Made by a program: the position numbers and the translations under genes. The notes under the pieces were generated by a model. That model was not told the DNA's origin, made no database searches, and saw nothing but the letters and a program-made list of their open reading frames with translations. Source: Chloroflexota bacterium (GTDB taxonomy: Bacteria; Chloroflexota; Dehalococcoidia; CAUJGQ01). Taken from it: a stretch of DNA of 48,334 nt. The DNA is taken from positions 1-48,334 of the forward strand of contig CAUJGQ010000017.1 of the NCBI GenBank assembly GCA_963170165.1, read 5' to 3'. Each line of letters opens with the position of its first letter. The first letter of the stretch is position 1. Shown here in pieces: positions 1-48,334 of this stretch.

Positions 1-780
1 GCGGCCGCCTCAGCCAACAAGATTCACGACGACGCCGAAGCGCAGCGCTACGGCTATCGGGGTGGGCTGGTGCCGGGTGTAACGCTGTATGCCTACCTGA
101 CCCAGCTCGCGGCGCCGTACTTCGGGCCGGATTGGCTCGGCCAGGGGGCAGCTTCCATTCGTCTGATCCGGCCCGTCTATGAGGGGGAAATGGTCACCTG
201 CGAGGCGGAGCCACTGGCCGGCGAGGGCGGCCCTGAACTGCGGCTGCGCTGTCTCCAGGCCGGTGGCCAGGTTGCCGCCGAGGGTAGCGCGTCGTTGCCA
301 CGGACACCGTTGACGCCTCCCGCCGACCTGCTGCCTATCCCACGACGCGCCGCGCCGGAGCCGATGCCGGACATCACCGTCGTGCAACCTCCGCAAGGAG
401 TGCACCTCGCCCCGCTGGTGACGTTTGTCTCGCGCAGCGATGCCGCGGCCTATGCCGAGGAGACGGATGATCCCTCGCCGTGGTACCGGACCGGAGTCGA
501 CGGTGGCGGTGTGATTGTGCCCTCGGGATGGATCGCCGGTCGCCAAGCGCGGCTGCTGCGCCATAGCTTTGCCATGGGCCCGAGCATCCACGTCGCCAGT
601 GTGATCCAGCATCTGGCGCCGGCGCGGGCGGACGCCGAGTACGTCACCGGCGGCATCATCCGCGAGACATACGAGCGCAAGGGAAACACCTATCTCACGC
701 TGGACGCTCTCACCACCGCGGATGGTGTGCCCGTCGCCTATATCCGGCATACGACGATCTACCGGGTGCGTACCGCATGA
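1..780 (+). CDS. MaoC-like double-hotdog protein (5' partial)
   Basis: The reading frame is open from the first base, so the gene starts outside the window; a GTG at position 70 is internal to the fold. The first residues contain N-K-I-H-D-D followed by G-G-L-V-P-G-V, the pattern around the active-site Asp/His region and G-x-V-x-P-G turn of MaoC/R-hydratase hotdog domains. A second, weaker hotdog-like half starts near 'FVSRSDAAAYAEETDDP' (about position 421), so a double-hotdog architecture is likely. Members of this family hydrate enoyl-CoA thioesters or act as thioesterases; the substrate cannot be read from the sequence. The stop overlaps the next gene's start by ATGA, implying translational coupling with the ribokinase-type gene. 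Confident on fold, not on reaction. Confidence 0.75.
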   Translation, partial: AAASANKIHDDAEAQRYGYRGGLVPGVTLYAYLTQLAAPYFGPDWLGQGAASIRLIRPVYEGEMVTCEAEPLAGEGGPELRLRCLQAGGQVAAEGSASLPRTPLTPPADLLPIPRRAAPEPMPDITVVQPPQGVHLAPLVTFVSRSDAAAYAEETDDPSPWYRTGVDGGGVIVPSGWIAGRQARLLRHSFAMGPSIHVASVIQHLAPARADAEYVTGGIIRETYERKGNTYLTLDALTTADGVPVAYIRHTTIYRVRTA

Positions 781-1697
781 GCGCCGCACGCGTCTGCGTT
801 GTCGGAAGCTTCATGACCGATCTCGTGTGGCGGGTGGATCGGCTGCCCGCTCAGGGGGAGACCGTGCAGGCCGCCGGCTTTGGCATCTTCCTGGGCGGCA
901 AGGGCTTCAATCAGGCCGTGGCGGCCCGGCGCATGGGTGCGGCGGTGTCTATGATCGGCTGTTTAGGAGATGACGAGTTTGCGCCGCGCTTTATTCAGGC
1001 CCTGGACCGCGCCGAAATCGAGCGTAGCGGCATCACCGTTGATCGGGACCACGGCACCGGCGTCGCTACGCCGTTGATCGAGGCGGACAGCAGCAACCGG
1101 ATTATCATTGCCCCGCGCGCGAACCTGGCGGTCACGGCCGCCGGCATCGAGGCTGCGGCTGAGCAGATTGCCGCGGCCGATGTGCTGCTGCTCCAGCTGG
1201 AGATCCCGCCGGAGGCGTCGCTTGCCGCCGCCCGCATCGCTACCGCCGCCGGCCGCACGGTCATCCTCAACCCCGCGCCGGCACTGCCGTTTCCGCAGGA
1301 GTTGCTGCGCAGTGCCACCATCGTCACGCCAAACGAGGTGGAGGCAGCGGCACTGTGCGGTCACGTCGTGAACGGTATCGAGTCCGCCCGCGCCGCCGCT
1401 ATGGCTATTCGCGCCCGCGGAGTCTCAACGGCCGTGATCACGCTTGGCAGCCTTGGAGCGGTGGGCCTCAGCGACGGGCTCGACCTCCACCTGCCTGCAC
1501 ACTCCGTGACCGCCGTAGACAGCACCGCCGCGGGTGACGCGTTCAACGGCGCGCTGGCGGCGCGATTGGCCGAGTGCGATGACCTGCGCGACGCGCTGCG
1601 CCTGGCGAATGCCGCCGGTGCGCTGGCCGTCACCCGGCTCGGGGCTGAGCCATCGTTGCCAGCGCGGTCCGAGGTCGAGGCCCTGCTTCGCCGCTGA
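777..1697 (+). CDS. rbsK: Ribokinase / PfkB-family carbohydrate kinase
   Basis: A 306-residue cytoplasmic sugar kinase of normal ribokinase length. The N-terminal PfkB signature is visible as GGKGFNQAVAARRMG (about residues 39-53). The C-terminal signature is DSTAAGDAFNGALA, where Asp in A-A-G-D is the catalytic base and the preceding residues form the anion hole; ribokinases usually have D-T-x-G-A-G-D, so S-T-A-A-G-D is a mild variant. It overlaps the upstream hotdog gene by ATGA and is followed 22 bp later by a transaldolase-type gene, which suggests a small sugar-phosphate operon. Substrate could be ribose or another pentose or hexose; the gene symbol reflects best family match only. Confidence 0.8.
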   Translation: MSAARVCVVGSFMTDLVWRVDRLPAQGETVQAAGFGIFLGGKGFNQAVAARRMGAAVSMIGCLGDDEFAPRFIQALDRAEIERSGITVDRDHGTGVATPLIEADSSNRIIIAPRANLAVTAAGIEAAAEQIAAADVLLLQLEIPPEASLAAARIATAAGRTVILNPAPALPFPQELLRSATIVTPNEVEAAALCGHVVNGIESARAAAMAIRARGVSTAVITLGSLGAVGLSDGLDLHLPAHSVTAVDSTAAGDAFNGALAARLAECDDLRDALRLANAAGALAVTRLGAEPSLPARSEVEALLRR

Positions 1698-1719
1698 ACA
1701 AGACCTGAGGGGATGACTG

Positions 1720-2355
1720 ATGGCAATCTGGCTCGATTCGGCAGACCTGGACGACGCGCGGATCTGCGCGGAGCTTGGATTCATCGGCGGCATCACCACC
1801 AATCCGGCGCTGCTGGCCACGGCGTCGCGCTCCGCACCTGAGCAGATCGCGGCCCTGCTTGACGTCTTTCCCGGACCGGTCTGTTATCAGCTCACCCAGA
1901 CGGGGCCAGCCGCAGACGACGAGGCCACGCGCATCCGGCGGCTCTCCCCCCGACGCGTGGTGCTCAAGATACCGGCCGGCCTGGAGATGATCGCCCTCGG
2001 TGCGCGCGTCGCCGAGCGCGGCCAGTGGGCGCTAACCGCCACGTTCTCCCCAGCGCAGACGGCGCTCGCCTGTGCTGCCGGGGCGCGCTATGTCATCCCA
2101 TACGTCAACCGTATGACCCGGCTGAACGGCAACGGCCTGGAGATCACCGGACAGATGGCCGCCATTTGCCGGCACGCGAACACAGGCACGGAAGTGCTGG
2201 CCGCCAGTGTGAAATCCGCGGAGGAGGCAGTCAGTGCTCTGCTGGCAGGGGCGCACCACATCACCGCTCCGCTCGCGATCATCCGTGCCATGGCAGAGCA
2301 TCCGCTGTCTGCACAGGCAGTGGATGACTTTGCGCGGGTCGCGCCGGCCATATGA
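1720..2355 (+). CDS. tal: Small transaldolase (TalC / fructose-6-phosphate aldolase type)
   Basis: A 211-residue class I aldolase of the short MipB/TalC transaldolase family (usual length 210-220). Family features seen are WLDSADLDDAR at the N terminus with the conserved Asp, the GGITTNPALLA turn, VVLKIPAG carrying the Schiff-base Lys, and the TATFSPAQ and YVIPYVNRM segments. It would transfer dihydroxyacetone units between sugar phosphates in the non-oxidative pentose phosphate pathway, or cleave fructose-6-phosphate. ATG is preceded by a GAGGGGATGA-type ribosome binding site about 6 bases upstream. It closes the operon started by the hotdog and kinase genes, and its sugar-phosphate role fits with the kinase. 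Confidence 0.85.
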   Translation: MAIWLDSADLDDARICAELGFIGGITTNPALLATASRSAPEQIAALLDVFPGPVCYQLTQTGPAADDEATRIRRLSPRRVVLKIPAGLEMIALGARVAERGQWALTATFSPAQTALACAAGARYVIPYVNRMTRLNGNGLEITGQMAAICRHANTGTEVLAASVKSAEEAVSALLAGAHHITAPLAIIRAMAEHPLSAQAVDDFARVAPAI

Positions 2356-2425
2356 CACGTGTCGCATCTGGTTGGCACAGCGCATCGTTCGATAGCTCGC
2401 TGCGCGGATGGGTGCCTGTATCACA

Positions 2426-2454
2426 CTGACGGTTCGGAACAGTGATGATATAAT
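2426..2454 (+). promoter_or_regulatory. Candidate sigma-70 promoter of the MarR gene
   Basis: CTGACG at 2426-2431 and a perfect TATAAT at 2449-2454 are separated by 17 bases, and the -10 is preceded by TGA (extended -10). It lies about 20 bases before the MarR start codon. The short interrupted repeat CATC-N5-GATG directly downstream (about 2465-2477) could be an autoregulatory operator, but that is speculation. Confidence 0.6.
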
Positions 2455-2474
2455 GGCAACGGATCATCAATTGG

Positions 2475-2987
2475 ATGGTGAATGTCCCAGTGACGCAGTC
2501 TTCCCACACCCAACACTTGCTTCAGACCTGGGGTCTATTCCAGCAGGCGTACGTGCTCTCGGCCCGCTACTTCGAGTCGGTCACGTCCCGTTTTGGCCTG
2601 TCCTATCCGCAGTCGGCGGTACTGATGGTGCTGCGCGGACACGACAAGCCCTTGCCGCTGTCTCAAATCGCCCGCACGCTCACCCAAGAGGCGCAGAGCA
2701 CGACCGAATTGGCCGACCGCCTCGAACGTCGCGGCTATGTGCAGCGCATTCGCGATCAGCGGGACCGGCGGTTGGTCCTGCTTAGCCTTACCGATGCCGG
2801 GTCGGCCATTATCGACGAGATCGTGCCGGCCCTCCAGGTGGCAGGAACGACCTTGTTCGGCGGCATCGAACCGGCCAACCTAACGGCATTCACGCAGCTG
2901 CTCACCGACCTGCGCAGCCGGGCAGGCGATCAACTCGGCATCGACCGCTCGCGACTTTCCGGAAACCACAGTTCTCCCGCCGTCTGA
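2475..2987 (+). CDS. MarR-family transcriptional regulator
   Basis: A 170-residue winged-helix protein with the MarR layout: N-terminal dimerisation helix (about 12-50), recognition region including 'LPLSQIARTLTQEAQSTTELADRLERRGYVQR' character between roughly 60 and 95, and the wing with the R-D-Q-R-D-R-R motif typical of MarR proteins. Such proteins bind as dimers to palindromic operators and release DNA on binding small phenolic or acyl ligands. The gene stands alone, with its own strong -10 upstream and a dehydrogenase gene 122 bp downstream on the same strand, which is a plausible target. The ligand is unknown. Confidence 0.8.
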   Translation: MVNVPVTQSSHTQHLLQTWGLFQQAYVLSARYFESVTSRFGLSYPQSAVLMVLRGHDKPLPLSQIARTLTQEAQSTTELADRLERRGYVQRIRDQRDRRLVLLSLTDAGSAIIDEIVPALQVAGTTLFGGIEPANLTAFTQLLTDLRSRAGDQLGIDRSRLSGNHSSPAV

Positions 2988-3109
2988 CTCTGAGAGCCAG
3001 GTCCTTGGTTCGCTCCGGCCGCTGGGGACCTGCTCACCTCACTCATCGACTTGGCAGCACGCCATGCACCGTCCACAATGCCTGCACCACTTGCGGTGAG
3101 GGCCAGCAC

Positions 3110-4207
3110 ATGCATGGACGGATCGCGGTCTTTCCCCAACCCGGCCAGCCATTCACCATCGCCGAGTTCCCCGTGCCGGAGCCTGAGCCGGGCGCCATTG
3201 TGGCGCGTGTGCGGATGGCCGGCATCTGCGGCTCAGATCTCCACGTCTGGCGGGGCGAGACGCGCTCCGCCGGCACGGCGGCCGGGCATGAGATGGTCGG
3301 TCAGATCGAACGGTTGGGAGCGGGCGTCATTGCCGACTCGCTCGGACAGCCACTCTCGGTAGGCGACCGCATCGTCTATGCCTACTTCTACCCGTGCCGC
3401 CGTTGCCCGGTCTGTATGCGGGGCCAGTTTTCTGCGTGCCCGCACGAAGTGGCACGGCGCCCACCGGAAGAGCCACCGCACTTCACCTCGGCGTACGCCG
3501 ACTACTACTATCTGCGTCCCGGCCACGTCGTGTTCCGTGCTCCCGATGTGCTGACCGATGAGGAACTGACACCGGTCAACTGTGCCCTCTCCCAGGTCAT
3601 CTTCGGGCTGCGCGAGGCGGGGCTTCGGCTGGGGGATTGCTTTGTCACCCAGGGCGCAGGCGGGCTGGGGCTCAGCGCCTTGGCGGTGGCGCGGGAAATG
3701 GGTGCACGCATCCTCATCGCGATTGACGGCGTACCCGAGCGCCTGGCGCAGGCTCGGGCATTCGGCGCCAGCCACACCATCAGCCTGGCCGATGTCCCCG
3801 ACGCCGCTGAGCGGGTACGTCTGGTGCGCAGGCTGACGGGTGGTTATGGCGCCGATGTGGTGGCCGATTTCGTTGGACATGCCGTGGTGATGGAAGAAGG
3901 CATCGCCATGACCCGCAACGGCGGCACCTATCTGGAAGTTGGCAACATCAGTCCCGATGATGCCGCACCGTTCCGGCCGCAGTCGGTGGTGTTCGGGCGC
4001 AAGCGGATTGTTGGTGTGATGCACTATGATCCAGACACCATCGGTGTCGCGCTCGACTTCCTGCTGCGCACGCGCGATCGCTATCCGTTCGCTTCGATGA
4101 TCTCGCATCGCTTCCGGCTGGCAGAGATTGACGCCGCTTTTGCCGCCTGTGAGTGGAGCGGACGGCAGGCCGGCTGCGAAGTCACACGCGGCGTGATTGT
4201 CCCGTGA
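3110..4207 (+). CDS. Zinc-dependent alcohol dehydrogenase (MDR family)
   Basis: A 365-residue medium-chain dehydrogenase. ATG 3110 is chosen over upstream in-frame codons because GGTGAGGG lies 7 bases before it and the family N terminus starts here. Catalytic zinc ligands are seen in G-I-C-G-S-D-L-H and G-H-E-M-V-G; structural-zinc cysteines follow in PCRRCPVCMRGQFSACP (four cysteines with the usual spacing). The Rossmann motif is GAGGLGLSALAVA, followed by an acidic residue I-D-G that suggests NAD preference. The substrate is unknown; sorbitol, threonine and aryl alcohol dehydrogenases share this layout. It precedes the AtzG-like/amidase pair by 45 bp and may be cotranscribed with them. Confidence 0.85.
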   Translation: MHGRIAVFPQPGQPFTIAEFPVPEPEPGAIVARVRMAGICGSDLHVWRGETRSAGTAAGHEMVGQIERLGAGVIADSLGQPLSVGDRIVYAYFYPCRRCPVCMRGQFSACPHEVARRPPEEPPHFTSAYADYYYLRPGHVVFRAPDVLTDEELTPVNCALSQVIFGLREAGLRLGDCFVTQGAGGLGLSALAVAREMGARILIAIDGVPERLAQARAFGASHTISLADVPDAAERVRLVRRLTGGYGADVVADFVGHAVVMEEGIAMTRNGGTYLEVGNISPDDAAPFRPQSVVFGRKRIVGVMHYDPDTIGVALDFLLRTRDRYPFASMISHRFRLAEIDAAFAACEWSGRQAGCEVTRGVIVP

Positions 4208-4252
4208 GCCGGCCGGACTCCCGGCCCAAACGCTGCCGCCTAGGGGGATCTC

Positions 4253-4456
4253 ATGACTGCACCCGGCACCAATGGCTCGGCCAAGGAGCAACTTCGGCAG
4301 GCACTGATCGCAGCCGGCATCGACGCTTCAGACGAGCGCATCGCCCAATTGCTGCCCGCGTACCAAGGGTTGCTGGCCGGGGCGGCGCGTATCGCCCAGC
4401 TGGACCTGGGAGAAACCGAACCGGCCGTGATCTACCGGCTGCCATCACCGGAGTGA
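4253..4456 (+). CDS. AtzG-like small amidase subunit
   Basis: A 67-residue predominantly helical protein placed immediately before an amidase gene (4-bp gap). ATG 4253 has TAGGGGGA a few bases upstream. The C terminus 'VIYRLPSPE' resembles the tail of AtzG-like/DUF4089 proteins and of GatC, in which a short helical chain followed by a tail wraps around an amidase-signature partner. By analogy with AtzG-AtzE it may stabilise the downstream amidase or shape its active site. Identification rests on size, predicted helices, the Y-R-L-P tail and gene position rather than on strong residue identity. Confidence 0.6.
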   Translation: MTAPGTNGSAKEQLRQALIAAGIDASDERIAQLLPAYQGLLAGAARIAQLDLGETEPAVIYRLPSPE

Positions 4457-4460
4457 ACTC

Positions 4461-5855
4461 ATGCAGGCAACGACGCTCCATGATCTGTCGCTGGCCGAAG
4501 CCGCGGCAGCGGTCCGCTCCGGCGAGGTCGCTCCGATTGAATTAACAGACGTGATGCTGGAGCGCATCGAGCGGCTCGATCCCACGCTCAACAGCTACAT
4601 CACCATCACCGCGGACGCCGCCCGTACGGCTGCCCGCGCTGCCGGCGATGCCTTCCGCCGCGGCGACGTGCTTGGCCCGCTGCACGGTGTCCCCATCGCC
4701 CTGAAGGACTTATTCGATACCGCCGGCGTGCGCACCACGGCCGGCGCCGGTCTGCTGCATGATCGTGTACCCGTGCGCGATGCGACGGTCACCGCCCGAC
4801 TCCAAGCAGCCGGCGCGATTCTGCTCGGCAAGCTGAACATGCATGAGTTTGCCTTCGGCGTCACCACCGCCAACCCGCACTTCGGTTCCTGCCGGAATCC
4901 GTGGGATGTCAGCCGCATCCCCGGCGGGTCGTCCGGCGGTTCCGGCGCAGCGGTGGCGGCAGCGCTCTGCTACGGCGCCCTCGGCTCAGACACCGGTGGC
5001 AGCATCCGCATTCCTGCATCGCTGTGTGGCGTGACCGGGCTAAAGCCCTCGTACGGACGGGTGTCGCGGGCCGGTGTGCTGCCGTTGTCGTGGACGCTTG
5101 ATCATGTCGGGCCAATGACCCGCACCGTCACCGACGCCGCCATCATGCTCAACGTCATCGCCGGTCACGACTCCGCCGACCCAGCCAGCGCTGGTATCGC
5201 CGTGATGGATTGGACGGCGAATCTCGAAGCGGACATCAGAGGACTGCGCATCGGCCTGCCACGCGCGTACTTCTGGGAGGGTTGCGAGCCCGGCGTGCTG
5301 GCTGCGCTGGAGGAGGTCGCGGCCGTGCTGCGTGCCGAGGGAGCAGAGGTGCGTGACGTCGAAATCCCGGACCTGGCACTGGCTGGGCTGGCGTTTCCGC
5401 CGATCATCTCGGCGGAGGCAGCCGCGTTTCACCAGCGCTGGCTGCGGCAGCACCCTGGAGCGTATGGCGACGACGTCCGCGAGCGGTTGGAGACGGGCGC
5501 ACTGTACCCTGCAACCCAGTACATCAACGCCCAGCGGCTGCGCCGTATCGTAACCGAGGGATTCCTGACTACGCTCACTTCGGTGGATGTGCTGCTGACC
5601 CCAGCCACACCGGTCACGGCGCCGGCGCTGGCAGACACCGTGGTCGCAACACCGAACCCGCTCACGCGCTGCACCTTCCCGATCAACCTCACCGGCCTAC
5701 CGGCGCTGGTGGTCCCGTGCGGGCAGGATGGCGCCGGACTGCCGGTAGGCGCCCAGTTCATCGGCCGGCCGTTCGCGGAGGATACCGTCTTGCGGGCCGG
5801 GCGCGCATATGAGCGGGTGACCGAGCATCACCTGCGGCGGCCGGGGGTGTACTGA
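4461..5855 (+). CDS. Amidase-signature family hydrolase (GatA/AtzE-like)
   Basis: A 464-residue amidase. The Ser-cisSer-Lys triad is intact: Lys82 in G-V-P-I-A-L-K-D-L-F, Ser157 in G-G-S-S-G-G-S (the second catalytic serine acts as nucleophile) and Ser181 in T-G-G-S-I-R. The overall pattern LKPSYGRVSRAG and 'DHVGPM' is typical of GatA-like enzymes. It hydrolyses a carboxamide; the substrate is not evident. A true GatA would normally sit with gatB and gatC, neither of which is here, so a catabolic amidase with an AtzG-like small subunit is more likely. The neighbouring alcohol dehydrogenase suggests a catabolic unit, but that is inference. Confidence 0.85.
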   Translation: MQATTLHDLSLAEAAAAVRSGEVAPIELTDVMLERIERLDPTLNSYITITADAARTAARAAGDAFRRGDVLGPLHGVPIALKDLFDTAGVRTTAGAGLLHDRVPVRDATVTARLQAAGAILLGKLNMHEFAFGVTTANPHFGSCRNPWDVSRIPGGSSGGSGAAVAAALCYGALGSDTGGSIRIPASLCGVTGLKPSYGRVSRAGVLPLSWTLDHVGPMTRTVTDAAIMLNVIAGHDSADPASAGIAVMDWTANLEADIRGLRIGLPRAYFWEGCEPGVLAALEEVAAVLRAEGAEVRDVEIPDLALAGLAFPPIISAEAAAFHQRWLRQHPGAYGDDVRERLETGALYPATQYINAQRLRRIVTEGFLTTLTSVDVLLTPATPVTAPALADTVVATPNPLTRCTFPINLTGLPALVVPCGQDGAGLPVGAQFIGRPFAEDTVLRAGRAYERVTEHHLRRPGVY

Positions 5856-5864
5856 CGGCACAGG

Positions 5865-6347
5865 TCAGAAGGTACGGCCAAGTGGCTGATCCCACGGCTG
5901 GGGCGCCGCCACCCGGATTACCTCCTCTTCCATATCACGGACATAGAGGTAGAGCTGCGCGAAGAACTCCTCCTCCGGTAACGGGTAGGAGGGGTTGATG
6001 CACAAGTAGTTGAAACGCCATGGCGGCGTCACGCCGGGTGCGCAGCGCACCTCGATGCGCAGGCCCACCCGTAGCCGGTAGGTGACTCCGTGATACAGCC
6101 GAGATGGCACCTCGAGGTACTTCTGCCGCTGCAGTTGCTCCCACAGCGCATCGCCCAGCGTAGCGCGGGCAACCTCGCGAGCGTTGGCGCGGGCGGTACG
6201 GTAGTCGTCCCGCCGAAAGTCCGGACCGGCCGAGCGTCGGGGGACATGATACCACTGGCGGGCCCAGGGCAGCTCGAGCGTCGCGCTGTCACTCGACACC
6301 GCCCCCTCCGGCTCCCGACTCAGCCAATGTTGCACCCGCTTGAACAT
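5865..6347 (-). CDS. Uncharacterised protein with possible E2-like cysteine motif
   Basis: A 160-residue soluble protein that I do not recognise as a named family. ATG 6347 follows GAGG by 5 bases; an in-frame GTG at 6383 would add 12 residues. The N-terminal 40 residues look disordered, then a helix (about 48-77), a beta-rich stretch (78-115, including GVTYRLRVGLRIEVR) and Cys116 in N-Y-L-C-I-N-P, followed by a proline turn Y-P-L-P and a long amphipathic helix E-E-E-F-F-A-Q-L-Y-L-Y-V-R-D. Strands, then Cys, aromatic-Pro and helix recall prokaryotic E2-type conjugating domains. It lies 93 bp downstream of the diglycine-ended protein on the same strand. The E2 comparison is inference only; it could equally be an unrelated lineage-specific fold. 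Confidence 0.55.
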   Translation of the reverse strand: MFKRVQHWLSREPEGAVSSDSATLELPWARQWYHVPRRSAGPDFRRDDYRTARANAREVARATLGDALWEQLQRQKYLEVPSRLYHGVTYRLRVGLRIEVRCAPGVTPPWRFNYLCINPSYPLPEEEFFAQLYLYVRDMEEEVIRVAAPQPWDQPLGRTF

Positions 6348-6440
6348 TGCCGCCTCGTTTGCTGATCGCGTGCGACGCGGCACGGACCTGCCGCCGGTCG
6401 GGTAGCGGCGGAGCCCGCGTCGCTGTCCTGCACAGAACCG

Positions 6441-6677
6441 CTAGCCCCCGGCGATTGGGGCGATCACCTGGTACTCCTCAACCCGCGGATCGAACGGGCC
6501 GTCATCTAGAACGTGGATGTCGCCGGCCTTGCGCGACACGCGGCAGCCGGCGCGCCGGGCCTCTTCGATGATCCGCTCCGCTTCCTCGATGGCGGCACGG
6601 TTCTCGGCGGTGTCCAGCTCCGGATGCCACTCAACAGTCTGGTGACCGCGCCGGTTCGCAATGATCAGTCGTGCCAC
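6441..6677 (-). CDS. Small ubiquitin/MoaD-like protein with C-terminal Gly-Gly
   Basis: A 78-residue protein starting at GTG 6677, fixed by a strong AGGAGGAG site 6 bases upstream; a longer start at 6704 has no such site. The predicted order is beta hairpin (about 2-17), a long charged helix (24-45), a strand around G-D-I-H-V-L and a final strand E-Y-Q-V-I-A-P-I-A-G-G ending exactly at the stop. This beta-beta-alpha-beta-beta order and the P-x-A-G-G tail match ubiquitin-like beta-grasp sulfur carriers and modifiers (MoaD, ThiS, Ubl), whose terminal glycine is adenylated. No moaE, thiazole or E1-type gene lies nearby. The Ubl reading is an inference from tail and secondary structure; sequence identity to MoaD elsewhere is low. 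Confidence 0.6.
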   Translation of the reverse strand: MARLIIANRRGHQTVEWHPELDTAENRAAIEEAERIIEEARRAGCRVSRKAGDIHVLDDGPFDPRVEEYQVIAPIAGG

Positions 6678-6893
6678 TGTGCTCCTCCTGGCTGTCCGCT
6701 GCACGGGGACCGGCGCTCGCGGGAGAATGCGGGCGGGGCGACGCCGGGGGCGAACCCTGGCAGTTTACCGATTCTCTGGGGTAGCGAGAACCGGGCAACG
6801 GCACCGCGAGCGGTTGTAGAATACGTCGTGACTCTCGGCGCGGCAATGATCTGTCAAGTGATTGACTTCCGCACAACGCTCGGGCCGGAACCG

Positions 6894-7526
6894 ATGCAGG
6901 CCATGTCAGGCGCCCCGCACGAATATGGCGGGCCGGCCGTAGCCCACCTGCTGGCAGCCGATGCGCTGCTGGCGGAGGTGATCCGGCGCACGGCACCGCT
7001 CCCAGCCCGCACGGCCGGCCCTGTCTATGACGAGCTGGTTCGGGCCGTGCTGTACCAGCAACTGGCCGGACCAGCGGCGGCCGCAATCGAACGGCGCCTG
7101 CGCGCCCTCTTTGGCGGCGACTACCCGCGCCCCCACGAACTGATCAGGGCCAGCGACGATGTCCTGCGCGGCAGCGGGCTTTCCCGGCAGAAGGTCAGCT
7201 ATCTGCGCGATTTGGCTGCACACGCCACCGCTGGGCACATTGATGAGCACCTGCGCGATCTGGAGGACGCCAGTGTGATTGCCGCTGTGACTGCGGTGCG
7301 CGGCCTTGGCCGCTGGTCGGCCGACATGCTGCTAATCTTCGGCTTGGGGCGGCCGGATGTGTTGCCGGTGGGCGACTTCGGCATCCGCAAGGCGATGCAG
7401 CAGGTGTATGGGCTGGCAGCCTTGCCCGCACCGGTAGAGATGGAGCGGATCGCGGCGCCCTGGAGACCGTTCCGGAGTACTGCCACGCAGTACCTGTGGC
7501 GTGTGGTCGATCCACGGGCGCCCTGA
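6894..7526 (+). CDS. HhH-GPD DNA glycosylase (AlkA / 3-methyladenine type)
   Basis: About 210 residues with the helix-hairpin-helix GPD fold. Seen are VLYQQLAGPAAAAIERRL (the conserved Q-Q-x-x-x-x-A helix), the hairpin VRGLGRWSADMLLIF and the catalytic aspartate in LPVGDFGIRKAM (G-D-x-G). There is no C-terminal iron-sulfur cysteine cluster, so it is closer to AlkA/MagIII than to endonuclease III. It would excise alkylated purines in base excision repair. The start is uncertain: ATG 6846, ATG 6894 and ATG 6903 are in frame and none has a strong ribosome site; a TAGAAT box at 6817-6822 may be its promoter. Confidence 0.8.
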   Translation: MQAMSGAPHEYGGPAVAHLLAADALLAEVIRRTAPLPARTAGPVYDELVRAVLYQQLAGPAAAAIERRLRALFGGDYPRPHELIRASDDVLRGSGLSRQKVSYLRDLAAHATAGHIDEHLRDLEDASVIAAVTAVRGLGRWSADMLLIFGLGRPDVLPVGDFGIRKAMQQVYGLAALPAPVEMERIAAPWRPFRSTATQYLWRVVDPRAP

Positions 7527-7608
7527 CGGCTGTTCCCCTACTGGGGAGCGTCCTAGCATGAGAGACAAGCGACCCTAGCACCATGCTCCAAACCCCGGAG
7601 TCTTACCG

Positions 7609-8472
7609 ATGCGTACACTCCTGCTTGGCGCCCAATCGCAGCTTGGATACGACATCCTTCGCACTTGGCCGGAGGGCGCTGTCACTCCACTCGGGCATGG
7701 TGATTGTGATGTGACGGACCTGGCAGCGGTGCGAGCAGCGGTGGCAGGTGCGCGGCCACAACTGGTGATTAATCTGGCTGCCTGGCACCGCGTTGACGAC
7801 ATCGAGCGCGACCCTGCCGAGGCGCTGCGTGTCAACGCACACGGCGCCTGGTGCGCGGCAACCGCGGCAGCGGAGCACGGCGCGGCGGTGATGTGGATCA
7901 GCACGGACTACGTTTTCCGAGGGTTGCCGGGGCGGCCGTACCGCGAGTCAGACCCAGCGGACCCCGTCAACGTCTACGGCGTCACCAAGGCAGCCGGTGA
8001 ACGACTCATCGCCCTGGCCAACCCACGGCACTGCGTCGTGCGGTCGTCAGGTCTGTATGGCGTCGCCGGTGCATCGGGCAAGGGCGGCAACTTCATCGAG
8101 ACCATGCTGCGATTGGCGCGCGAGGGCAAACCGCTGCGGGTGGTGGGTGATCAGGTCCTGGGTCCGACGGCGACCTCCGACCTGGCTCAGGCATTGCTCG
8201 CGCTGGCGCGCGCCGGCGCGTATGGTATCGCACATCTGACGAACGCCGGTGCGATCTCCTGGCACGACTTTGCCTTGCTGGCATTCCGGCTGTGCGGGGT
8301 GCGGCCAGCGCTCACCGCCGTGACCTCGGCGAAGTACGGCGCCCCGGCAGCCAGACCGGCGTACTCAGTGCTGGAGAACGGGCTAGCACGGGAGGTGGGG
8401 ATACCGCCACTCCGGCCGGTCGAGGAGGCGCTTGCCGCCTATCTGCGCGAGAAGGGCCATCTCTCGGCCTGA
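7609..8472 (+). CDS. rfbD: dTDP-4-dehydrorhamnose reductase-like SDR
   Basis: A 287-residue extended short-chain dehydrogenase. The N-terminal Rossmann motif is GAQSQLG (residues 7-13), the RmlD variant of G-x-x-G-Q-L-G, with D-x-x-D before the second helix. The active-site Y-x-x-x-K is V-Y-G-V-T-K-A-A-G-E and S-T-D-Y-V-F precedes it, as in RmlD. RmlD makes dTDP-L-rhamnose for cell-surface glycans using NADPH. The other rml genes are not in the window, so a related nucleotide-sugar reductase is possible. ATG is preceded by GGAG at 8 bases. It is followed by an inverted repeat. Confidence 0.8.
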   Translation: MRTLLLGAQSQLGYDILRTWPEGAVTPLGHGDCDVTDLAAVRAAVAGARPQLVINLAAWHRVDDIERDPAEALRVNAHGAWCAATAAAEHGAAVMWISTDYVFRGLPGRPYRESDPADPVNVYGVTKAAGERLIALANPRHCVVRSSGLYGVAGASGKGGNFIETMLRLAREGKPLRVVGDQVLGPTATSDLAQALLALARAGAYGIAHLTNAGAISWHDFALLAFRLCGVRPALTAVTSAKYGAPAARPAYSVLENGLAREVGIPPLRPVEEALAAYLREKGHLSA

Positions 8473-8481
8473 GCGCCGGCT

Positions 8482-8500
8482 ATTGGGCACGATGCCCAAT
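8482..8500. repeat. Perfect inverted repeat after the RmlD-like gene
   Basis: ATTGGGC (8482-8488), a 5-base loop and GCCCAAT (8494-8500) form a 7-bp hairpin 10 bases past the stop. A further CGCCGG/CCGGCG pair flanks it. No T-tract follows, so it may be a Rho-type or RNA-stability hairpin rather than a classical terminator. Confidence 0.45.
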
Positions 8501-8653
8501 GGGCCCGGTACGGACCGGCGGGGTGACCGCCGCACAAGCGCACAGCCTGACCTGAACGACCGCAAACCGGGAGAGTGACAACGCTGTTTCCCGGGCGCCG
8601 CCCGTGGCTGCCACCGCTCCGCCAATCTGCACGAAGCCGGTCCGCCCGCCTGC

Positions 8654-8682
8654 TTGACAGCTTCTGAGCCCGATGCTAGGGT
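8654..8682 (+). promoter_or_regulatory. Candidate promoter for the pyrE transcript
   Basis: A perfect TTGACA (8654-8659) is followed 17 bases later by TAGGGT (8677-8682). It lies about 240 bases before the pyrE start codon, which implies a long untranslated leader. I see no convincing gene between 8473 and 8923. Confidence 0.55.
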
Positions 8683-8878
8683 TCGAGCAGGCCAAGCTGT
8701 GGCCGCATGGGCTCCCGGCCAGCGATAGAGGGCGGAGTGCCATGAAGTTACACGCTCTCTGGTGCGTTCTGCAGACCGACAGGCCGGCCCTGCGCGGGAG
8801 CAGGGCGATATCAGGCAGGACCGCCGGTATGATCCCTCGGGGATGGGCGGCGACAGGGTAAGTCAATGCATGGGGCGG

Positions 8879-8903
8879 CGTCCGGTGGGACGGGGCCTTT
8901 TTT
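8879..8903 (+). terminator. Hairpin plus T-run in the pyrE leader (possible attenuator)
   Basis: CGTCC (8879-8883), a 4-base loop and GGACG (8888-8892) form a short stem, followed by GGGCC and six T residues (8898-8903), ending 20 bases before the pyrE start. The stem is short and separated from the T-run by 5 bases, so termination strength is doubtful, but its position inside a leader suggests attenuation of a pyrimidine gene. Confidence 0.35.
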
Positions 8904-8923
8904 CGTGTGCGGGGTACAGCGCG

Positions 8924-9574
8924 ATGGCTCGATCTGGGAGCACGGCAGGGAACCTGTGGCTGGCGAAGGAGCTATGGGAGCTGGGCGCGATCAAATTCGG
9001 CGACTTCAACGTCGGTCGCACCCTGCACTCACCGGTCTACGCCAATCTCCGGTTGCTGGTCAGCCGGCCCGTCACACTCGGCCGCATCGCTCGCGTGATG
9101 AAGGAGGAGACCGAGACACTCCTATCGATGCTGCATCCGCAGGTCTCACCCTTTAGCCTCGTGGCCGGCGTGCCGTTCGGCGGCCTCCACCTGGCTACCG
9201 CTTTCTCCCTTGCCTCGAAGGTCCCGATGATCTATCTGCACCCCGCCAAGGACGGCCGCGGCAATGTCATCGAGGGCAACTACGTTCCCGGTCAGACCGT
9301 GCTGATCATCGACGACCTGATCACCGGTGGCACCAGCCTGATCGAGACGGCGCAGCATCTGCGCGAAAAGGGCCTCGTGGTCAAGGATGCCATCGTGCTG
9401 CTCGACCGCCGCCAAGGCGGACGCGAGCGCATCAAGCGGCACAACCTTCACCTGATTCCCTTGCTTGACATGGAAACACTGCTCAACTACCTGATGTCGC
9501 ACGGGAAGATCAGTGAGGAGTGGTACCGGCGCAGCCTCGAGTACCTTGCCAATCCCCAGCGCATCGCCGATTAG
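8924..9574 (+). CDS. pyrE: Orotate phosphoribosyltransferase
   Basis: A 216-residue PRTase. ATG 8924 is chosen because it gives the usual OPRT length, with CGGGGT about 8 bases upstream; longer in-frame starts (8870, 8762) run through the leader hairpin. The PRPP-binding motif is VLIIDDLITGGTSL (paired acidic residues and T-G-G-T-S). The N-terminal GAIKFGDF matches the OPRT hood region, with S-P-V-Y-A-N-L-R-L-L following. It converts orotate and PRPP to OMP in pyrimidine synthesis. It stands alone, convergent with the CapA-like gene 2 bp away. Leader hairpin and long 5' region hint at attenuation control. Confidence 0.85.
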   Translation: MARSGSTAGNLWLAKELWELGAIKFGDFNVGRTLHSPVYANLRLLVSRPVTLGRIARVMKEETETLLSMLHPQVSPFSLVAGVPFGGLHLATAFSLASKVPMIYLHPAKDGRGNVIEGNYVPGQTVLIIDDLITGGTSLIETAQHLREKGLVVKDAIVLLDRRQGGRERIKRHNLHLIPLLDMETLLNYLMSHGKISEEWYRRSLEYLANPQRIAD

Positions 9575-9576
9575 CT

Positions 9577-11271
9577 TCACTGCCCGGTGGCCAGCGCGTC
9601 GGTCAGCCGGTACAGGCGGTCGAGCACGCGCCGGGCATCAGCCCCCTCCACCGGTACCGGCCGTCCCTCGCGCTCATCGATGATGGCGGGTATCAGCCGC
9701 AGCGTCCGGACGCCCTGCCGGTCCAGCGTGACGCGCACGATTGCGGTCAGTACGGAAGGCAGGCCCGGCTGCCGGCGATCATCGGCGTCGAGATCGAACA
9801 CGAAGTTGCCCAGGCTGTGCACCACGGGCACGCCTCGGTAGTACTCGATGCCCTGAAGCACGTGGGGGTGTCCGCCGAGCACCAGCGCCGCACCACTGTC
9901 TATGGCTGCCCGGGCCAGTTCACGTTGCACACCGTTCGGGTTAGCGGTGTACTCATACCCGGCGTGGATTGACACGATGACGACGTCCGCACTGGTCCGG
10001 GCGGCGGTGACATCGCGGCGGACTGCTTCTGCTGTCCCCCAGGCCACCCCTGGCCGGCCCGGCGCCGCGGCCATGCTCTGGGCACGGAAGCTGCTCACGC
10101 TGTCGTCGGGGACGTTGACGTATGCCAGCAGCGCCACCCGGAGGCCGTGGACCGTCACCAGGGCCGGCGCATGAGCCGCTGCGGCGTCCGGTCCGGCGCC
10201 GGCAAAGGCGATGCCCACCGCGCGGAGCGCCTGCAACGTGTCGGTGACACCTTCGGCGCCGTAGTCCGTCAGGTGGTTGTTGGCCAGCGACAGCAGGTTG
10301 AAGCCGCCGGCGCGCAGGGCAGCGGTCGTCTGTTCGGCCGCCGCACGAAACACGTAGTCTTTGCGGGCGGCCGTTCCCCGGCTGGTCAGCGCCATTTCCA
10401 GGTTTCCAAATCGGAGATCGGCCGCGGCCATCACCGGCTGGACAGCGGCGAAGGGATACTCAGTGCCCCGCTGCGCCATCAGCGTTGGGAGTGAGCGGCC
10501 GAGCATGATGTCGCCAACCGCGTCCAGCACCACCGGGCGTTGACGTCGCGCGGCCAGCTCACGCCGCAGCCGGTCCGCCAGGGCCTCCGCCTCATCAGCA
10601 TCAGCAGGGCGGGCCACCAGTACCCGATGCTCGGCCAGCGGGTAGCCCGGCGCATCGGGTAGCTGGCCATCGACGTGCAACGACTTCTCGCCCACTCCTG
10701 GCCCGCCGGCGGCGTCTATCCGCAGCGTGCCACGCACAACAGGCTCGGACCCTGCTGGAGCCAGCGAGGACGCATCGATACCCAAGACCCGCGCGACCAG
10801 ACCGGCGTCATGGTCGGGGGCTGCCTGAAGCTGCACAGGCGCGGACGGCCCGCCCACCTCTTTCCAGTCGCGCACCCGTCCGGCGGCGATGTCCCTCGCC
10901 TGCTGGGCCGTGATCGCTTCGAGGGGATAGGTCAGCGGCGCGACCAGGGCGACGGCCTTGCGCTCGACGTTGACCGCCACCAACTCTGCCGAAACCGGGG
11001 CGGCCGTGAGTGCGAAGCGGGCCGATCGGTTGACGACCGCGCGGGCTGCTTGCTCTGGGCCAGCTGTCTCCATCAGCATGTCGCCAGTGAGACCGAGAGC
11101 CGCCAGCGCCGCGCCGTGTTCTGCCCGCCAGGAACCGGCGACCGCCAGCGGCTCTACCAAGGACACCAGGGGACGCTCGATGCGCAGCGTAGGTCCGCCG
11201 TGCTGGCAGGCTACGAGCACTGGCCAGAGCAGGGCGATCAGTACCAGCTTGGCGGGTCGTGGCAGGCGCAC
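9577..11271 (-). CDS. Lipoprotein: PstS-like domain fused to CapA-type metallophosphatase
   Basis: A 564-residue exported protein starting at GTG 11271 behind GGGGAAG. A lipobox L-V-A-C gives Cys22 as the lipid anchor. Residues about 28-245 resemble the phosphate-binding PstS fold: the stretch 'ITAQQARDIAAGRVRDWKEVGG' matches PstS I-x-x-G-x-I-x-x-W-x-x-V-G-G. Residues about 248-530 form the CapA/PgsA calcineurin-like domain, with D-A-V-G-D-I-M-L-G-R, F-G-N-L-E, L-A-N-N-H-L-T-D-Y-G and G-G-H-P-H. CapA proteins take part in polyglutamate capsule export or act as metallophosphatases. No pgsB/pgsC neighbours are present, so capsule function is not supported; phosphate-linked sensing or hydrolysis outside the membrane is possible. 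Confidence 0.75.
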   Translation of the reverse strand: MRLPRPAKLVLIALLWPVLVACQHGGPTLRIERPLVSLVEPLAVAGSWRAEHGAALAALGLTGDMLMETAGPEQAARAVVNRSARFALTAAPVSAELVAVNVERKAVALVAPLTYPLEAITAQQARDIAAGRVRDWKEVGGPSAPVQLQAAPDHDAGLVARVLGIDASSLAPAGSEPVVRGTLRIDAAGGPGVGEKSLHVDGQLPDAPGYPLAEHRVLVARPADADEAEALADRLRRELAARRQRPVVLDAVGDIMLGRSLPTLMAQRGTEYPFAAVQPVMAAADLRFGNLEMALTSRGTAARKDYVFRAAAEQTTAALRAGGFNLLSLANNHLTDYGAEGVTDTLQALRAVGIAFAGAGPDAAAAHAPALVTVHGLRVALLAYVNVPDDSVSSFRAQSMAAAPGRPGVAWGTAEAVRRDVTAARTSADVVIVSIHAGYEYTANPNGVQRELARAAIDSGAALVLGGHPHVLQGIEYYRGVPVVHSLGNFVFDLDADDRRQPGLPSVLTAIVRVTLDRQGVRTLRLIPAIIDEREGRPVPVEGADARRVLDRLYRLTDALATGQ

Positions 11272-11377
11272 TGATTTCTTCCCCGGAAGCGTAGGGCCAG
11301 GGTAGCAGGATCGCAGGGCGGGGGGAGCGCTACGATGTCAGAGAGCGCACCGTTTCGCGCGTCATGAGAGGGCTGGT

Positions 11378-12109
11378 ATGACTCGCTGGGCCGGGCTGGC
11401 CATGCTGATCATCGGGCTGCTGAGTGCCGCCTGTTCCAAGGATAAAACAGCGTCCGACCAGGCGCGGGTCACCGCCACACCCTCTCCTTCACCGGCTGCC
11501 ACGGCCGCCACGGAGGCCGGCTGCTTTGCCGGGCTGCGGACTTACCGGTACACCGGCACGGTTGATCTCAAGCTGCCACCGAGCCTTGGCGGCTCGAACT
11601 TCAGAGATATCGCGGTCAGCGGCGCCCAGGTGAGCCCAGACCGCAACCAGACGCGGTTGGTGACGGCGCAGGGCACCTTTGAACTGATCACCATCGACGG
11701 TGACGCCTGGGTGCGGTCTGGCAGCGGAGCGTGGGAGAAGAATCCGCGCAACCTGGGGCCGCAGTTTAGCATCAACCCGCGCGACATATGCCGAACGAGC
11801 CCGGCCGAACTGGAGCGGCTGGGCGTCCGGCCGCAGCGCGAGACCATCAACGGTACTTCGGTGCTCAAGTACACCGCTACGAAGGAGCAACTAAGCCGTG
11901 CCAATGCCGGCTTTGGCGGCGCCGGGGGCTTGCTCACCGCCCTATTCGATGATGTGGTGTTAACGCTGTGGGTGAGCGAGCAGGAGCGCTGGCCGGTGCG
12001 CCTCGACCTGCAGGCTGAGCAGACGGGCACGGACGCAATCTCGCTACGGGCGGGTTTCACCATAAGCGACTTCAACAAGAGCGACATCGCCATCACGGCG
12101 CCGAACTGA
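11378..12109 (+). CDS. Predicted lipoprotein, LppX/LprG-like fold possible
   Basis: A 243-residue lipoprotein. ATG 11378 follows GAGAGGG. The signal peptide ends in the lipobox L-S-A-A-C (Cys19), followed by a Ser/Thr/Pro/Ala-rich linker (about 25-47). The mature part has alternating strands ('YRYTGTVDLKLP', 'TLWVSEQERWPVRLDLQ') with the feel of the LolA/LppX/LprG lipid-binding half-barrel, but no motif proves it. It is followed 4 bp later by an ArsA-like gene, indicating one transcript. Function unknown; a lipid or hydrophobic ligand carrier is the best guess. Confidence 0.65.
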   Translation: MTRWAGLAMLIIGLLSAACSKDKTASDQARVTATPSPSPAATAATEAGCFAGLRTYRYTGTVDLKLPPSLGGSNFRDIAVSGAQVSPDRNQTRLVTAQGTFELITIDGDAWVRSGSGAWEKNPRNLGPQFSINPRDICRTSPAELERLGVRPQRETINGTSVLKYTATKEQLSRANAGFGGAGGLLTALFDDVVLTLWVSEQERWPVRLDLQAEQTGTDAISLRAGFTISDFNKSDIAITAPN

Positions 12110-12113
12110 GTAC

Positions 12114-13145
12114 ATGCGGCTGATCATCATCACCGGCATGGGTGGAGCCGGCGTCTCGACCGTGGCGGGCTGGACAGCCGCCCGGTGTGGCGCAGGCGGA
12201 CGGCGGGTACGGTTGCTGGACGCCTCTGGTGGACCGCCGCTGCCAAACGCCAGCATTCCGCCGGTGCGGGTGGTCCCGCACGCTGAACTCGCCCGCTGGC
12301 CGGCCATCGAGGCATGGCTGGCGGACCTCGCCGGTGAACGTGACGCGACGGCGCTGACAGCGGCGCTGGCCGCATCGAGTGTCGCCGACCTCCTTTCGCT
12401 ACTGGCAATCGCCCGCGCGTTGAGCGACGACGGCGGTGCATGCGTGATTGTGGATGCGCCGCCCGTGGCTGCCGCCCACCGGATGCTGACGCTGCCCGCG
12501 CTGGCAGCCAGACTGGGTCCGCTCCCACGGCGAGCCGGTGGCGGGCGCGTTGCACGTGCGCTGGCGCGACAGCTCGTGGATGCACCGCTGCCGTCCAGTG
12601 CGGCACTGGACGAACTTGCAGACTGGCACCAGCGACTGGCAGCCTTGGCAGCGGTGCTCGCCGACCCAGAAACCTCGGCGGTGCGGGTGGTGCTGCGTGG
12701 AGGGCCCCAGGCTACGCGTAGCGCACGAGAGTTACTGGCGCCGCTGGTGCTGAGCGGCCTTCCGCTCGACACGATCTACTCTGCTTTTGATGAAGAGGAT
12801 GCGGGCGCCCCGGAAGAGCAGTTATGTGAAGCGCTGCATCCGCTTCTTGTCAGTCCCTGGCCACTGGGAACTGCCAGCGACCCGGCCCAGCCGGGGAGAT
12901 CGCTGCCACCACTACAGCTGCAGCACACCGGCAGCGCGACGCGGCTGCTCCTACCGCTGCCGCTACAGTCACGCGCTGCGTTGACGCTGCGCCAGCAGGG
13001 TAGCCGGATTGTCATTTCCGCCGGCGGCGCCACCCGTGAGGTGGGGTTGCCTGACACCGTTGCGGGCCAGCAGTGCACCGGCGCTACCTACGATGGCGCG
13101 ACGCTGACGCTGGCGTTTGAGCCTGCTCCGGTGGCATCATCCTGA
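12114..13145 (+). CDS. ArsA-like ATPase-fold protein with degenerate P-loop
   Basis: A 343-residue protein of the ArsA/GET3 (SIMIBI) fold. The N terminus LIIITGMGGAGVSTVAG is the deviant Walker A, but the signature lysine (residue 9) is Met and the P-loop lysine (residue 14) is Val. A switch-like V-I-V-D-A-P-P lies near residue 119. The last 80 residues ('LLLPLPLQSR', 'GLPDTVAGQQCTGATYDGATLTLAFEP') look like the alpha-crystallin/HSP20-type domain found at the C terminus of many ArsA-like proteins. No arsenite-site cysteines are apparent. It may bind nucleotide poorly or serve as a membrane-targeting factor; it is coupled to the upstream lipoprotein. Confidence 0.65.
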   Translation: MRLIIITGMGGAGVSTVAGWTAARCGAGGRRVRLLDASGGPPLPNASIPPVRVVPHAELARWPAIEAWLADLAGERDATALTAALAASSVADLLSLLAIARALSDDGGACVIVDAPPVAAAHRMLTLPALAARLGPLPRRAGGGRVARALARQLVDAPLPSSAALDELADWHQRLAALAAVLADPETSAVRVVLRGGPQATRSARELLAPLVLSGLPLDTIYSAFDEEDAGAPEEQLCEALHPLLVSPWPLGTASDPAQPGRSLPPLQLQHTGSATRLLLPLPLQSRAALTLRQQGSRIVISAGGATREVGLPDTVAGQQCTGATYDGATLTLAFEPAPVASS

Positions 13146-13262
13146 CGGGGCCGGGCGGCACAGGCGCAACGGCTCTGATAGACTCTGACCGAATTCGCGC
13201 GGGCGAAAGGCCCGCCCCGCCGGCCCAGACGACACCGGCGGCAGCGGATATGGGGTGTGTTA

Positions 13263-14552
13263 ATGCCCAGCGAGACGTTGACCGTCACAGACAACCGCAC
13301 CGGTAAGACCTACGAGCTGCCCATCAGCGATGGCACGATTCGCGCCACCGATCTGCGGCAGATCCGGATCTCGCCGGACGATTTTGGGCTGATGAGCTAT
13401 GACCCGGCGTTCATGAACACCGCGTCGTGCCGCTCGGCCATCACGTTCATTGACGGCGACCAGGGGATTCTCGAATACCGCGGCTATCCGATCGAGCAAC
13501 TTGCCGAGCAAAGCAACTTCCTCGAAGTCGCCTATCTGCTGATCTACGGTGAGCTTCCGACAAAAGAGCAGTTCGAAACCTTCCGATACCACATCACCCA
13601 TCACACGTTTGTGCACGAGAACATCAAGGAGTTCATGCGCGGCTTCCGCCATGATGCCCACCCGATGGGGATGCTGCTCGGTACGGTGGGGGCGCTGTCT
13701 ACGTTCTACCCAGACGCCAAGCTGATCAACGATGCGCGTTCACGCGAGATCCAAACGCACCGGCTGATTGCGAAGGTGCCGACGATCTCGGCATTCTGCT
13801 ACCGGCACTCGTTGGGGCTACCGTACGTATACCCCGACAACGACCTGTCCTATACCGGCAACTTCCTCAGCATGATGTTCAAGATGACCGAGGCCAAATA
13901 CCAGCCCAACCCGGTGCTGGAGAAGGCGCTCGATGTCTTCTTCATCCTGCACGCTGATCACGAGCAAAACGCCGGCACCAATGCTGTCCGCGCCATTGGC
14001 TCCACCGAGGTTGACCCCTACTCCGCCGTGGCGGGTGGCATCGGCGCTCTGTACGGGCCACTCCACGGCGGCGCAAACGAGGCCGTGCTCCGCATGTTGC
14101 GCGAGATCGGCAGCGTGGACCGGGTCCCGGACTTCATCAAGGGCGTGAAGAACGGCGAACGGTTGCTGATGGGTTTCGGCCACCGGGTGTACAAGAACTA
14201 CGATCCGCGCGCCCGCGCCATCAAGAAGGCAGCGGACTCGGTCTTCGAGGTGACCGGCGTCAATCCGCTGCTCAAGATCGGGTTGGAGCTAGAGCGCATC
14301 GCCCTCGAGGACGATTACTTCATCAAGCGCAAGCTCTATCCGAATGTCGACTTCTTCTCTGGCTTGATTTATGAAGCGATGGGCCTGCCGGCCGAGATCT
14401 TCACGGTGCTGTTTGCCATTCCGCGTACGGCCGGCTGGCTGGCACAGTGGCTGGAGATGACAGCCGACCCTGAGCAGAAGATCGCCCGCCCGCGCCAGGT
14501 ATACACCGGCCAGCGCCGCCGCGATTACATCCCCGTCTCACAACGCGGATAA
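13263..14552 (+). CDS. gltA: Citrate synthase
   Basis: A 429-residue type II citrate synthase. ATG 13263 follows GGGG by 7 bases. Catalytic residues are visible: His in F-I-L-H-A-D-H-E-Q-N, His in G-P-L-H-G-G-A-N-E, H in G-F-G-H-R-V-Y-K-N-Y-D-P-R and Asp in N-V-D-F-F-S-G. It condenses oxaloacetate and acetyl-CoA at the entry of the TCA cycle. The N-terminal strand region (TLTVTDNRTGKTYELPI) is characteristic of hexameric bacterial enzymes that are often NADH-sensitive. The gene is monocistronic, with a hairpin 24 bp past the stop. Confidence 0.95.
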   Translation: MPSETLTVTDNRTGKTYELPISDGTIRATDLRQIRISPDDFGLMSYDPAFMNTASCRSAITFIDGDQGILEYRGYPIEQLAEQSNFLEVAYLLIYGELPTKEQFETFRYHITHHTFVHENIKEFMRGFRHDAHPMGMLLGTVGALSTFYPDAKLINDARSREIQTHRLIAKVPTISAFCYRHSLGLPYVYPDNDLSYTGNFLSMMFKMTEAKYQPNPVLEKALDVFFILHADHEQNAGTNAVRAIGSTEVDPYSAVAGGIGALYGPLHGGANEAVLRMLREIGSVDRVPDFIKGVKNGERLLMGFGHRVYKNYDPRARAIKKAADSVFEVTGVNPLLKIGLELERIALEDDYFIKRKLYPNVDFFSGLIYEAMGLPAEIFTVLFAIPRTAGWLAQWLEMTADPEQKIARPRQVYTGQRRRDYIPVSQRG

Positions 14553-14575
14553 CCGACAACCGGCCCGGCCTGCGT

Positions 14576-14607
14576 GCAGCGCCTCCCACCACCCCGGGGG
14601 GCGCTGC
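14576..14607 (+). terminator. Hairpin terminator after citrate synthase
   Basis: GCAGCGCC (14576-14583) pairs with GGCGCTGC (14600-14607), an 8-bp GC-rich stem with a 16-base loop followed by TCGTT. Position 24 bp beyond gltA supports a terminator role despite the weak T-tract. Confidence 0.5.
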
Positions 14608-14656
14608 TCGTTGGTGGCAACCAGCATCCATAAGCGACGAGGCGGCGCCGGTCGCG

Positions 14657-14665
14657 TGCTATAAT
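14657..14665 (+). promoter_or_regulatory. Extended -10 promoter of the RDD operon
   Basis: TGC followed by a perfect TATAAT (14660-14665), 44 bases before the RDD start codon. No good -35 is present, as is usual for extended -10 promoters. Confidence 0.55.
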
Positions 14666-14709
14666 CGGCAGTGCCGCGGCCCCCGGCTGCAGCGCGCTGA
14701 GGAGGATAT

Positions 14710-15288
14710 GTGGCGGTCGCCGAACGCGTTGCCAGCCTCAGCGCCGTCCGTCCGGCGCCGTTCGCCAGCCGCCTGCTGGCCTATCTCCTTGACTGGCTGG
14801 TTGCTTTCATCTTGACCTGTGTGTTCCTTGCCGCCGGTGGGTTGATCGTGCTCATTGCCTCAGACATGGCGAGAGAGGATGCCCCGGATCGAGCAATGGC
14901 TGCCGGCGTGGCAACGGCTGCGATGGCAGCCCCGGTGTGGCTGGTCGTGACGCTGACCGGCTGGACCATGGCCGGCCGCTCCGCCGGCAAGCTGGCGCTC
15001 GACCTGAAGATCGTCACCCGGCGCGGACGCCCCCCGGGCTTCGGGCGCGCGCTGATACGACTGACCGTTGCCCTGATCGAGTCGGCGCCACTGGCGGCTG
15101 CTCCGGTGGTCGCGGTACTCATGTACCTTGCGGACGACAGCCGGGCCGCACTCCGACTGGGTGCACCGGCGGCGGCGGGGCTGCTGATACCGCTGGCCAG
15201 CGCCATTTGCACGCTGGCCGACCGCCAGCACCGCGCCCTGCATGACTTCGCTGCCGGCACGCGCGTGGTGCGCGAGGATGCACCCTAG
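14710..15288 (+). CDS. RDD-family integral membrane protein
   Basis: A 192-residue membrane protein starting at GTG 14710, preceded by GAGGAGGA at a short distance. The RDD signature is present: F-A-S-R-L-L-A-Y-L-L-D-W opening the first membrane segment, then a second near residue 72-92 and the G-R-S-A-G-K-L-A-L-D-L-K-I-V motif after it. Two further hydrophobic segments follow (about 118-140, 153-172). RDD proteins are poorly characterised; some act in ion transport. It is followed 19 bp later by another membrane protein gene. Confidence 0.75.
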   Translation: MAVAERVASLSAVRPAPFASRLLAYLLDWLVAFILTCVFLAAGGLIVLIASDMAREDAPDRAMAAGVATAAMAAPVWLVVTLTGWTMAGRSAGKLALDLKIVTRRGRPPGFGRALIRLTVALIESAPLAAAPVVAVLMYLADDSRAALRLGAPAAAGLLIPLASAICTLADRQHRALHDFAAGTRVVREDAP

Positions 15289-15306
15289 CTCGAAGGATCA
15301 GCGCCG

Positions 15307-16224
15307 ATGACCCGACGGCCGGGCCGCTCGCCCAATGCCAGGCAATCATCCGGTCAGGCGTGGAATGTGCGCCGGCGTAGCCTGGCCGACGACGACGCCT
15401 CCGGCCGGGTGCAGATGCTGGGCCTGCTCGTGATCTTGTCCATATCGGCCCTGCTGGCGTTGCACGGGCTGGCGCTGGCTACCAGCGCCGGCAATGCCGG
15501 CCGCACGCTTCGGAGCATTCTTCCACCGCTGACCGACCTCGACCAGGCGCTGGCGGCACATCGTGATGCCGTCCGTGCTCAGGCGCCGGCAGGCGAACCA
15601 GTCGCGGTGCCAGGCGTGCCACTGGCCATCCATATCCCCGCCGAGGTCGCTGCCGGTGAGGATGCCACTATCCACCGCGTGGCCGCAGATGCGATGGCCA
15701 GGGCCGTCCGGGACGAGGGCGCCTCCGCATTTCGCGCCGATGGAACGGCCACAGGAAAGCCGGGGCTGTTCAGCCGTCAATGGACGGTCGAACGTACCCT
15801 CACCCTGCTGACTGCCGGGAGTCACGATCGGTTCGTCCGCCTGCGCACGTATGCCCTGCTGCCGGCGATCGTGTTTGGCGTGCTGCTCGCCTGGGCCAGC
15901 GGCCTGCGCCGTGCCCCGGTGTCGCTGGGGAGTGCCGTGGTATTCGGCGCAATGCTCGGTGTACTGTTCGCATTACTCGGGCGAATGGCAGCTTGGGTGG
16001 TCGGTTCGGGCGCCGGTGGCGTGACGGCCGAGATCGTGGGCCGGGTGGCGCGCGACCTCTCGATGACCGTGATCGCGGTGGCGGTGGCTGCCGGTGCGGG
16101 TGGCGCGCTGGCCGCCGTGGCCGGCGCAGTCGTCGTACGGGCGCTGCCCGAGGAGGCAGGGTGGGGCGGGCTAACGACGAGCGGTGGGCGCGGCGCTCGT
16201 CCCAACCAGTGGGAGGAAGGCTAA
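15307..16224 (+). CDS. Unknown integral membrane protein
   Basis: A 305-residue protein I cannot assign. A basic N-terminal tail (1-33) is followed by a membrane segment (about 37-58), a 120-residue presumably extracytoplasmic region, and three hydrophobic segments (about 180-198, 206-228, 243-272), ending with a Gly-rich polar tail. No motif was recognised. Its TAA stop overlaps the ATG of the GYD gene by one base (TAATG), so the two are translationally coupled, and it shares an operon with the RDD gene. Confidence 0.6.
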   Translation: MTRRPGRSPNARQSSGQAWNVRRRSLADDDASGRVQMLGLLVILSISALLALHGLALATSAGNAGRTLRSILPPLTDLDQALAAHRDAVRAQAPAGEPVAVPGVPLAIHIPAEVAAGEDATIHRVAADAMARAVRDEGASAFRADGTATGKPGLFSRQWTVERTLTLLTAGSHDRFVRLRTYALLPAIVFGVLLAWASGLRRAPVSLGSAVVFGAMLGVLFALLGRMAAWVVGSGAGGVTAEIVGRVARDLSMTVIAVAVAAGAGGALAAVAGAVVVRALPEEAGWGGLTTSGGRGARPNQWEEG

Positions 16225-16670
16225 TGCCACTGTTCATTGCCCTTGGCCGGGCGACGGAAGCCGGCAAGCGGCGCACGCTCGAGGGGCTGGCCGAGCGCCA
16301 CCGGCGAGCCGTAGCACGAGCCGAAGATGCCGGCGCCCGCGTGCTCGCCAGCTATGCGCTGCTCGGGCCGTATGACTACTTCACGTTGCTGGAGGCGCCG
16401 GACGTGGAGACCGTGGCGCGCATCCTCATCCGCGAGGCAGCGCGCGGCAACGTTAACTACGAGATCCATCCAGCGCTGCCGATGGATCAGTTTGCACGGC
16501 TGGTGGGCGAGGAAGATGCGCCCGCGGCACTGCGACTACGGCGGTCTGGGCGGCGGGGCGCGGCCGGGAACACAGCAGGGAAGGCCGAGGCCGAGCCCGC
16601 GCGCTCCAGCATCCGCCGCCAGGTTCGCCGTGTTGGCCGGGCGGCCGAGCCAGACGCCGGGACCGCGTGA
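16224..16670 (+). CDS. GYD-domain protein
   Basis: A 148-residue protein starting at ATG 16224, with the strong site GGGAGGAAGG 4-13 bases upstream; the frame stays open far upstream but that part is antisense-type noise within the previous gene. Residues 1-85 form a ferredoxin-like barrel domain containing L-L-G-P-Y-D-Y-F, the variant of the G-x-Y-D motif, and 'VETVARILIREAARGNVNYEIHPALPM'. GYD proteins are small dimeric alpha+beta proteins of unknown role. The C-terminal 55 residues are Arg/Ala-rich and likely disordered. Confidence 0.7.
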   Translation: MPLFIALGRATEAGKRRTLEGLAERHRRAVARAEDAGARVLASYALLGPYDYFTLLEAPDVETVARILIREAARGNVNYEIHPALPMDQFARLVGEEDAPAALRLRRSGRRGAAGNTAGKAEAEPARSSIRRQVRRVGRAAEPDAGTA

Positions 16671-16678
16671 CTTGATGA

Positions 16679-16704
16679 CCGGGCGGGCGGGGAGAGACGC
16701 CCGG
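16679..16704. terminator. Hairpin between convergent GYD and sodN genes
   Basis: CCGGGCG (16679-16685) pairs with CGCCCGG (16698-16704). It sits in the 41-bp gap between convergent genes and may serve both strands. No T-run. Confidence 0.4.
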
Positions 16705-16711
16705 CAAGTGT

Positions 16712-17233
16712 CTAACTGGCCACGGGGTAGACGATCTCGCCGCCCACGGTCTGGTTCGAGGGCTGCCGCCGTGTCTGAACGCCCTTGGATGCCCAGAAGA
16801 TCTCTGCGACTTCCTGGCAGGCGGCGAGCAGCTGCCCGGCTGTATCCTTGTTCAACTGCTGCTTGGCGCTGCTGGTGAGCTTTGTCGCCTTCCAGAAGAC
16901 ATCGTGCAGGTTCGGGAACTTCTCGAGATGCTCGGGCCTGAAGTAGTCAGTCCAGAGAACCACGAGCTCATGCTCACAGATCTTGGCATGCTCTTCCTTG
17001 ACGGCAGTGTAGCGTGAGAGCTGCATCGCGTAGGTATCCTGCGCGCTCTTGCCGGCGGAGGCATCGGGCTGGGCCAGCGCCTCCGTGAGCTGTACCATAC
17101 GCATCACGGTCAGGGCCGCGATCTGGGCGTTGTGCGGGTCATAGATGCCGCAGGGAATATCGCAATGCGCGCGTGCGCGGCGTGGTGGATGAAGCCAGTC
17201 AAGCAGACCGAAGGCGTGATCGAGAACGGCCAT
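16712..17233 (-). CDS. sodN: Nickel superoxide dismutase precursor
   Basis: A 173-residue NiSOD. The nickel hook H-C-D-I-P-C-G-I-Y occupies residues 23-31: after removal of the 22-residue leader, His becomes the N terminus and, with Cys2 and Cys6 of the mature protein, ligates nickel. The rest is the four-helix bundle (D-P-H-N-A-Q-I-A-A...). The mature chain of 151 residues is longer than the 117-residue Streptomyces enzyme. It removes superoxide. The divergent neighbour 102 bp away is the SodX protease that would cut before His23, the classical gene pairing. AGGAGG lies 10 bases before ATG. Confidence 0.95.
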   Translation of the reverse strand: MAVLDHAFGLLDWLHPPRRARAHCDIPCGIYDPHNAQIAALTVMRMVQLTEALAQPDASAGKSAQDTYAMQLSRYTAVKEEHAKICEHELVVLWTDYFRPEHLEKFPNLHDVFWKATKLTSSAKQQLNKDTAGQLLAACQEVAEIFWASKGVQTRRQPSNQTVGGEIVYPVAS

Positions 17234-17335
17234 GAATAGCGTGCCTCCTGCGTTGTCGCCTGCGCGGGTTCCTCCCCCGGCGGCTACCCATGAGTATAGC
17301 CTTCCTCAGGGGCGGATGCCTGTCCGTCTGCGACG

Positions 17336-17779
17336 ATGACGGCTGCCTGCTTGCGCCTGGCAGTGCTGGGAGTAGTGGCGACGGCAGCTTGTTCAGCTGC
17401 GCGACTCGTGATGCGAGTCCAGGTCGACGGCCACAGCATGGAACCGGCCCTGGCACACGGCGACCGCCTGTTACTGCTGCGGGCCGGCTGGTGGTGGTGG
17501 CCGCGGCCGGGCGCGATTGTGTTGGCGCGGAGAGTGGCCGTGCCCGGTGGCTGGACCGTCAAGCGTGTTGCGGCAGTTTGCGATGCCGGCTACGACCTGC
17601 GCGGTGACAACGCCTCGTGCAGCACCGATAGCCGTGCTTTCGGTCTGGTCCCTCGCGGGGATGTCGTCGCCGGTGCCATCTATCGCTACGCGCCGCCGGA
17701 GCGCCGCGGCCGTGTGACGGACGGCGCAAGATCGCGCGGTGGCCGCCGGCTGGCTTCACGGGCGGGCCCCGGTGTATAA
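17336..17779 (+). CDS. sodX: NiSOD maturation protease SodX (S26 peptidase)
   Basis: A 147-residue S26-family signal-peptidase-like protease. One N-terminal hydrophobic segment (about 5-24) precedes the nucleophile box G-H-S-M-E-P-A-L with Ser34; the general-base Lys76 is in T-V-K-R-V; box E is R-G-D-N-A-S with S-T-D-S-R following. These match the nickel-type superoxide dismutase maturation proteases. It is divergent from sodN, whose leader it should remove to expose His23. ATG 17336 lacks a clear ribosome site, and ATG 17411 would delete the membrane segment. Its TAA stop lies inside the TATAAT that probably drives the tRNA-Gly gene. Confidence 0.9.
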   Translation: MTAACLRLAVLGVVATAACSAARLVMRVQVDGHSMEPALAHGDRLLLLRAGWWWWPRPGAIVLARRVAVPGGWTVKRVAAVCDAGYDLRGDNASCSTDSRAFGLVPRGDVVAGAIYRYAPPERRGRVTDGARSRGGRRLASRAGPGV

Positions 17780-17780
17780 T
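17775..17780 (+). promoter_or_regulatory. -10 box of the tRNA-Gly promoter
   Basis: Perfect TATAAT 23 bases before the tRNA 5' end, overlapping the stop codon of sodX. I found no convincing -35 element. Confidence 0.5.
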
Positions 17781-17803
17781 CGGCCGTGACTGGTACATCA
17801 CCT

Positions 17804-17875
17804 GCGGGAGTAACTCAGCGGCAGAGTGGCTGCTTCCCAAGCAGCAGGTCGAGGGTTCGAATCCCTTCTCCCGCT
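17804..17875 (+). tRNA. tRNA-Gly (anticodon CCC)
   Basis: Complete cloverleaf: acceptor GCGGGAG/CTCCCGC, D stem ACTC/GAGT, anticodon stem GCTGC/GCAGC with loop TTCCCAA (anticodon CCC), T stem GAGGG/CCCTT with loop TTCGAAT. Discriminator T. The bases after it (CCCA) do not give an encoded CCA in register. Confidence 0.97.
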
Positions 17876-17888
17876 CCCAGCTCCAAAT

Positions 17889-17919
17889 CCGAGAACCGCC
17901 TGCTGAGGGCGGTTCTTGG
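17889..17919 (+). terminator. Hairpin after tRNA-Gly
   Basis: CCGAGAACCGCC pairs with GGCGGTTCTTGG (12 bp with one G-T pair) around a 7-base loop. It starts 13 bases past the tRNA. The sequence is closely similar to a hairpin after tRNA-Arg at 46442-46469, so a shared tRNA terminator is likely. Confidence 0.65.
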
Positions 17920-17971
17920 CGTTGTGGTCGCTTGCGGGCGCCTCCGGCCCGGCATCGGTGGGCCGTGGCGA

Positions 17972-18007
17972 GTGGGGCGGGGCCTCCCGTGAGAGACGCC
18001 GCCCCAC
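17972..18007. terminator. Strong hairpin downstream of the dpp-type operon
   Basis: GTGGGGCGG (17972-17980) pairs perfectly with CCGCCCCAC (17999-18007), 9 bp with an 18-base loop, 22 bp beyond the stop of the minus-strand binding-protein gene. No T-run in either direction. Confidence 0.45.
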
Positions 18008-18029
18008 AACCGTGGCCGTTTTGCCGGGC

Positions 18030-19673
18030 CTAGTTCTTCCAGTACTCGGAATAGCCGGACGTGGCCTTCACGCCGGTATAGCAGCCCTCCACCTTCTTCT
18101 GACAGACGTAGCGATCCACTCCGTGCGTCACGAAGATATACGGGCTGTCTTCCATGATCAGCGTGACGGCGTCCTTGTAGATCTTGGCGCGCTCGTCCTT
18201 GTTGAGGGTCTCGCGGCCCTTCTTGATCAGGTCGTTGACCTGAGCATTCTCATACGGGAAGAAATTGAAGGTACCGCCCTTGCCGAAGGTGTTGCCGACC
18301 CACTGGTCTGGGTCAACTCCGCCGGACAGGCCCAGGGCGTAGGCGTTCGACTCCTGCTTCTGCAGCTTGGGGATGACAACGCCGTTGAAGTCGCCTTCCT
18401 GGATATTCATCGTGATGCCGACCTTCTTGAGCTGGGCCTGATACAGCTCGGCCAGCTGCTTGGTCAGCGAGTCACCAGCTGAGATCCAGAACTCAAACGC
18501 GAAACCGTTGGGCTGGCCACCCTCGGCCAGTTTGGCCTTGGCCTTGGCCTGGTCGTATGGGTAGAAGTCCTTGTCCGGCCGCGCCCACGCCAGCGGCGGT
18601 GGGATCGGGCCGTTGGCCTTTTCGCGGTTGCCCTCGTAGATGACCTTGATGACTTCATCGCGGTCGATGGCGTGGTACAGCGCCTGGCGCAGGGCCTTGT
18701 TGTCGAACGGCGGTTTGCTGGTGGTCAGCCACAGACCGGCAAAGGAGAAGCCGGCCTTCTGGTCCATCTTAATGTTGCTGTCCTTCTTCAGGACAGGGAG
18801 ATCGGCATCGCGCACGGCGCCGCCGCGGATCAGGTCAACGTCGCCCGCCTGAACGGCGGTCAGCCGGTTGGTGGACTCGGTAATAATGCGCCACTCGATG
18901 CCATCAAGGTAAGGCAGAGCCTTGTCGTCGGCGCCCTTGCGCCAGTAGCCGTCGAACTTGGCCACCTTGACGTAGTTGTCGTTCTTGAACTCGACGAACT
19001 TGAAGGGGCCGGTGCCTACCGGCGTCTGGTTGAACTTCTCCTCGCCCAAATCCTTGACGGCCTTGGGCGAAACGATGTAGCCGAGACCGCCGGTCAGGCG
19101 GGACGGGAATGGGGCGAATGGCTCCGACAGCGTCACTTTGACGGTCATTGGGTCCACGACGATCACATCGGTGATCTGGCGCGTATCGCCGTACCGCGCG
19201 CCGGCGGTGTTGTTGCGAATGCGGTCCATGGAGAACTTGACGGCCTCAGCATTGAGGTCAGAGCCGTCATGGAATTTGACACCGGGGCGGATCTTGAAGA
19301 TCCAGGTAAGGTTGTCGGGGTTTTCGACCTTCTCGGCCAGCCAGGGCTGCGGTTCCAGCTTATCGTTGTACTTGTACAGCCCCTCGAACACGTTGGCGAC
19401 AATATCGCCGCCGGGAACGTCATTCTGCAGCATCGGGTCGAAGTGGCGGGGGTTGTTCTCGAGCGCGACGACCAGCGTGCCGCCTCGCTTGATGTTGACC
19501 CGCGCCTGCGTGGGCGCCGCACCGGGGGCCGCCGTCGCTGCCCCGGCCGCGGGTGAGCCGCCACTGGGGGCAGTGGTCGCGCTGGAGCCCTCCTTCTTGT
19601 CGTCGCTGCCGCAGGCGGCCGCGAACAGGCTCATCGCCAGCAATCCGGCGATCACCCACCGTCTTCCGCGCAT
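18030..19673 (-). CDS. Peptide-type ABC substrate-binding lipoprotein (SBP family 5)
   Basis: A 547-residue extracytoplasmic solute-binding protein. ATG 19673 has the very strong GGAGGAGGGAG site. The signal peptide ends with the lipobox F-A-A-A-C (Cys21), followed by a low-complexity Ser/Gly/Ala/Pro linker. Family-5 features are 'GGTLVVALENNPRHFDP' near residue 63, 'WIFKIRPGVKFHDGSDLNAEAVKFSMDRI' and the C-terminal Y-I-F-V-T-H. Family members bind peptides, nickel or opines. It is the third gene of its operon, after both permeases, with 74 bp between. Confidence 0.85.
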   Translation of the reverse strand: MRGRRWVIAGLLAMSLFAAACGSDDKKEGSSATTAPSGGSPAAGAATAAPGAAPTQARVNIKRGGTLVVALENNPRHFDPMLQNDVPGGDIVANVFEGLYKYNDKLEPQPWLAEKVENPDNLTWIFKIRPGVKFHDGSDLNAEAVKFSMDRIRNNTAGARYGDTRQITDVIVVDPMTVKVTLSEPFAPFPSRLTGGLGYIVSPKAVKDLGEEKFNQTPVGTGPFKFVEFKNDNYVKVAKFDGYWRKGADDKALPYLDGIEWRIITESTNRLTAVQAGDVDLIRGGAVRDADLPVLKKDSNIKMDQKAGFSFAGLWLTTSKPPFDNKALRQALYHAIDRDEVIKVIYEGNREKANGPIPPPLAWARPDKDFYPYDQAKAKAKLAEGGQPNGFAFEFWISAGDSLTKQLAELYQAQLKKVGITMNIQEGDFNGVVIPKLQKQESNAYALGLSGGVDPDQWVGNTFGKGGTFNFFPYENAQVNDLIKKGRETLNKDERAKIYKDAVTLIMEDSPYIFVTHGVDRYVCQKKVEGCYTGVKATSGYSEYWKN

Positions 19674-19747
19674 CGATCTCCCTCCTCCACAAATGACGCG
19701 ACCGGCGCATGCCCTGGTGCGCCCTTCGCTTGACCCGAATGCCCGTA

Positions 19748-20659
19748 TTAGTGCTTGGCGCCGCGCATCCGTGGGTCGATGATATCGCGCAACGCATCTC
19801 CGAGCATATAGAAGGACAGCACGGTCAAGAAGACCGCCAGGCCGGGGCCCAGCACCAACCATGGTTGGAGACGGAAATTGGTGAGTGCATCCAGGAACAT
19901 CGCCCCCCAGTCCGGGTACTTGGACTTGGGCGCCAACCCGAGAAACGACAGGTTGGACAGCAGCAGCACAGCGCCGCCGGCCGCCAGCGACGTCTGGATG
20001 ATCAGCGGGTTGAGCGAGTTCGGCAGCACGTGGCGGAACATCAGCCGAGGTGTAGATGCCCCCAACGCCCGGGCGGCATTGACAAAGTCGAACTCGCGCA
20101 CCTGGAGCACTTGACCGCGCGTCAAGCGGAAATACCCGGGGAAGTTGACCAGGCCCACGACGATCATGACCGTGAGTAGCTTGGCGCCAAAGGCGTTGAT
20201 CAGGGCGATGAGTAAGAGCAGGCTGGGGAAGGCGATCTGAGCGTCCACCCACCGGCCAATCGCCAGGTCCAGCAGCCCGCCGAAGAATCCTGCCAGCACC
20301 CCCAATACCACGCCGACGGTGGCGGCGATCGCCACCACGGTCAGGCCGGCGGGCAACGTCACACGACCGCCGTACAGCACGCGGCTGAAGGTGTCGCGGC
20401 CAAGCTGGTCGGTACCTAGCCAGTGGTCCCAGGAGGGGCTTTGCAGCCGCTTGTTCGTGTGCGGTTCGGTTGGGTCATATGGGGCGATCAGCGGTGCGAG
20501 CATGCTCAGCGTGAACAGCACCGCCATTACACCCGTGAAGACGGGGAAGCGAGCGTCCCGGCGGCACAGGTGCACCAGCCACTGCCACAGCGTGCGCCGG
20601 GGGCGGATCCCTTCCAGTGCCAGCGTCGCCAGCGGGGAGGCCTTATCGGCGACGGACAT
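19748..20659 (-). CDS. ABC transporter permease, DppC type
   Basis: A 303-residue inner-membrane permease. ATG 20659 is chosen because GAGGATC lies 8 bases upstream; the start overlaps the end of the DppB-type gene by 17 bp. Seen are the N-terminal OppC_N segment (LTLSMLAPLIAPYDPTE type), W-L-G-T-D-Q-L-G-R-D-T-F-S-R-V, and the EAA coupling loop 'NAARALGASTPRLMFRHVLPN'. It pairs with the upstream DppB-type permease to form the channel for peptides or similar solutes. Six hydrophobic segments are apparent. Confidence 0.88.
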   Translation of the reverse strand: MSVADKASPLATLALEGIRPRRTLWQWLVHLCRRDARFPVFTGVMAVLFTLSMLAPLIAPYDPTEPHTNKRLQSPSWDHWLGTDQLGRDTFSRVLYGGRVTLPAGLTVVAIAATVGVVLGVLAGFFGGLLDLAIGRWVDAQIAFPSLLLLIALINAFGAKLLTVMIVVGLVNFPGYFRLTRGQVLQVREFDFVNAARALGASTPRLMFRHVLPNSLNPLIIQTSLAAGGAVLLLSNLSFLGLAPKSKYPDWGAMFLDALTNFRLQPWLVLGPGLAVFLTVLSFYMLGDALRDIIDPRMRGAKH

Positions 20660-21596
20660 AGCTGATCCTCGGGTCAAGATAGGCGTAGCAGATATCGACA
20701 AACAGGTTGCCGAAGCAGACGCTAATCGCCGCGATAAACGTCACTGCCTGGACAACCGGGTAGTCTTTGTTGGTCAACGCCGACACGATCAGCCGGCCGA
20801 CACCCGGCCAGTTGAAGATGCGCTCGGTGATGACCGCGCCCTCCCATAGCAGGAACAGCGTCAGCCCGATCAAGGTGACGGCGGGGATCAGCGCGTTGCG
20901 CAGCGCATGGCGTGACACGACCACCCACTCCGACAGCCCCTTGGAGCGAGCGGTGCGGATGTACTCGTTGCCGAGCACTTCGAGGACGCTGGAACGGATG
21001 AACCGGGTATAGACTGCCACGGTGCCAATGCTCAGTGCCAGGGTGGGCAGGATCACGTTCTTGAGGTTCGTGATCGGGTCCTCAAAGAACGGCACATATC
21101 GTGGTGTCTCGAACACACGCCACTTATAGGTGAGGAAGTAAATCAGCATGGTGCTGACGAAGAAGCCGGGAATGGCGATGGACGCCAGCGTATAGCCGGT
21201 GACGGCCTTGGCGAGCAGACTACCGCGCTTGATCGCCGCCAGTGTTCCCAGCGGAATAGCGACCAGCAGCCCAAAACCAAACGACAACAGCGCCAGCTCC
21301 AGCGTCGCCGGCAAACGCTCCTTGATCTCATCCATCACCGGCCGGCGTGCGCGCAGCGACCGGCCGAAATCGCCGCGCAGCATCCGCGATGTCCAATCGG
21401 CATACTGAACCACCACCGGCCGGTTAAGCCCGAGCTGCTCACGACGGGCAGCCAGCTGCTCTGGCGTACCCTCGATGCCGAATTCGATCTGCACGGGGTC
21501 GCCCGGGGTGACGCGGATGATAATGAACAGGGCAACGGTGACAAGCCAAATGGTGGGGATCATGAGCAGCAGGCGGCGGATGACGTACTGCGTCAA
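20643..21596 (-). CDS. ABC transporter permease, DppB type
   Basis: A 317-residue permease and first gene of the operon. The start is TTG 21596, giving the family N terminus Y-V-I-R-R-L-L-L-M-I-P-T, with GGAG 6 bases upstream. Conserved blocks include 'RVTPGDPV', 'GDFGRSLR', and the EAA loop 'TARSKGLSEWVVVSRHALRNALIP'. The C terminus ends L-D-P-R-I-S-Y, as is typical. No ATP-binding subunit gene occurs in the window, so the transporter must borrow ATPases encoded elsewhere. Confidence 0.88.
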   Translation of the reverse strand: MTQYVIRRLLLMIPTIWLVTVALFIIIRVTPGDPVQIEFGIEGTPEQLAARREQLGLNRPVVVQYADWTSRMLRGDFGRSLRARRPVMDEIKERLPATLELALLSFGFGLLVAIPLGTLAAIKRGSLLAKAVTGYTLASIAIPGFFVSTMLIYFLTYKWRVFETPRYVPFFEDPITNLKNVILPTLALSIGTVAVYTRFIRSSVLEVLGNEYIRTARSKGLSEWVVVSRHALRNALIPAVTLIGLTLFLLWEGAVITERIFNWPGVGRLIVSALTNKDYPVVQAVTFIAAISVCFGNLFVDICYAYLDPRISYVRRR

Positions 21597-21703
21597 GGGT
21601 CGCTCCGCGGTTCAGTGGTCGGACCAATATGAGAAGTATAGGCGATACTGTCAAGCAGAATCCGGCGTAGCGGGCGCCCGCTCGGCTGTGGGACGATGAT
21701 GCT

Positions 21704-22684
21704 ATGACCATCTCGGCTCCCGCAAGCCTGTCCCCGGAAACCCTCGTGACCATCGAGTCTGCCGCCGCCATGCTGGCACAACAGGCCGGTGCGCTGCTAC
21801 TTGAGCGCTTTCGCACGCGGCTCACCGTCGAGTACAAGAGCGCCGGTCATCAAGACCCCGTAACCGAGGCCGACCGCGAAGCCGAGCGCTTCCTGCGTCA
21901 GGCCATCCTGGCGCGATTCCCCGAACACGGTGTGCTGGGTGAGGAAGGCTCGGAACCGCCGCGCGAAGCCGCGTTTGTCTGGGTGGTAGACCCGCTCGAC
22001 GGTACCACCAACTTCATCAATGGCCTGCCACTGTGGGCGGTATCGATTGGTGTCCTGTGGCACGGCCGGCCGGTAGCCGGCGCGATCTTCACGCCCGCCG
22101 GGCCCGGCGCGGCGCCGGCTGTCATCCGCGCCCGCTTGGGCGGCGGCGCATTCCTCGATGACCAGCCGGTGACGGTGGCGCGCGAGCCGCAGCCCACCCG
22201 CCGGCGGCTGGCAACGCTGCCCGCTCATTACTGGCAGGACCTCAAGTTCCGATCACGCGGGCCCGGCGAGCTCGGTGAGGCGCGCACGCTGGGCAGCATC
22301 GCGCTGGAACTGGCGCTGATCGGCGCTGGCGCCCTCCAGTACGGTATCTTCTGGGGACCGAAGATCTGGGACGTCGCCGCCGGGGTCACCATCGTGCGTG
22401 AGGCCGGCGGCGTTGCCCTGCTGCGCGCCGGCCGCAGTCAACCATGGGTTGACCTCCACGCTTTTGACGCGTCCCCTGTCAGGCGCGGCCAGCGGGCAAC
22501 CTTGCGCGGCTGGCGCGGCTCAATCGTTGCCGGCGCATCACCTGCCGCCCGCCTGGTGGCAGAGGATATTCGGTCGCGTATCACCGTGCCGGCGCCGGTA
22601 AAGCGCGGCGCCGCCGCCATCAAAGACCGGCTGCCTCGGCGCTCACGCACCGACGGATCGCCGGGAAATGGCAGCACGGGATAG
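21704..22684 (+). CDS. Inositol monophosphatase-family phosphatase
   Basis: A 326-residue member of the IMPase/FBPase superfamily. Metal-binding motifs are D-P-V-T-E-A-D, G-E-E-G, W-V-V-D-P-L-D-G-T-T-N-F, and the C-terminal W-D-V-A-A-G. The extra about 55 basic residues after the catalytic fold (from 'VAEDIRSRITVPAP') exceed the usual 260-270. It may act on inositol phosphate, histidinol phosphate (HisN type) or fructose bisphosphate; sequence alone does not decide. It is divergent from the ABC operon and has a weak ribosome site. Confidence 0.85.
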   Translation: MTISAPASLSPETLVTIESAAAMLAQQAGALLLERFRTRLTVEYKSAGHQDPVTEADREAERFLRQAILARFPEHGVLGEEGSEPPREAAFVWVVDPLDGTTNFINGLPLWAVSIGVLWHGRPVAGAIFTPAGPGAAPAVIRARLGGGAFLDDQPVTVAREPQPTRRRLATLPAHYWQDLKFRSRGPGELGEARTLGSIALELALIGAGALQYGIFWGPKIWDVAAGVTIVREAGGVALLRAGRSQPWVDLHAFDASPVRRGQRATLRGWRGSIVAGASPAARLVAEDIRSRITVPAPVKRGAAAIKDRLPRRSRTDGSPGNGSTG

Positions 22685-22736
22685 CCGGCCAGGACGATCC
22701 TTCAGGTTCGCTGCCGCGGCCGCCGGCATGATCGCT

Positions 22737-23150
22737 CTACGAGTAGTTCGGCTTCTTGGAGAGTGCCAGCCCAAGGCCAAAGACGGCGTTCACCAGGATG
22801 AACGCGAAGATGCCGGTCTGCAGCCCAGCACTACGGCCGGCGTAGTGGCCCATGACCAGGCCCGGGACGACCGTCGCGGCCAGCACGAAGCCGCCGTACG
22901 CCACCGGCAACAGTCGCGAGGGGAGTACCGAATTGCGGGCGCGCAGCTCGCGTCCCCCGTCGCTGCTGCTGTCCAGCGCCAGGAACAGGCCGACGATCGC
23001 CATCGTCGCACCGGCCATGATCACCAGGATGGAGATGATTGAGCGCCAGTCGTTGAGCGTCTCGGCCGACCGCGAGGCGAAGAACACGCCCGCGCAGGCT
23101 ACGGCGAGCCCGCCGAGGAACATCAGGCGCTGAACCGGACGGTTGTTCAT
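22737..23150 (-). CDS. Small four-helix membrane protein at the end of the cox cluster
   Basis: A 137-residue protein with four predicted membrane segments (about 8-25, 36-58, 82-103, 112-130), no recognised motif, and a short charged loop near residues 62-75. ATG 23150 follows GAGGTG. Nine base pairs separate it from the sco gene on the same strand, so it probably belongs to the oxidase transcript. A role in oxidase assembly is inferred from position only. Confidence 0.6.
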   Translation of the reverse strand: MNNRPVQRLMFLGGLAVACAGVFFASRSAETLNDWRSIISILVIMAGATMAIVGLFLALDSSSDGGRELRARNSVLPSRLLPVAYGGFVLAATVVPGLVMGHYAGRSAGLQTGIFAFILVNAVFGLGLALSKKPNYS

Positions 23151-23159
23151 CGCATCACC

Positions 23160-23792
23160 TCACGGCTGTTTCTGTTTTAGTAGCGTGCGGACACCGGCTG
23201 CTAGCCGGGAAGGGTCAAAGTCGCTGCGCAGCAGGGACTGCTCGCGGCCCTGCTGGTCGATTACGTAGATCGCTTCAGTATGACCCACCCGTATCGCCGA
23301 GTTGCTCAACGCCGGGGACGCCGCAACGCCGTAGGCCGCCCACACCGGCGCAAGCTGCGCTTCGCTGCCGACGAGATAGTGCCAGCGGCCGTCCGGTAGC
23401 TCGTGCAGCCGAGAGAACGCCGCCGCCGCCGCCTGATCATCGCGCTCCGGATCGACACTGATGGCCACAGCCACGGCCTCCGCGCCGTCACCGCCCAGCT
23501 TCTCCAGCGTCTGGCGAAGCTTCTGCGCCGTCAACGGGCACACATCTGGGCACGTCGTATATAGGAACGTTAGCAATACCACCCGCCCACGCAACCCGCT
23601 CAGTGTCACCGGCCGGCCCTGCTGATCGCTCAGCGCGAAATCCGGCGCCGGGATGCCGTCGAGGTGGGTGCCAGGCAGCTCAGCGCCGCTGTGCCCAGCA
23701 CAGGCGGCCACTAGGAGCCCCACCGCCAGTGCACCCCACACCCCAATCCGTGCCCGCAGCGGGCGATGCTGTACTACCTTGCGCCATCTCAC
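23160..23792 (-). CDS. sco: Sco1/SenC-family copper chaperone lipoprotein
   Basis: A 210-residue thioredoxin-fold protein. An N-terminal hydrophobic stretch ends in L-V-A-A-C (Cys31), so it is a likely lipoprotein. The copper motif C-P-D-V-C-P is at residues 81-86 and the third ligand His171 is in V-G-H-T-E-A-I-Y. Sco proteins deliver copper to or reduce the CuA site of cytochrome oxidase subunit II. GTG 23792 overlaps the stop of the cupredoxin gene as GTGA, so both are coupled. Confidence 0.9.
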   Translation of the reverse strand: MRWRKVVQHRPLRARIGVWGALAVGLLVAACAGHSGAELPGTHLDGIPAPDFALSDQQGRPVTLSGLRGRVVLLTFLYTTCPDVCPLTAQKLRQTLEKLGGDGAEAVAVAISVDPERDDQAAAAAFSRLHELPDGRWHYLVGSEAQLAPVWAAYGVAASPALSNSAIRVGHTEAIYVIDQQGREQSLLRSDFDPSRLAAGVRTLLKQKQP

Positions 23793-24733
23793 TGAACGAC
23801 GAGTGTGCCCTTCATCTCAACCGGGTGGACATCGCACACAAACGGGAAGCTCCCTGTCTGGGCGATGGTGAACTTGATGGTTTCCGTCTTGCCGCCGGCC
23901 AGCAGCGTCGTCTGCACGTCTTTGCCGTCTTTGCCCTTCACATTCTGCACGCGGAGGTTGTGCAGCGCCGAGCCCTTATTGTCCAGGGTCAACGTCACTT
24001 CCTCATTCGCCTTGATGGAGATGTTTGTCTTGTCGAACTTGTTGTCGGTGGCGACAACGACGACCGTACCCGCGGCCGGGGCAGCCCCCGCCGAGGCTCC
24101 CGCACCAGCGCCCGCAGCAGCGCCTGCCGCCGGCGCTGCCGGAGCATCGACCACGGTGATCTTCCCCACCATGTCCGCGGGGTGCACTTCGCACAGGAAG
24201 TTGAAGGTCCCCGTCTGGGCGATGGTGAACGTGATTGTCTCGCTCTGCCCGCCCTGCAGCAGCTTGGTGGTGATTGGGTTACCGTCGGCGCCGTTGACGC
24301 CCTGCACCTTCCAGTTGTGCAGCGCCGCGCCCTTGTTATCCAGGGTCAGCGTCACTGGTGTGTTGACCGGCACCGTGAAGTCCTTGATTGAGAAGACATT
24401 GTCGGTGGCTACCTCGGTCACCTGGGTGAGCACCGCCGGGCCTTCACCGTGGCCGCCACCGGCCTCCGGGCGGACCGCGATGTACAAGCCGACGGCGATG
24501 ACAGCGGCGACGGGCAGCGCCGTCATGGCGATCGTCGTCTCCCGGCTCATCCGCGGCCCTTCTGCCACAACGACCGCGACGAGCATGATCGCCAGGGCGA
24601 TGGCCGAGGCCAGGCCGGTGGCAACGGCGGCATCAACATCGAGCAGGATTTTCGCTCCGCTCACCAGCCACAGGACGATGGCGGCGATCACGCCCACCGG
24701 GATCAGGATCGGCAGCAGCAGCCGGTCTCTCAC
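23789..24733 (-). CDS. Membrane-anchored tandem cupredoxin protein
   Basis: About 314 residues from GTG 24733, which has GGAGG at 7 bases; a GTG at 24754 would add 7 residues. Three hydrophobic N-terminal segments are followed by two homologous cupredoxin domains joined by an Ala/Gly/Pro linker of about 35 residues. Each domain has all type 1 copper ligands: A-L-H-N...F-L-C-E-V-H-P-A-D-M and A-L-H-N...F-V-C-D-V-H-P-V-E-M. The domains are so alike that a recent tandem duplication is likely. It may carry electrons to the oxidase or hold copper for its assembly; location within the cox operon, between ctaG and sco, supports either. Confidence 0.8.
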   Translation of the reverse strand: MRDRLLLPILIPVGVIAAIVLWLVSGAKILLDVDAAVATGLASAIALAIMLVAVVVAEGPRMSRETTIAMTALPVAAVIAVGLYIAVRPEAGGGHGEGPAVLTQVTEVATDNVFSIKDFTVPVNTPVTLTLDNKGAALHNWKVQGVNGADGNPITTKLLQGGQSETITFTIAQTGTFNFLCEVHPADMVGKITVVDAPAAPAAGAAAGAGAGASAGAAPAAGTVVVVATDNKFDKTNISIKANEEVTLTLDNKGSALHNLRVQNVKGKDGKDVQTTLLAGGKTETIKFTIAQTGSFPFVCDVHPVEMKGTLVVQ

Positions 24734-24781
24734 ACCAGGACCTCCGACCGTCACGCCCGGCAGCTGCGCCGGCGTGGGTGA

Positions 24782-25633
24782 TTATGTGCTGGGAGCGCCC
24801 GGCTTGGTCAGCCCCATGCGCCCCAATTCTTCCTCGACGTCATCCCAGCGAATTGGCGCCGCGGTCAGCCGCTCCTGCTTGCCCTCGCGCGCTACCCAGC
24901 CAAAGAACACGATGCCGATGGCCACCCACAGGATCGCGCCACCGCCTAACTTCATGATCAGCCCGGCGGTGCGCTGGTCGGTGACCACCGACATGCCCCA
25001 CAGGCGTGGCGCGCTGGCGTAAAACTCGTAGAGCGGCTTGCTGGCGAAGGTGATGAACGACGCCAGCACGCTCGGTACCAACGATTGAACGAACAGGTAG
25101 ATCATCGCCAGTGCCGGTGAGAGTCCCGGCAATCGCCGGTCTGGCGACATGGCCGGCCACCACATCAGCGTTGCCGAAGCGATGAGCACCAGATGGACAA
25201 AGAAGTGCACCCAGTGGTGCTCCAGCGACAAGTTGACCATGAATGGGATATGGGTAACGAGGGTAATCGAATTGAACAGCACGAACGCCAGCAGCGGCCG
25301 GGTCAGCATGTACAGGGCCTGGCGGACGGCGCGGCGCTCGAGCAGCGGGTCAAGCAGCCAAGCAGGCGTACCGAGGAGAAGCAGCGGTGGCGCCACCAGC
25401 GTGAACAGCGTGTGCTGCACCATGTGGATGGAGAATAACCGCTGCTCGGCGATGTCATGAATGGGTGTGCCAGCGCCGATGTACAGCACCACGACGCCGG
25501 CGGTCCACCAGGTGACCTGCGCCCTGGTCGCGCTCTTGCCTCGGGGCCGGCCAACGCGCCGTAGCCCGTACACGTACGCAAACTGCAACAACGCAATCCA
25601 CAGGATGACGTCTGGATGCAGGTGCCACGACAT
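24782..25633 (-). CDS. ctaG: Cytochrome c oxidase assembly factor CtaG (caa3 type)
   Basis: A 283-residue polytopic membrane protein of the Bacillus-type CtaG family. Diagnostic are M-S-W-H-L-H-P, the histidine-rich S-I-H-M-V-Q-H-T-L-F segment and L-E-H-H-W-V-H-F-F-V-H, which may bind copper. About seven hydrophobic segments are visible. It is needed for active caa3 oxidase, probably for copper insertion in subunit I. It follows ctaF by 107 bp, the largest gap inside the cluster. Confidence 0.88.
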   Translation of the reverse strand: MSWHLHPDVILWIALLQFAYVYGLRRVGRPRGKSATRAQVTWWTAGVVVLYIGAGTPIHDIAEQRLFSIHMVQHTLFTLVAPPLLLLGTPAWLLDPLLERRAVRQALYMLTRPLLAFVLFNSITLVTHIPFMVNLSLEHHWVHFFVHLVLIASATLMWWPAMSPDRRLPGLSPALAMIYLFVQSLVPSVLASFITFASKPLYEFYASAPRLWGMSVVTDQRTAGLIMKLGGGAILWVAIGIVFFGWVAREGKQERLTAAPIRWDDVEEELGRMGLTKPGAPST

Positions 25634-25740
25634 CTCAGGAGCCTTTCCAAGAGCGGGGACAGCCGGTCTCGCGCGGTTCGCCGGGCGGGCAGGCAGGAGT
25701 GCTACCCGCGCGAGACAGCGGGCGGCACTCCCAGATCACG

Positions 25741-26064
25741 CTATGCGAAGATCGCCCGCTGGATACTGAGCACGGCAATGAACACGGCGACAGCCAGCGT
25801 CAGCCCGCCGACGAACATCACGGTAAACAGCCGGTTATCAAATCGCAGGTGCATGAACCACATCACCACCAGCGCAAACTTAAGCGTCATGCAGATCATG
25901 ATGCCCAGGCCGCGGGCGAAGTCGTTGACGTTGATATAGGACAGGATCACCTCGAGAGTGGTCAGCACCGCCAGCGCGACGGCGATTTCCACGTACGTGC
26001 GCGGACCAGGATGCGCGTGCTCCTGATGGACCTCCGGCGCCGCCTGCTCGTGTCGGGTACTCAT
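25741..26064 (-). CDS. ctaF: Cytochrome c oxidase subunit IV (prokaryotic)
   Basis: A 107-residue subunit with three hydrophobic segments and the family pattern 'TLKFALVVMWFMHLRFD' in the middle. The His-rich N-terminal tail is cytoplasmic. AGGAG lies 7 bases before ATG. It is the small helical subunit of caa3/bo3-type oxidases, encoded after subunit III as usual. Confidence 0.88.
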   Translation of the reverse strand: MSTRHEQAAPEVHQEHAHPGPRTYVEIAVALAVLTTLEVILSYINVNDFARGLGIMICMTLKFALVVMWFMHLRFDNRLFTVMFVGGLTLAVAVFIAVLSIQRAIFA

Positions 26065-26094
26065 AGACCGGCTCCTAACGCCTGCCCGCGTGGC

Positions 26095-26706
26095 TCACGG
26101 GAGGAGGTAAATCAGCGCGAAGATCAGGATCCAGACGATGTCAACGAAGTGCCAGTACAGCCCTGCCAGCTCTACCGTCATGCTGTCCTGCTGCCTGATG
26201 CGCCCCTGCGAGGCCAGGACCGTGATCGACAGCAGCATCAGCACACCGACGGCCACGTGCGCGCCGTGGAACCCCGTTAGCACAAAGAACGAGCTGCCGA
26301 ACAGGTTCGTACGCAGCGTCAGCCCCTCGTGCACGAATGCCGTGAACTCATAGGCCTGGCCACCCAGGAAGGTTAGCCCCAGCAGCGACGTCGCCAGCAG
26401 CCAGATGCGCAGCCGGCGCACATCCCCCCGCTGGATCGCCGAGAGCGCCAGCACCATTGTCAGCGAGCTCATGAGCAGAATGAACGAGCTGGCCGAGGTA
26501 TAGGGGATGTCAAACACCTCTGCCGGATGCGGTCCCGGTTTACCCAACGCCTCATCGCGCCCGCGGTACATCAGGTACGTGGCGATCAGCGAGCCGAAGA
26601 ACAGGCAATCCGAGCCTAGAAACAGCCACATGAACAGCTTGCGGTTGTCGAGGCCGGTGCTGGTGGTGGCTTCGTGCCCGCCCGTGGTGGTGTGTACGGC
26701 CATCAT
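26095..26706 (-). CDS. ctaE: Cytochrome c oxidase subunit III
   Basis: A 203-residue, five-helix subunit III, the short form of caa3 oxidases. Conserved blocks are F-L-G-S-D-C-L-F-F, F-L-G-G-Q-A-Y-E-F, G-F-H-G-A-H-V-A-V-G and L-Y-W-H-F-V-D-I-V-W-I. It stabilises subunit I and proton uptake. Two adjacent ATG codons are possible starts; the second has the better spacing from GGGAG. Confidence 0.93.
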   Translation of the reverse strand: MMAVHTTTGGHEATTSTGLDNRKLFMWLFLGSDCLFFGSLIATYLMYRGRDEALGKPGPHPAEVFDIPYTSASSFILLMSSLTMVLALSAIQRGDVRRLRIWLLATSLLGLTFLGGQAYEFTAFVHEGLTLRTNLFGSSFFVLTGFHGAHVAVGVLMLLSITVLASQGRIRQQDSMTVELAGLYWHFVDIVWILIFALIYLLP

Positions 26707-26746
26707 CTACTCCCGCGCTGCCGGCCACACCGGCAAGCGCCTGCCT

Positions 26747-28645
26747 CTACTCCTCGGCGACCGGCTCCAGGCACCAGCCGTAAATGCCCGTCAGCAGCAC
26801 CACCGCGCCAACGGCGATCGTCCCCCAGCCGGCGTACCCGTACGAGTCCTTCATCATCAGGCCGCTGGCCATGATCGGCAGCCCCAGCGCCGTCACCAGC
26901 GGAAAGTACGACGGCGATGGCATATGGATGCCGTGCCCGCTGCCGTGCGCGTGCTGCACGACGGCGGCGGTCTGCGGTTGGTAGTCCGGGCGCGGCACCG
27001 CGCGACCGCTCTCATCTTCGCTGTACTTGCGGTGCCAGAACTCATCGCGGGCGTGCACAACGGGGATCTCATCGAAGTTGTGCTCCGGCGGTGGCGAAGC
27101 AGTGAGCCATTCCAGCGTGCGGGCATCCCACGGGTCGTGCGGAGCGCGCACCCGGCTGCGCATGGTGATGATGACGTTGTAAATGAACGCCAGCACCGCC
27201 ACGGCGATGACAAATGCACCGATGGTCTCCACCAGGTTCCAGGTATCCCACCCGGTGCCCTCGGCATAGGTGAACGTACGGCGCAACTGGCCGTTGAGAC
27301 CGACCACGTGCATCGGGCCGAATGTCAGGTTGAAGCCGATCAGCAGCAGCCAGAAGTGCAACGTACCGATGCCTTCGTTGAGCATCTTGCCCGTGAACTT
27401 CGGCCACCAGTAATAGATGCCGCCGAACAGCCCGAAGATGGCACCGCCGAACAACACATAATGGAAGTGGGCGATGATGTAGTACGTGTCATTCTGCTGC
27501 GTGTCGGCGGGGGCGACGGCGTGGGTCACGCCAGACAGACCACCGATGATGAACATCGCGACGAAACCGATGGCGAACTTGGCAGGCGCGGCAAAGCGTA
27601 ATTGCCCGCCCCACATCGTCCCGATCCAGTTGAAGATCTTCACACCAGTCGGCACGGCAATCAGCATCGTTGACGTGGCGAAGGCAGCGTTGGCCGCCGG
27701 CCCCAGGCCGACAACGAACATGTGGTGCGCCCACACACCCCAGCCCATGAAACCGATGGCCACGCCGGAGAACACCACCACGGCATAGCCGAACAGCGGC
27801 TTGCCAGACATCGCCGGCAGGATCTCCGAGACGATGCCCATCGCGGGAAGGATAAGGATGTAGACCTCGGGATGGCCGAACAGCCAAAACAGGTGTTGCC
27901 ACAGAATCGGGTCGCCACCCTTGGCGACGTTGAAGAAGTTCGTGCCGAAGAAGCGATCGAATGACACCTCAAATAGGGCAACGGAGATGGGCGGCACGGC
28001 GGTGATCAGGAGGAAGGAGACAACGATCGTCATCCATGAGAACACCGGCATGCGCAGCAGCGTCATCCCCGGTGCACGCATGTTCAGCGCCGTGACGATG
28101 AAGTTGAACGAGGACGCAAGCGAGGCGATGCCCAGCATCTGCAGGCTCAGTGCCCAGAAGTCTACCCCGTGGCCCGGCGTGTACAGCTTGGTAGTCAGCG
28201 GCGCGTAGCCGTACCAGCCCTGGTTGGGCGCCCCACCAAAGAACAAGCTCGAGTACAGGAACAGCCCACCGAACAGGAACACCCAGTAGCTCAGCGCGTT
28301 CAATCGCGGGAACGCGACATCGCGTGCGCCAATCTGGAGTGGCAGCAGGAAGTTCATGAAGGCGCTGCTCATTGGCATCACCACCAGGAACACCATGGTG
28401 GTGCCATGCATGGTGAACAGCTGGTTGTAGCGGTCGGCGGTGAGCACATCCAGGTTCGGCTGGGCGAGCTGCAGGCGGATGAGCAGCGCCTCCACTCCGC
28501 CGAGGATGAAGAAGATGAACGCCGTCACGCCGTACAGCGCGCCGATCTTCTTGTGGTCGATGGTGGTGACCCACCCGACGAAGCCCTGTGTGGCTGTGGG
28601 GCGGCGCAGGAATCCGGGGACCGCCGCCTGCGGAATCGTCGCCAT
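26747..28645 (-). CDS. ctaD: Cytochrome c oxidase subunit I
   Basis: A 632-residue heme-copper oxidase subunit I. ATG 28645 follows GGAGAGG. Key sites: H-G-T-T-M-V-F (low-spin heme), G-H-P-E-V-Y-I (CuB His and cross-linked Tyr, with the D-channel Glu of A1-type enzymes), the H-H-M-F pair for CuB, and H-F-H-Y-V-L-F-G-G (heme a3 and heme a ligands). It is about 100 residues longer than minimal subunit I: a C-terminal extension carries a His-rich loop and two more membrane segments (about 565-625). It reduces O2 with proton pumping. Confidence 0.95.
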   Translation of the reverse strand: MATIPQAAVPGFLRRPTATQGFVGWVTTIDHKKIGALYGVTAFIFFILGGVEALLIRLQLAQPNLDVLTADRYNQLFTMHGTTMVFLVVMPMSSAFMNFLLPLQIGARDVAFPRLNALSYWVFLFGGLFLYSSLFFGGAPNQGWYGYAPLTTKLYTPGHGVDFWALSLQMLGIASLASSFNFIVTALNMRAPGMTLLRMPVFSWMTIVVSFLLITAVPPISVALFEVSFDRFFGTNFFNVAKGGDPILWQHLFWLFGHPEVYILILPAMGIVSEILPAMSGKPLFGYAVVVFSGVAIGFMGWGVWAHHMFVVGLGPAANAAFATSTMLIAVPTGVKIFNWIGTMWGGQLRFAAPAKFAIGFVAMFIIGGLSGVTHAVAPADTQQNDTYYIIAHFHYVLFGGAIFGLFGGIYYWWPKFTGKMLNEGIGTLHFWLLLIGFNLTFGPMHVVGLNGQLRRTFTYAEGTGWDTWNLVETIGAFVIAVAVLAFIYNVIITMRSRVRAPHDPWDARTLEWLTASPPPEHNFDEIPVVHARDEFWHRKYSEDESGRAVPRPDYQPQTAAVVQHAHGSGHGIHMPSPSYFPLVTALGLPIMASGLMMKDSYGYAGWGTIAVGAVVLLTGIYGWCLEPVAEE

Positions 28646-28689
28646 CCTCAATCCTCTCCAATCAACCGGGGAACCCGCCGGCCCGCCGG

Positions 28690-29730
28690 CTACTTCAGGC
28701 TGTGAAGGTAGTCGGCAATCGCCTTGATGTCTTCTTCGCTGAGGGTGCCCCCGAAGGCGGGCATCTTGGCGCCGGGCTTGAGCTGCTGCGGGTTGGTCAC
28801 CCAGCGCACCACGTTCTCAGGCGTATTCTCTAGCCGGTTGCCGGCCAGCGACACGCGCGAGCCGAAGTGGGTTAGATTCGGGGCGGTGCGGCCCTGCGCA
28901 GCGCTGCCCTCAATTGCGTGGCAGCCGATGCAGGCATTGCCCAGGAACAGTTCCTGTCCACGCCCGGCGGAGCCGGTGGTGCGTGCCGTGGCGGACTGCG
29001 CCTGACCTTGCAGCCACGTGTTGAACTGGCCCTCCGGCTCGGCGATCACGATGAACCGCATCAGCGCGTGCGAATCCAGACAGTATTCGGCACATTCGCC
29101 GTGGTATACACCTGGCTGCCGTGCCGTGAACACCAGGTCGTTCTTCTTGCCCGGGACGGCATCTTGCTTCCCTGCCAGGTTCGGCACCCAGAAGGAATGG
29201 ATAACGTCCTCGGACTCAATCGTCCAGTGGATCGGGCGCCCGGCGGGGATGTGTGCCTCGCTCGCAACAGATACGGCGCGGTTGGGGTCGGCCGGATCGG
29301 CGTAGATGAATTCGAACCACCACTGCCGCGCCACCACACGCACTTGCAGCGCGTTCTGGGGCGTTCGCGCGAGGTCGACAATCGTGCTGATGGTCGGTAC
29401 CGCGATGATCGCCAGCACGAGCGATGGCACGATCGTCCAGCCGACCTCCAGCCGCGTGTTGCCGTGCGTCTGCTTGGGCATCTGCCGCTCGCCACCGCGA
29501 CGGCGGAAGCGGATCATGGTGAACAGCAGCAGCCCCTCGACCGCGAAGAACACGAAGATAGCCACCCAGAGCACCGGCCAGAACAGGCCGCGGACCGTCT
29601 TGGAATGGTCACCGAAGTCCGTCAGGGTGTCGTAGGGGTCGTTGGTGGTGCAGCCACCGGCGAGCAGCGCGAGGGTGAGCAGGAGCGGGGCGAGCCGGAT
29701 GAGCGTGATGAACCGCGAGCGAGCTCCCAT
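28690..29730 (-). CDS. ctaC: Cytochrome c oxidase subunit II with fused cytochrome c
   Basis: A 346-residue caa3-type subunit II. ATG 29730 follows GGAGG. A lipobox gives Cys27, then two membrane helices (about 50-72, 98-118). The CuA domain has all ligands: H178, C213, E215, C217, H221, M224. A C-terminal cytochrome c domain carries C267-I-G-C270-H271 with M323 as probable sixth ligand. Electrons thus pass from the tethered heme c to CuA. It is the first gene of the leftward cox operon and divergent from the heme A/O synthase fusion. Confidence 0.95.
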   Translation of the reverse strand: MGARSRFITLIRLAPLLLTLALLAGGCTTNDPYDTLTDFGDHSKTVRGLFWPVLWVAIFVFFAVEGLLLFTMIRFRRRGGERQMPKQTHGNTRLEVGWTIVPSLVLAIIAVPTISTIVDLARTPQNALQVRVVARQWWFEFIYADPADPNRAVSVASEAHIPAGRPIHWTIESEDVIHSFWVPNLAGKQDAVPGKKNDLVFTARQPGVYHGECAEYCLDSHALMRFIVIAEPEGQFNTWLQGQAQSATARTTGSAGRGQELFLGNACIGCHAIEGSAAQGRTAPNLTHFGSRVSLAGNRLENTPENVVRWVTNPQQLKPGAKMPAFGGTLSEEDIKAIADYLHSLK

Positions 29731-30213
29731 GAATCCTCCGATGCGCGGACCATGCCGCACACTGGCCATCCACCCGGTGGACGGCCGGAGCAACCAGTTC
29801 AGTGTGTAGACGAGGATGCGCTGGTTGGCTTGGGGAGCTCGCCGCCTCGCCGCCGGGGACGGGTCCGCTGGTGCGCGCTGATCGTAGGTACGGCAGACAC
29901 GATGTGTCAAGCCGGACCGCGCCCTGCCGGTTCGCCGCGTGCATGACTGCGCCTCCCCTGACGCCTGCCAAGCGTTCTCTAGTATGCACCACCGGCCACT
30001 ACGATCCAGCCCCGCGACGGCGATTCTGCCGCGACACGCGCGCCCGGCCGCACGGCAGGGGTTTGGGCGCGGTGGCCAGCCCGTTGCCGGTTGCCGGCTG
30101 CCTCGCTAGACTGCGGTGGTGTTCCCCGACTGACAATCGACGGTCCTGATGCGGCGTCTGCTCCGTCGCGCCGCGTGGCCGGCCCGCGTGGGCTGGTTAG
30201 GTGGGGTAGGTGT
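29731..30213. other. Divergent regulatory region between ctaC and ctaA-ctaB
   Basis: A 483-bp stretch without a convincing gene: in-frame extensions on both strands lack ribosome sites and family similarity. It should hold both promoters. A plus-strand TAGTAT (29980-29985) with CTGACG 16 bases upstream is one candidate promoter. A perfect palindrome is listed separately. Confidence 0.5.
29896..29908. promoter_or_regulatory. Perfect 13-bp palindrome, candidate operator
   Basis: GACAC-GAT-GTGTC in the middle of the divergent region between the oxidase operon and the heme synthase fusion. A site here could control both transcripts. No known binding protein is assigned. Confidence 0.35.
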
Positions 30214-31902
30214 GTGGAGAGCTACGATCAGCGACTTGCGGCAGGGGCGGCGCTGGCAAGCCTGCCGGTACTGGCGGCGGGCGCCGGTGTGCGTCTTGAT
30301 TTGGACACGTTCAGCACATTTCAGTCCCTGCTGGCGGTGCCCGGCCTTGTCCTGCTGGCCGCGCTATCGTGGCGCCTCCGGCACAACGACAACGACCGGC
30401 GGGTCCCGGCGGCGGCGGCACTAACCCTGCTGGCCGGCCATGCGACGCTGGGCCTGCTACTCACCCGCGGCTTGCTGCCGTCCGGTTTCGTCACGCTCTA
30501 TCAGGCCAGCGCTATGCTGTCGTTCGGCGCGGCCATGTTGCTGGCCGTGCGCCTATCGGGCGTCGCCAGCGGTCGCGAGTCCGGCGAGGGATTTGGGCTG
30601 CTGGCCGCCGCCGCCGCCGTGACCGTCACGGCGCTGCTGTTCACCGGTGCCTATGTGTCGGGCTCCGGCGCCGGATTCGCCTGCACCGGCTGGCCGCTGT
30701 GCAACGGTGCGCTGTTTCCGGCCGGAGACCGGCTCGCGGATATCAACGCGTTGCACCGCTTCATGGCAGCGACCTCCGGAGTCCTGATCGGCGTGCTGCT
30801 GTGGCGCGCGTATGCCGGCCACCGTCACGACCGTGCGGTGATCGCGCTCAGCCTCGCTATCGCTGCTTTCTACGGCGCCGAGGTGCTGGCCGGCGCGCTG
30901 TGGGGCTGGGTCGACCCCGGCATCTCCGGCCGCGCCCTTCATCTCACGCTGGCCACCCTGGTGTGGGCGGGGCTGCTGCTGCTGACGGCGCTGACCTTCC
31001 ATCCCGCACCCGGGCCAGAACAGCGGGGCCCCCTGCGCACCGCCGCGGCTTACATCAACCTGATGAAACCGCGCATCATCGAGCTGTTGCTCGTCACCAC
31101 AGTGCCCGCCATGGTCCTGGCCGAGCATGGGCTCCCCAGCTTGTGGCTGATCCTCGGCACCCTCATCGGCGGCACGCTCACCGCCGGCGGCGCCAACGCC
31201 ATCAACTGCTACATCGACCGTGACATCGACCAGGTGATGAAGCGCACCAGCCGTCGGGCTCTGCCGTCCCACCGTGTCTCACCGGAGCGGGCGCTGACCT
31301 TCGGCGTGGCCATCGGCCTGGCCGGCTTCTTGGAGCTGGCTATCCTCATCAACCTGCTGTCTGCTGTGCTGGCGGTGAGTGCCATCTTGTTCTACGTGTT
31401 CGTCTACACGATGTGGCTCAAGCGGACCACCGTGCAGAACATTGTCATCGGCGGCGCGGCCGGGGCGGTGCCGCCGATGGTCGGCTGGGCCGCCGTCACC
31501 GGCCGGGTGGACCTGCCCGCCATCGTCCTGTTCGCCATTATCTTCCTCTGGACGCCGCCCCACTTCTGGGCACTGGCGCTCAAGTATCGCGCCGACTACG
31601 CCGCAGCAGGCGTGCCGATGCTCCCGGTAGCCCGTGGCGAAGCCGAGACCCGGAGGCAGATCTTCATCTATAGCCTGGTGCTGGTCGCGGCGTCGCTGCT
31701 GCTGTATGTCACCGGTGGCGCCGGTCTGGTGTACCTGGCCGTCGCGCTGGTGCTGGGGGCGGCACTGCTGCGCATGGCCTGGCAACTCCTACGGCGGGGT
31801 GATGCCTTCCCCGTCATGAAGCTGTTCGGCTACTCCATCACCTATCTTGCCGTGCTGTTCGGCGCGATGGTCGCCGACCAGGCCGCGCGGTCTCTGGTGT
31901 AG
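30214..31902 (+). CDS. Fused heme A synthase-like / heme O synthase (CtaA-CtaB)
   Basis: About 562 residues from GTG 30214, which follows GGGGTAGG; longer in-frame starts read through the leader. Residues 1-275 form a CtaA-like domain with eight hydrophobic segments; its second half retains C-x-x-W-P-L-C-N-G, the heme ligand His in L-H-R-F-M and a second in A-L-H-L-T, whereas the first half is poorly conserved. Residues 280-562 are a UbiA-type farnesyltransferase (CtaB) with L-M-K-P-R, the N-x-x-x-D motif N-C-Y-I-D-R-D-I-D and the second Asp-rich segment at D-Y-A-A-A-G-V-P-M-L-P. The fusion would farnesylate heme B to heme O and oxidise it to heme A for the divergent oxidase. Similar fusions are known in Thermus. 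Confidence 0.88.
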   Translation: MESYDQRLAAGAALASLPVLAAGAGVRLDLDTFSTFQSLLAVPGLVLLAALSWRLRHNDNDRRVPAAAALTLLAGHATLGLLLTRGLLPSGFVTLYQASAMLSFGAAMLLAVRLSGVASGRESGEGFGLLAAAAAVTVTALLFTGAYVSGSGAGFACTGWPLCNGALFPAGDRLADINALHRFMAATSGVLIGVLLWRAYAGHRHDRAVIALSLAIAAFYGAEVLAGALWGWVDPGISGRALHLTLATLVWAGLLLLTALTFHPAPGPEQRGPLRTAAAYINLMKPRIIELLLVTTVPAMVLAEHGLPSLWLILGTLIGGTLTAGGANAINCYIDRDIDQVMKRTSRRALPSHRVSPERALTFGVAIGLAGFLELAILINLLSAVLAVSAILFYVFVYTMWLKRTTVQNIVIGGAAGAVPPMVGWAAVTGRVDLPAIVLFAIIFLWTPPHFWALALKYRADYAAAGVPMLPVARGEAETRRQIFIYSLVLVAASLLLYVTGGAGLVYLAVALVLGAALLRMAWQLLRRGDAFPVMKLFGYSITYLAVLFGAMVADQAARSLV

Positions 31903-31906
31903 CGCC

Positions 31907-32260
31907 ATGCCGGTGCCTGAGCGTTACGTCGAGCTATTCGGCCGGTACCTATCTCGAACCGAGACGCTGCGCGGCGCCGCCAATGCTGACCTGTGGCTGC
32001 GTTACCGGCGGCTGGCCCTCACTGACCAACGGCTGCTGTGCCTGGAGCGCGGTGGCCTGCGGCACCTGCCCAAGTACTATCGGTTGACTACCATCCCGCT
32101 GCGCAGGATTACGGCGGTCGATGTCCAAGCCGGCCGCCTGCAAACCACGTTGACGGTGGTGATCGAGGGTGGGGGACGTTTTAGCTACGGCCTGCCAAGC
32201 TTCTCCAAGGGCACCGACCGCTTCTGCGCTGCCCTGCGGGCCGCAGTTGGTGGCGAATAG
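31907..32260 (+). CDS. Small bacterial PH-domain-like protein
   Basis: A 117-residue protein beginning 4 bp after the heme synthase fusion. The pattern of short strands (RRLALTDQRLLCLER, IPLRRITAVDVQAG, TLTVVIEGG) followed by a C-terminal helix (GTDRFCAALRAA) is that of bacterial PH-like/YokE-type domains, where L-T-x-x-R-L and I-x-L-x-x-I-x-x-V are typical. No catalytic motif. The ribosome site is weak, so translation may depend on the upstream gene. Confidence 0.6.
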   Translation: MPVPERYVELFGRYLSRTETLRGAANADLWLRYRRLALTDQRLLCLERGGLRHLPKYYRLTTIPLRRITAVDVQAGRLQTTLTVVIEGGGRFSYGLPSFSKGTDRFCAALRAAVGGE

Positions 32261-32263
32261 CGC

Positions 32264-33607
32264 TCACGGCAGTGCCGCTGCTACCTCGTCGATGGCCCCG
32301 GCCAGACGCGCCACCAGCTCGTCAATCTCCAGTTCGGTGATTACCAGCGGCGGGCCGATCAACAACTGGTCTCCACGCACTCCATCAACATTACCCGCAC
32401 CGGGGTAGATGATCAGCCCGCGGGCGAAGGCTGCTTCCCCCACCCGCTCGGCCACCCGCAGCGAGCGGTCGAACGGCGCCTTGGTTGCGCGATCGCGCAC
32501 AAACTCGATCCCGCGCATCAACCCCATCCCGCGGATGTCCCCGACGATACGCCGGCCGGCCAGTGGTTGCAGCCGTTCCCCGAGGTATGTCCCCAATCGC
32601 GCCGCGCGCGCTACCAAGCCGTGTGCGCGGACGTACTGAAGTACGGCCGCTCCGGCCGCCGCTGACGGCGGGTGACCGCCATAGGTGAATCCGTGAATAA
32701 ACGCGCCGCTGCCCTGGGCTATCGCGGCGAACAGTGGCTCGCGCACGATCATCGCTGCCAGGGGTGCATAGCCGCCGCTGACACCCTTGCCGGTGGTGAT
32801 GATGTCCGGCACAACGCCCCAGTGATTCATGGCGAAGCTCTCGCCGGTGCGGCCAATGCCGGTCATCACCTCATCGGCGATGAACAGCACGTCGTAGCGG
32901 CTGCAGATGTCGCGGATGATGGGAAAATACTCCGGCGGCGGCGTGATGGCGCCGCCGGCAGCGCCGACCAGCGGCTCGGCGATGAACGCCGCAACGTACT
33001 CCGGCCCCTGCCGGATGATCTCCTCTTCCAGCGCGGTAGCGCAGCGCGTGCCGCATGACGGGGGCTCCAAACCGAAGGGACAGCGATAGCAGTAGGCGGG
33101 TGGGATGTGTGGCACATCCATCAGCAGCGGTGTATACGGCCGGCGGCGGGCAGCGTGCCCCGCGAGCGACAGCGCCCCCAGTGTGTTGCCGTGGTAGCTC
33201 GTCCACCGGGCAATCACCTTCTGCTTTTGCGGCCTGCCCGTCTCCAGGAAGAACTGACGGGCGAACTTGACGGCGCTCTCGTTGGCCTCTGAACCGCCTG
33301 AAACAGGGTACACCCGGCTGAGGTCGCCGGGCGCCATCTCCGCCAGCCGCTCGGCCAGCTCCTCCTGGGCGCGCACGGCGAAGTGCGTCCCGTGGACGTA
33401 CGAAACCTGTTCAGCCTGTGCCCGCTGCGCCTCAATCACCTCCCGCACGCCATGGCCGATGGAGGCTACGAGCGCGCCGGAGGACCCATCCAGGATGCGG
33501 CGGCCGTCTTCGGTCTCGATCCAGACCCCTTCTGCACGTCGCACTCGCGGCACGTCATGTACCGCCGACCGTCGAAACAGGTGCCCCGCCGGCTGCACGT
33601 TGGTCAT
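32264..33607 (-). CDS. Class III (omega-type) aminotransferase
   Basis: A 446-residue PLP enzyme. ATG 33607 follows GGGGCG by 8 bases. Features are G-S-S-G-A-L-V near the N terminus, S-G-G-S-E-A-N-E-S-A-V-K (PLP phosphate contact), the aspartate in I-A-D-E-V-M-T-G and the Schiff-base lysine in T-T-G-K-G-V-S-G-G-Y. Several cysteines (C-Y-R-C-P-F-G...C-G-T-R-C) lie in the middle, as in some omega-amino acid:pyruvate and related transaminases. The substrate is not evident. It ends 3 bp from the convergent PH-like gene. Confidence 0.88.
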   Translation of the reverse strand: MTNVQPAGHLFRRSAVHDVPRVRRAEGVWIETEDGRRILDGSSGALVASIGHGVREVIEAQRAQAEQVSYVHGTHFAVRAQEELAERLAEMAPGDLSRVYPVSGGSEANESAVKFARQFFLETGRPQKQKVIARWTSYHGNTLGALSLAGHAARRRPYTPLLMDVPHIPPAYCYRCPFGLEPPSCGTRCATALEEEIIRQGPEYVAAFIAEPLVGAAGGAITPPPEYFPIIRDICSRYDVLFIADEVMTGIGRTGESFAMNHWGVVPDIITTGKGVSGGYAPLAAMIVREPLFAAIAQGSGAFIHGFTYGGHPPSAAAGAAVLQYVRAHGLVARAARLGTYLGERLQPLAGRRIVGDIRGMGLMRGIEFVRDRATKAPFDRSLRVAERVGEAAFARGLIIYPGAGNVDGVRGDQLLIGPPLVITELEIDELVARLAGAIDEVAAALP

Positions 33608-33737
33608 CGCCGAACGCCCCTTCCGCCATACTGGCCGGAGCATACCATGCCTCGCGGCGCCGCTCGCTCGTATCCGCGGGCTTTGTCACAATGCCGGCAG
33701 GGGGACCGCTCGCAAGCCGTACCCGGAGGGAGTTTGC

Positions 33738-34439
33738 ATGGCGCTCGTCATCGGCCTGGCCGGAGCCATCGCCACCGGCAAGAGCACGATTTGTCGCACG
33801 GTGGAGTCACTGGGTGGCGTTCACTGTAATGGCGATACCTTGGTTCATCAGCTCTACGCCCCAGGCACTCCTGGCTTCGACCGGGTGGTAGCCGAGTTTG
33901 GCGAGGATGTGGTAGGCGAGGACGGCTACGTTGATCGCAAGGTGCTGGGCGCCAAGGTGTTCGGCAATCCGGAGAAGATGCGACGGCTGACAACAGCCAT
34001 GGGCGACATCGCCGGCCTGTTCCAGCAGACCATTGCGGACTATCGCGCCAATTTGCCCGATGAGCAGGTCGCCATCATCGAAGCCGTCAATCTGGTAGAA
34101 GCCGGCTATGGGATGTGGTGCGACCAGGTATGGGTCGTTGCCGCCGAGCCGGACTCCATGCGTGCTCGGCTGATGGCGCGCAACGGCTTCAGTGAGGATG
34201 AAGCCAACCAGCGTATCGGCAGCCAGCGCGACTGGCGGCTCCGCGCCCCAGCCGCTGACTGGGTCGTCCACAATGACGGCACCGAAGCCGAGCTAGAGGA
34301 CGCGGTGCGCACCGAGGTCGCGCGGCTGCTGGCGCTGCGTCGCGCTGGTCAGCTGCCCGCGTCGGTGTACGCCGCCTGGCGCGAGCAGGCGATGGCAGCG
34401 CTGCGGGCCCAGGGAGCATCCCCGCAAGGCACACGGTAG
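33738..34439 (+). CDS. coaE: Dephospho-CoA kinase-like protein
   Basis: A 233-residue P-loop kinase. ATG 33738 follows GGAGGGAG; the open frame upstream is antisense to the aminotransferase. Walker A is G-A-I-A-T-G-K-S, and the CoaE-type N-G-D-T-L-V-H-Q-L-Y and F-G-E-D-V-V-x-x-D-G-Y-V-D-R-K-V-L-G segments are clear. The usual 'E-x-I-x-H-P' helix after L-F is altered (MRRLTTAMGDIAG), and the C terminus is about 30 residues longer than normal. It would phosphorylate dephospho-CoA in the last step of CoA synthesis; a diverged paralogue is possible. Confidence 0.78.
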   Translation: MALVIGLAGAIATGKSTICRTVESLGGVHCNGDTLVHQLYAPGTPGFDRVVAEFGEDVVGEDGYVDRKVLGAKVFGNPEKMRRLTTAMGDIAGLFQQTIADYRANLPDEQVAIIEAVNLVEAGYGMWCDQVWVVAAEPDSMRARLMARNGFSEDEANQRIGSQRDWRLRAPAADWVVHNDGTEAELEDAVRTEVARLLALRRAGQLPASVYAAWREQAMAALRAQGASPQGTR

Positions 34440-34459
34440 CGGTGCCGGCGGCGCACACC

Positions 34460-34483
34460 GGGGCAGGTCCGTACCCCTGCCCC
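34460..34483. terminator. Hairpin between convergent coaE and regulator genes
   Basis: GGGGCAGG (34460-34467) pairs perfectly with CCTGCCCC (34476-34483), 8 bp with an 8-base loop, 21 bp past coaE. It can serve both converging transcripts; the plus strand continues AGGTTTGG. Confidence 0.5.
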
Positions 34484-34566
34484 AGGTTTGGCTGCGTCAC
34501 CGCCGGCAGACGCTCCCCGCCAGCCGCTATCCACCGCCCGAATCAGAACACGACAGGCGCCCAGCA

Positions 34567-35397
34567 TCAGGCCTGGGCGGCACTCTCGCGGGCGGCGAGC
34601 GTGCGGCGCTCCAGGAGGTAGCCGAAGCCGCGCACATTGACAATCAGATCGCCATCGCTGCCGGCGGCGGTCAGCTTATTGCGCAGCCGCCAGATGTGCA
34701 CCTTGAGGATGTCCTTGGCCTCCTGCTCTGAGGCCTCGTAGCCGTGAACCTCGCGGAACAGCTCTGCGTGCGAAACGACGCGGCCGGGTCGGCGGGCCAG
34801 GTGGGCGATGATGCGGAACTCTGTCGGCGTCAGCGGCACCGGCCGGCCACTGGCCTGCACTTCAAACCGCTCCAGGTCCACGCTCAGGTCGCGCACCTTG
34901 ACCACTTCGGGTGCTGGTCCGCGCTGAGTAGCCACGACAATCCGGCACAGGACCGCCAGTTGCGCCGCCACCGCCGCCGCGGGGGTGTCCTGCGCCACCC
35001 ACAAGTCGTATCCGGCCCCTAGCACCGCGCCAAGCTCTGCCGCCGGGTGGGCCGCCTGTAACATGACGGGCATCCGCGGGAAGGCGCTCTTGAGCCGGCG
35101 CACGGCTGCCCGGGCAGCGTCGTCGAAGGCGGCGGCCGTAACCACCGCCGCGGCCATGGCGCCGTCCGGCCAGGTGATGTCACCACTGACCTGGACAGCG
35201 GCGACGCTCAGCCGCTCCTGGCGCAGGGCACGCACCAGGTCATCGACGGCCCGACCGGGCAGATAGGCTACGAGCACACGGGCCGCCGCCGGGTCTGAGG
35301 TCATGCCGGCCATACCCCCTCCGAGTGCCTTACGGGCGCGGGCCGCGCGCACCGGCCGGCCCTGTTGGAGGTTATCGGCAACTTCGGGGTCGTTCAT
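34567..35397 (-). CDS. Orphan OmpR/PhoB-type regulator with degenerate receiver
   Basis: A 276-residue protein. ATG 35397 follows GGCAGGAGC. Residues about 35-150 have the length and alpha/beta pattern of a receiver domain, but the N-terminal acidic pair (here A-Y-L-P) and the phosphoacceptor Asp are absent. Residues about 165-265 are a clear winged-helix DNA-binding domain: 'PLTPTEFRIIAHLARRPGRVVSHAELFREVHGY' and V-H-I-W-R-L-R-N-K-L with V-R-G-F-G-Y-L-L. No histidine kinase is adjacent. It likely works without phosphorylation, as atypical or constitutive regulators do. It precedes no gene on its strand; the formyltransferase lies 22 bp upstream on the same strand. Confidence 0.8.
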   Translation of the reverse strand: MNDPEVADNLQQGRPVRAARARKALGGGMAGMTSDPAAARVLVAYLPGRAVDDLVRALRQERLSVAAVQVSGDITWPDGAMAAAVVTAAAFDDAARAAVRRLKSAFPRMPVMLQAAHPAAELGAVLGAGYDLWVAQDTPAAAVAAQLAVLCRIVVATQRGPAPEVVKVRDLSVDLERFEVQASGRPVPLTPTEFRIIAHLARRPGRVVSHAELFREVHGYEASEQEAKDILKVHIWRLRNKLTAAGSDGDLIVNVRGFGYLLERRTLAARESAAQA

Positions 35398-35419
35398 GAC
35401 TGCTCCTGCCGGGATTTCC

Positions 35420-36358
35420 CTAGCGCGCCGCAGGCGGACCACCCAGCGTCTCTCCCACGGCGGCGCCGGTAGCTTTTGCCCAGGCCGCCGCTGGCTGCTT
35501 GGCGCCCCCCAGCGCCTGCAGACGCTTGATGCGCACCGCTCCGTCGCGCAGCGCCACCAGCACACCGCTGTCATCGATGGCCAGTAGCTCCCCCGGTCGC
35601 CCCAGTGTACCCCCCGGGACGAGGTTACTGTCATAGAGCTTAACCTGGTTGCCTCGATACGTGGCATTGGCGCCCGGTGTCGGGTTGGCCCCGCGGATCA
35701 GGTTGTGGATCGCCTGCGGCGCTGCCTGCCAGTCCACCCACGTATGCTCGTCCCGGCAGATGGGCTCATACGTCGCCTTGGTATGATCCTGCTCGATGCG
35801 CGGAGCCGTGCCGTCTCTCACCATCCGTACGGACTCCACCATCGCCTCGACGCCCATCGGGAACAGCTGCCCAAAGTACAGCGAAGTAACGGTATCGTCC
35901 GGGCCGATAGGTACCTCGCGTTGTAGCAGCACCGGACCGGTATCGATGCCTTCGTCCGGCCAGAAGATCGTCAGGCCGGTCTTGGCATCGCCCTGCATGA
36001 TCGCCCAGTTGATGGCGCTAGCGCCGCGGTGCAGCGGTAGCAGCGACGGATGATACTGCACGGTCTTGAGCGGCGGGGCGAACAGCACGCTCTCGGGGAT
36101 GATGTCCGTCACGAACGCCATCACGTTGAGATCTGGCTTGAGGTCGAGGTATTGCTGCACGACCGCCGCGTCGCGCCGCAGCCGCCGGGTGGGCAACACC
36201 GGCAAACCCGCCGCCTCGGCCGCCGCACGGAGCGGGTCCGGTCGTGCGCCATCGGGAGTCGCCGGGGCGCACACCCCCACCACCGCTTCACCGGCATCCT
36301 GCAACGCCTTGAGCACCGCCTCGCCGAACGCTGCCTGACCAATCAACACAATGCGCAT
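35420..36358 (-). CDS. Formyltransferase / 10-formyl-THF hydrolase-like protein
   Basis: A 312-residue member of the formyl-transferase family. The catalytic core is Y-H-P-S-L-L-P-L-H-R-G-A-S-A-I-N-W-A and the aspartate in G-I-D-T-G-P. The central segment 'LFPMGVEAMVESVRMVRDGTAPR' and 'AIHNLIRGANPTPGA' resemble the N-terminal hydrolase domain of 10-formyl-THF dehydrogenase more than Fmt. A C-terminal Fmt_C-like barrel is present (215-300). It may transfer or hydrolyse the formyl group of formyl-folate. ATG 36358 is chosen over an upstream start. The gene is divergent from coxG-S-M, 142 bp away. Confidence 0.8.
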   Translation of the reverse strand: MRIVLIGQAAFGEAVLKALQDAGEAVVGVCAPATPDGARPDPLRAAAEAAGLPVLPTRRLRRDAAVVQQYLDLKPDLNVMAFVTDIIPESVLFAPPLKTVQYHPSLLPLHRGASAINWAIMQGDAKTGLTIFWPDEGIDTGPVLLQREVPIGPDDTVTSLYFGQLFPMGVEAMVESVRMVRDGTAPRIEQDHTKATYEPICRDEHTWVDWQAAPQAIHNLIRGANPTPGANATYRGNQVKLYDSNLVPGGTLGRPGELLAIDDSGVLVALRDGAVRIKRLQALGGAKQPAAAWAKATGAAVGETLGGPPAAR

Positions 36359-36447
36359 CCACAACCCCCGCACATCCAGGTTCCACCGCCCGCACGGTAG
36401 CGCCCGCGCGCGCAGCCGGTCAAGCGCGTGTGCCGCTGTCAGTGCCG

Positions 36448-36456
36448 TGGTACGAT
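36448..36456 (+). promoter_or_regulatory. Candidate extended -10 upstream of coxG
   Basis: TGG followed by TACGAT (36451-36456), 45 bases before the coxG start, in the divergent gap with the formyltransferase. No -35 match. Confidence 0.3.
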
Positions 36457-36500
36457 GCATCCGGCGCACCACGGGCACTTGCCCCTCTTGGTTTGGATCG

Positions 36501-36965
36501 ATGCCGCTGCATGTCGAGGGCCGGTATAGCTTCGCCGCTCCGATTCAGCGCGTGTGGGAGACGTTGCTCGACCCCGCGGCCATCTCCGGCTGCATGCCCG
36601 GCCGCGAGCGCTTTGAGCAGATCGGGCCGGACGAGTTCGAAGTTACGCTCAAGGTCAAGATCGGCCCTGTCAGCGGCGACGGCACCGCTCGCGTCACACT
36701 GCTGGACCAGCACGAGCCCGTTCGCTACCGCATGCGGGTCCACGGCGGTGGCGGCATCGGCATGATTGACGGCGCCGGCGACATCGAGCTTGCCGGCAGC
36801 GGCGGTGTAACGATGGTCACCTACCGCGGCGACGCCGACGTGACCGGCAAGGTGGCGGCTGTTGGCCAGCGGCTGCTGAGCGCCAGCGCCAAAATGATGA
36901 TCGGCCAGTTCTTCAAGTGCATGGAGGGACGGCTCGCCGCCGTGGAGCCACGAGGAGCGCAATGA
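36501..36965 (+). CDS. coxG: CoxG-family protein (CO dehydrogenase subunit G)
   Basis: A 154-residue SRPBCC-fold protein: '[49 protein letters not shown]' type sequence is characteristic of CoxG. CoxG helps anchor CO dehydrogenase-type molybdenum hydroxylases to the membrane or link them to quinones. Its stop overlaps the coxS start by ATGA. ATG 36501 lacks a strong ribosome site. Confidence 0.85.
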
Positions 36966-37453
36966 CGCTGTCCCATACCATTGAGCTTTCTGTCAACGGC
37001 CGGCCGCGCACCGCAGATGTCGCGCCACGGCTGCTGCTGGTGCACTTTCTGCGCGATACCCTGGGCCTGACCGGCACGCACTCCGGCTGCGACACCAGCC
37101 AGTGTGGCGCCTGTACCGTGCTGGTGGATGGCGCGGCGGTCAAGTCCTGCACCGTGCTGGCCGTGCAGGTGGCCGGCCGCACGATCACCACGGTTGAGGG
37201 GCTGGCGCAGGGGGAGCGGCTACACCCCATCCAGCAGGCATTCTGGGACGCTCACGGCCTGCAATGCGGCTTCTGCACACCTGGGATGATGCTCACGGCA
37301 ATTGACCTGCTCGCGCGCTCGCCGCACCCTGCGGAAGCCGAGGTGCGCGAAGCGCTGAGCGGTAACCTGTGCCGGTGCACCGGCTATCAGCACATCGTCG
37401 CGGCGGTGCAACGCGCGGCGGCGGCGATGCGGCCCACTGAGCCCGCGGAGTAA
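36962..37453 (+). CDS. coxS: [2Fe-2S] small subunit of a molybdenum hydroxylase
   Basis: A 163-residue xanthine oxidase-family small subunit. The plant-ferredoxin cluster is C-D-T-S-Q-C-G-A-C followed by a fourth cysteine in V-K-S-C (residues about 44-64); the second cluster is C-G-F-C-T-P-G-M and C-R-C-T-G-Y. It passes electrons from the Mo site to FAD in CoxM. It overlaps coxG and is 5 bp from coxM. The substrate may be CO or an aldehyde/heteroaromatic; no large subunit is present to decide. Confidence 0.92.
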
Positions 37454-37458
37454 CGGCC

Positions 37459-38328
37459 ATGGTCCCTGCAGAGTTCGGCTATGTCGCCCCTCGCACCATC
37501 ACCGAGGCGCTGGCGCTGCTCGAACGATATGGCGACAGCGCACGGCTGCTGGCGGGCGGCCACAGCCTTATCCCGCTGATGAAGCTGCGCCTGGCCATGC
37601 CCTCGATGTTGATCGACCTGGGGGAGATCACCGAGTTGCGCGGCATCCGCGACGACTCCGGCACACTGGTAATCGGCGCCACGACGACGCATGCCACCGT
37701 TGCCGCCAACGAGCTGGTGCGTGCCCGGTACCCGGTGCTGGCTGAGGCCGCGGGCCAGATCGGCGATGTGCAGGTGCGCAACCGCGGCACCATTGGCGGC
37801 TCGCTCGCGCACGCCGATCCCGCCGCCGACCTACCGGCCGTCATGCTGGCGCTGGATGCGCAGCTCAACATCTGCAGCCCGGCTGGCGCGCGCCTGGTGG
37901 CCGCTCGCTCGTTCTTCGAAGGGATGTTCACCACCCAGCTGGCCGCCACCGAGATGCTGACCGAAATTCGCTTGCCACCGCTGCCCGCCCGCACCGGCAC
38001 CGCCTACCAGAAGGCCGCCAACCTCGCCTCCGGCTATGCCATCGTCGGAGTCGCCGTCGTGGTGACGCTGGATAGTGACGGTGCCGTCGCCGCCGCGCGC
38101 ATCGGTGTGACCGGCGCGGGCGCCCAGCCGGTGCGCGCCACCACGGCCGAGGCGGCCTTGGCGGGACGGGTGCCAGGCGAAGCCAACCTCTCGATGGCTG
38201 CCAGTGCCGCCGGCCACGACATCGAAGACCCGCTGGACGATATGCACGCCAGTGCTGACTACCGCCGCCACCTCGTTGCCGTCCACACGCGGCGGGCGCT
38301 TGAGCGTGCGATTGCGGCGGCGGGCTGA
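37459..38328 (+). CDS. coxM: FAD-binding medium subunit of a molybdenum hydroxylase
   Basis: A 289-residue CoxM-type flavoprotein. FAD motifs A-G-G-H-S-L-I-P (about 33-40) and T-I-G-G-S-L-A-H-A-D-P-A-A-D are intact; the CO dehydrogenase flavoprotein C-terminal domain follows. It accepts electrons from CoxS. The next feature is tRNA-His, not coxL, so the catalytic subunit gene must be elsewhere or lost. Confidence 0.92.
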   Translation: MVPAEFGYVAPRTITEALALLERYGDSARLLAGGHSLIPLMKLRLAMPSMLIDLGEITELRGIRDDSGTLVIGATTTHATVAANELVRARYPVLAEAAGQIGDVQVRNRGTIGGSLAHADPAADLPAVMLALDAQLNICSPAGARLVAARSFFEGMFTTQLAATEMLTEIRLPPLPARTGTAYQKAANLASGYAIVGVAVVVTLDSDGAVAAARIGVTGAGAQPVRATTAEAALAGRVPGEANLSMAASAAGHDIEDPLDDMHASADYRRHLVAVHTRRALERAIAAAG

Positions 38329-38330
38329 GC

Positions 38331-38359
38331 TTGTTCCAGCCCGCCCACGCTGGTAGCAT
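38331..38359 (+). promoter_or_regulatory. Candidate tRNA-His promoter
   Basis: TTGTTC (38331-38336) and TAGCAT (38354-38359) with a 17-base spacer, 43 bases before the tRNA and just past the coxM stop. Confidence 0.4.
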
Positions 38360-38401
38360 GATGTCGTGCGGTGGGGCAACAGCCCCGCCGTCTGGTTGTA
38401 T

Positions 38402-38479
38402 GGCGGGCGTCGTCTAGTGGCCTAAGACGCCAGGTTGTGGCCCTGGAGACCGTGGGTTCGAATCCCACCGCTCGCCCCA
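38402..38479 (+). tRNA. tRNA-His (anticodon GTG)
   Basis: Complete cloverleaf with encoded CCA (38477-38479). Acceptor GCGGGCG/CGCTCGC plus the extra G(-1) paired with discriminator C, diagnostic of tRNA-His. D stem GTCT/AGAC, anticodon stem CCAGG/CCTGG with loop TTGTGGC (anticodon GTG), T stem GTGGG/CCCAC. Confidence 0.97.
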
Positions 38480-38561
38480 AGATGCGCTGGTCCGCCGGGC
38501 CGCGGCAGGTGCAGGGATCCCCTCTTTCGGCGCCAGCCGGGGAGGGGTTGCTGCATTTCGG

Positions 38562-39353
38562 CTATGACAGCACCAATGCCTCAAACGTCGCTCGGCTGAT
38601 GGTCTCCGGCACCGGCCGGCGCGGGCCGCGATAGCTGACACCCGCCTCCCCAGACGTCACCCGCACGACGCCGCGATTGACCAGCAGGCGGACCGCATCC
38701 GTCACCAGCGCTGGGTCGTGTACCACAGGTAGGCCGCGCCGGGTCAGGAACGGCAACAACGCCCGCCCTGCGGGCCGTCCGGCGAACAACTCCGGCTCAT
38801 CGCGCAGCAGCTCCACCAGCGCCGCGGCATACTCGGGCACCCGATAACGGCCCCGCAGCCGTTCGGCCATGACCGCCATTAGCGTCTCCTCGGGTCCGCC
38901 CGCCTGGAGGGGCAGAGGGCCCTCGGGCGCGTGCCACAAGGCGAAGCCGGCACGCAGCGCCGCGGCGAGGGGCCGCTCTTGCCCGGATACCGCCAGCCTC
39001 AGCAGCGCCGCGCGCCGGGCATTCGCCGGGTCGGTCAGGTCGCAGCCAGGGTCCAGCGGCTCCAGCAATTGCAGGGCGTTGGCGTAGCGGCTGCCCCAGC
39101 CGGTGACGAGCCGCCGTTCGCCGGCCCCCAGTGGCCGCAGTGCCACTACCGGTGTCAGCACGCCGTCATCCAGCCGGCGGCGGCGCTGAACGTATGCCCA
39201 CCACGCTGGCCCGCCCTGAACGTAGACGTGCGCGCCATCCACGGCTACGGGCGCCTGGGCGACCGGCACGTCGTAGATCAGGCCACGTTCGCCACCCGTA
39301 ACGGCGCGCAGCCCGGCGAGCAGCAGATCCCAGCCGTTCACAGTGGCGGCCAT
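38562..39353 (-). CDS. Unknown protein coupled to the SCO1664-family gene
   Basis: A 263-residue soluble protein of unknown family. ATG 39353 follows GGAGG at 8 bases and overlaps the upstream SCO1664-type gene by 16 bp, so the two are translationally coupled. It has a strand-rich N-terminal half (L-I-Y-D-V-P-V-A-Q-A-P-V-A-V-D-G) and a helical C-terminal half with a winged-helix flavour ('LVTDAVRLLVNRGVVRVT'). No catalytic motif was recognised. It might be a regulatory or accessory partner of the kinase-fold protein. Confidence 0.6.
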   Translation of the reverse strand: MAATVNGWDLLLAGLRAVTGGERGLIYDVPVAQAPVAVDGAHVYVQGGPAWWAYVQRRRRLDDGVLTPVVALRPLGAGERRLVTGWGSRYANALQLLEPLDPGCDLTDPANARRAALLRLAVSGQERPLAAALRAGFALWHAPEGPLPLQAGGPEETLMAVMAERLRGRYRVPEYAAALVELLRDEPELFAGRPAGRALLPFLTRRGLPVVHDPALVTDAVRLLVNRGVVRVTSGEAGVSYRGPRRPVPETISRATFEALVLS

Positions 39354-40117
39354 GGCACCGGCCTCCACGGCGGCGGCAGCGGATAGCTGCCCTCGCGGCA
39401 CAGCCGCTCTATCCGTGCCACCAGCGCCCGCACCTCGGTTGGATGCAGCAGTTCATCCAGCTCCGCCAGGCCGTGCGCCCGCTCCGTCACCCAGCCAGCC
39501 AGCGGCCGGAGCTCATCCAGCAGGTCATTGGGGATCTCCGCACCGGCGTAGTCCCAGATAACGGTGCGCAGCTTGGTCTGTGTATGGAAGGTGAGGCCAT
39601 GGTCAATCCCCCAGATGTGACCATCCAGTGCCTCTAGGCAGTGGCCGCCCTTGCGGTCGGCGTTGTTGACGGCCGCATCGAACAGGGCCATCCGCTGCAG
39701 CTCGCGCTCGCGCCGGCCCTTCATCGTGAAGTATGAGGACCGTGGCCGGTGCTCGATGAACAACTGCACCGCACCGGGGCCGTGCGGGCCATCCCTTACC
39801 ACCGTCGGCGGAATCAACCGCCATCCCAGCGCCCGGGAGACCACATACGCCGCCCGCTCCCGCCGGTACAGCGTGCCGTCAGGGAAGTCGTGCAGGGGCG
39901 CTTCGCCGCGGCGGGGCTTATAGATTGCAGCGCTGCGTCCGCCCTCGTCGTCTTCGAGCAGCGCCGAAAAGACGTAGTTGGAGCCGGAGGGCAACAGCTC
40001 GACGCGTACGATGGCCGCCCGCTCCAGGAAGGTCACCACACACGGCTCGGCCGGGCTCCAGCTCCCGCCCGGCTGGCGCAGCACTATGGGTTGCCCTTGC
40101 CGCTCGGCCTGGCCCAT
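39338..40117 (-). CDS. SCO1664-family protein (PI3/4-kinase-like fold)
   Basis: A 259-residue protein starting at ATG 40117 behind GGGGAGGG. It carries the family hallmark 'FDAAVNNADRKGGH...WGIDHGLTFH' (catalytic-loop N-x-x-D-R-K-G-G-H and D-H-G), I-Y-K-P-R-R-G as probable nucleotide-binding lysine, and K-L-R-T-V-I-W-D-Y-A-G. The fold is that of phosphatidylinositol kinase/HipA-like enzymes; no biochemical role is established that I can cite. In actinomycetes the gene sits by DUF3090 and a histidine phosphatase; here neither neighbour is present, but an unknown coupled gene follows. Confidence 0.8.
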   Translation of the reverse strand: MGQAERQGQPIVLRQPGGSWSPAEPCVVTFLERAAIVRVELLPSGSNYVFSALLEDDEGGRSAAIYKPRRGEAPLHDFPDGTLYRRERAAYVVSRALGWRLIPPTVVRDGPHGPGAVQLFIEHRPRSSYFTMKGRRERELQRMALFDAAVNNADRKGGHCLEALDGHIWGIDHGLTFHTQTKLRTVIWDYAGAEIPNDLLDELRPLAGWVTERAHGLAELDELLHPTEVRALVARIERLCREGSYPLPPPWRPVPWPPL

Positions 40118-40245
40118 CGCCCTCCCCCGCCATCTGGGCCCACTGTAGCAGGTACGAGCATTGGAGCGGTGCGCGGCGGTGCAGCCGCGGGCACACGTGA
40201 CGGCCGCCGCGTGAGTCCCATGGCCACCGGACACCGAATGCTCCT

Positions 40246-43200
40246 CTACCAAGCGTCGATCATCGGGCGCTTCTTCTCAGCGCGGGGAGCCGGCGGGCGA
40301 ATGGAGCGCAGCAGGGACGCCAGCCAGCGACGCGAATCCGCGGGATCGATGGTGTCATCGATGCCGAAGCCGGTGGCATTGTTGATAGCTTTGCTCGCCT
40401 CGTACGCCCGCGCCACCCGCCGGTCGAACTCCGCTTTGCGCTCTGCTGGGTCGGTGATGCGCGTCAGCTCCTCACGGAAGCCGAGCTTGACCGAGCCCTC
40501 GATACCCATCCCCCAGAACTCGCCCGTGGGCCAGGAGACAGTGAAAGCGGGCACCTTGTATGACCCGCCGGCCATGGCGATTGCGCCCAATCCGTATGCC
40601 TTCCGCAGCACGATGGTGAAGAATGGGACAGAGAGATTGGCTCCAACCAGGAACATCCGGCTGGAGTGGCGTACCAGCGCCGTCTTCTCGATCTCCGGTC
40701 CAACCATGATGCCTGGAGTGTCGCACAGGTGCAGCAGCGGGATGTCAAAGGCATCACATAGCTGCATGAACCGAGCTGCCTTGTCGGCGCCATCGCTGTC
40801 AATCGCGCCACCCAGGTGGGTGGGGTTATTAGCGATGATGCCGATGGGGCGGCCTTCGATGCGGGCCAGCGCCGTCACCATCCCCGGGCCAAAGTCTCGC
40901 CGCAGCTCCATCACCGTCCCGGTATCGGCCAGCGTGCTGATCACGTCGCGCACCTGATAAACCCGCAGCCGGTTTTCCGGGATGATCACGCGCATCCGCC
41001 GCTGATCTTCGGCCTGCCAGGTGGTCAGCGGCCCCTGAAAGTACGACAGGTACTGTTTCGCGGCACGCACCGCTTCGGCCTCGTCCCGCACCAGCAGGTC
41101 CACCACACCATTTGGCAGTTGTACCTCCAGCGGGCCGATATCTTCAGGCGCAAACACCCCCAGTCCACCGCCCTCAATCATCGCCGGACCGCCCATGCCG
41201 ATATTGCTGCCCTCGGTGGCGATAATGACATCGCAGCACCCAAGCAGAGAGGCATTGCCAGCAAAGCAGCGGCCCGAGGTAATGCCGACCACCGGCACCA
41301 ACGCCGACAACTGGGCGAAGCGGGAGAAGGTGCGCTGGCCGCTGCCGACCGCGCCGCTGCTATCGTCTCCCGGCCGTCCGCCACCGCCCTCGGCAAACAG
41401 CACAAACGGCATCCGCCCCTGCTCGGCGATGTCGATGATGCGGTCGGTCTTGCGGTGGTTCTGGCCGCCCTGTGTCCCGGCAAAGACGGTGTAGTCATAC
41501 GCCATCACGGCGCAGCGGTTCGCTGGGTCCGGGAATTGCTGGCCATTAATGCTGCCGACGCCGGTGATGAGACCGTCGGCCGGGCTCTTGACGATCAACT
41601 CCTCCATCGTGCGGCGGCTGCGCTGGTTGGCCACCACTAACGGCCCGTATTCGACGAAGGTACCGGGATCGACCAGGTCATCGACGTTTTCCCGCACGGT
41701 GCGCTGGCCGGTCCGGCGGCGGCGGGCAACGGCCTCCGGCCGGGCAGCGTCGAGCGTGCGCTCGTGGCGGGCCAGCACCTCGGCCAGGTCCGGACGGATG
41801 GCGTCCAGGTCAACCTGCGCTTCGCCGCTGCCGGCCTCCACGCCGGTATCAATAGCCTCCAGGTACAACAGGGCGTGACCGGCCCACAGCGTGTCACCAG
41901 GGGCGACAGCCACGCGCAGAACGGTGCCGCCGCTGGAAGCGCGGATCTCGTGCTCCATCTTCATCGCTTCCATCACCGCCAGCAGCTGTCCGGTGCGCAC
42001 CTGCTCCCCGGGCCGCACTTCGACAGCGACGACCGTGCCCTGCAGCGGCGCGGCCACGACCAGCGCACCGTCTTGCGCGGTGGCTGCCGCGGATGGCGTG
42101 GACGTGCGGCGGGAGCTGGACTCGGCCTGCCCGTAGGCGAGCACCGCCAGCGGATCAACGGCGTCCACCTTGACCCCAGCCAGTGCCGTCGCCGGCGCCG
42201 CAGTGGCGGCCTGGTGAATCCCGGCCGGAAGCGCGTGCGCCAGCAGATCTCCGAGATGGTCATCGATGAAGCCGGTGGTGAGTTGCCCGGCGAGGAAGTC
42301 CGGGTGGGAGAGGATGGCATGCAGAAAGGGGACGTTGGTGGCGAGACCCTCGATGCCGAACTCGGCCAGGGCGCGACGAGCGCGGTCAGCAGCTTCGGCC
42401 AAACCCGGGCGGGAGCTGGTGGCGATCACCTTGGCCAGCAACGAGTCGTAGCGAGGAGAGGTGCGGTAGCCGGTGTAGCCAAAGGTGTCAACGCGCACCC
42501 CGGGGCCGGCTGGCGGGGCAAAGAGCGTGAGTGTGCCGCCGGCCGGTAGCGCGGCGCCGCTGGGCGTCATCGTCTCCATGTTGACGCGCGCCTGGATGGC
42601 ACAGCCGCGGGCCGCGGGAATCAGCTCCTGGGTCAGGCCCAGGGCCGCCAACGTACCACCAGCCGCCAGCTCGAGCTGAATCCGCGCCAGGTCCAGGCCC
42701 GTCACCTGCTCCGTGACGGTGTGCTCCACTTGCAGCCGCGGGTTGGCTTCGATGAAGTAGAAGGGTGCGTCATCGCCCAGCTGGGCGGCATCGACAAGGA
42801 ATTCGATGGTGCCGGCGTTGTCGAACCGGACGGCAGCGGCCAGGGTGGTGGCCGCCTGCAAGATGCGTTGACGCAATCCAGCGGGCAGCCCGGGAGCCGG
42901 GGCAACTTCAATCAGTTTCTGGTGGCGGCGCTGGAGGGTGCAGTCACGCTCTCCGAGGTGGGAGACAGCACCGGAGCCATCGCCGATGACTTGTACCTCG
43001 ACGTGGCGGGCAGCGCGGACGAGCTGCTCGGCGTACAGATCGCCGTTGCCGAACGCCGCCTGAGCCTCGGACCGGCAACGGGTGTACGCCTCGGCAATTT
43101 CCTCCTCCCGTGTGATGACACGCACGCCGCGGCCGCCGCCACCCGCTACCGCCTTGATGATCATCGCTTCACCGGCAGGCAGGGACCGAAAGAAGGCTTG

Positions 43201-43638
43201 CACGGCGTCTACTGTCGCCGGCCGGTCGAGCCCGGGGAGAACCGGCACGCCGGCCGCGGCAGCAGCGAGACGGGCACGCACCTTGTCGCCGAACAACTCC
43301 AGGATTTCAGGGCGGGGCCCGACAAAGGTAACACCATGCTCCTGGCACATACGGGCAAAGGCGGCACTCTCTGAGAGGAAGCCGTACCCGGGGTGGATGG
43401 CATCGCAACCCTGTGACTGGGCGGCGCGGACGATCTGACCGCCGTCCAGATACGCTGCCGGGCCGGCGCCGGTGAGGGGATGCGCCGCCACCGCCTGACG
43501 TACTGGGAGCGCTTCGGCGTCATCCTCGGCATACACGGCTACACCACGGGCGCCGTACTCGGATACTGCGCGCAACAGCCGCACCGCAATCTCGCCGCGA
43601 TTCGCAACCAGCACCGACCGCAACCCGCTCCCCATCAT
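40246..43638 (-). CDS. Single-chain biotin-dependent acyl-CoA carboxylase (LCC-like)
   Basis: A 1130-residue multidomain enzyme; ATG 43638 follows GAGGG. Residues 1-450 are biotin carboxylase (V-A-N-R-G-E-I-A-V-R, ATP-grasp G-G-G-G-R-G, E-x-N-P-R-L-Q-V-E-H); a BT-type linker follows; the BCCP domain holds biotinyl Lys560 in E-A-M-K-M-E; residues about 650-1130 are carboxyltransferase beta/alpha (R-x-R-R-T-G-Q-R...; G-G-G-x-G-V-F; D-T-P-G-I-M-V-G). This BC-BCCP-CT order on one chain matches long-chain acyl-CoA carboxylases of actinobacteria, which take several acyl-CoA sizes. It would make malonyl- or methylmalonyl-type products. Substrate range cannot be read. Confidence 0.88.
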   Translation of the reverse strand: MMGSGLRSVLVANRGEIAVRLLRAVSEYGARGVAVYAEDDAEALPVRQAVAAHPLTGAGPAAYLDGGQIVRAAQSQGCDAIHPGYGFLSESAAFARMCQEHGVTFVGPRPEILELFGDKVRARLAAAAAGVPVLPGLDRPATVDAVQAFFRSLPAGEAMIIKAVAGGGGRGVRVITREEEIAEAYTRCRSEAQAAFGNGDLYAEQLVRAARHVEVQVIGDGSGAVSHLGERDCTLQRRHQKLIEVAPAPGLPAGLRQRILQAATTLAAAVRFDNAGTIEFLVDAAQLGDDAPFYFIEANPRLQVEHTVTEQVTGLDLARIQLELAAGGTLAALGLTQELIPAARGCAIQARVNMETMTPSGAALPAGGTLTLFAPPAGPGVRVDTFGYTGYRTSPRYDSLLAKVIATSSRPGLAEAADRARRALAEFGIEGLATNVPFLHAILSHPDFLAGQLTTGFIDDHLGDLLAHALPAGIHQAATAAPATALAGVKVDAVDPLAVLAYGQAESSSRRTSTPSAAATAQDGALVVAAPLQGTVVAVEVRPGEQVRTGQLLAVMEAMKMEHEIRASSGGTVLRVAVAPGDTLWAGHALLYLEAIDTGVEAGSGEAQVDLDAIRPDLAEVLARHERTLDAARPEAVARRRRTGQRTVRENVDDLVDPGTFVEYGPLVVANQRSRRTMEELIVKSPADGLITGVGSINGQQFPDPANRCAVMAYDYTVFAGTQGGQNHRKTDRIIDIAEQGRMPFVLFAEGGGGRPGDDSSGAVGSGQRTFSRFAQLSALVPVVGITSGRCFAGNASLLGCCDVIIATEGSNIGMGGPAMIEGGGLGVFAPEDIGPLEVQLPNGVVDLLVRDEAEAVRAAKQYLSYFQGPLTTWQAEDQRRMRVIIPENRLRVYQVRDVISTLADTGTVMELRRDFGPGMVTALARIEGRPIGIIANNPTHLGGAIDSDGADKAARFMQLCDAFDIPLLHLCDTPGIMVGPEIEKTALVRHSSRMFLVGANLSVPFFTIVLRKAYGLGAIAMAGGSYKVPAFTVSWPTGEFWGMGIEGSVKLGFREELTRITDPAERKAEFDRRVARAYEASKAINNATGFGIDDTIDPADSRRWLASLLRSIRPPAPRAEKKRPMIDAW

Positions 43639-43907
43639 CACCCTCACGTGCTCAGGTTCGCTGGCCAGTCTAACAGACAGCAGAAACCGGCACCTCGCAC
43701 CACCGGTGTCGCTCAAACGCGCCCGCGGTCAGGGCGCATACCATCAGAGCCTGCAGTGCGAGGCTCAATAGCCTCCTCCCCTCCACTCGTTTCAGGCTTC
43801 CCGGTTGAGATACGAGGATCCCCTATTGGACGCAATGTCATGACGTCGATGCTTTTCTGGGTGACAGTCAACGGGCGGCTGCCGGGCAGCCAGATGGGTG
43901 AAAGGCC

Positions 43908-44754
43908 GTGCGACGAGTAGGGCGGATTGGCCTGCGTTGGAAGCTGCTAGGGGCAATATCGGCGGTGCTAGTGATGATGGGTGGTGTGGCACTGTTTGCT
44001 CTACTTAAGCTGCGCGCCACCGCCGGCGCCATGGCCGCGCTCAATGATGTAGAGGCGGCAGCGGTGGCGACCACGTTGCTGGCACAGGAAGACCTGGTAA
44101 CCATGCAGCGCGCCCTGCGCCAGGGGCTGCTGGCCGGCACCCAGAGCGATGACTGAAGGCACAGCTACCGTGCGGCGGAGCAGGATGTCGCCCGCCACCT
44201 GGAGGAGCTGCAGCCGCTGTTGTACCTACCGGCGGGGCAAGCCAAGCTCGCGGTAGTGCCAGCGGCCTACACGGGCTGGGGGCCTACCCGAGCGCGCGTG
44301 TACGAACTGGCGACCGCCGGCGACAGCGCCGCCGGGATCGCGTTGCTGCTCAGCGACCAGAACCAGCAGGCGGTCTCGGCGCTCAACGCCGGTATCGACG
44401 AGCTGGTCGCGCTTAAGACGGCCCGCCAGGCGGAGGTCGTCAGGGAGGAGCGCAGCAGCGTAGCGACAGCGCAGCGGACCGTGGCGGTAGCCATGGTTTT
44501 CGCATCTGCGGCCTGTCTTGCGTTGGCATTGGCCATCAGCCGCGCCATCACCCGCGCTGTCCAGGAGGTGCAGCGGGTGCTGACCTCGCTGGCAGAGCAC
44601 TGCACGGCCGGTATGGAGCGGGCGCTCGACGCAATGGCACACCACGACCTCGGCGTAGAGGTGATACCCGTCACCCAGCCTATCGCCCGCTATAGCGGAG
44701 ATGAGATTGGCCGGACGGCGGCCGATCGGCGCGCCGGTCGTGCATCTGCCACGC
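43908..44754 (+). pseudogene. Decayed membrane sensor/chemoreceptor (4HB-HAMP remnant)
   Basis: One frame runs from GTG 43908 with an N-terminal membrane segment ('LLGAISAVLVMMGGVALFALLKL'), a helical periplasmic stretch, a second membrane segment (about 44470-44540) and a HAMP-like region ending 'YSGDEIGRTAAD'. A TGA at 44154-44156 interrupts it in frame, with the same frame continuing directly after. The product stops being sensor-like near 44730, where the frame enters the antisense of hicB, so the methyl-accepting or kinase part is missing. Both a stop and a truncation mean a pseudogene; the junction may mark insertion of the HicAB/integrase patch. Confidence 0.75.
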
Positions 44755-44997
44755 TCAACCCACCTCCACCAGAGCCAGCGCCGGCACGGTCAACACCGGC
44801 GCGCCGGCGTCGTCATCGGGGATGGGCTGGCCACGGGCCGCCAATTCTTCCAGCCACAGGCCAATCACGTCGCGAGCGTTCTCCAACGCCTCCGCAACCG
44901 TCTCACCCTGCGTCACGCAGCCGGGCAGCGCCGGCACCCGCACCACATAGCCCCCTTCCTCAGCATCCGGCTCCAGCACCACCGTGTATCGTCGCAT
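44755..44997 (-). CDS. hicB: HicB-family antitoxin
   Basis: An 80-residue HicB. The N-terminal partial RNase H-like fold is typical: R-Y-T-V-V-L-E-P-D-A-E-E-G-G-Y-V-V-R-V-P-A-L-P-G-C-V-T-Q-G family pattern, followed by T-V-A-E-A-L-E-N-A-R-D-V-I. There is no DNA-binding C-terminal domain, so it is a short antitoxin. GGGAGG precedes ATG by 7. It lies 17 bp after hicA, the usual order. It should neutralise the HicA RNase. Confidence 0.85.
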   Translation of the reverse strand: MRRYTVVLEPDAEEGGYVVRVPALPGCVTQGETVAEALENARDVIGLWLEELAARGQPIPDDDAGAPVLTVPALALVEVG

Positions 44998-45014
44998 GGC
45001 ATCCGCCTCCCTGC

Positions 45015-45209
45015 TCACCGCAGCGCCCGCAGTTCTGCCGCCGTCAGTCCTGCCTGCTCGACAATCGCTGCCAGCGTCCCCGGCTTGATCACCACACCGG
45101 CATGTCGGGGCACGGCGACGATGCCCGGCTTGGTGGCGTGCCCCAACAGGGTATGCCGCCGGCCCTCGCACGTGACGAACCAGCCATCCCGCGCTAGCGC
45201 CCGCCGCAA
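45015..45209 (-). CDS. hicA: HicA-family toxin (mRNA interferase)
   Basis: A dsRBD-like HicA of about 64-73 residues. The double-stranded RNA-binding fold is seen as A-R-D-G-W-F-V...G-R-R-H-T-L-L with the catalytic His, then V-A-V-P-R-H-A-G, K-P-G-T-L-A-A-I-V and Q-A-G-L-T. Canonical G-S-H is G-R-R-H here. The start codon is unclear: TTG 45209 omits the first helix residues, while the frame reads back without ATG/GTG into the end of the integrase gene; CTG within 'PPLTAAEL' behind GAGGGG is another option. HicA cleaves mRNA. It is likely coupled to the integrase gene. Confidence 0.8.
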   Translation of the reverse strand: MRRALARDGWFVTCEGRRHTLLGHATKPGIVAVPRHAGVVIKPGTLAAIVEQAGLTAAELRALR

Positions 45210-45220
45210 TTCAGCGGCCG

Positions 45221-46219
45221 TCAGCGGCGGTAGCCCCTCAAAAACAGCCGGTCTCCAGGGGACAGCTTCTCGTGCGCCGCCAACGCCCGCTCGGCTGCGG
45301 CAGAGGCGCCGTAGCGTTGCAGCATCGTGCGCGAGCGCCAGCCCGCGAGATGCATCAGGTCGCCTTCACTGCCCCCCAGTGCTATCCACTGATGCGCGAA
45401 GGTGTGGCGCAGCTGGTGCGGATGAATCTTGCCCAACCCGGCCGCCTCCCCCCGCCGGCTGATCATCTGGGCGATGCCGAAGTCCGTGAACCGCCCCTTC
45501 TGCCCTATCCACAGCCAAGGCTCACCGGCATGGCGGGAGCGGTCACGGGCCCGCAGGTAGCGGTCCAGGGCCCGTACCGTCTTGGCGCCGATGCGCAGCG
45601 TGCGGGCGCGGCCGCCCTTGCCCAGCACCTGCAATAGGTCGCACTCCAGATCGAGATCACTGCGGCCAGCGTCGGACGGGTGATAGCGCAGACCCGCCAC
45701 CTCGGCGCGGCGGGCGCCGGTGTCGATCATCACCCGGATGATCGCGTCGTCGCGCAGATCCTCCAAGCCGCGGCCTGTGGCATCCGCGGCGGGCATCCGC
45801 GATGAACAGGTGGCCAGCAGCTTCTTGAGTTGGTCATCGGTCAGCACTGGCACCGGCTGCTCGACCACCTTCGGTGGCGCAATCGCCGCCATCGGCGAGG
45901 TCTTCACCTCGCCGTTGGACAGCGCCCACTTCCAGAACGCACGCAGACCGGCGTGGCGATTGGCCGCCGTTGCCGGCGTATGGCGCGCCAGCAACTCAGC
46001 GATGAACGCCTCGATATGCTCCCGCCTGATGCGGCGCAGCTCCTGCGGCAGATCCCGTGCCGCGAGGAAGGCGAAGAACTGGTCGCAGGCTTCGGTCTAG
46101 GACTGGATGGTACGGGGAGAGCGGTTGCCGGCGCGAAGGGCGCGAAGGAAGCTGGTAACGGCTCGATGGCGCGGTGGTGGGGAAGCCGGTACGATAACGG
46201 CATGATCGGGCTGGCGCAC
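45221..46219 (-). pseudogene. Tyrosine recombinase/integrase interrupted by an amber codon
   Basis: The frame from a possible GTG 46219 to the stop at 45221 encodes a XerC/D-like integrase of about 332 residues, but a TAG at 46097-46099 splits it. The residues around are R-S-P-R-T-I-Q-S[12 protein letters not shown], where Tyr or similar is expected. The core-binding domain follows ([24 protein letters not shown]). The catalytic set is intact: R in T-G-A-R-R-A-E, K in G-K-G-G-R-A-R, H-x-x-R in H-P-H-Q-L-R-H, W in A-G-W, Y in Q-R-Y-G. Translation from TTG 45994 would yield only the catalytic part. Confidence 0.8.
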
Positions 46220-46351
46220 GGTACACGCCACCTCAAACTGAGGGCGGCAAATCCGTTCAATTATTTGCTGTGCGAGCGCGGTGCGACCAGCCGGATCCGG
46301 TCAACTGTCCAGTAAGGTGCTCTGTCTAGATTCAGAGAGAGCGCGCAGCCC

Positions 46352-46425
46352 GCCCCGGTAGCTCAGTGGAACAGAGCATCTGACTTCGGATCAGAGGGTC
46401 GGGGGTTCGAATCCCTCCCGGGGTG
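46352..46425 (+). tRNA. tRNA-Arg (anticodon TCG)
   Basis: Complete cloverleaf: acceptor GCCCCGG/CCGGGGT (one G-T), D stem GCTC/GAGC, anticodon stem TCTGA/TCAGA with loop CTTCGGA (anticodon TCG), T stem GGGGG/CCCTC with loop TTCGAAT, discriminator G. The bases after it are CCCCA, so CCA is not in register. Confidence 0.95.
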
Positions 46426-46441
46426 CCCCAGTTTTGAATCT

Positions 46442-46469
46442 GAGAACTGCCCCACGAAGGGCGGTTTTC
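46442..46469 (+). terminator. Hairpin after tRNA-Arg
   Basis: GAGAACTGCCC (46442-46452) pairs with GGGCGGTTTTC (46459-46469), 11 bp with two G-T pairs and a 6-base loop, 17 bases past the tRNA. It is alignable to the hairpin after tRNA-Gly, including the trailing GGCGTT. Between here and 46685 nothing else is supported. Confidence 0.65.
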
Positions 46470-46685
46470 GGCGTTCTCGGGCGTGCTACGGCACGGTCCC
46501 GCTTCCCCAAACGACACCCCGATGATGCGTCCGTGAGCATCGTGGTCAGTTGATCTGCCGTGTCGCGGGCAGTCCGAAGAACGATGGCGAAGTGGTGCGG
46601 CGCCGCCGCGCCCGGCAGACACTCCGCCATCGTTAGGGGAGCGGCATGATCGCTACGGCACGCGGATGCGCCGGCGCGCTGACCG

Positions 46686-47591
46686 CTACTGGCCCGCGCC
46701 GGCCAACGGCCGCTCGGCCGGGGCGGTAGCGCTAGCACCGCGGAAGTCGCGGAAGGGACCATCACGCCACTCCAACGCGGCCTTCAGCCCGTCCTGGGCC
46801 AGCCGCCGCCGCCACTCGTCCGCTGCTGGGCGGTGCTTACTCATCGCTTCGACATCGGTGCCAGACATCAGCCCGTTGCGGATACCCATCGCTTCGTATT
46901 GGCGGTTCACGGACCGCTTGGAGTACATCAGCATGTCGTTGTCGATGTGGCCCATGCGCCGGGCGAAGCGTTCGGTGAACTCGGCCAGGTTCGCGGCCGG
47001 GACGGCATACGTCGCCCAGCCGAGGGCGGCCATGTCCTTACCCGAGAACGAGTCGCCGGCGTAAGCGAACTCGCGCGCCTTCGTCATGGGCATGTGCCAC
47101 GGCGCCCACATGATGTCCATCGTGCCCATGGCGCGCACCGGCGGATAGCCGACCTGCGCGTCCTCAGCCACGATGCGGAAGTCGCAGAAGGAAGCCAGTT
47201 CCGTGCCTCCCGCCAGGCAGTAGCCCTGAATCTGCGCCACCACCGGCTTGGACAGCTCCCAAATCAGCCAGTTACCCAACAGGACGTGGCGCGACCAGTC
47301 GTAATGAGCCGGGTGCGTCGTACCAGTGTCCGGCAGTCCGGAGCGGGGATGGACGAACGGCGATCCCTGGCTGGCATTGCGAGAGGGGGTGAGGTCGTAG
47401 CCGGCGCTGAAGGCGCGGCCGGCTGAGCGCAGGACGATGACGCCGACGGAACGATCAGCCTCGGCCTCCTTGAGCGCATGAAACACTTCACCGCGCAGCT
47501 CGTTGGACAGCGCGTTGAGCTTCTCGGGCCGGTTCAGGGTAATGAACGCCAGCCGGTCGCTGGTTTCGTACAGGATGTTGTCGTAGGCCAC
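46686..47591 (-). CDS. Enoyl-CoA hydratase/isomerase-family protein
   Basis: A 301-residue crotonase-fold enzyme. GTG 47591 follows AGGAGG at 6-7 bases; upstream in-frame starts are less likely. The oxyanion-hole segments are F-S-A-G-Y-D-L and Q-G-Y-C-L-A-G-G-T-E-L-A-S-F-C-D; the first acidic position is the Glu in G-G-T-E-L; the second canonical Glu is replaced by G-Y-P-P-V. An insert of about 35 residues (Q-G-S-P-F-V-H...) follows the first loop. It acts on a CoA thioester; the exact reaction is not evident. It is divergent from the next gene. Confidence 0.85.
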   Translation of the reverse strand: MAYDNILYETSDRLAFITLNRPEKLNALSNELRGEVFHALKEAEADRSVGVIVLRSAGRAFSAGYDLTPSRNASQGSPFVHPRSGLPDTGTTHPAHYDWSRHVLLGNWLIWELSKPVVAQIQGYCLAGGTELASFCDFRIVAEDAQVGYPPVRAMGTMDIMWAPWHMPMTKAREFAYAGDSFSGKDMAALGWATYAVPAANLAEFTERFARRMGHIDNDMLMYSKRSVNRQYEAMGIRNGLMSGTDVEAMSKHRPAADEWRRRLAQDGLKAALEWRDGPFRDFRGASATAPAERPLAGAGQ

Positions 47592-47758
47592 CGCGGTCCT
47601 CCTGCAGGTCGTTGTCGCGTAGACCATACCGCAGCGCGGCGCTGCCCGACAGCCGCCTGCGCGCATTGCCCGGCAACCGCGCCATCAGACACCGGACAGA
47701 CAACCCTGGAGTGAACGGGTAGCGTACGGGTCAGCATGATGGAGAGGAGGACCCGACC

Positions 47759-48268
47759 ATGGCAATGCTGCATGAGCGACTGCCGCAGGAGACGGCGGCC
47801 GCCCTCCGTCAGCGAGCGGGGGTCGCCGAGATGCTGGTGCTGCCGGCTGACACTCCACGTCCGGCCAGCGCCCGAGCCGCAAACGCGGCGTACCATGCCC
47901 GCCAGCGGGCACTGGGAGCCGCCGAGATGGAGGCGCTGTTGCAGGCGGCTGGGTTTAGGCCACCGCTGGCACCGGCCGATCTGACGTCGGTGCTGATCTC
48001 GGCCGTAGAGTTGTTCCTGCGCGCCGATGGCATCGAGGCGGAAGCCACGGTGGAGAATGGCGCGGTAGCTGTGCGCGTACTGCGCTGCCCGGTGTACGAC
48101 AGATTCGCCGACCCGACCTGGCACGGCGTTACGGCTTGCGGCTGTTTTGCCCGCCGGCAAGGCTGGTACGACGCGCTCGAGACGCCGGTGAGCGAGTCGC
48201 TGCTGCTCAATCGCAAGTGGGATGATCCCATCTGTCACGCCGAAATCCGGGTGCAGATGGATGGCTAA
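47759..48268 (+). CDS. Unknown protein with four C-terminal cysteines
   Basis: A 169-residue protein, ATG 47759 behind GGAGAGGAGG. No family was recognised with confidence. Helical N-terminal half (1-90), then strands and Cys110 (in V-L-R-C-P-V-Y-D), Cys127, Cys129 (A-C-G-C-F) and Cys159 (D-P-I-C-H). C-P-x-Y-D plus later C and H resembles V4R-like or L-2-amino-thiazoline-4-carboxylate hydrolase-type ligand/metal sites. Function unknown. It is divergent from the enoyl-CoA hydratase-family gene 167 bp away. Confidence 0.6.
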   Translation: MAMLHERLPQETAAALRQRAGVAEMLVLPADTPRPASARAANAAYHARQRALGAAEMEALLQAAGFRPPLAPADLTSVLISAVELFLRADGIEAEATVENGAVAVRVLRCPVYDRFADPTWHGVTACGCFARRQGWYDALETPVSESLLLNRKWDDPICHAEIRVQMDG

Positions 48269-48334
48269 CAGGCAAGCTGCGCTGGTCGCTCGTTCCCGTC
48301 CGTCACCAGGTGCGGCGCCGGTGGGCGGGCCTCG

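Follow-up and report, generated by a model that had tools for sequence, protein, structure and literature searches.

A conserved gene pair for a ubiquitin-like protein and a cysteine-bearing, possibly E2-like partner in Chloroflexota and phages

Two adjacent genes in the window, the whole 48,334 nt stretch of Chloroflexota DNA analysed here, encode a small ubiquitin-like (Ubl) protein that ends in Gly-Gly and a partner protein that carries an invariant cysteine. The conservation of this pair is far beyond chance: the two genes have been kept together over the whole phylum and in phages, without an activating enzyme (E1) or JAB protease gene of their own. The pair may represent a pared-down system for tagging proteins, one that relies on an activating enzyme encoded elsewhere in the genome.

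The gene pair in the window

Both genes are in the minus strand (Table 1), flanked by ordinary plus-strand genes for an amidase on one side and an HhH-GPD DNA glycosylase on the other. The two ORFs read as set out in a preliminary description of this DNA, with a 78-residue product ending in PIAGG (QVIAPIAGG in the longer C-terminal sequence). The GTG start of the Ubl gene is at the position where homologues have ATG or GTG. For the downstream gene, the starts of homologues suggest ATG 6347, and counting from that codon confirmed both the 93 bp that separate it from the Ubl stop and the numbering of Cys116 in the motif NYLCINP. An alternative in-frame start, GTG 6383, would give a protein of 172 aa.

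Table 1. Features of the Ubl and partner genes
Feature	Position	Strand	Details and basis
Ubl gene	6441..6677 (including stop)	minus	GTG start at 6677; 78 aa; predicted beta-grasp; ORF, homologue starts, AF2
Codons for Gly77-Gly78, Ubl C-terminus	6444..6449	minus	Sequence; GG conserved in homologues
Partner gene (E2-like?)	5865..6347	minus	160 aa from ATG; ORF, homologue starts, AF2
Partner strand meander (residues 90-128)	6000..6116	minus	DSSP on AF2 model
Codon for invariant Cys (motif YLCINP)	6000..6002	minus	Cys116 (ATG 6347) = Cys128 (GTG 6383)
Partner helix after Tyr-Pro-Leu-Pro turn (residues 137-150)	5934..5975	minus	DSSP on AF2 model

Linkage and co-inheritance

Profiles of the Ubl and of the partner, run against 301 Chloroflexota genomes, each found the same 61 (Fisher 2e-65, a value that overstates independence because phylogeny is uncorrected). 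Linkage was assessed in 116 distinct Ubls, four of which are at contig ends. The partner is adjacent in 109 of the 112 testable cases, usually with the Ubl gene first, and these include about nine phage contigs and one plasmid, so the conserved pairing anticipated for the two genes is borne out. By profile, the partner was found within 3 kb in 107 cases, of which 103 have it directly downstream on the same strand, two in reversed order (L071 and L258), one on the opposite strand (L189) and one approximately 1.9 kb away; linkage survives the changes of order and strand. In the two further cases (L248 and L249) the adjacent partner is just at the profile threshold, and the true orphan Ubls are L195, L200 and L228. 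The distance matrices of the two proteins are strongly correlated (Mantel r 0.94, 107 pairs), and shared ancestry contributes to this value.

The genes that neighbour the pair vary between genomes, and no third gene was conserved across genomes in neighbourhoods of up to 20 kb. DUF3090 was examined as a candidate for a third component and rejected, as it is near the pair in only 9/77 larger loci and is present in 197/301 genomes generally, but it does recur beside the pair in some lineages. The DUF3090 protein (PF11290), which has a C-terminal CxxC..HxC zinc-like motif, is encoded beside the Ubl in both subfamilies described below (L034 15290-15832, L036 3187-3786 and L069 9042-9635 among them) and also beside the orphans L195 (8273-8932) and L200 (6986-7558).

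The Ubl protein

The Ubl is confidently predicted to be a beta-grasp protein. Its AF2 model (mean pLDDT 91.4) has the order strand-strand-helix-strand-strand-strand, with strands at residues 2-8, 11-17, 46-51, 54-57 and 68-72, a helix at 24-42 and a flexible tail. Structural comparison (VIA) put beta-grasp proteins, together with the similar protein L/G fold, on top with Z of at most 4.3, including the Raf RBD (Z 4.3), TtuB (Z 4.1), MoaD (1fm0; Z 4.1, 61 residues, 3.6 A) and BubA (Z 3.8), and the best Foldseek E value was 0.075. Taken by themselves such Z values are low, but the order of elements agrees with the fold, and model and matches together support the beta-grasp pattern first read from the sequence.

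An exact terminal GG is found in 99/102 full-length distinct Chloroflexota Ubls, and the remaining three run past it. The residues after GG are SSS in L087 (3714-3953), A in L185 (7851-8123) and a long read-through in L080 (8001-8768). A protease might have to remove these extensions, or they could be artefacts of assembly, as may be the case for the L080 read-through. Among phage and plasmid relatives, tails that end in AG, PG and VG also occur. The final Gly is therefore present nearly everywhere, while the penultimate residue is relaxed in some mobile copies, and the terminal GG proposed as an invariant feature holds for the Chloroflexota proteins with few exceptions but not for all of their mobile relatives. 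Homologues without the terminal GG had been named beforehand as evidence that would count against the proposal.

Neither the Ubl nor the partner returned anything credible from Pfam, NCBIfam, PHROGs, PADLOC or PDB sequences, and judged by sequence the pair appears to belong to no named family. The ThiS model (PF02597) was not matched by the Ubl or by 17 homologues in a Pfam scan, though two other proteins of the window genome match it easily. Matches of the Ubl to PDB sequences were stretches of approximately 25 residues in designed SAKe proteins and were not credible, and an alignment-profile search of PDB sequences gave spurious matches only. The weak matches to MinC (0.16), phrog_26113 (0.048) and DUF7776 (7.6e-4, the best among 3 homologues) were likewise not taken as assignments.

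The partner protein

The partner cysteine is invariant, as the preliminary description would have it, in 97/97 bacterial copies and in 106/106 copies when those from phages are included. Only two other columns are fully invariant among the 106 aligned partners, one Glu and one Ala, both in the C-terminal helices. In the AF2 model of the window protein, which belongs to the close subfamily, the order is helix-helix-four strands-helix-helix with the cysteine at the end of strand 4, and the core at residues 58-160 is well predicted (pLDDT about 85-98). In Cys128 numbering, helices at 58-76 and 78-87 are followed by strands at 90-93, 100-104, 110-114 and 126-128, the last of which is closed by Cys128, and then, after this residue, by a Pro-capped helix (137-150) and a short one (152-158).

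It had been suggested that the partner is an E2-type domain, and the evidence on this is divided. In its favour are the predicted topology and the spacing from the cysteine to the following helix (Cys+8 to Pro and helix), which by eye rather than in a computed alignment resembles the ICLDIL..WSP-helix arrangement of E2s. Structural comparison of the model returned only 19 chains at Z of at least 2, and the matches that span the whole core (about 64-160) are all UBC E2s, namely 1q34, UBE2A, E2 J2 and UbcH5a (Z 2.1-2.7). The best of these is 1q34, with Z 2.7 over 82 aa, a value too low to exclude common arrangements. On the other side, Foldseek against the PDB gave no match with E below 2, and alignment by hhalign to a four-sequence yeast E2 profile, which served as a yardstick only, gave a probability of 0.3, no better than scores obtained with 12 unrelated control families. 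The partner has no Pfam match to E2 or Prok-E2 and no match among PDB sequences, and the HPN motif is absent from all of the aligned partners. Prok-E2_B (PF14461) is found in only 2/301 genomes and is absent from that of the window, and MoaE was not matched by the partner in a Pfam search of 23 homologues. An E2 reading of the partner is plausible from its modelled topology and weak structural matches.

An activating enzyme elsewhere in the genome

The window genome encodes one true ThiF-domain protein, an E1 of MoeB/ThiF type. Its gene is on contig C50 (about 5046-5933) and not on the window contig, where neither an E1 nor a JAB family was matched, in keeping with the absence of both near the pair that was noted at the outset. 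At pair loci generally, no linked E1, E3 or JAB gene was found. The part of the earlier proposal that has a stripped pair using an E1 from elsewhere thus stands as far as the location of the E1 is concerned, while the status of the partner as an E2 is not established. On C50 the E1 gene is located between two ThiS-family proteins, with tails VIPAIAGG and ILPALAGGC that are similar to the tail of the Ubl, and two cysteine-synthase-like ORFs. This region (L147 3788-7268; G000 contig C50) is likely to be a CysO-type cysteine pathway. An E1 is present in 266/301 Chloroflexota genomes and shows no enrichment where the pair occurs (56/61 pair-bearing and 210/240 other genomes). As the E1 is near-universal in the phylum, its presence is compatible with the pair but uninformative. 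In many genomes that have the pair, Prok-JAB matches are found near the E1 gene, and those of the window genome are on other contigs.

The company kept by this E1, the only true one in the genome, raises the question of a sulfur relay, in which the Ubl would be a sulfur carrier with a C-terminal thiocarboxylate and the partner, whose cysteine would take the sulfur or form an acyl-disulfide, would be the acceptor or adaptor for one thiolation. The PxAGG tail of the Ubl is like the tails of ThiS, MoaD and CysO, MoaD and TtuB are among its structural matches, and a single invariant cysteine suffices for such chemistry. However, the Ubl escapes a ThiS model that readily picks up the genome's true ThiS proteins, no biosynthetic enzyme is linked to a pair whose neighbours change from genome to genome, and the membrane anchor and phage carriage of the partner described below would be unusual for cofactor sulfur transfer. 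We consider a sulfur relay unlikely.

Subfamilies and additional partner copies

The pair falls into two subfamilies, the partners of which are homologous (hhalign 99.6%). The close subfamily is that of the window, with the Ubl tail PIAGG and a partner ending in QPWDQ..GRTF, and in the distant subfamily the Ubl tail is mostly PRVxGG and the partner has an HKLMIE helix. A survey of 84,980 species (one genome each) returned 44 close-subfamily loci, most of them from Chloroflexota by title (Thermomicrobiales, Sphaerobacter, Ktedonobacteria and Chloroflexia). A small number have Proteobacteria or Rubrobacter in their titles, and two of the Proteobacteria titles look wrong. Beyond the Chloroflexota genomes, the distant subfamily was looked for in viral contigs, phage records and plasmids. 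One genome has a third version that is very divergent (L242; G265:C314, 3668-4729 and 4810-5232), with a Ubl-like tail LTRGG and the motif DFCIVRG in the partner.

A transmembrane-like N-terminal segment, called where the Kyte-Doolittle mean over 19 residues is at least 1.6, is present in 44/49 paired partners of the distant subfamily and in 0/43 of the close subfamily, for which the AF2 model has an N-terminal helix of low confidence. Several pair-bearing genomes also include extra partner copies with no Ubl adjacent, and the cysteine is kept in all of them.

The partner might also be the sole target of the Ubl, which would be attached to it or bind it at the conserved cysteine region and so switch it on or off. 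Urm1 is attached in a comparable way to the peroxiredoxin Ahp1 (Redox Biol 2020, PMC7016264). The one-to-one pairing with its strong co-divergence, the lack of any linked E3, protease or further substrate gene and the membrane anchor in one subfamily all fit such a switch. It is quite unlikely nonetheless, since partner copies that have no Ubl of their own retain the cysteine and no recognisable domain is found in the partner beyond the core that bears it.

Phage and plasmid copies

About nine distinct phage contigs proved to carry the pair in a scan of viral contigs with follow-ups. The Ubl tail is VPPMVGG in an 81 kb phage contig (L226/L247), QVAGG in the 595-kb phage record LR756511 (L246), TIPG in Virus Rctr197k (L245) and QAG in L227/L248 with L249. 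In L250, L251, L253, L255 and L256 it is GG by search design. As the viral pattern scans required GG before the stop codon, they provide no evidence of GG conservation in phages. A further contig (L225/L254) ends before the partner gene could be complete. A Bradyrhizobium plasmid carries the pair in reversed order, with the Ubl tail VVG.

All of the phage partners keep the cysteine and have an extra N-terminal extension instead of a membrane helix. The best viral match was A0A1P8DIP4 (268 aa, E 2.3e-3), which is probably the Virus Rctr197k partner (P0004), a protein of equal length, and the partners in L253 and L251 had no match among annotated phage records. In Virus Rctr197k, CRISPR repeat regions are annotated on both sides of the pair (L245 6327-6581 and 13545-15059). 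A small zinc-ribbon-like protein (CPxCxHRHxR), related in the two phages, precedes the Ubl in L226 (4289-4603), where there is one further ORF in between, and in L246 (3665-4030). The phage orphan L228 (4806-5714) is a fusion, in which a Ubl-like stretch with SGG as its last residues runs on into a longer protein that resembles an internal virion protein, and a transglycosylase-like ORF is next to it. This fusion is possibly a precursor that is processed after GG.

Phage copies of this kind also bear on whether the two proteins simply form a stable non-covalent complex of a beta-grasp and a small alpha/beta protein, with the GG and the cysteine as interface or folding residues. Such a complex would have begun as a phage module for assembly or host interaction and been retained afterwards by Chloroflexota. 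The pair in L227/L248/L249 is found among tail- and virion-like genes, and the fused phage Ubl, the N-terminal extensions of phage partners and the less strict GG in phages point the same way, but no virion module surrounds the remaining phage pairs or any of the bacterial pairs sampled, and a near-universal terminal Gly with an invariant cysteine is hard to explain without C-terminal chemistry. We regard a purely non-covalent pair as unlikely.

Discussion

The free GG, the invariant cysteine, the co-inheritance of the two genes, the multiplicity of partners and the presence of a general E1 are best explained by transfer of the Ubl to the partner cysteine. We propose, with confidence a little short of even, that the pair is a thioester-passing Ubl/E2-like module with a borrowed E1; its anatomy is observed, and activation by the E1, the thioester and conjugation are inferred. 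A general E1 of MoeB/ThiF type, kept for cofactor or cysteine biosynthesis, would adenylate the C-terminal Gly of the Ubl, the activated Ubl would form a thioester with the invariant cysteine of the neighbouring E2-like protein, and this protein would then pass the Ubl to some acceptor. In the distant subfamily the N-terminal helix would anchor the E2-like protein in the membrane, so that transfer there would occur at the membrane, and in phages the extra N-terminal extension would take the place of the anchor. If one Ubl served several E2s, partner copies that have kept the cysteine but have no Ubl of their own would be expected.

A broader claim is rather less likely than not: that the pair represents an undescribed family of conjugation modules in which a modifier and an E2-like cysteine enzyme depend on the cofactor E1 of the host. 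Such modules would be anchored in the membrane in one bacterial lineage, and several large phages would carry them independently of one another. Proteins of the host or of the virion might be tagged in this way by some of these phages.

To our knowledge, the known bacterial Ubl conjugation systems have their own E1 in the operon and usually a JAB protease too. If the borrowed-E1 module is real, a Ubl with a cysteine partner would be an intermediate between sulfur-carrier Ubls that share an E1 and dedicated conjugation cascades. The accounts of ubiquitin-like biology in bacteria that we know of deal chiefly with host defence, and carriage by phages would add a viral side to it. The hypothesis is directly testable because its components are two small proteins and one identified E1.

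Comparison with known systems

No such pair in Chloroflexota or phages is described in the open-access papers that were searched. Small bacterial protein modifiers are also known in Pup and UBact, but Pup is disordered and UBact has extra residues after GG, and we know of no E2-like partner of either.

The pair resembles the Bil operon (BilA Ubl, BilB E2, BilC JAB and BilD E1) in combining a small bacterial Ubl that has a C-terminal Gly with an E2 that has a single catalytic cysteine. It differs in having no E1 or JAB gene nearby, a single-domain Ubl and a partner that does not match Prok-E2/UBC models, and in occurring also inside phages. BilB carries a CEHH motif (PMC11354881). Bacterial Ubl conjugation interferes with phage assembly, according to the title of Hor et al. 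2024 (cited in PMC12987554). Among the E1/E2/JAB/Ubl operon types 6a-6e of Iyer, Burroughs and Aravind 2006 (PMC1779556), type 6d pairs a stand-alone Ubl that has a C-terminal Gly with a distinct E2-like protein that has the cysteine but not the upstream His, which some other prokaryotic E2 groups lack too. The window pair shares this stand-alone Ubl and separate cysteine-bearing protein. However, the defining feature of types 6a-6e is an E1, linked or fused, together with a JAB, and the window pair has neither. The same study provides a phage precedent in the lambda-type TAPI tail-assembly protein, which has a Ub-like domain and is encoded next to a JAB/NlpC protein (PMC1779556), and this is different from the phage pairs described here.

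With the carriers ThiS, MoaD, CysO and TtuB, the Ubl has the beta-grasp fold and a tail of the PxAGG type in common, and use of a general E1 is plausible for it. It differs from them in not matching the Pfam ThiS model and in having an invariant-cysteine partner that is not MoaE, ThiG, CysM or TtuA. The likeness of the partner to UBC/E2 enzymes is in the predicted order of helix, strand meander, cysteine, Pro and helix and in the weak structural matches over the whole core, but it is shorter and has no detectable sequence homology, no HPN motif and no C-terminal UBC helices. Membership of the partner in the E2 superfamily is not established, and our tentative view, held at slightly less than an even chance, is that the pair would work like an E1-Ubl-E2 relay in which the E1 has been outsourced.
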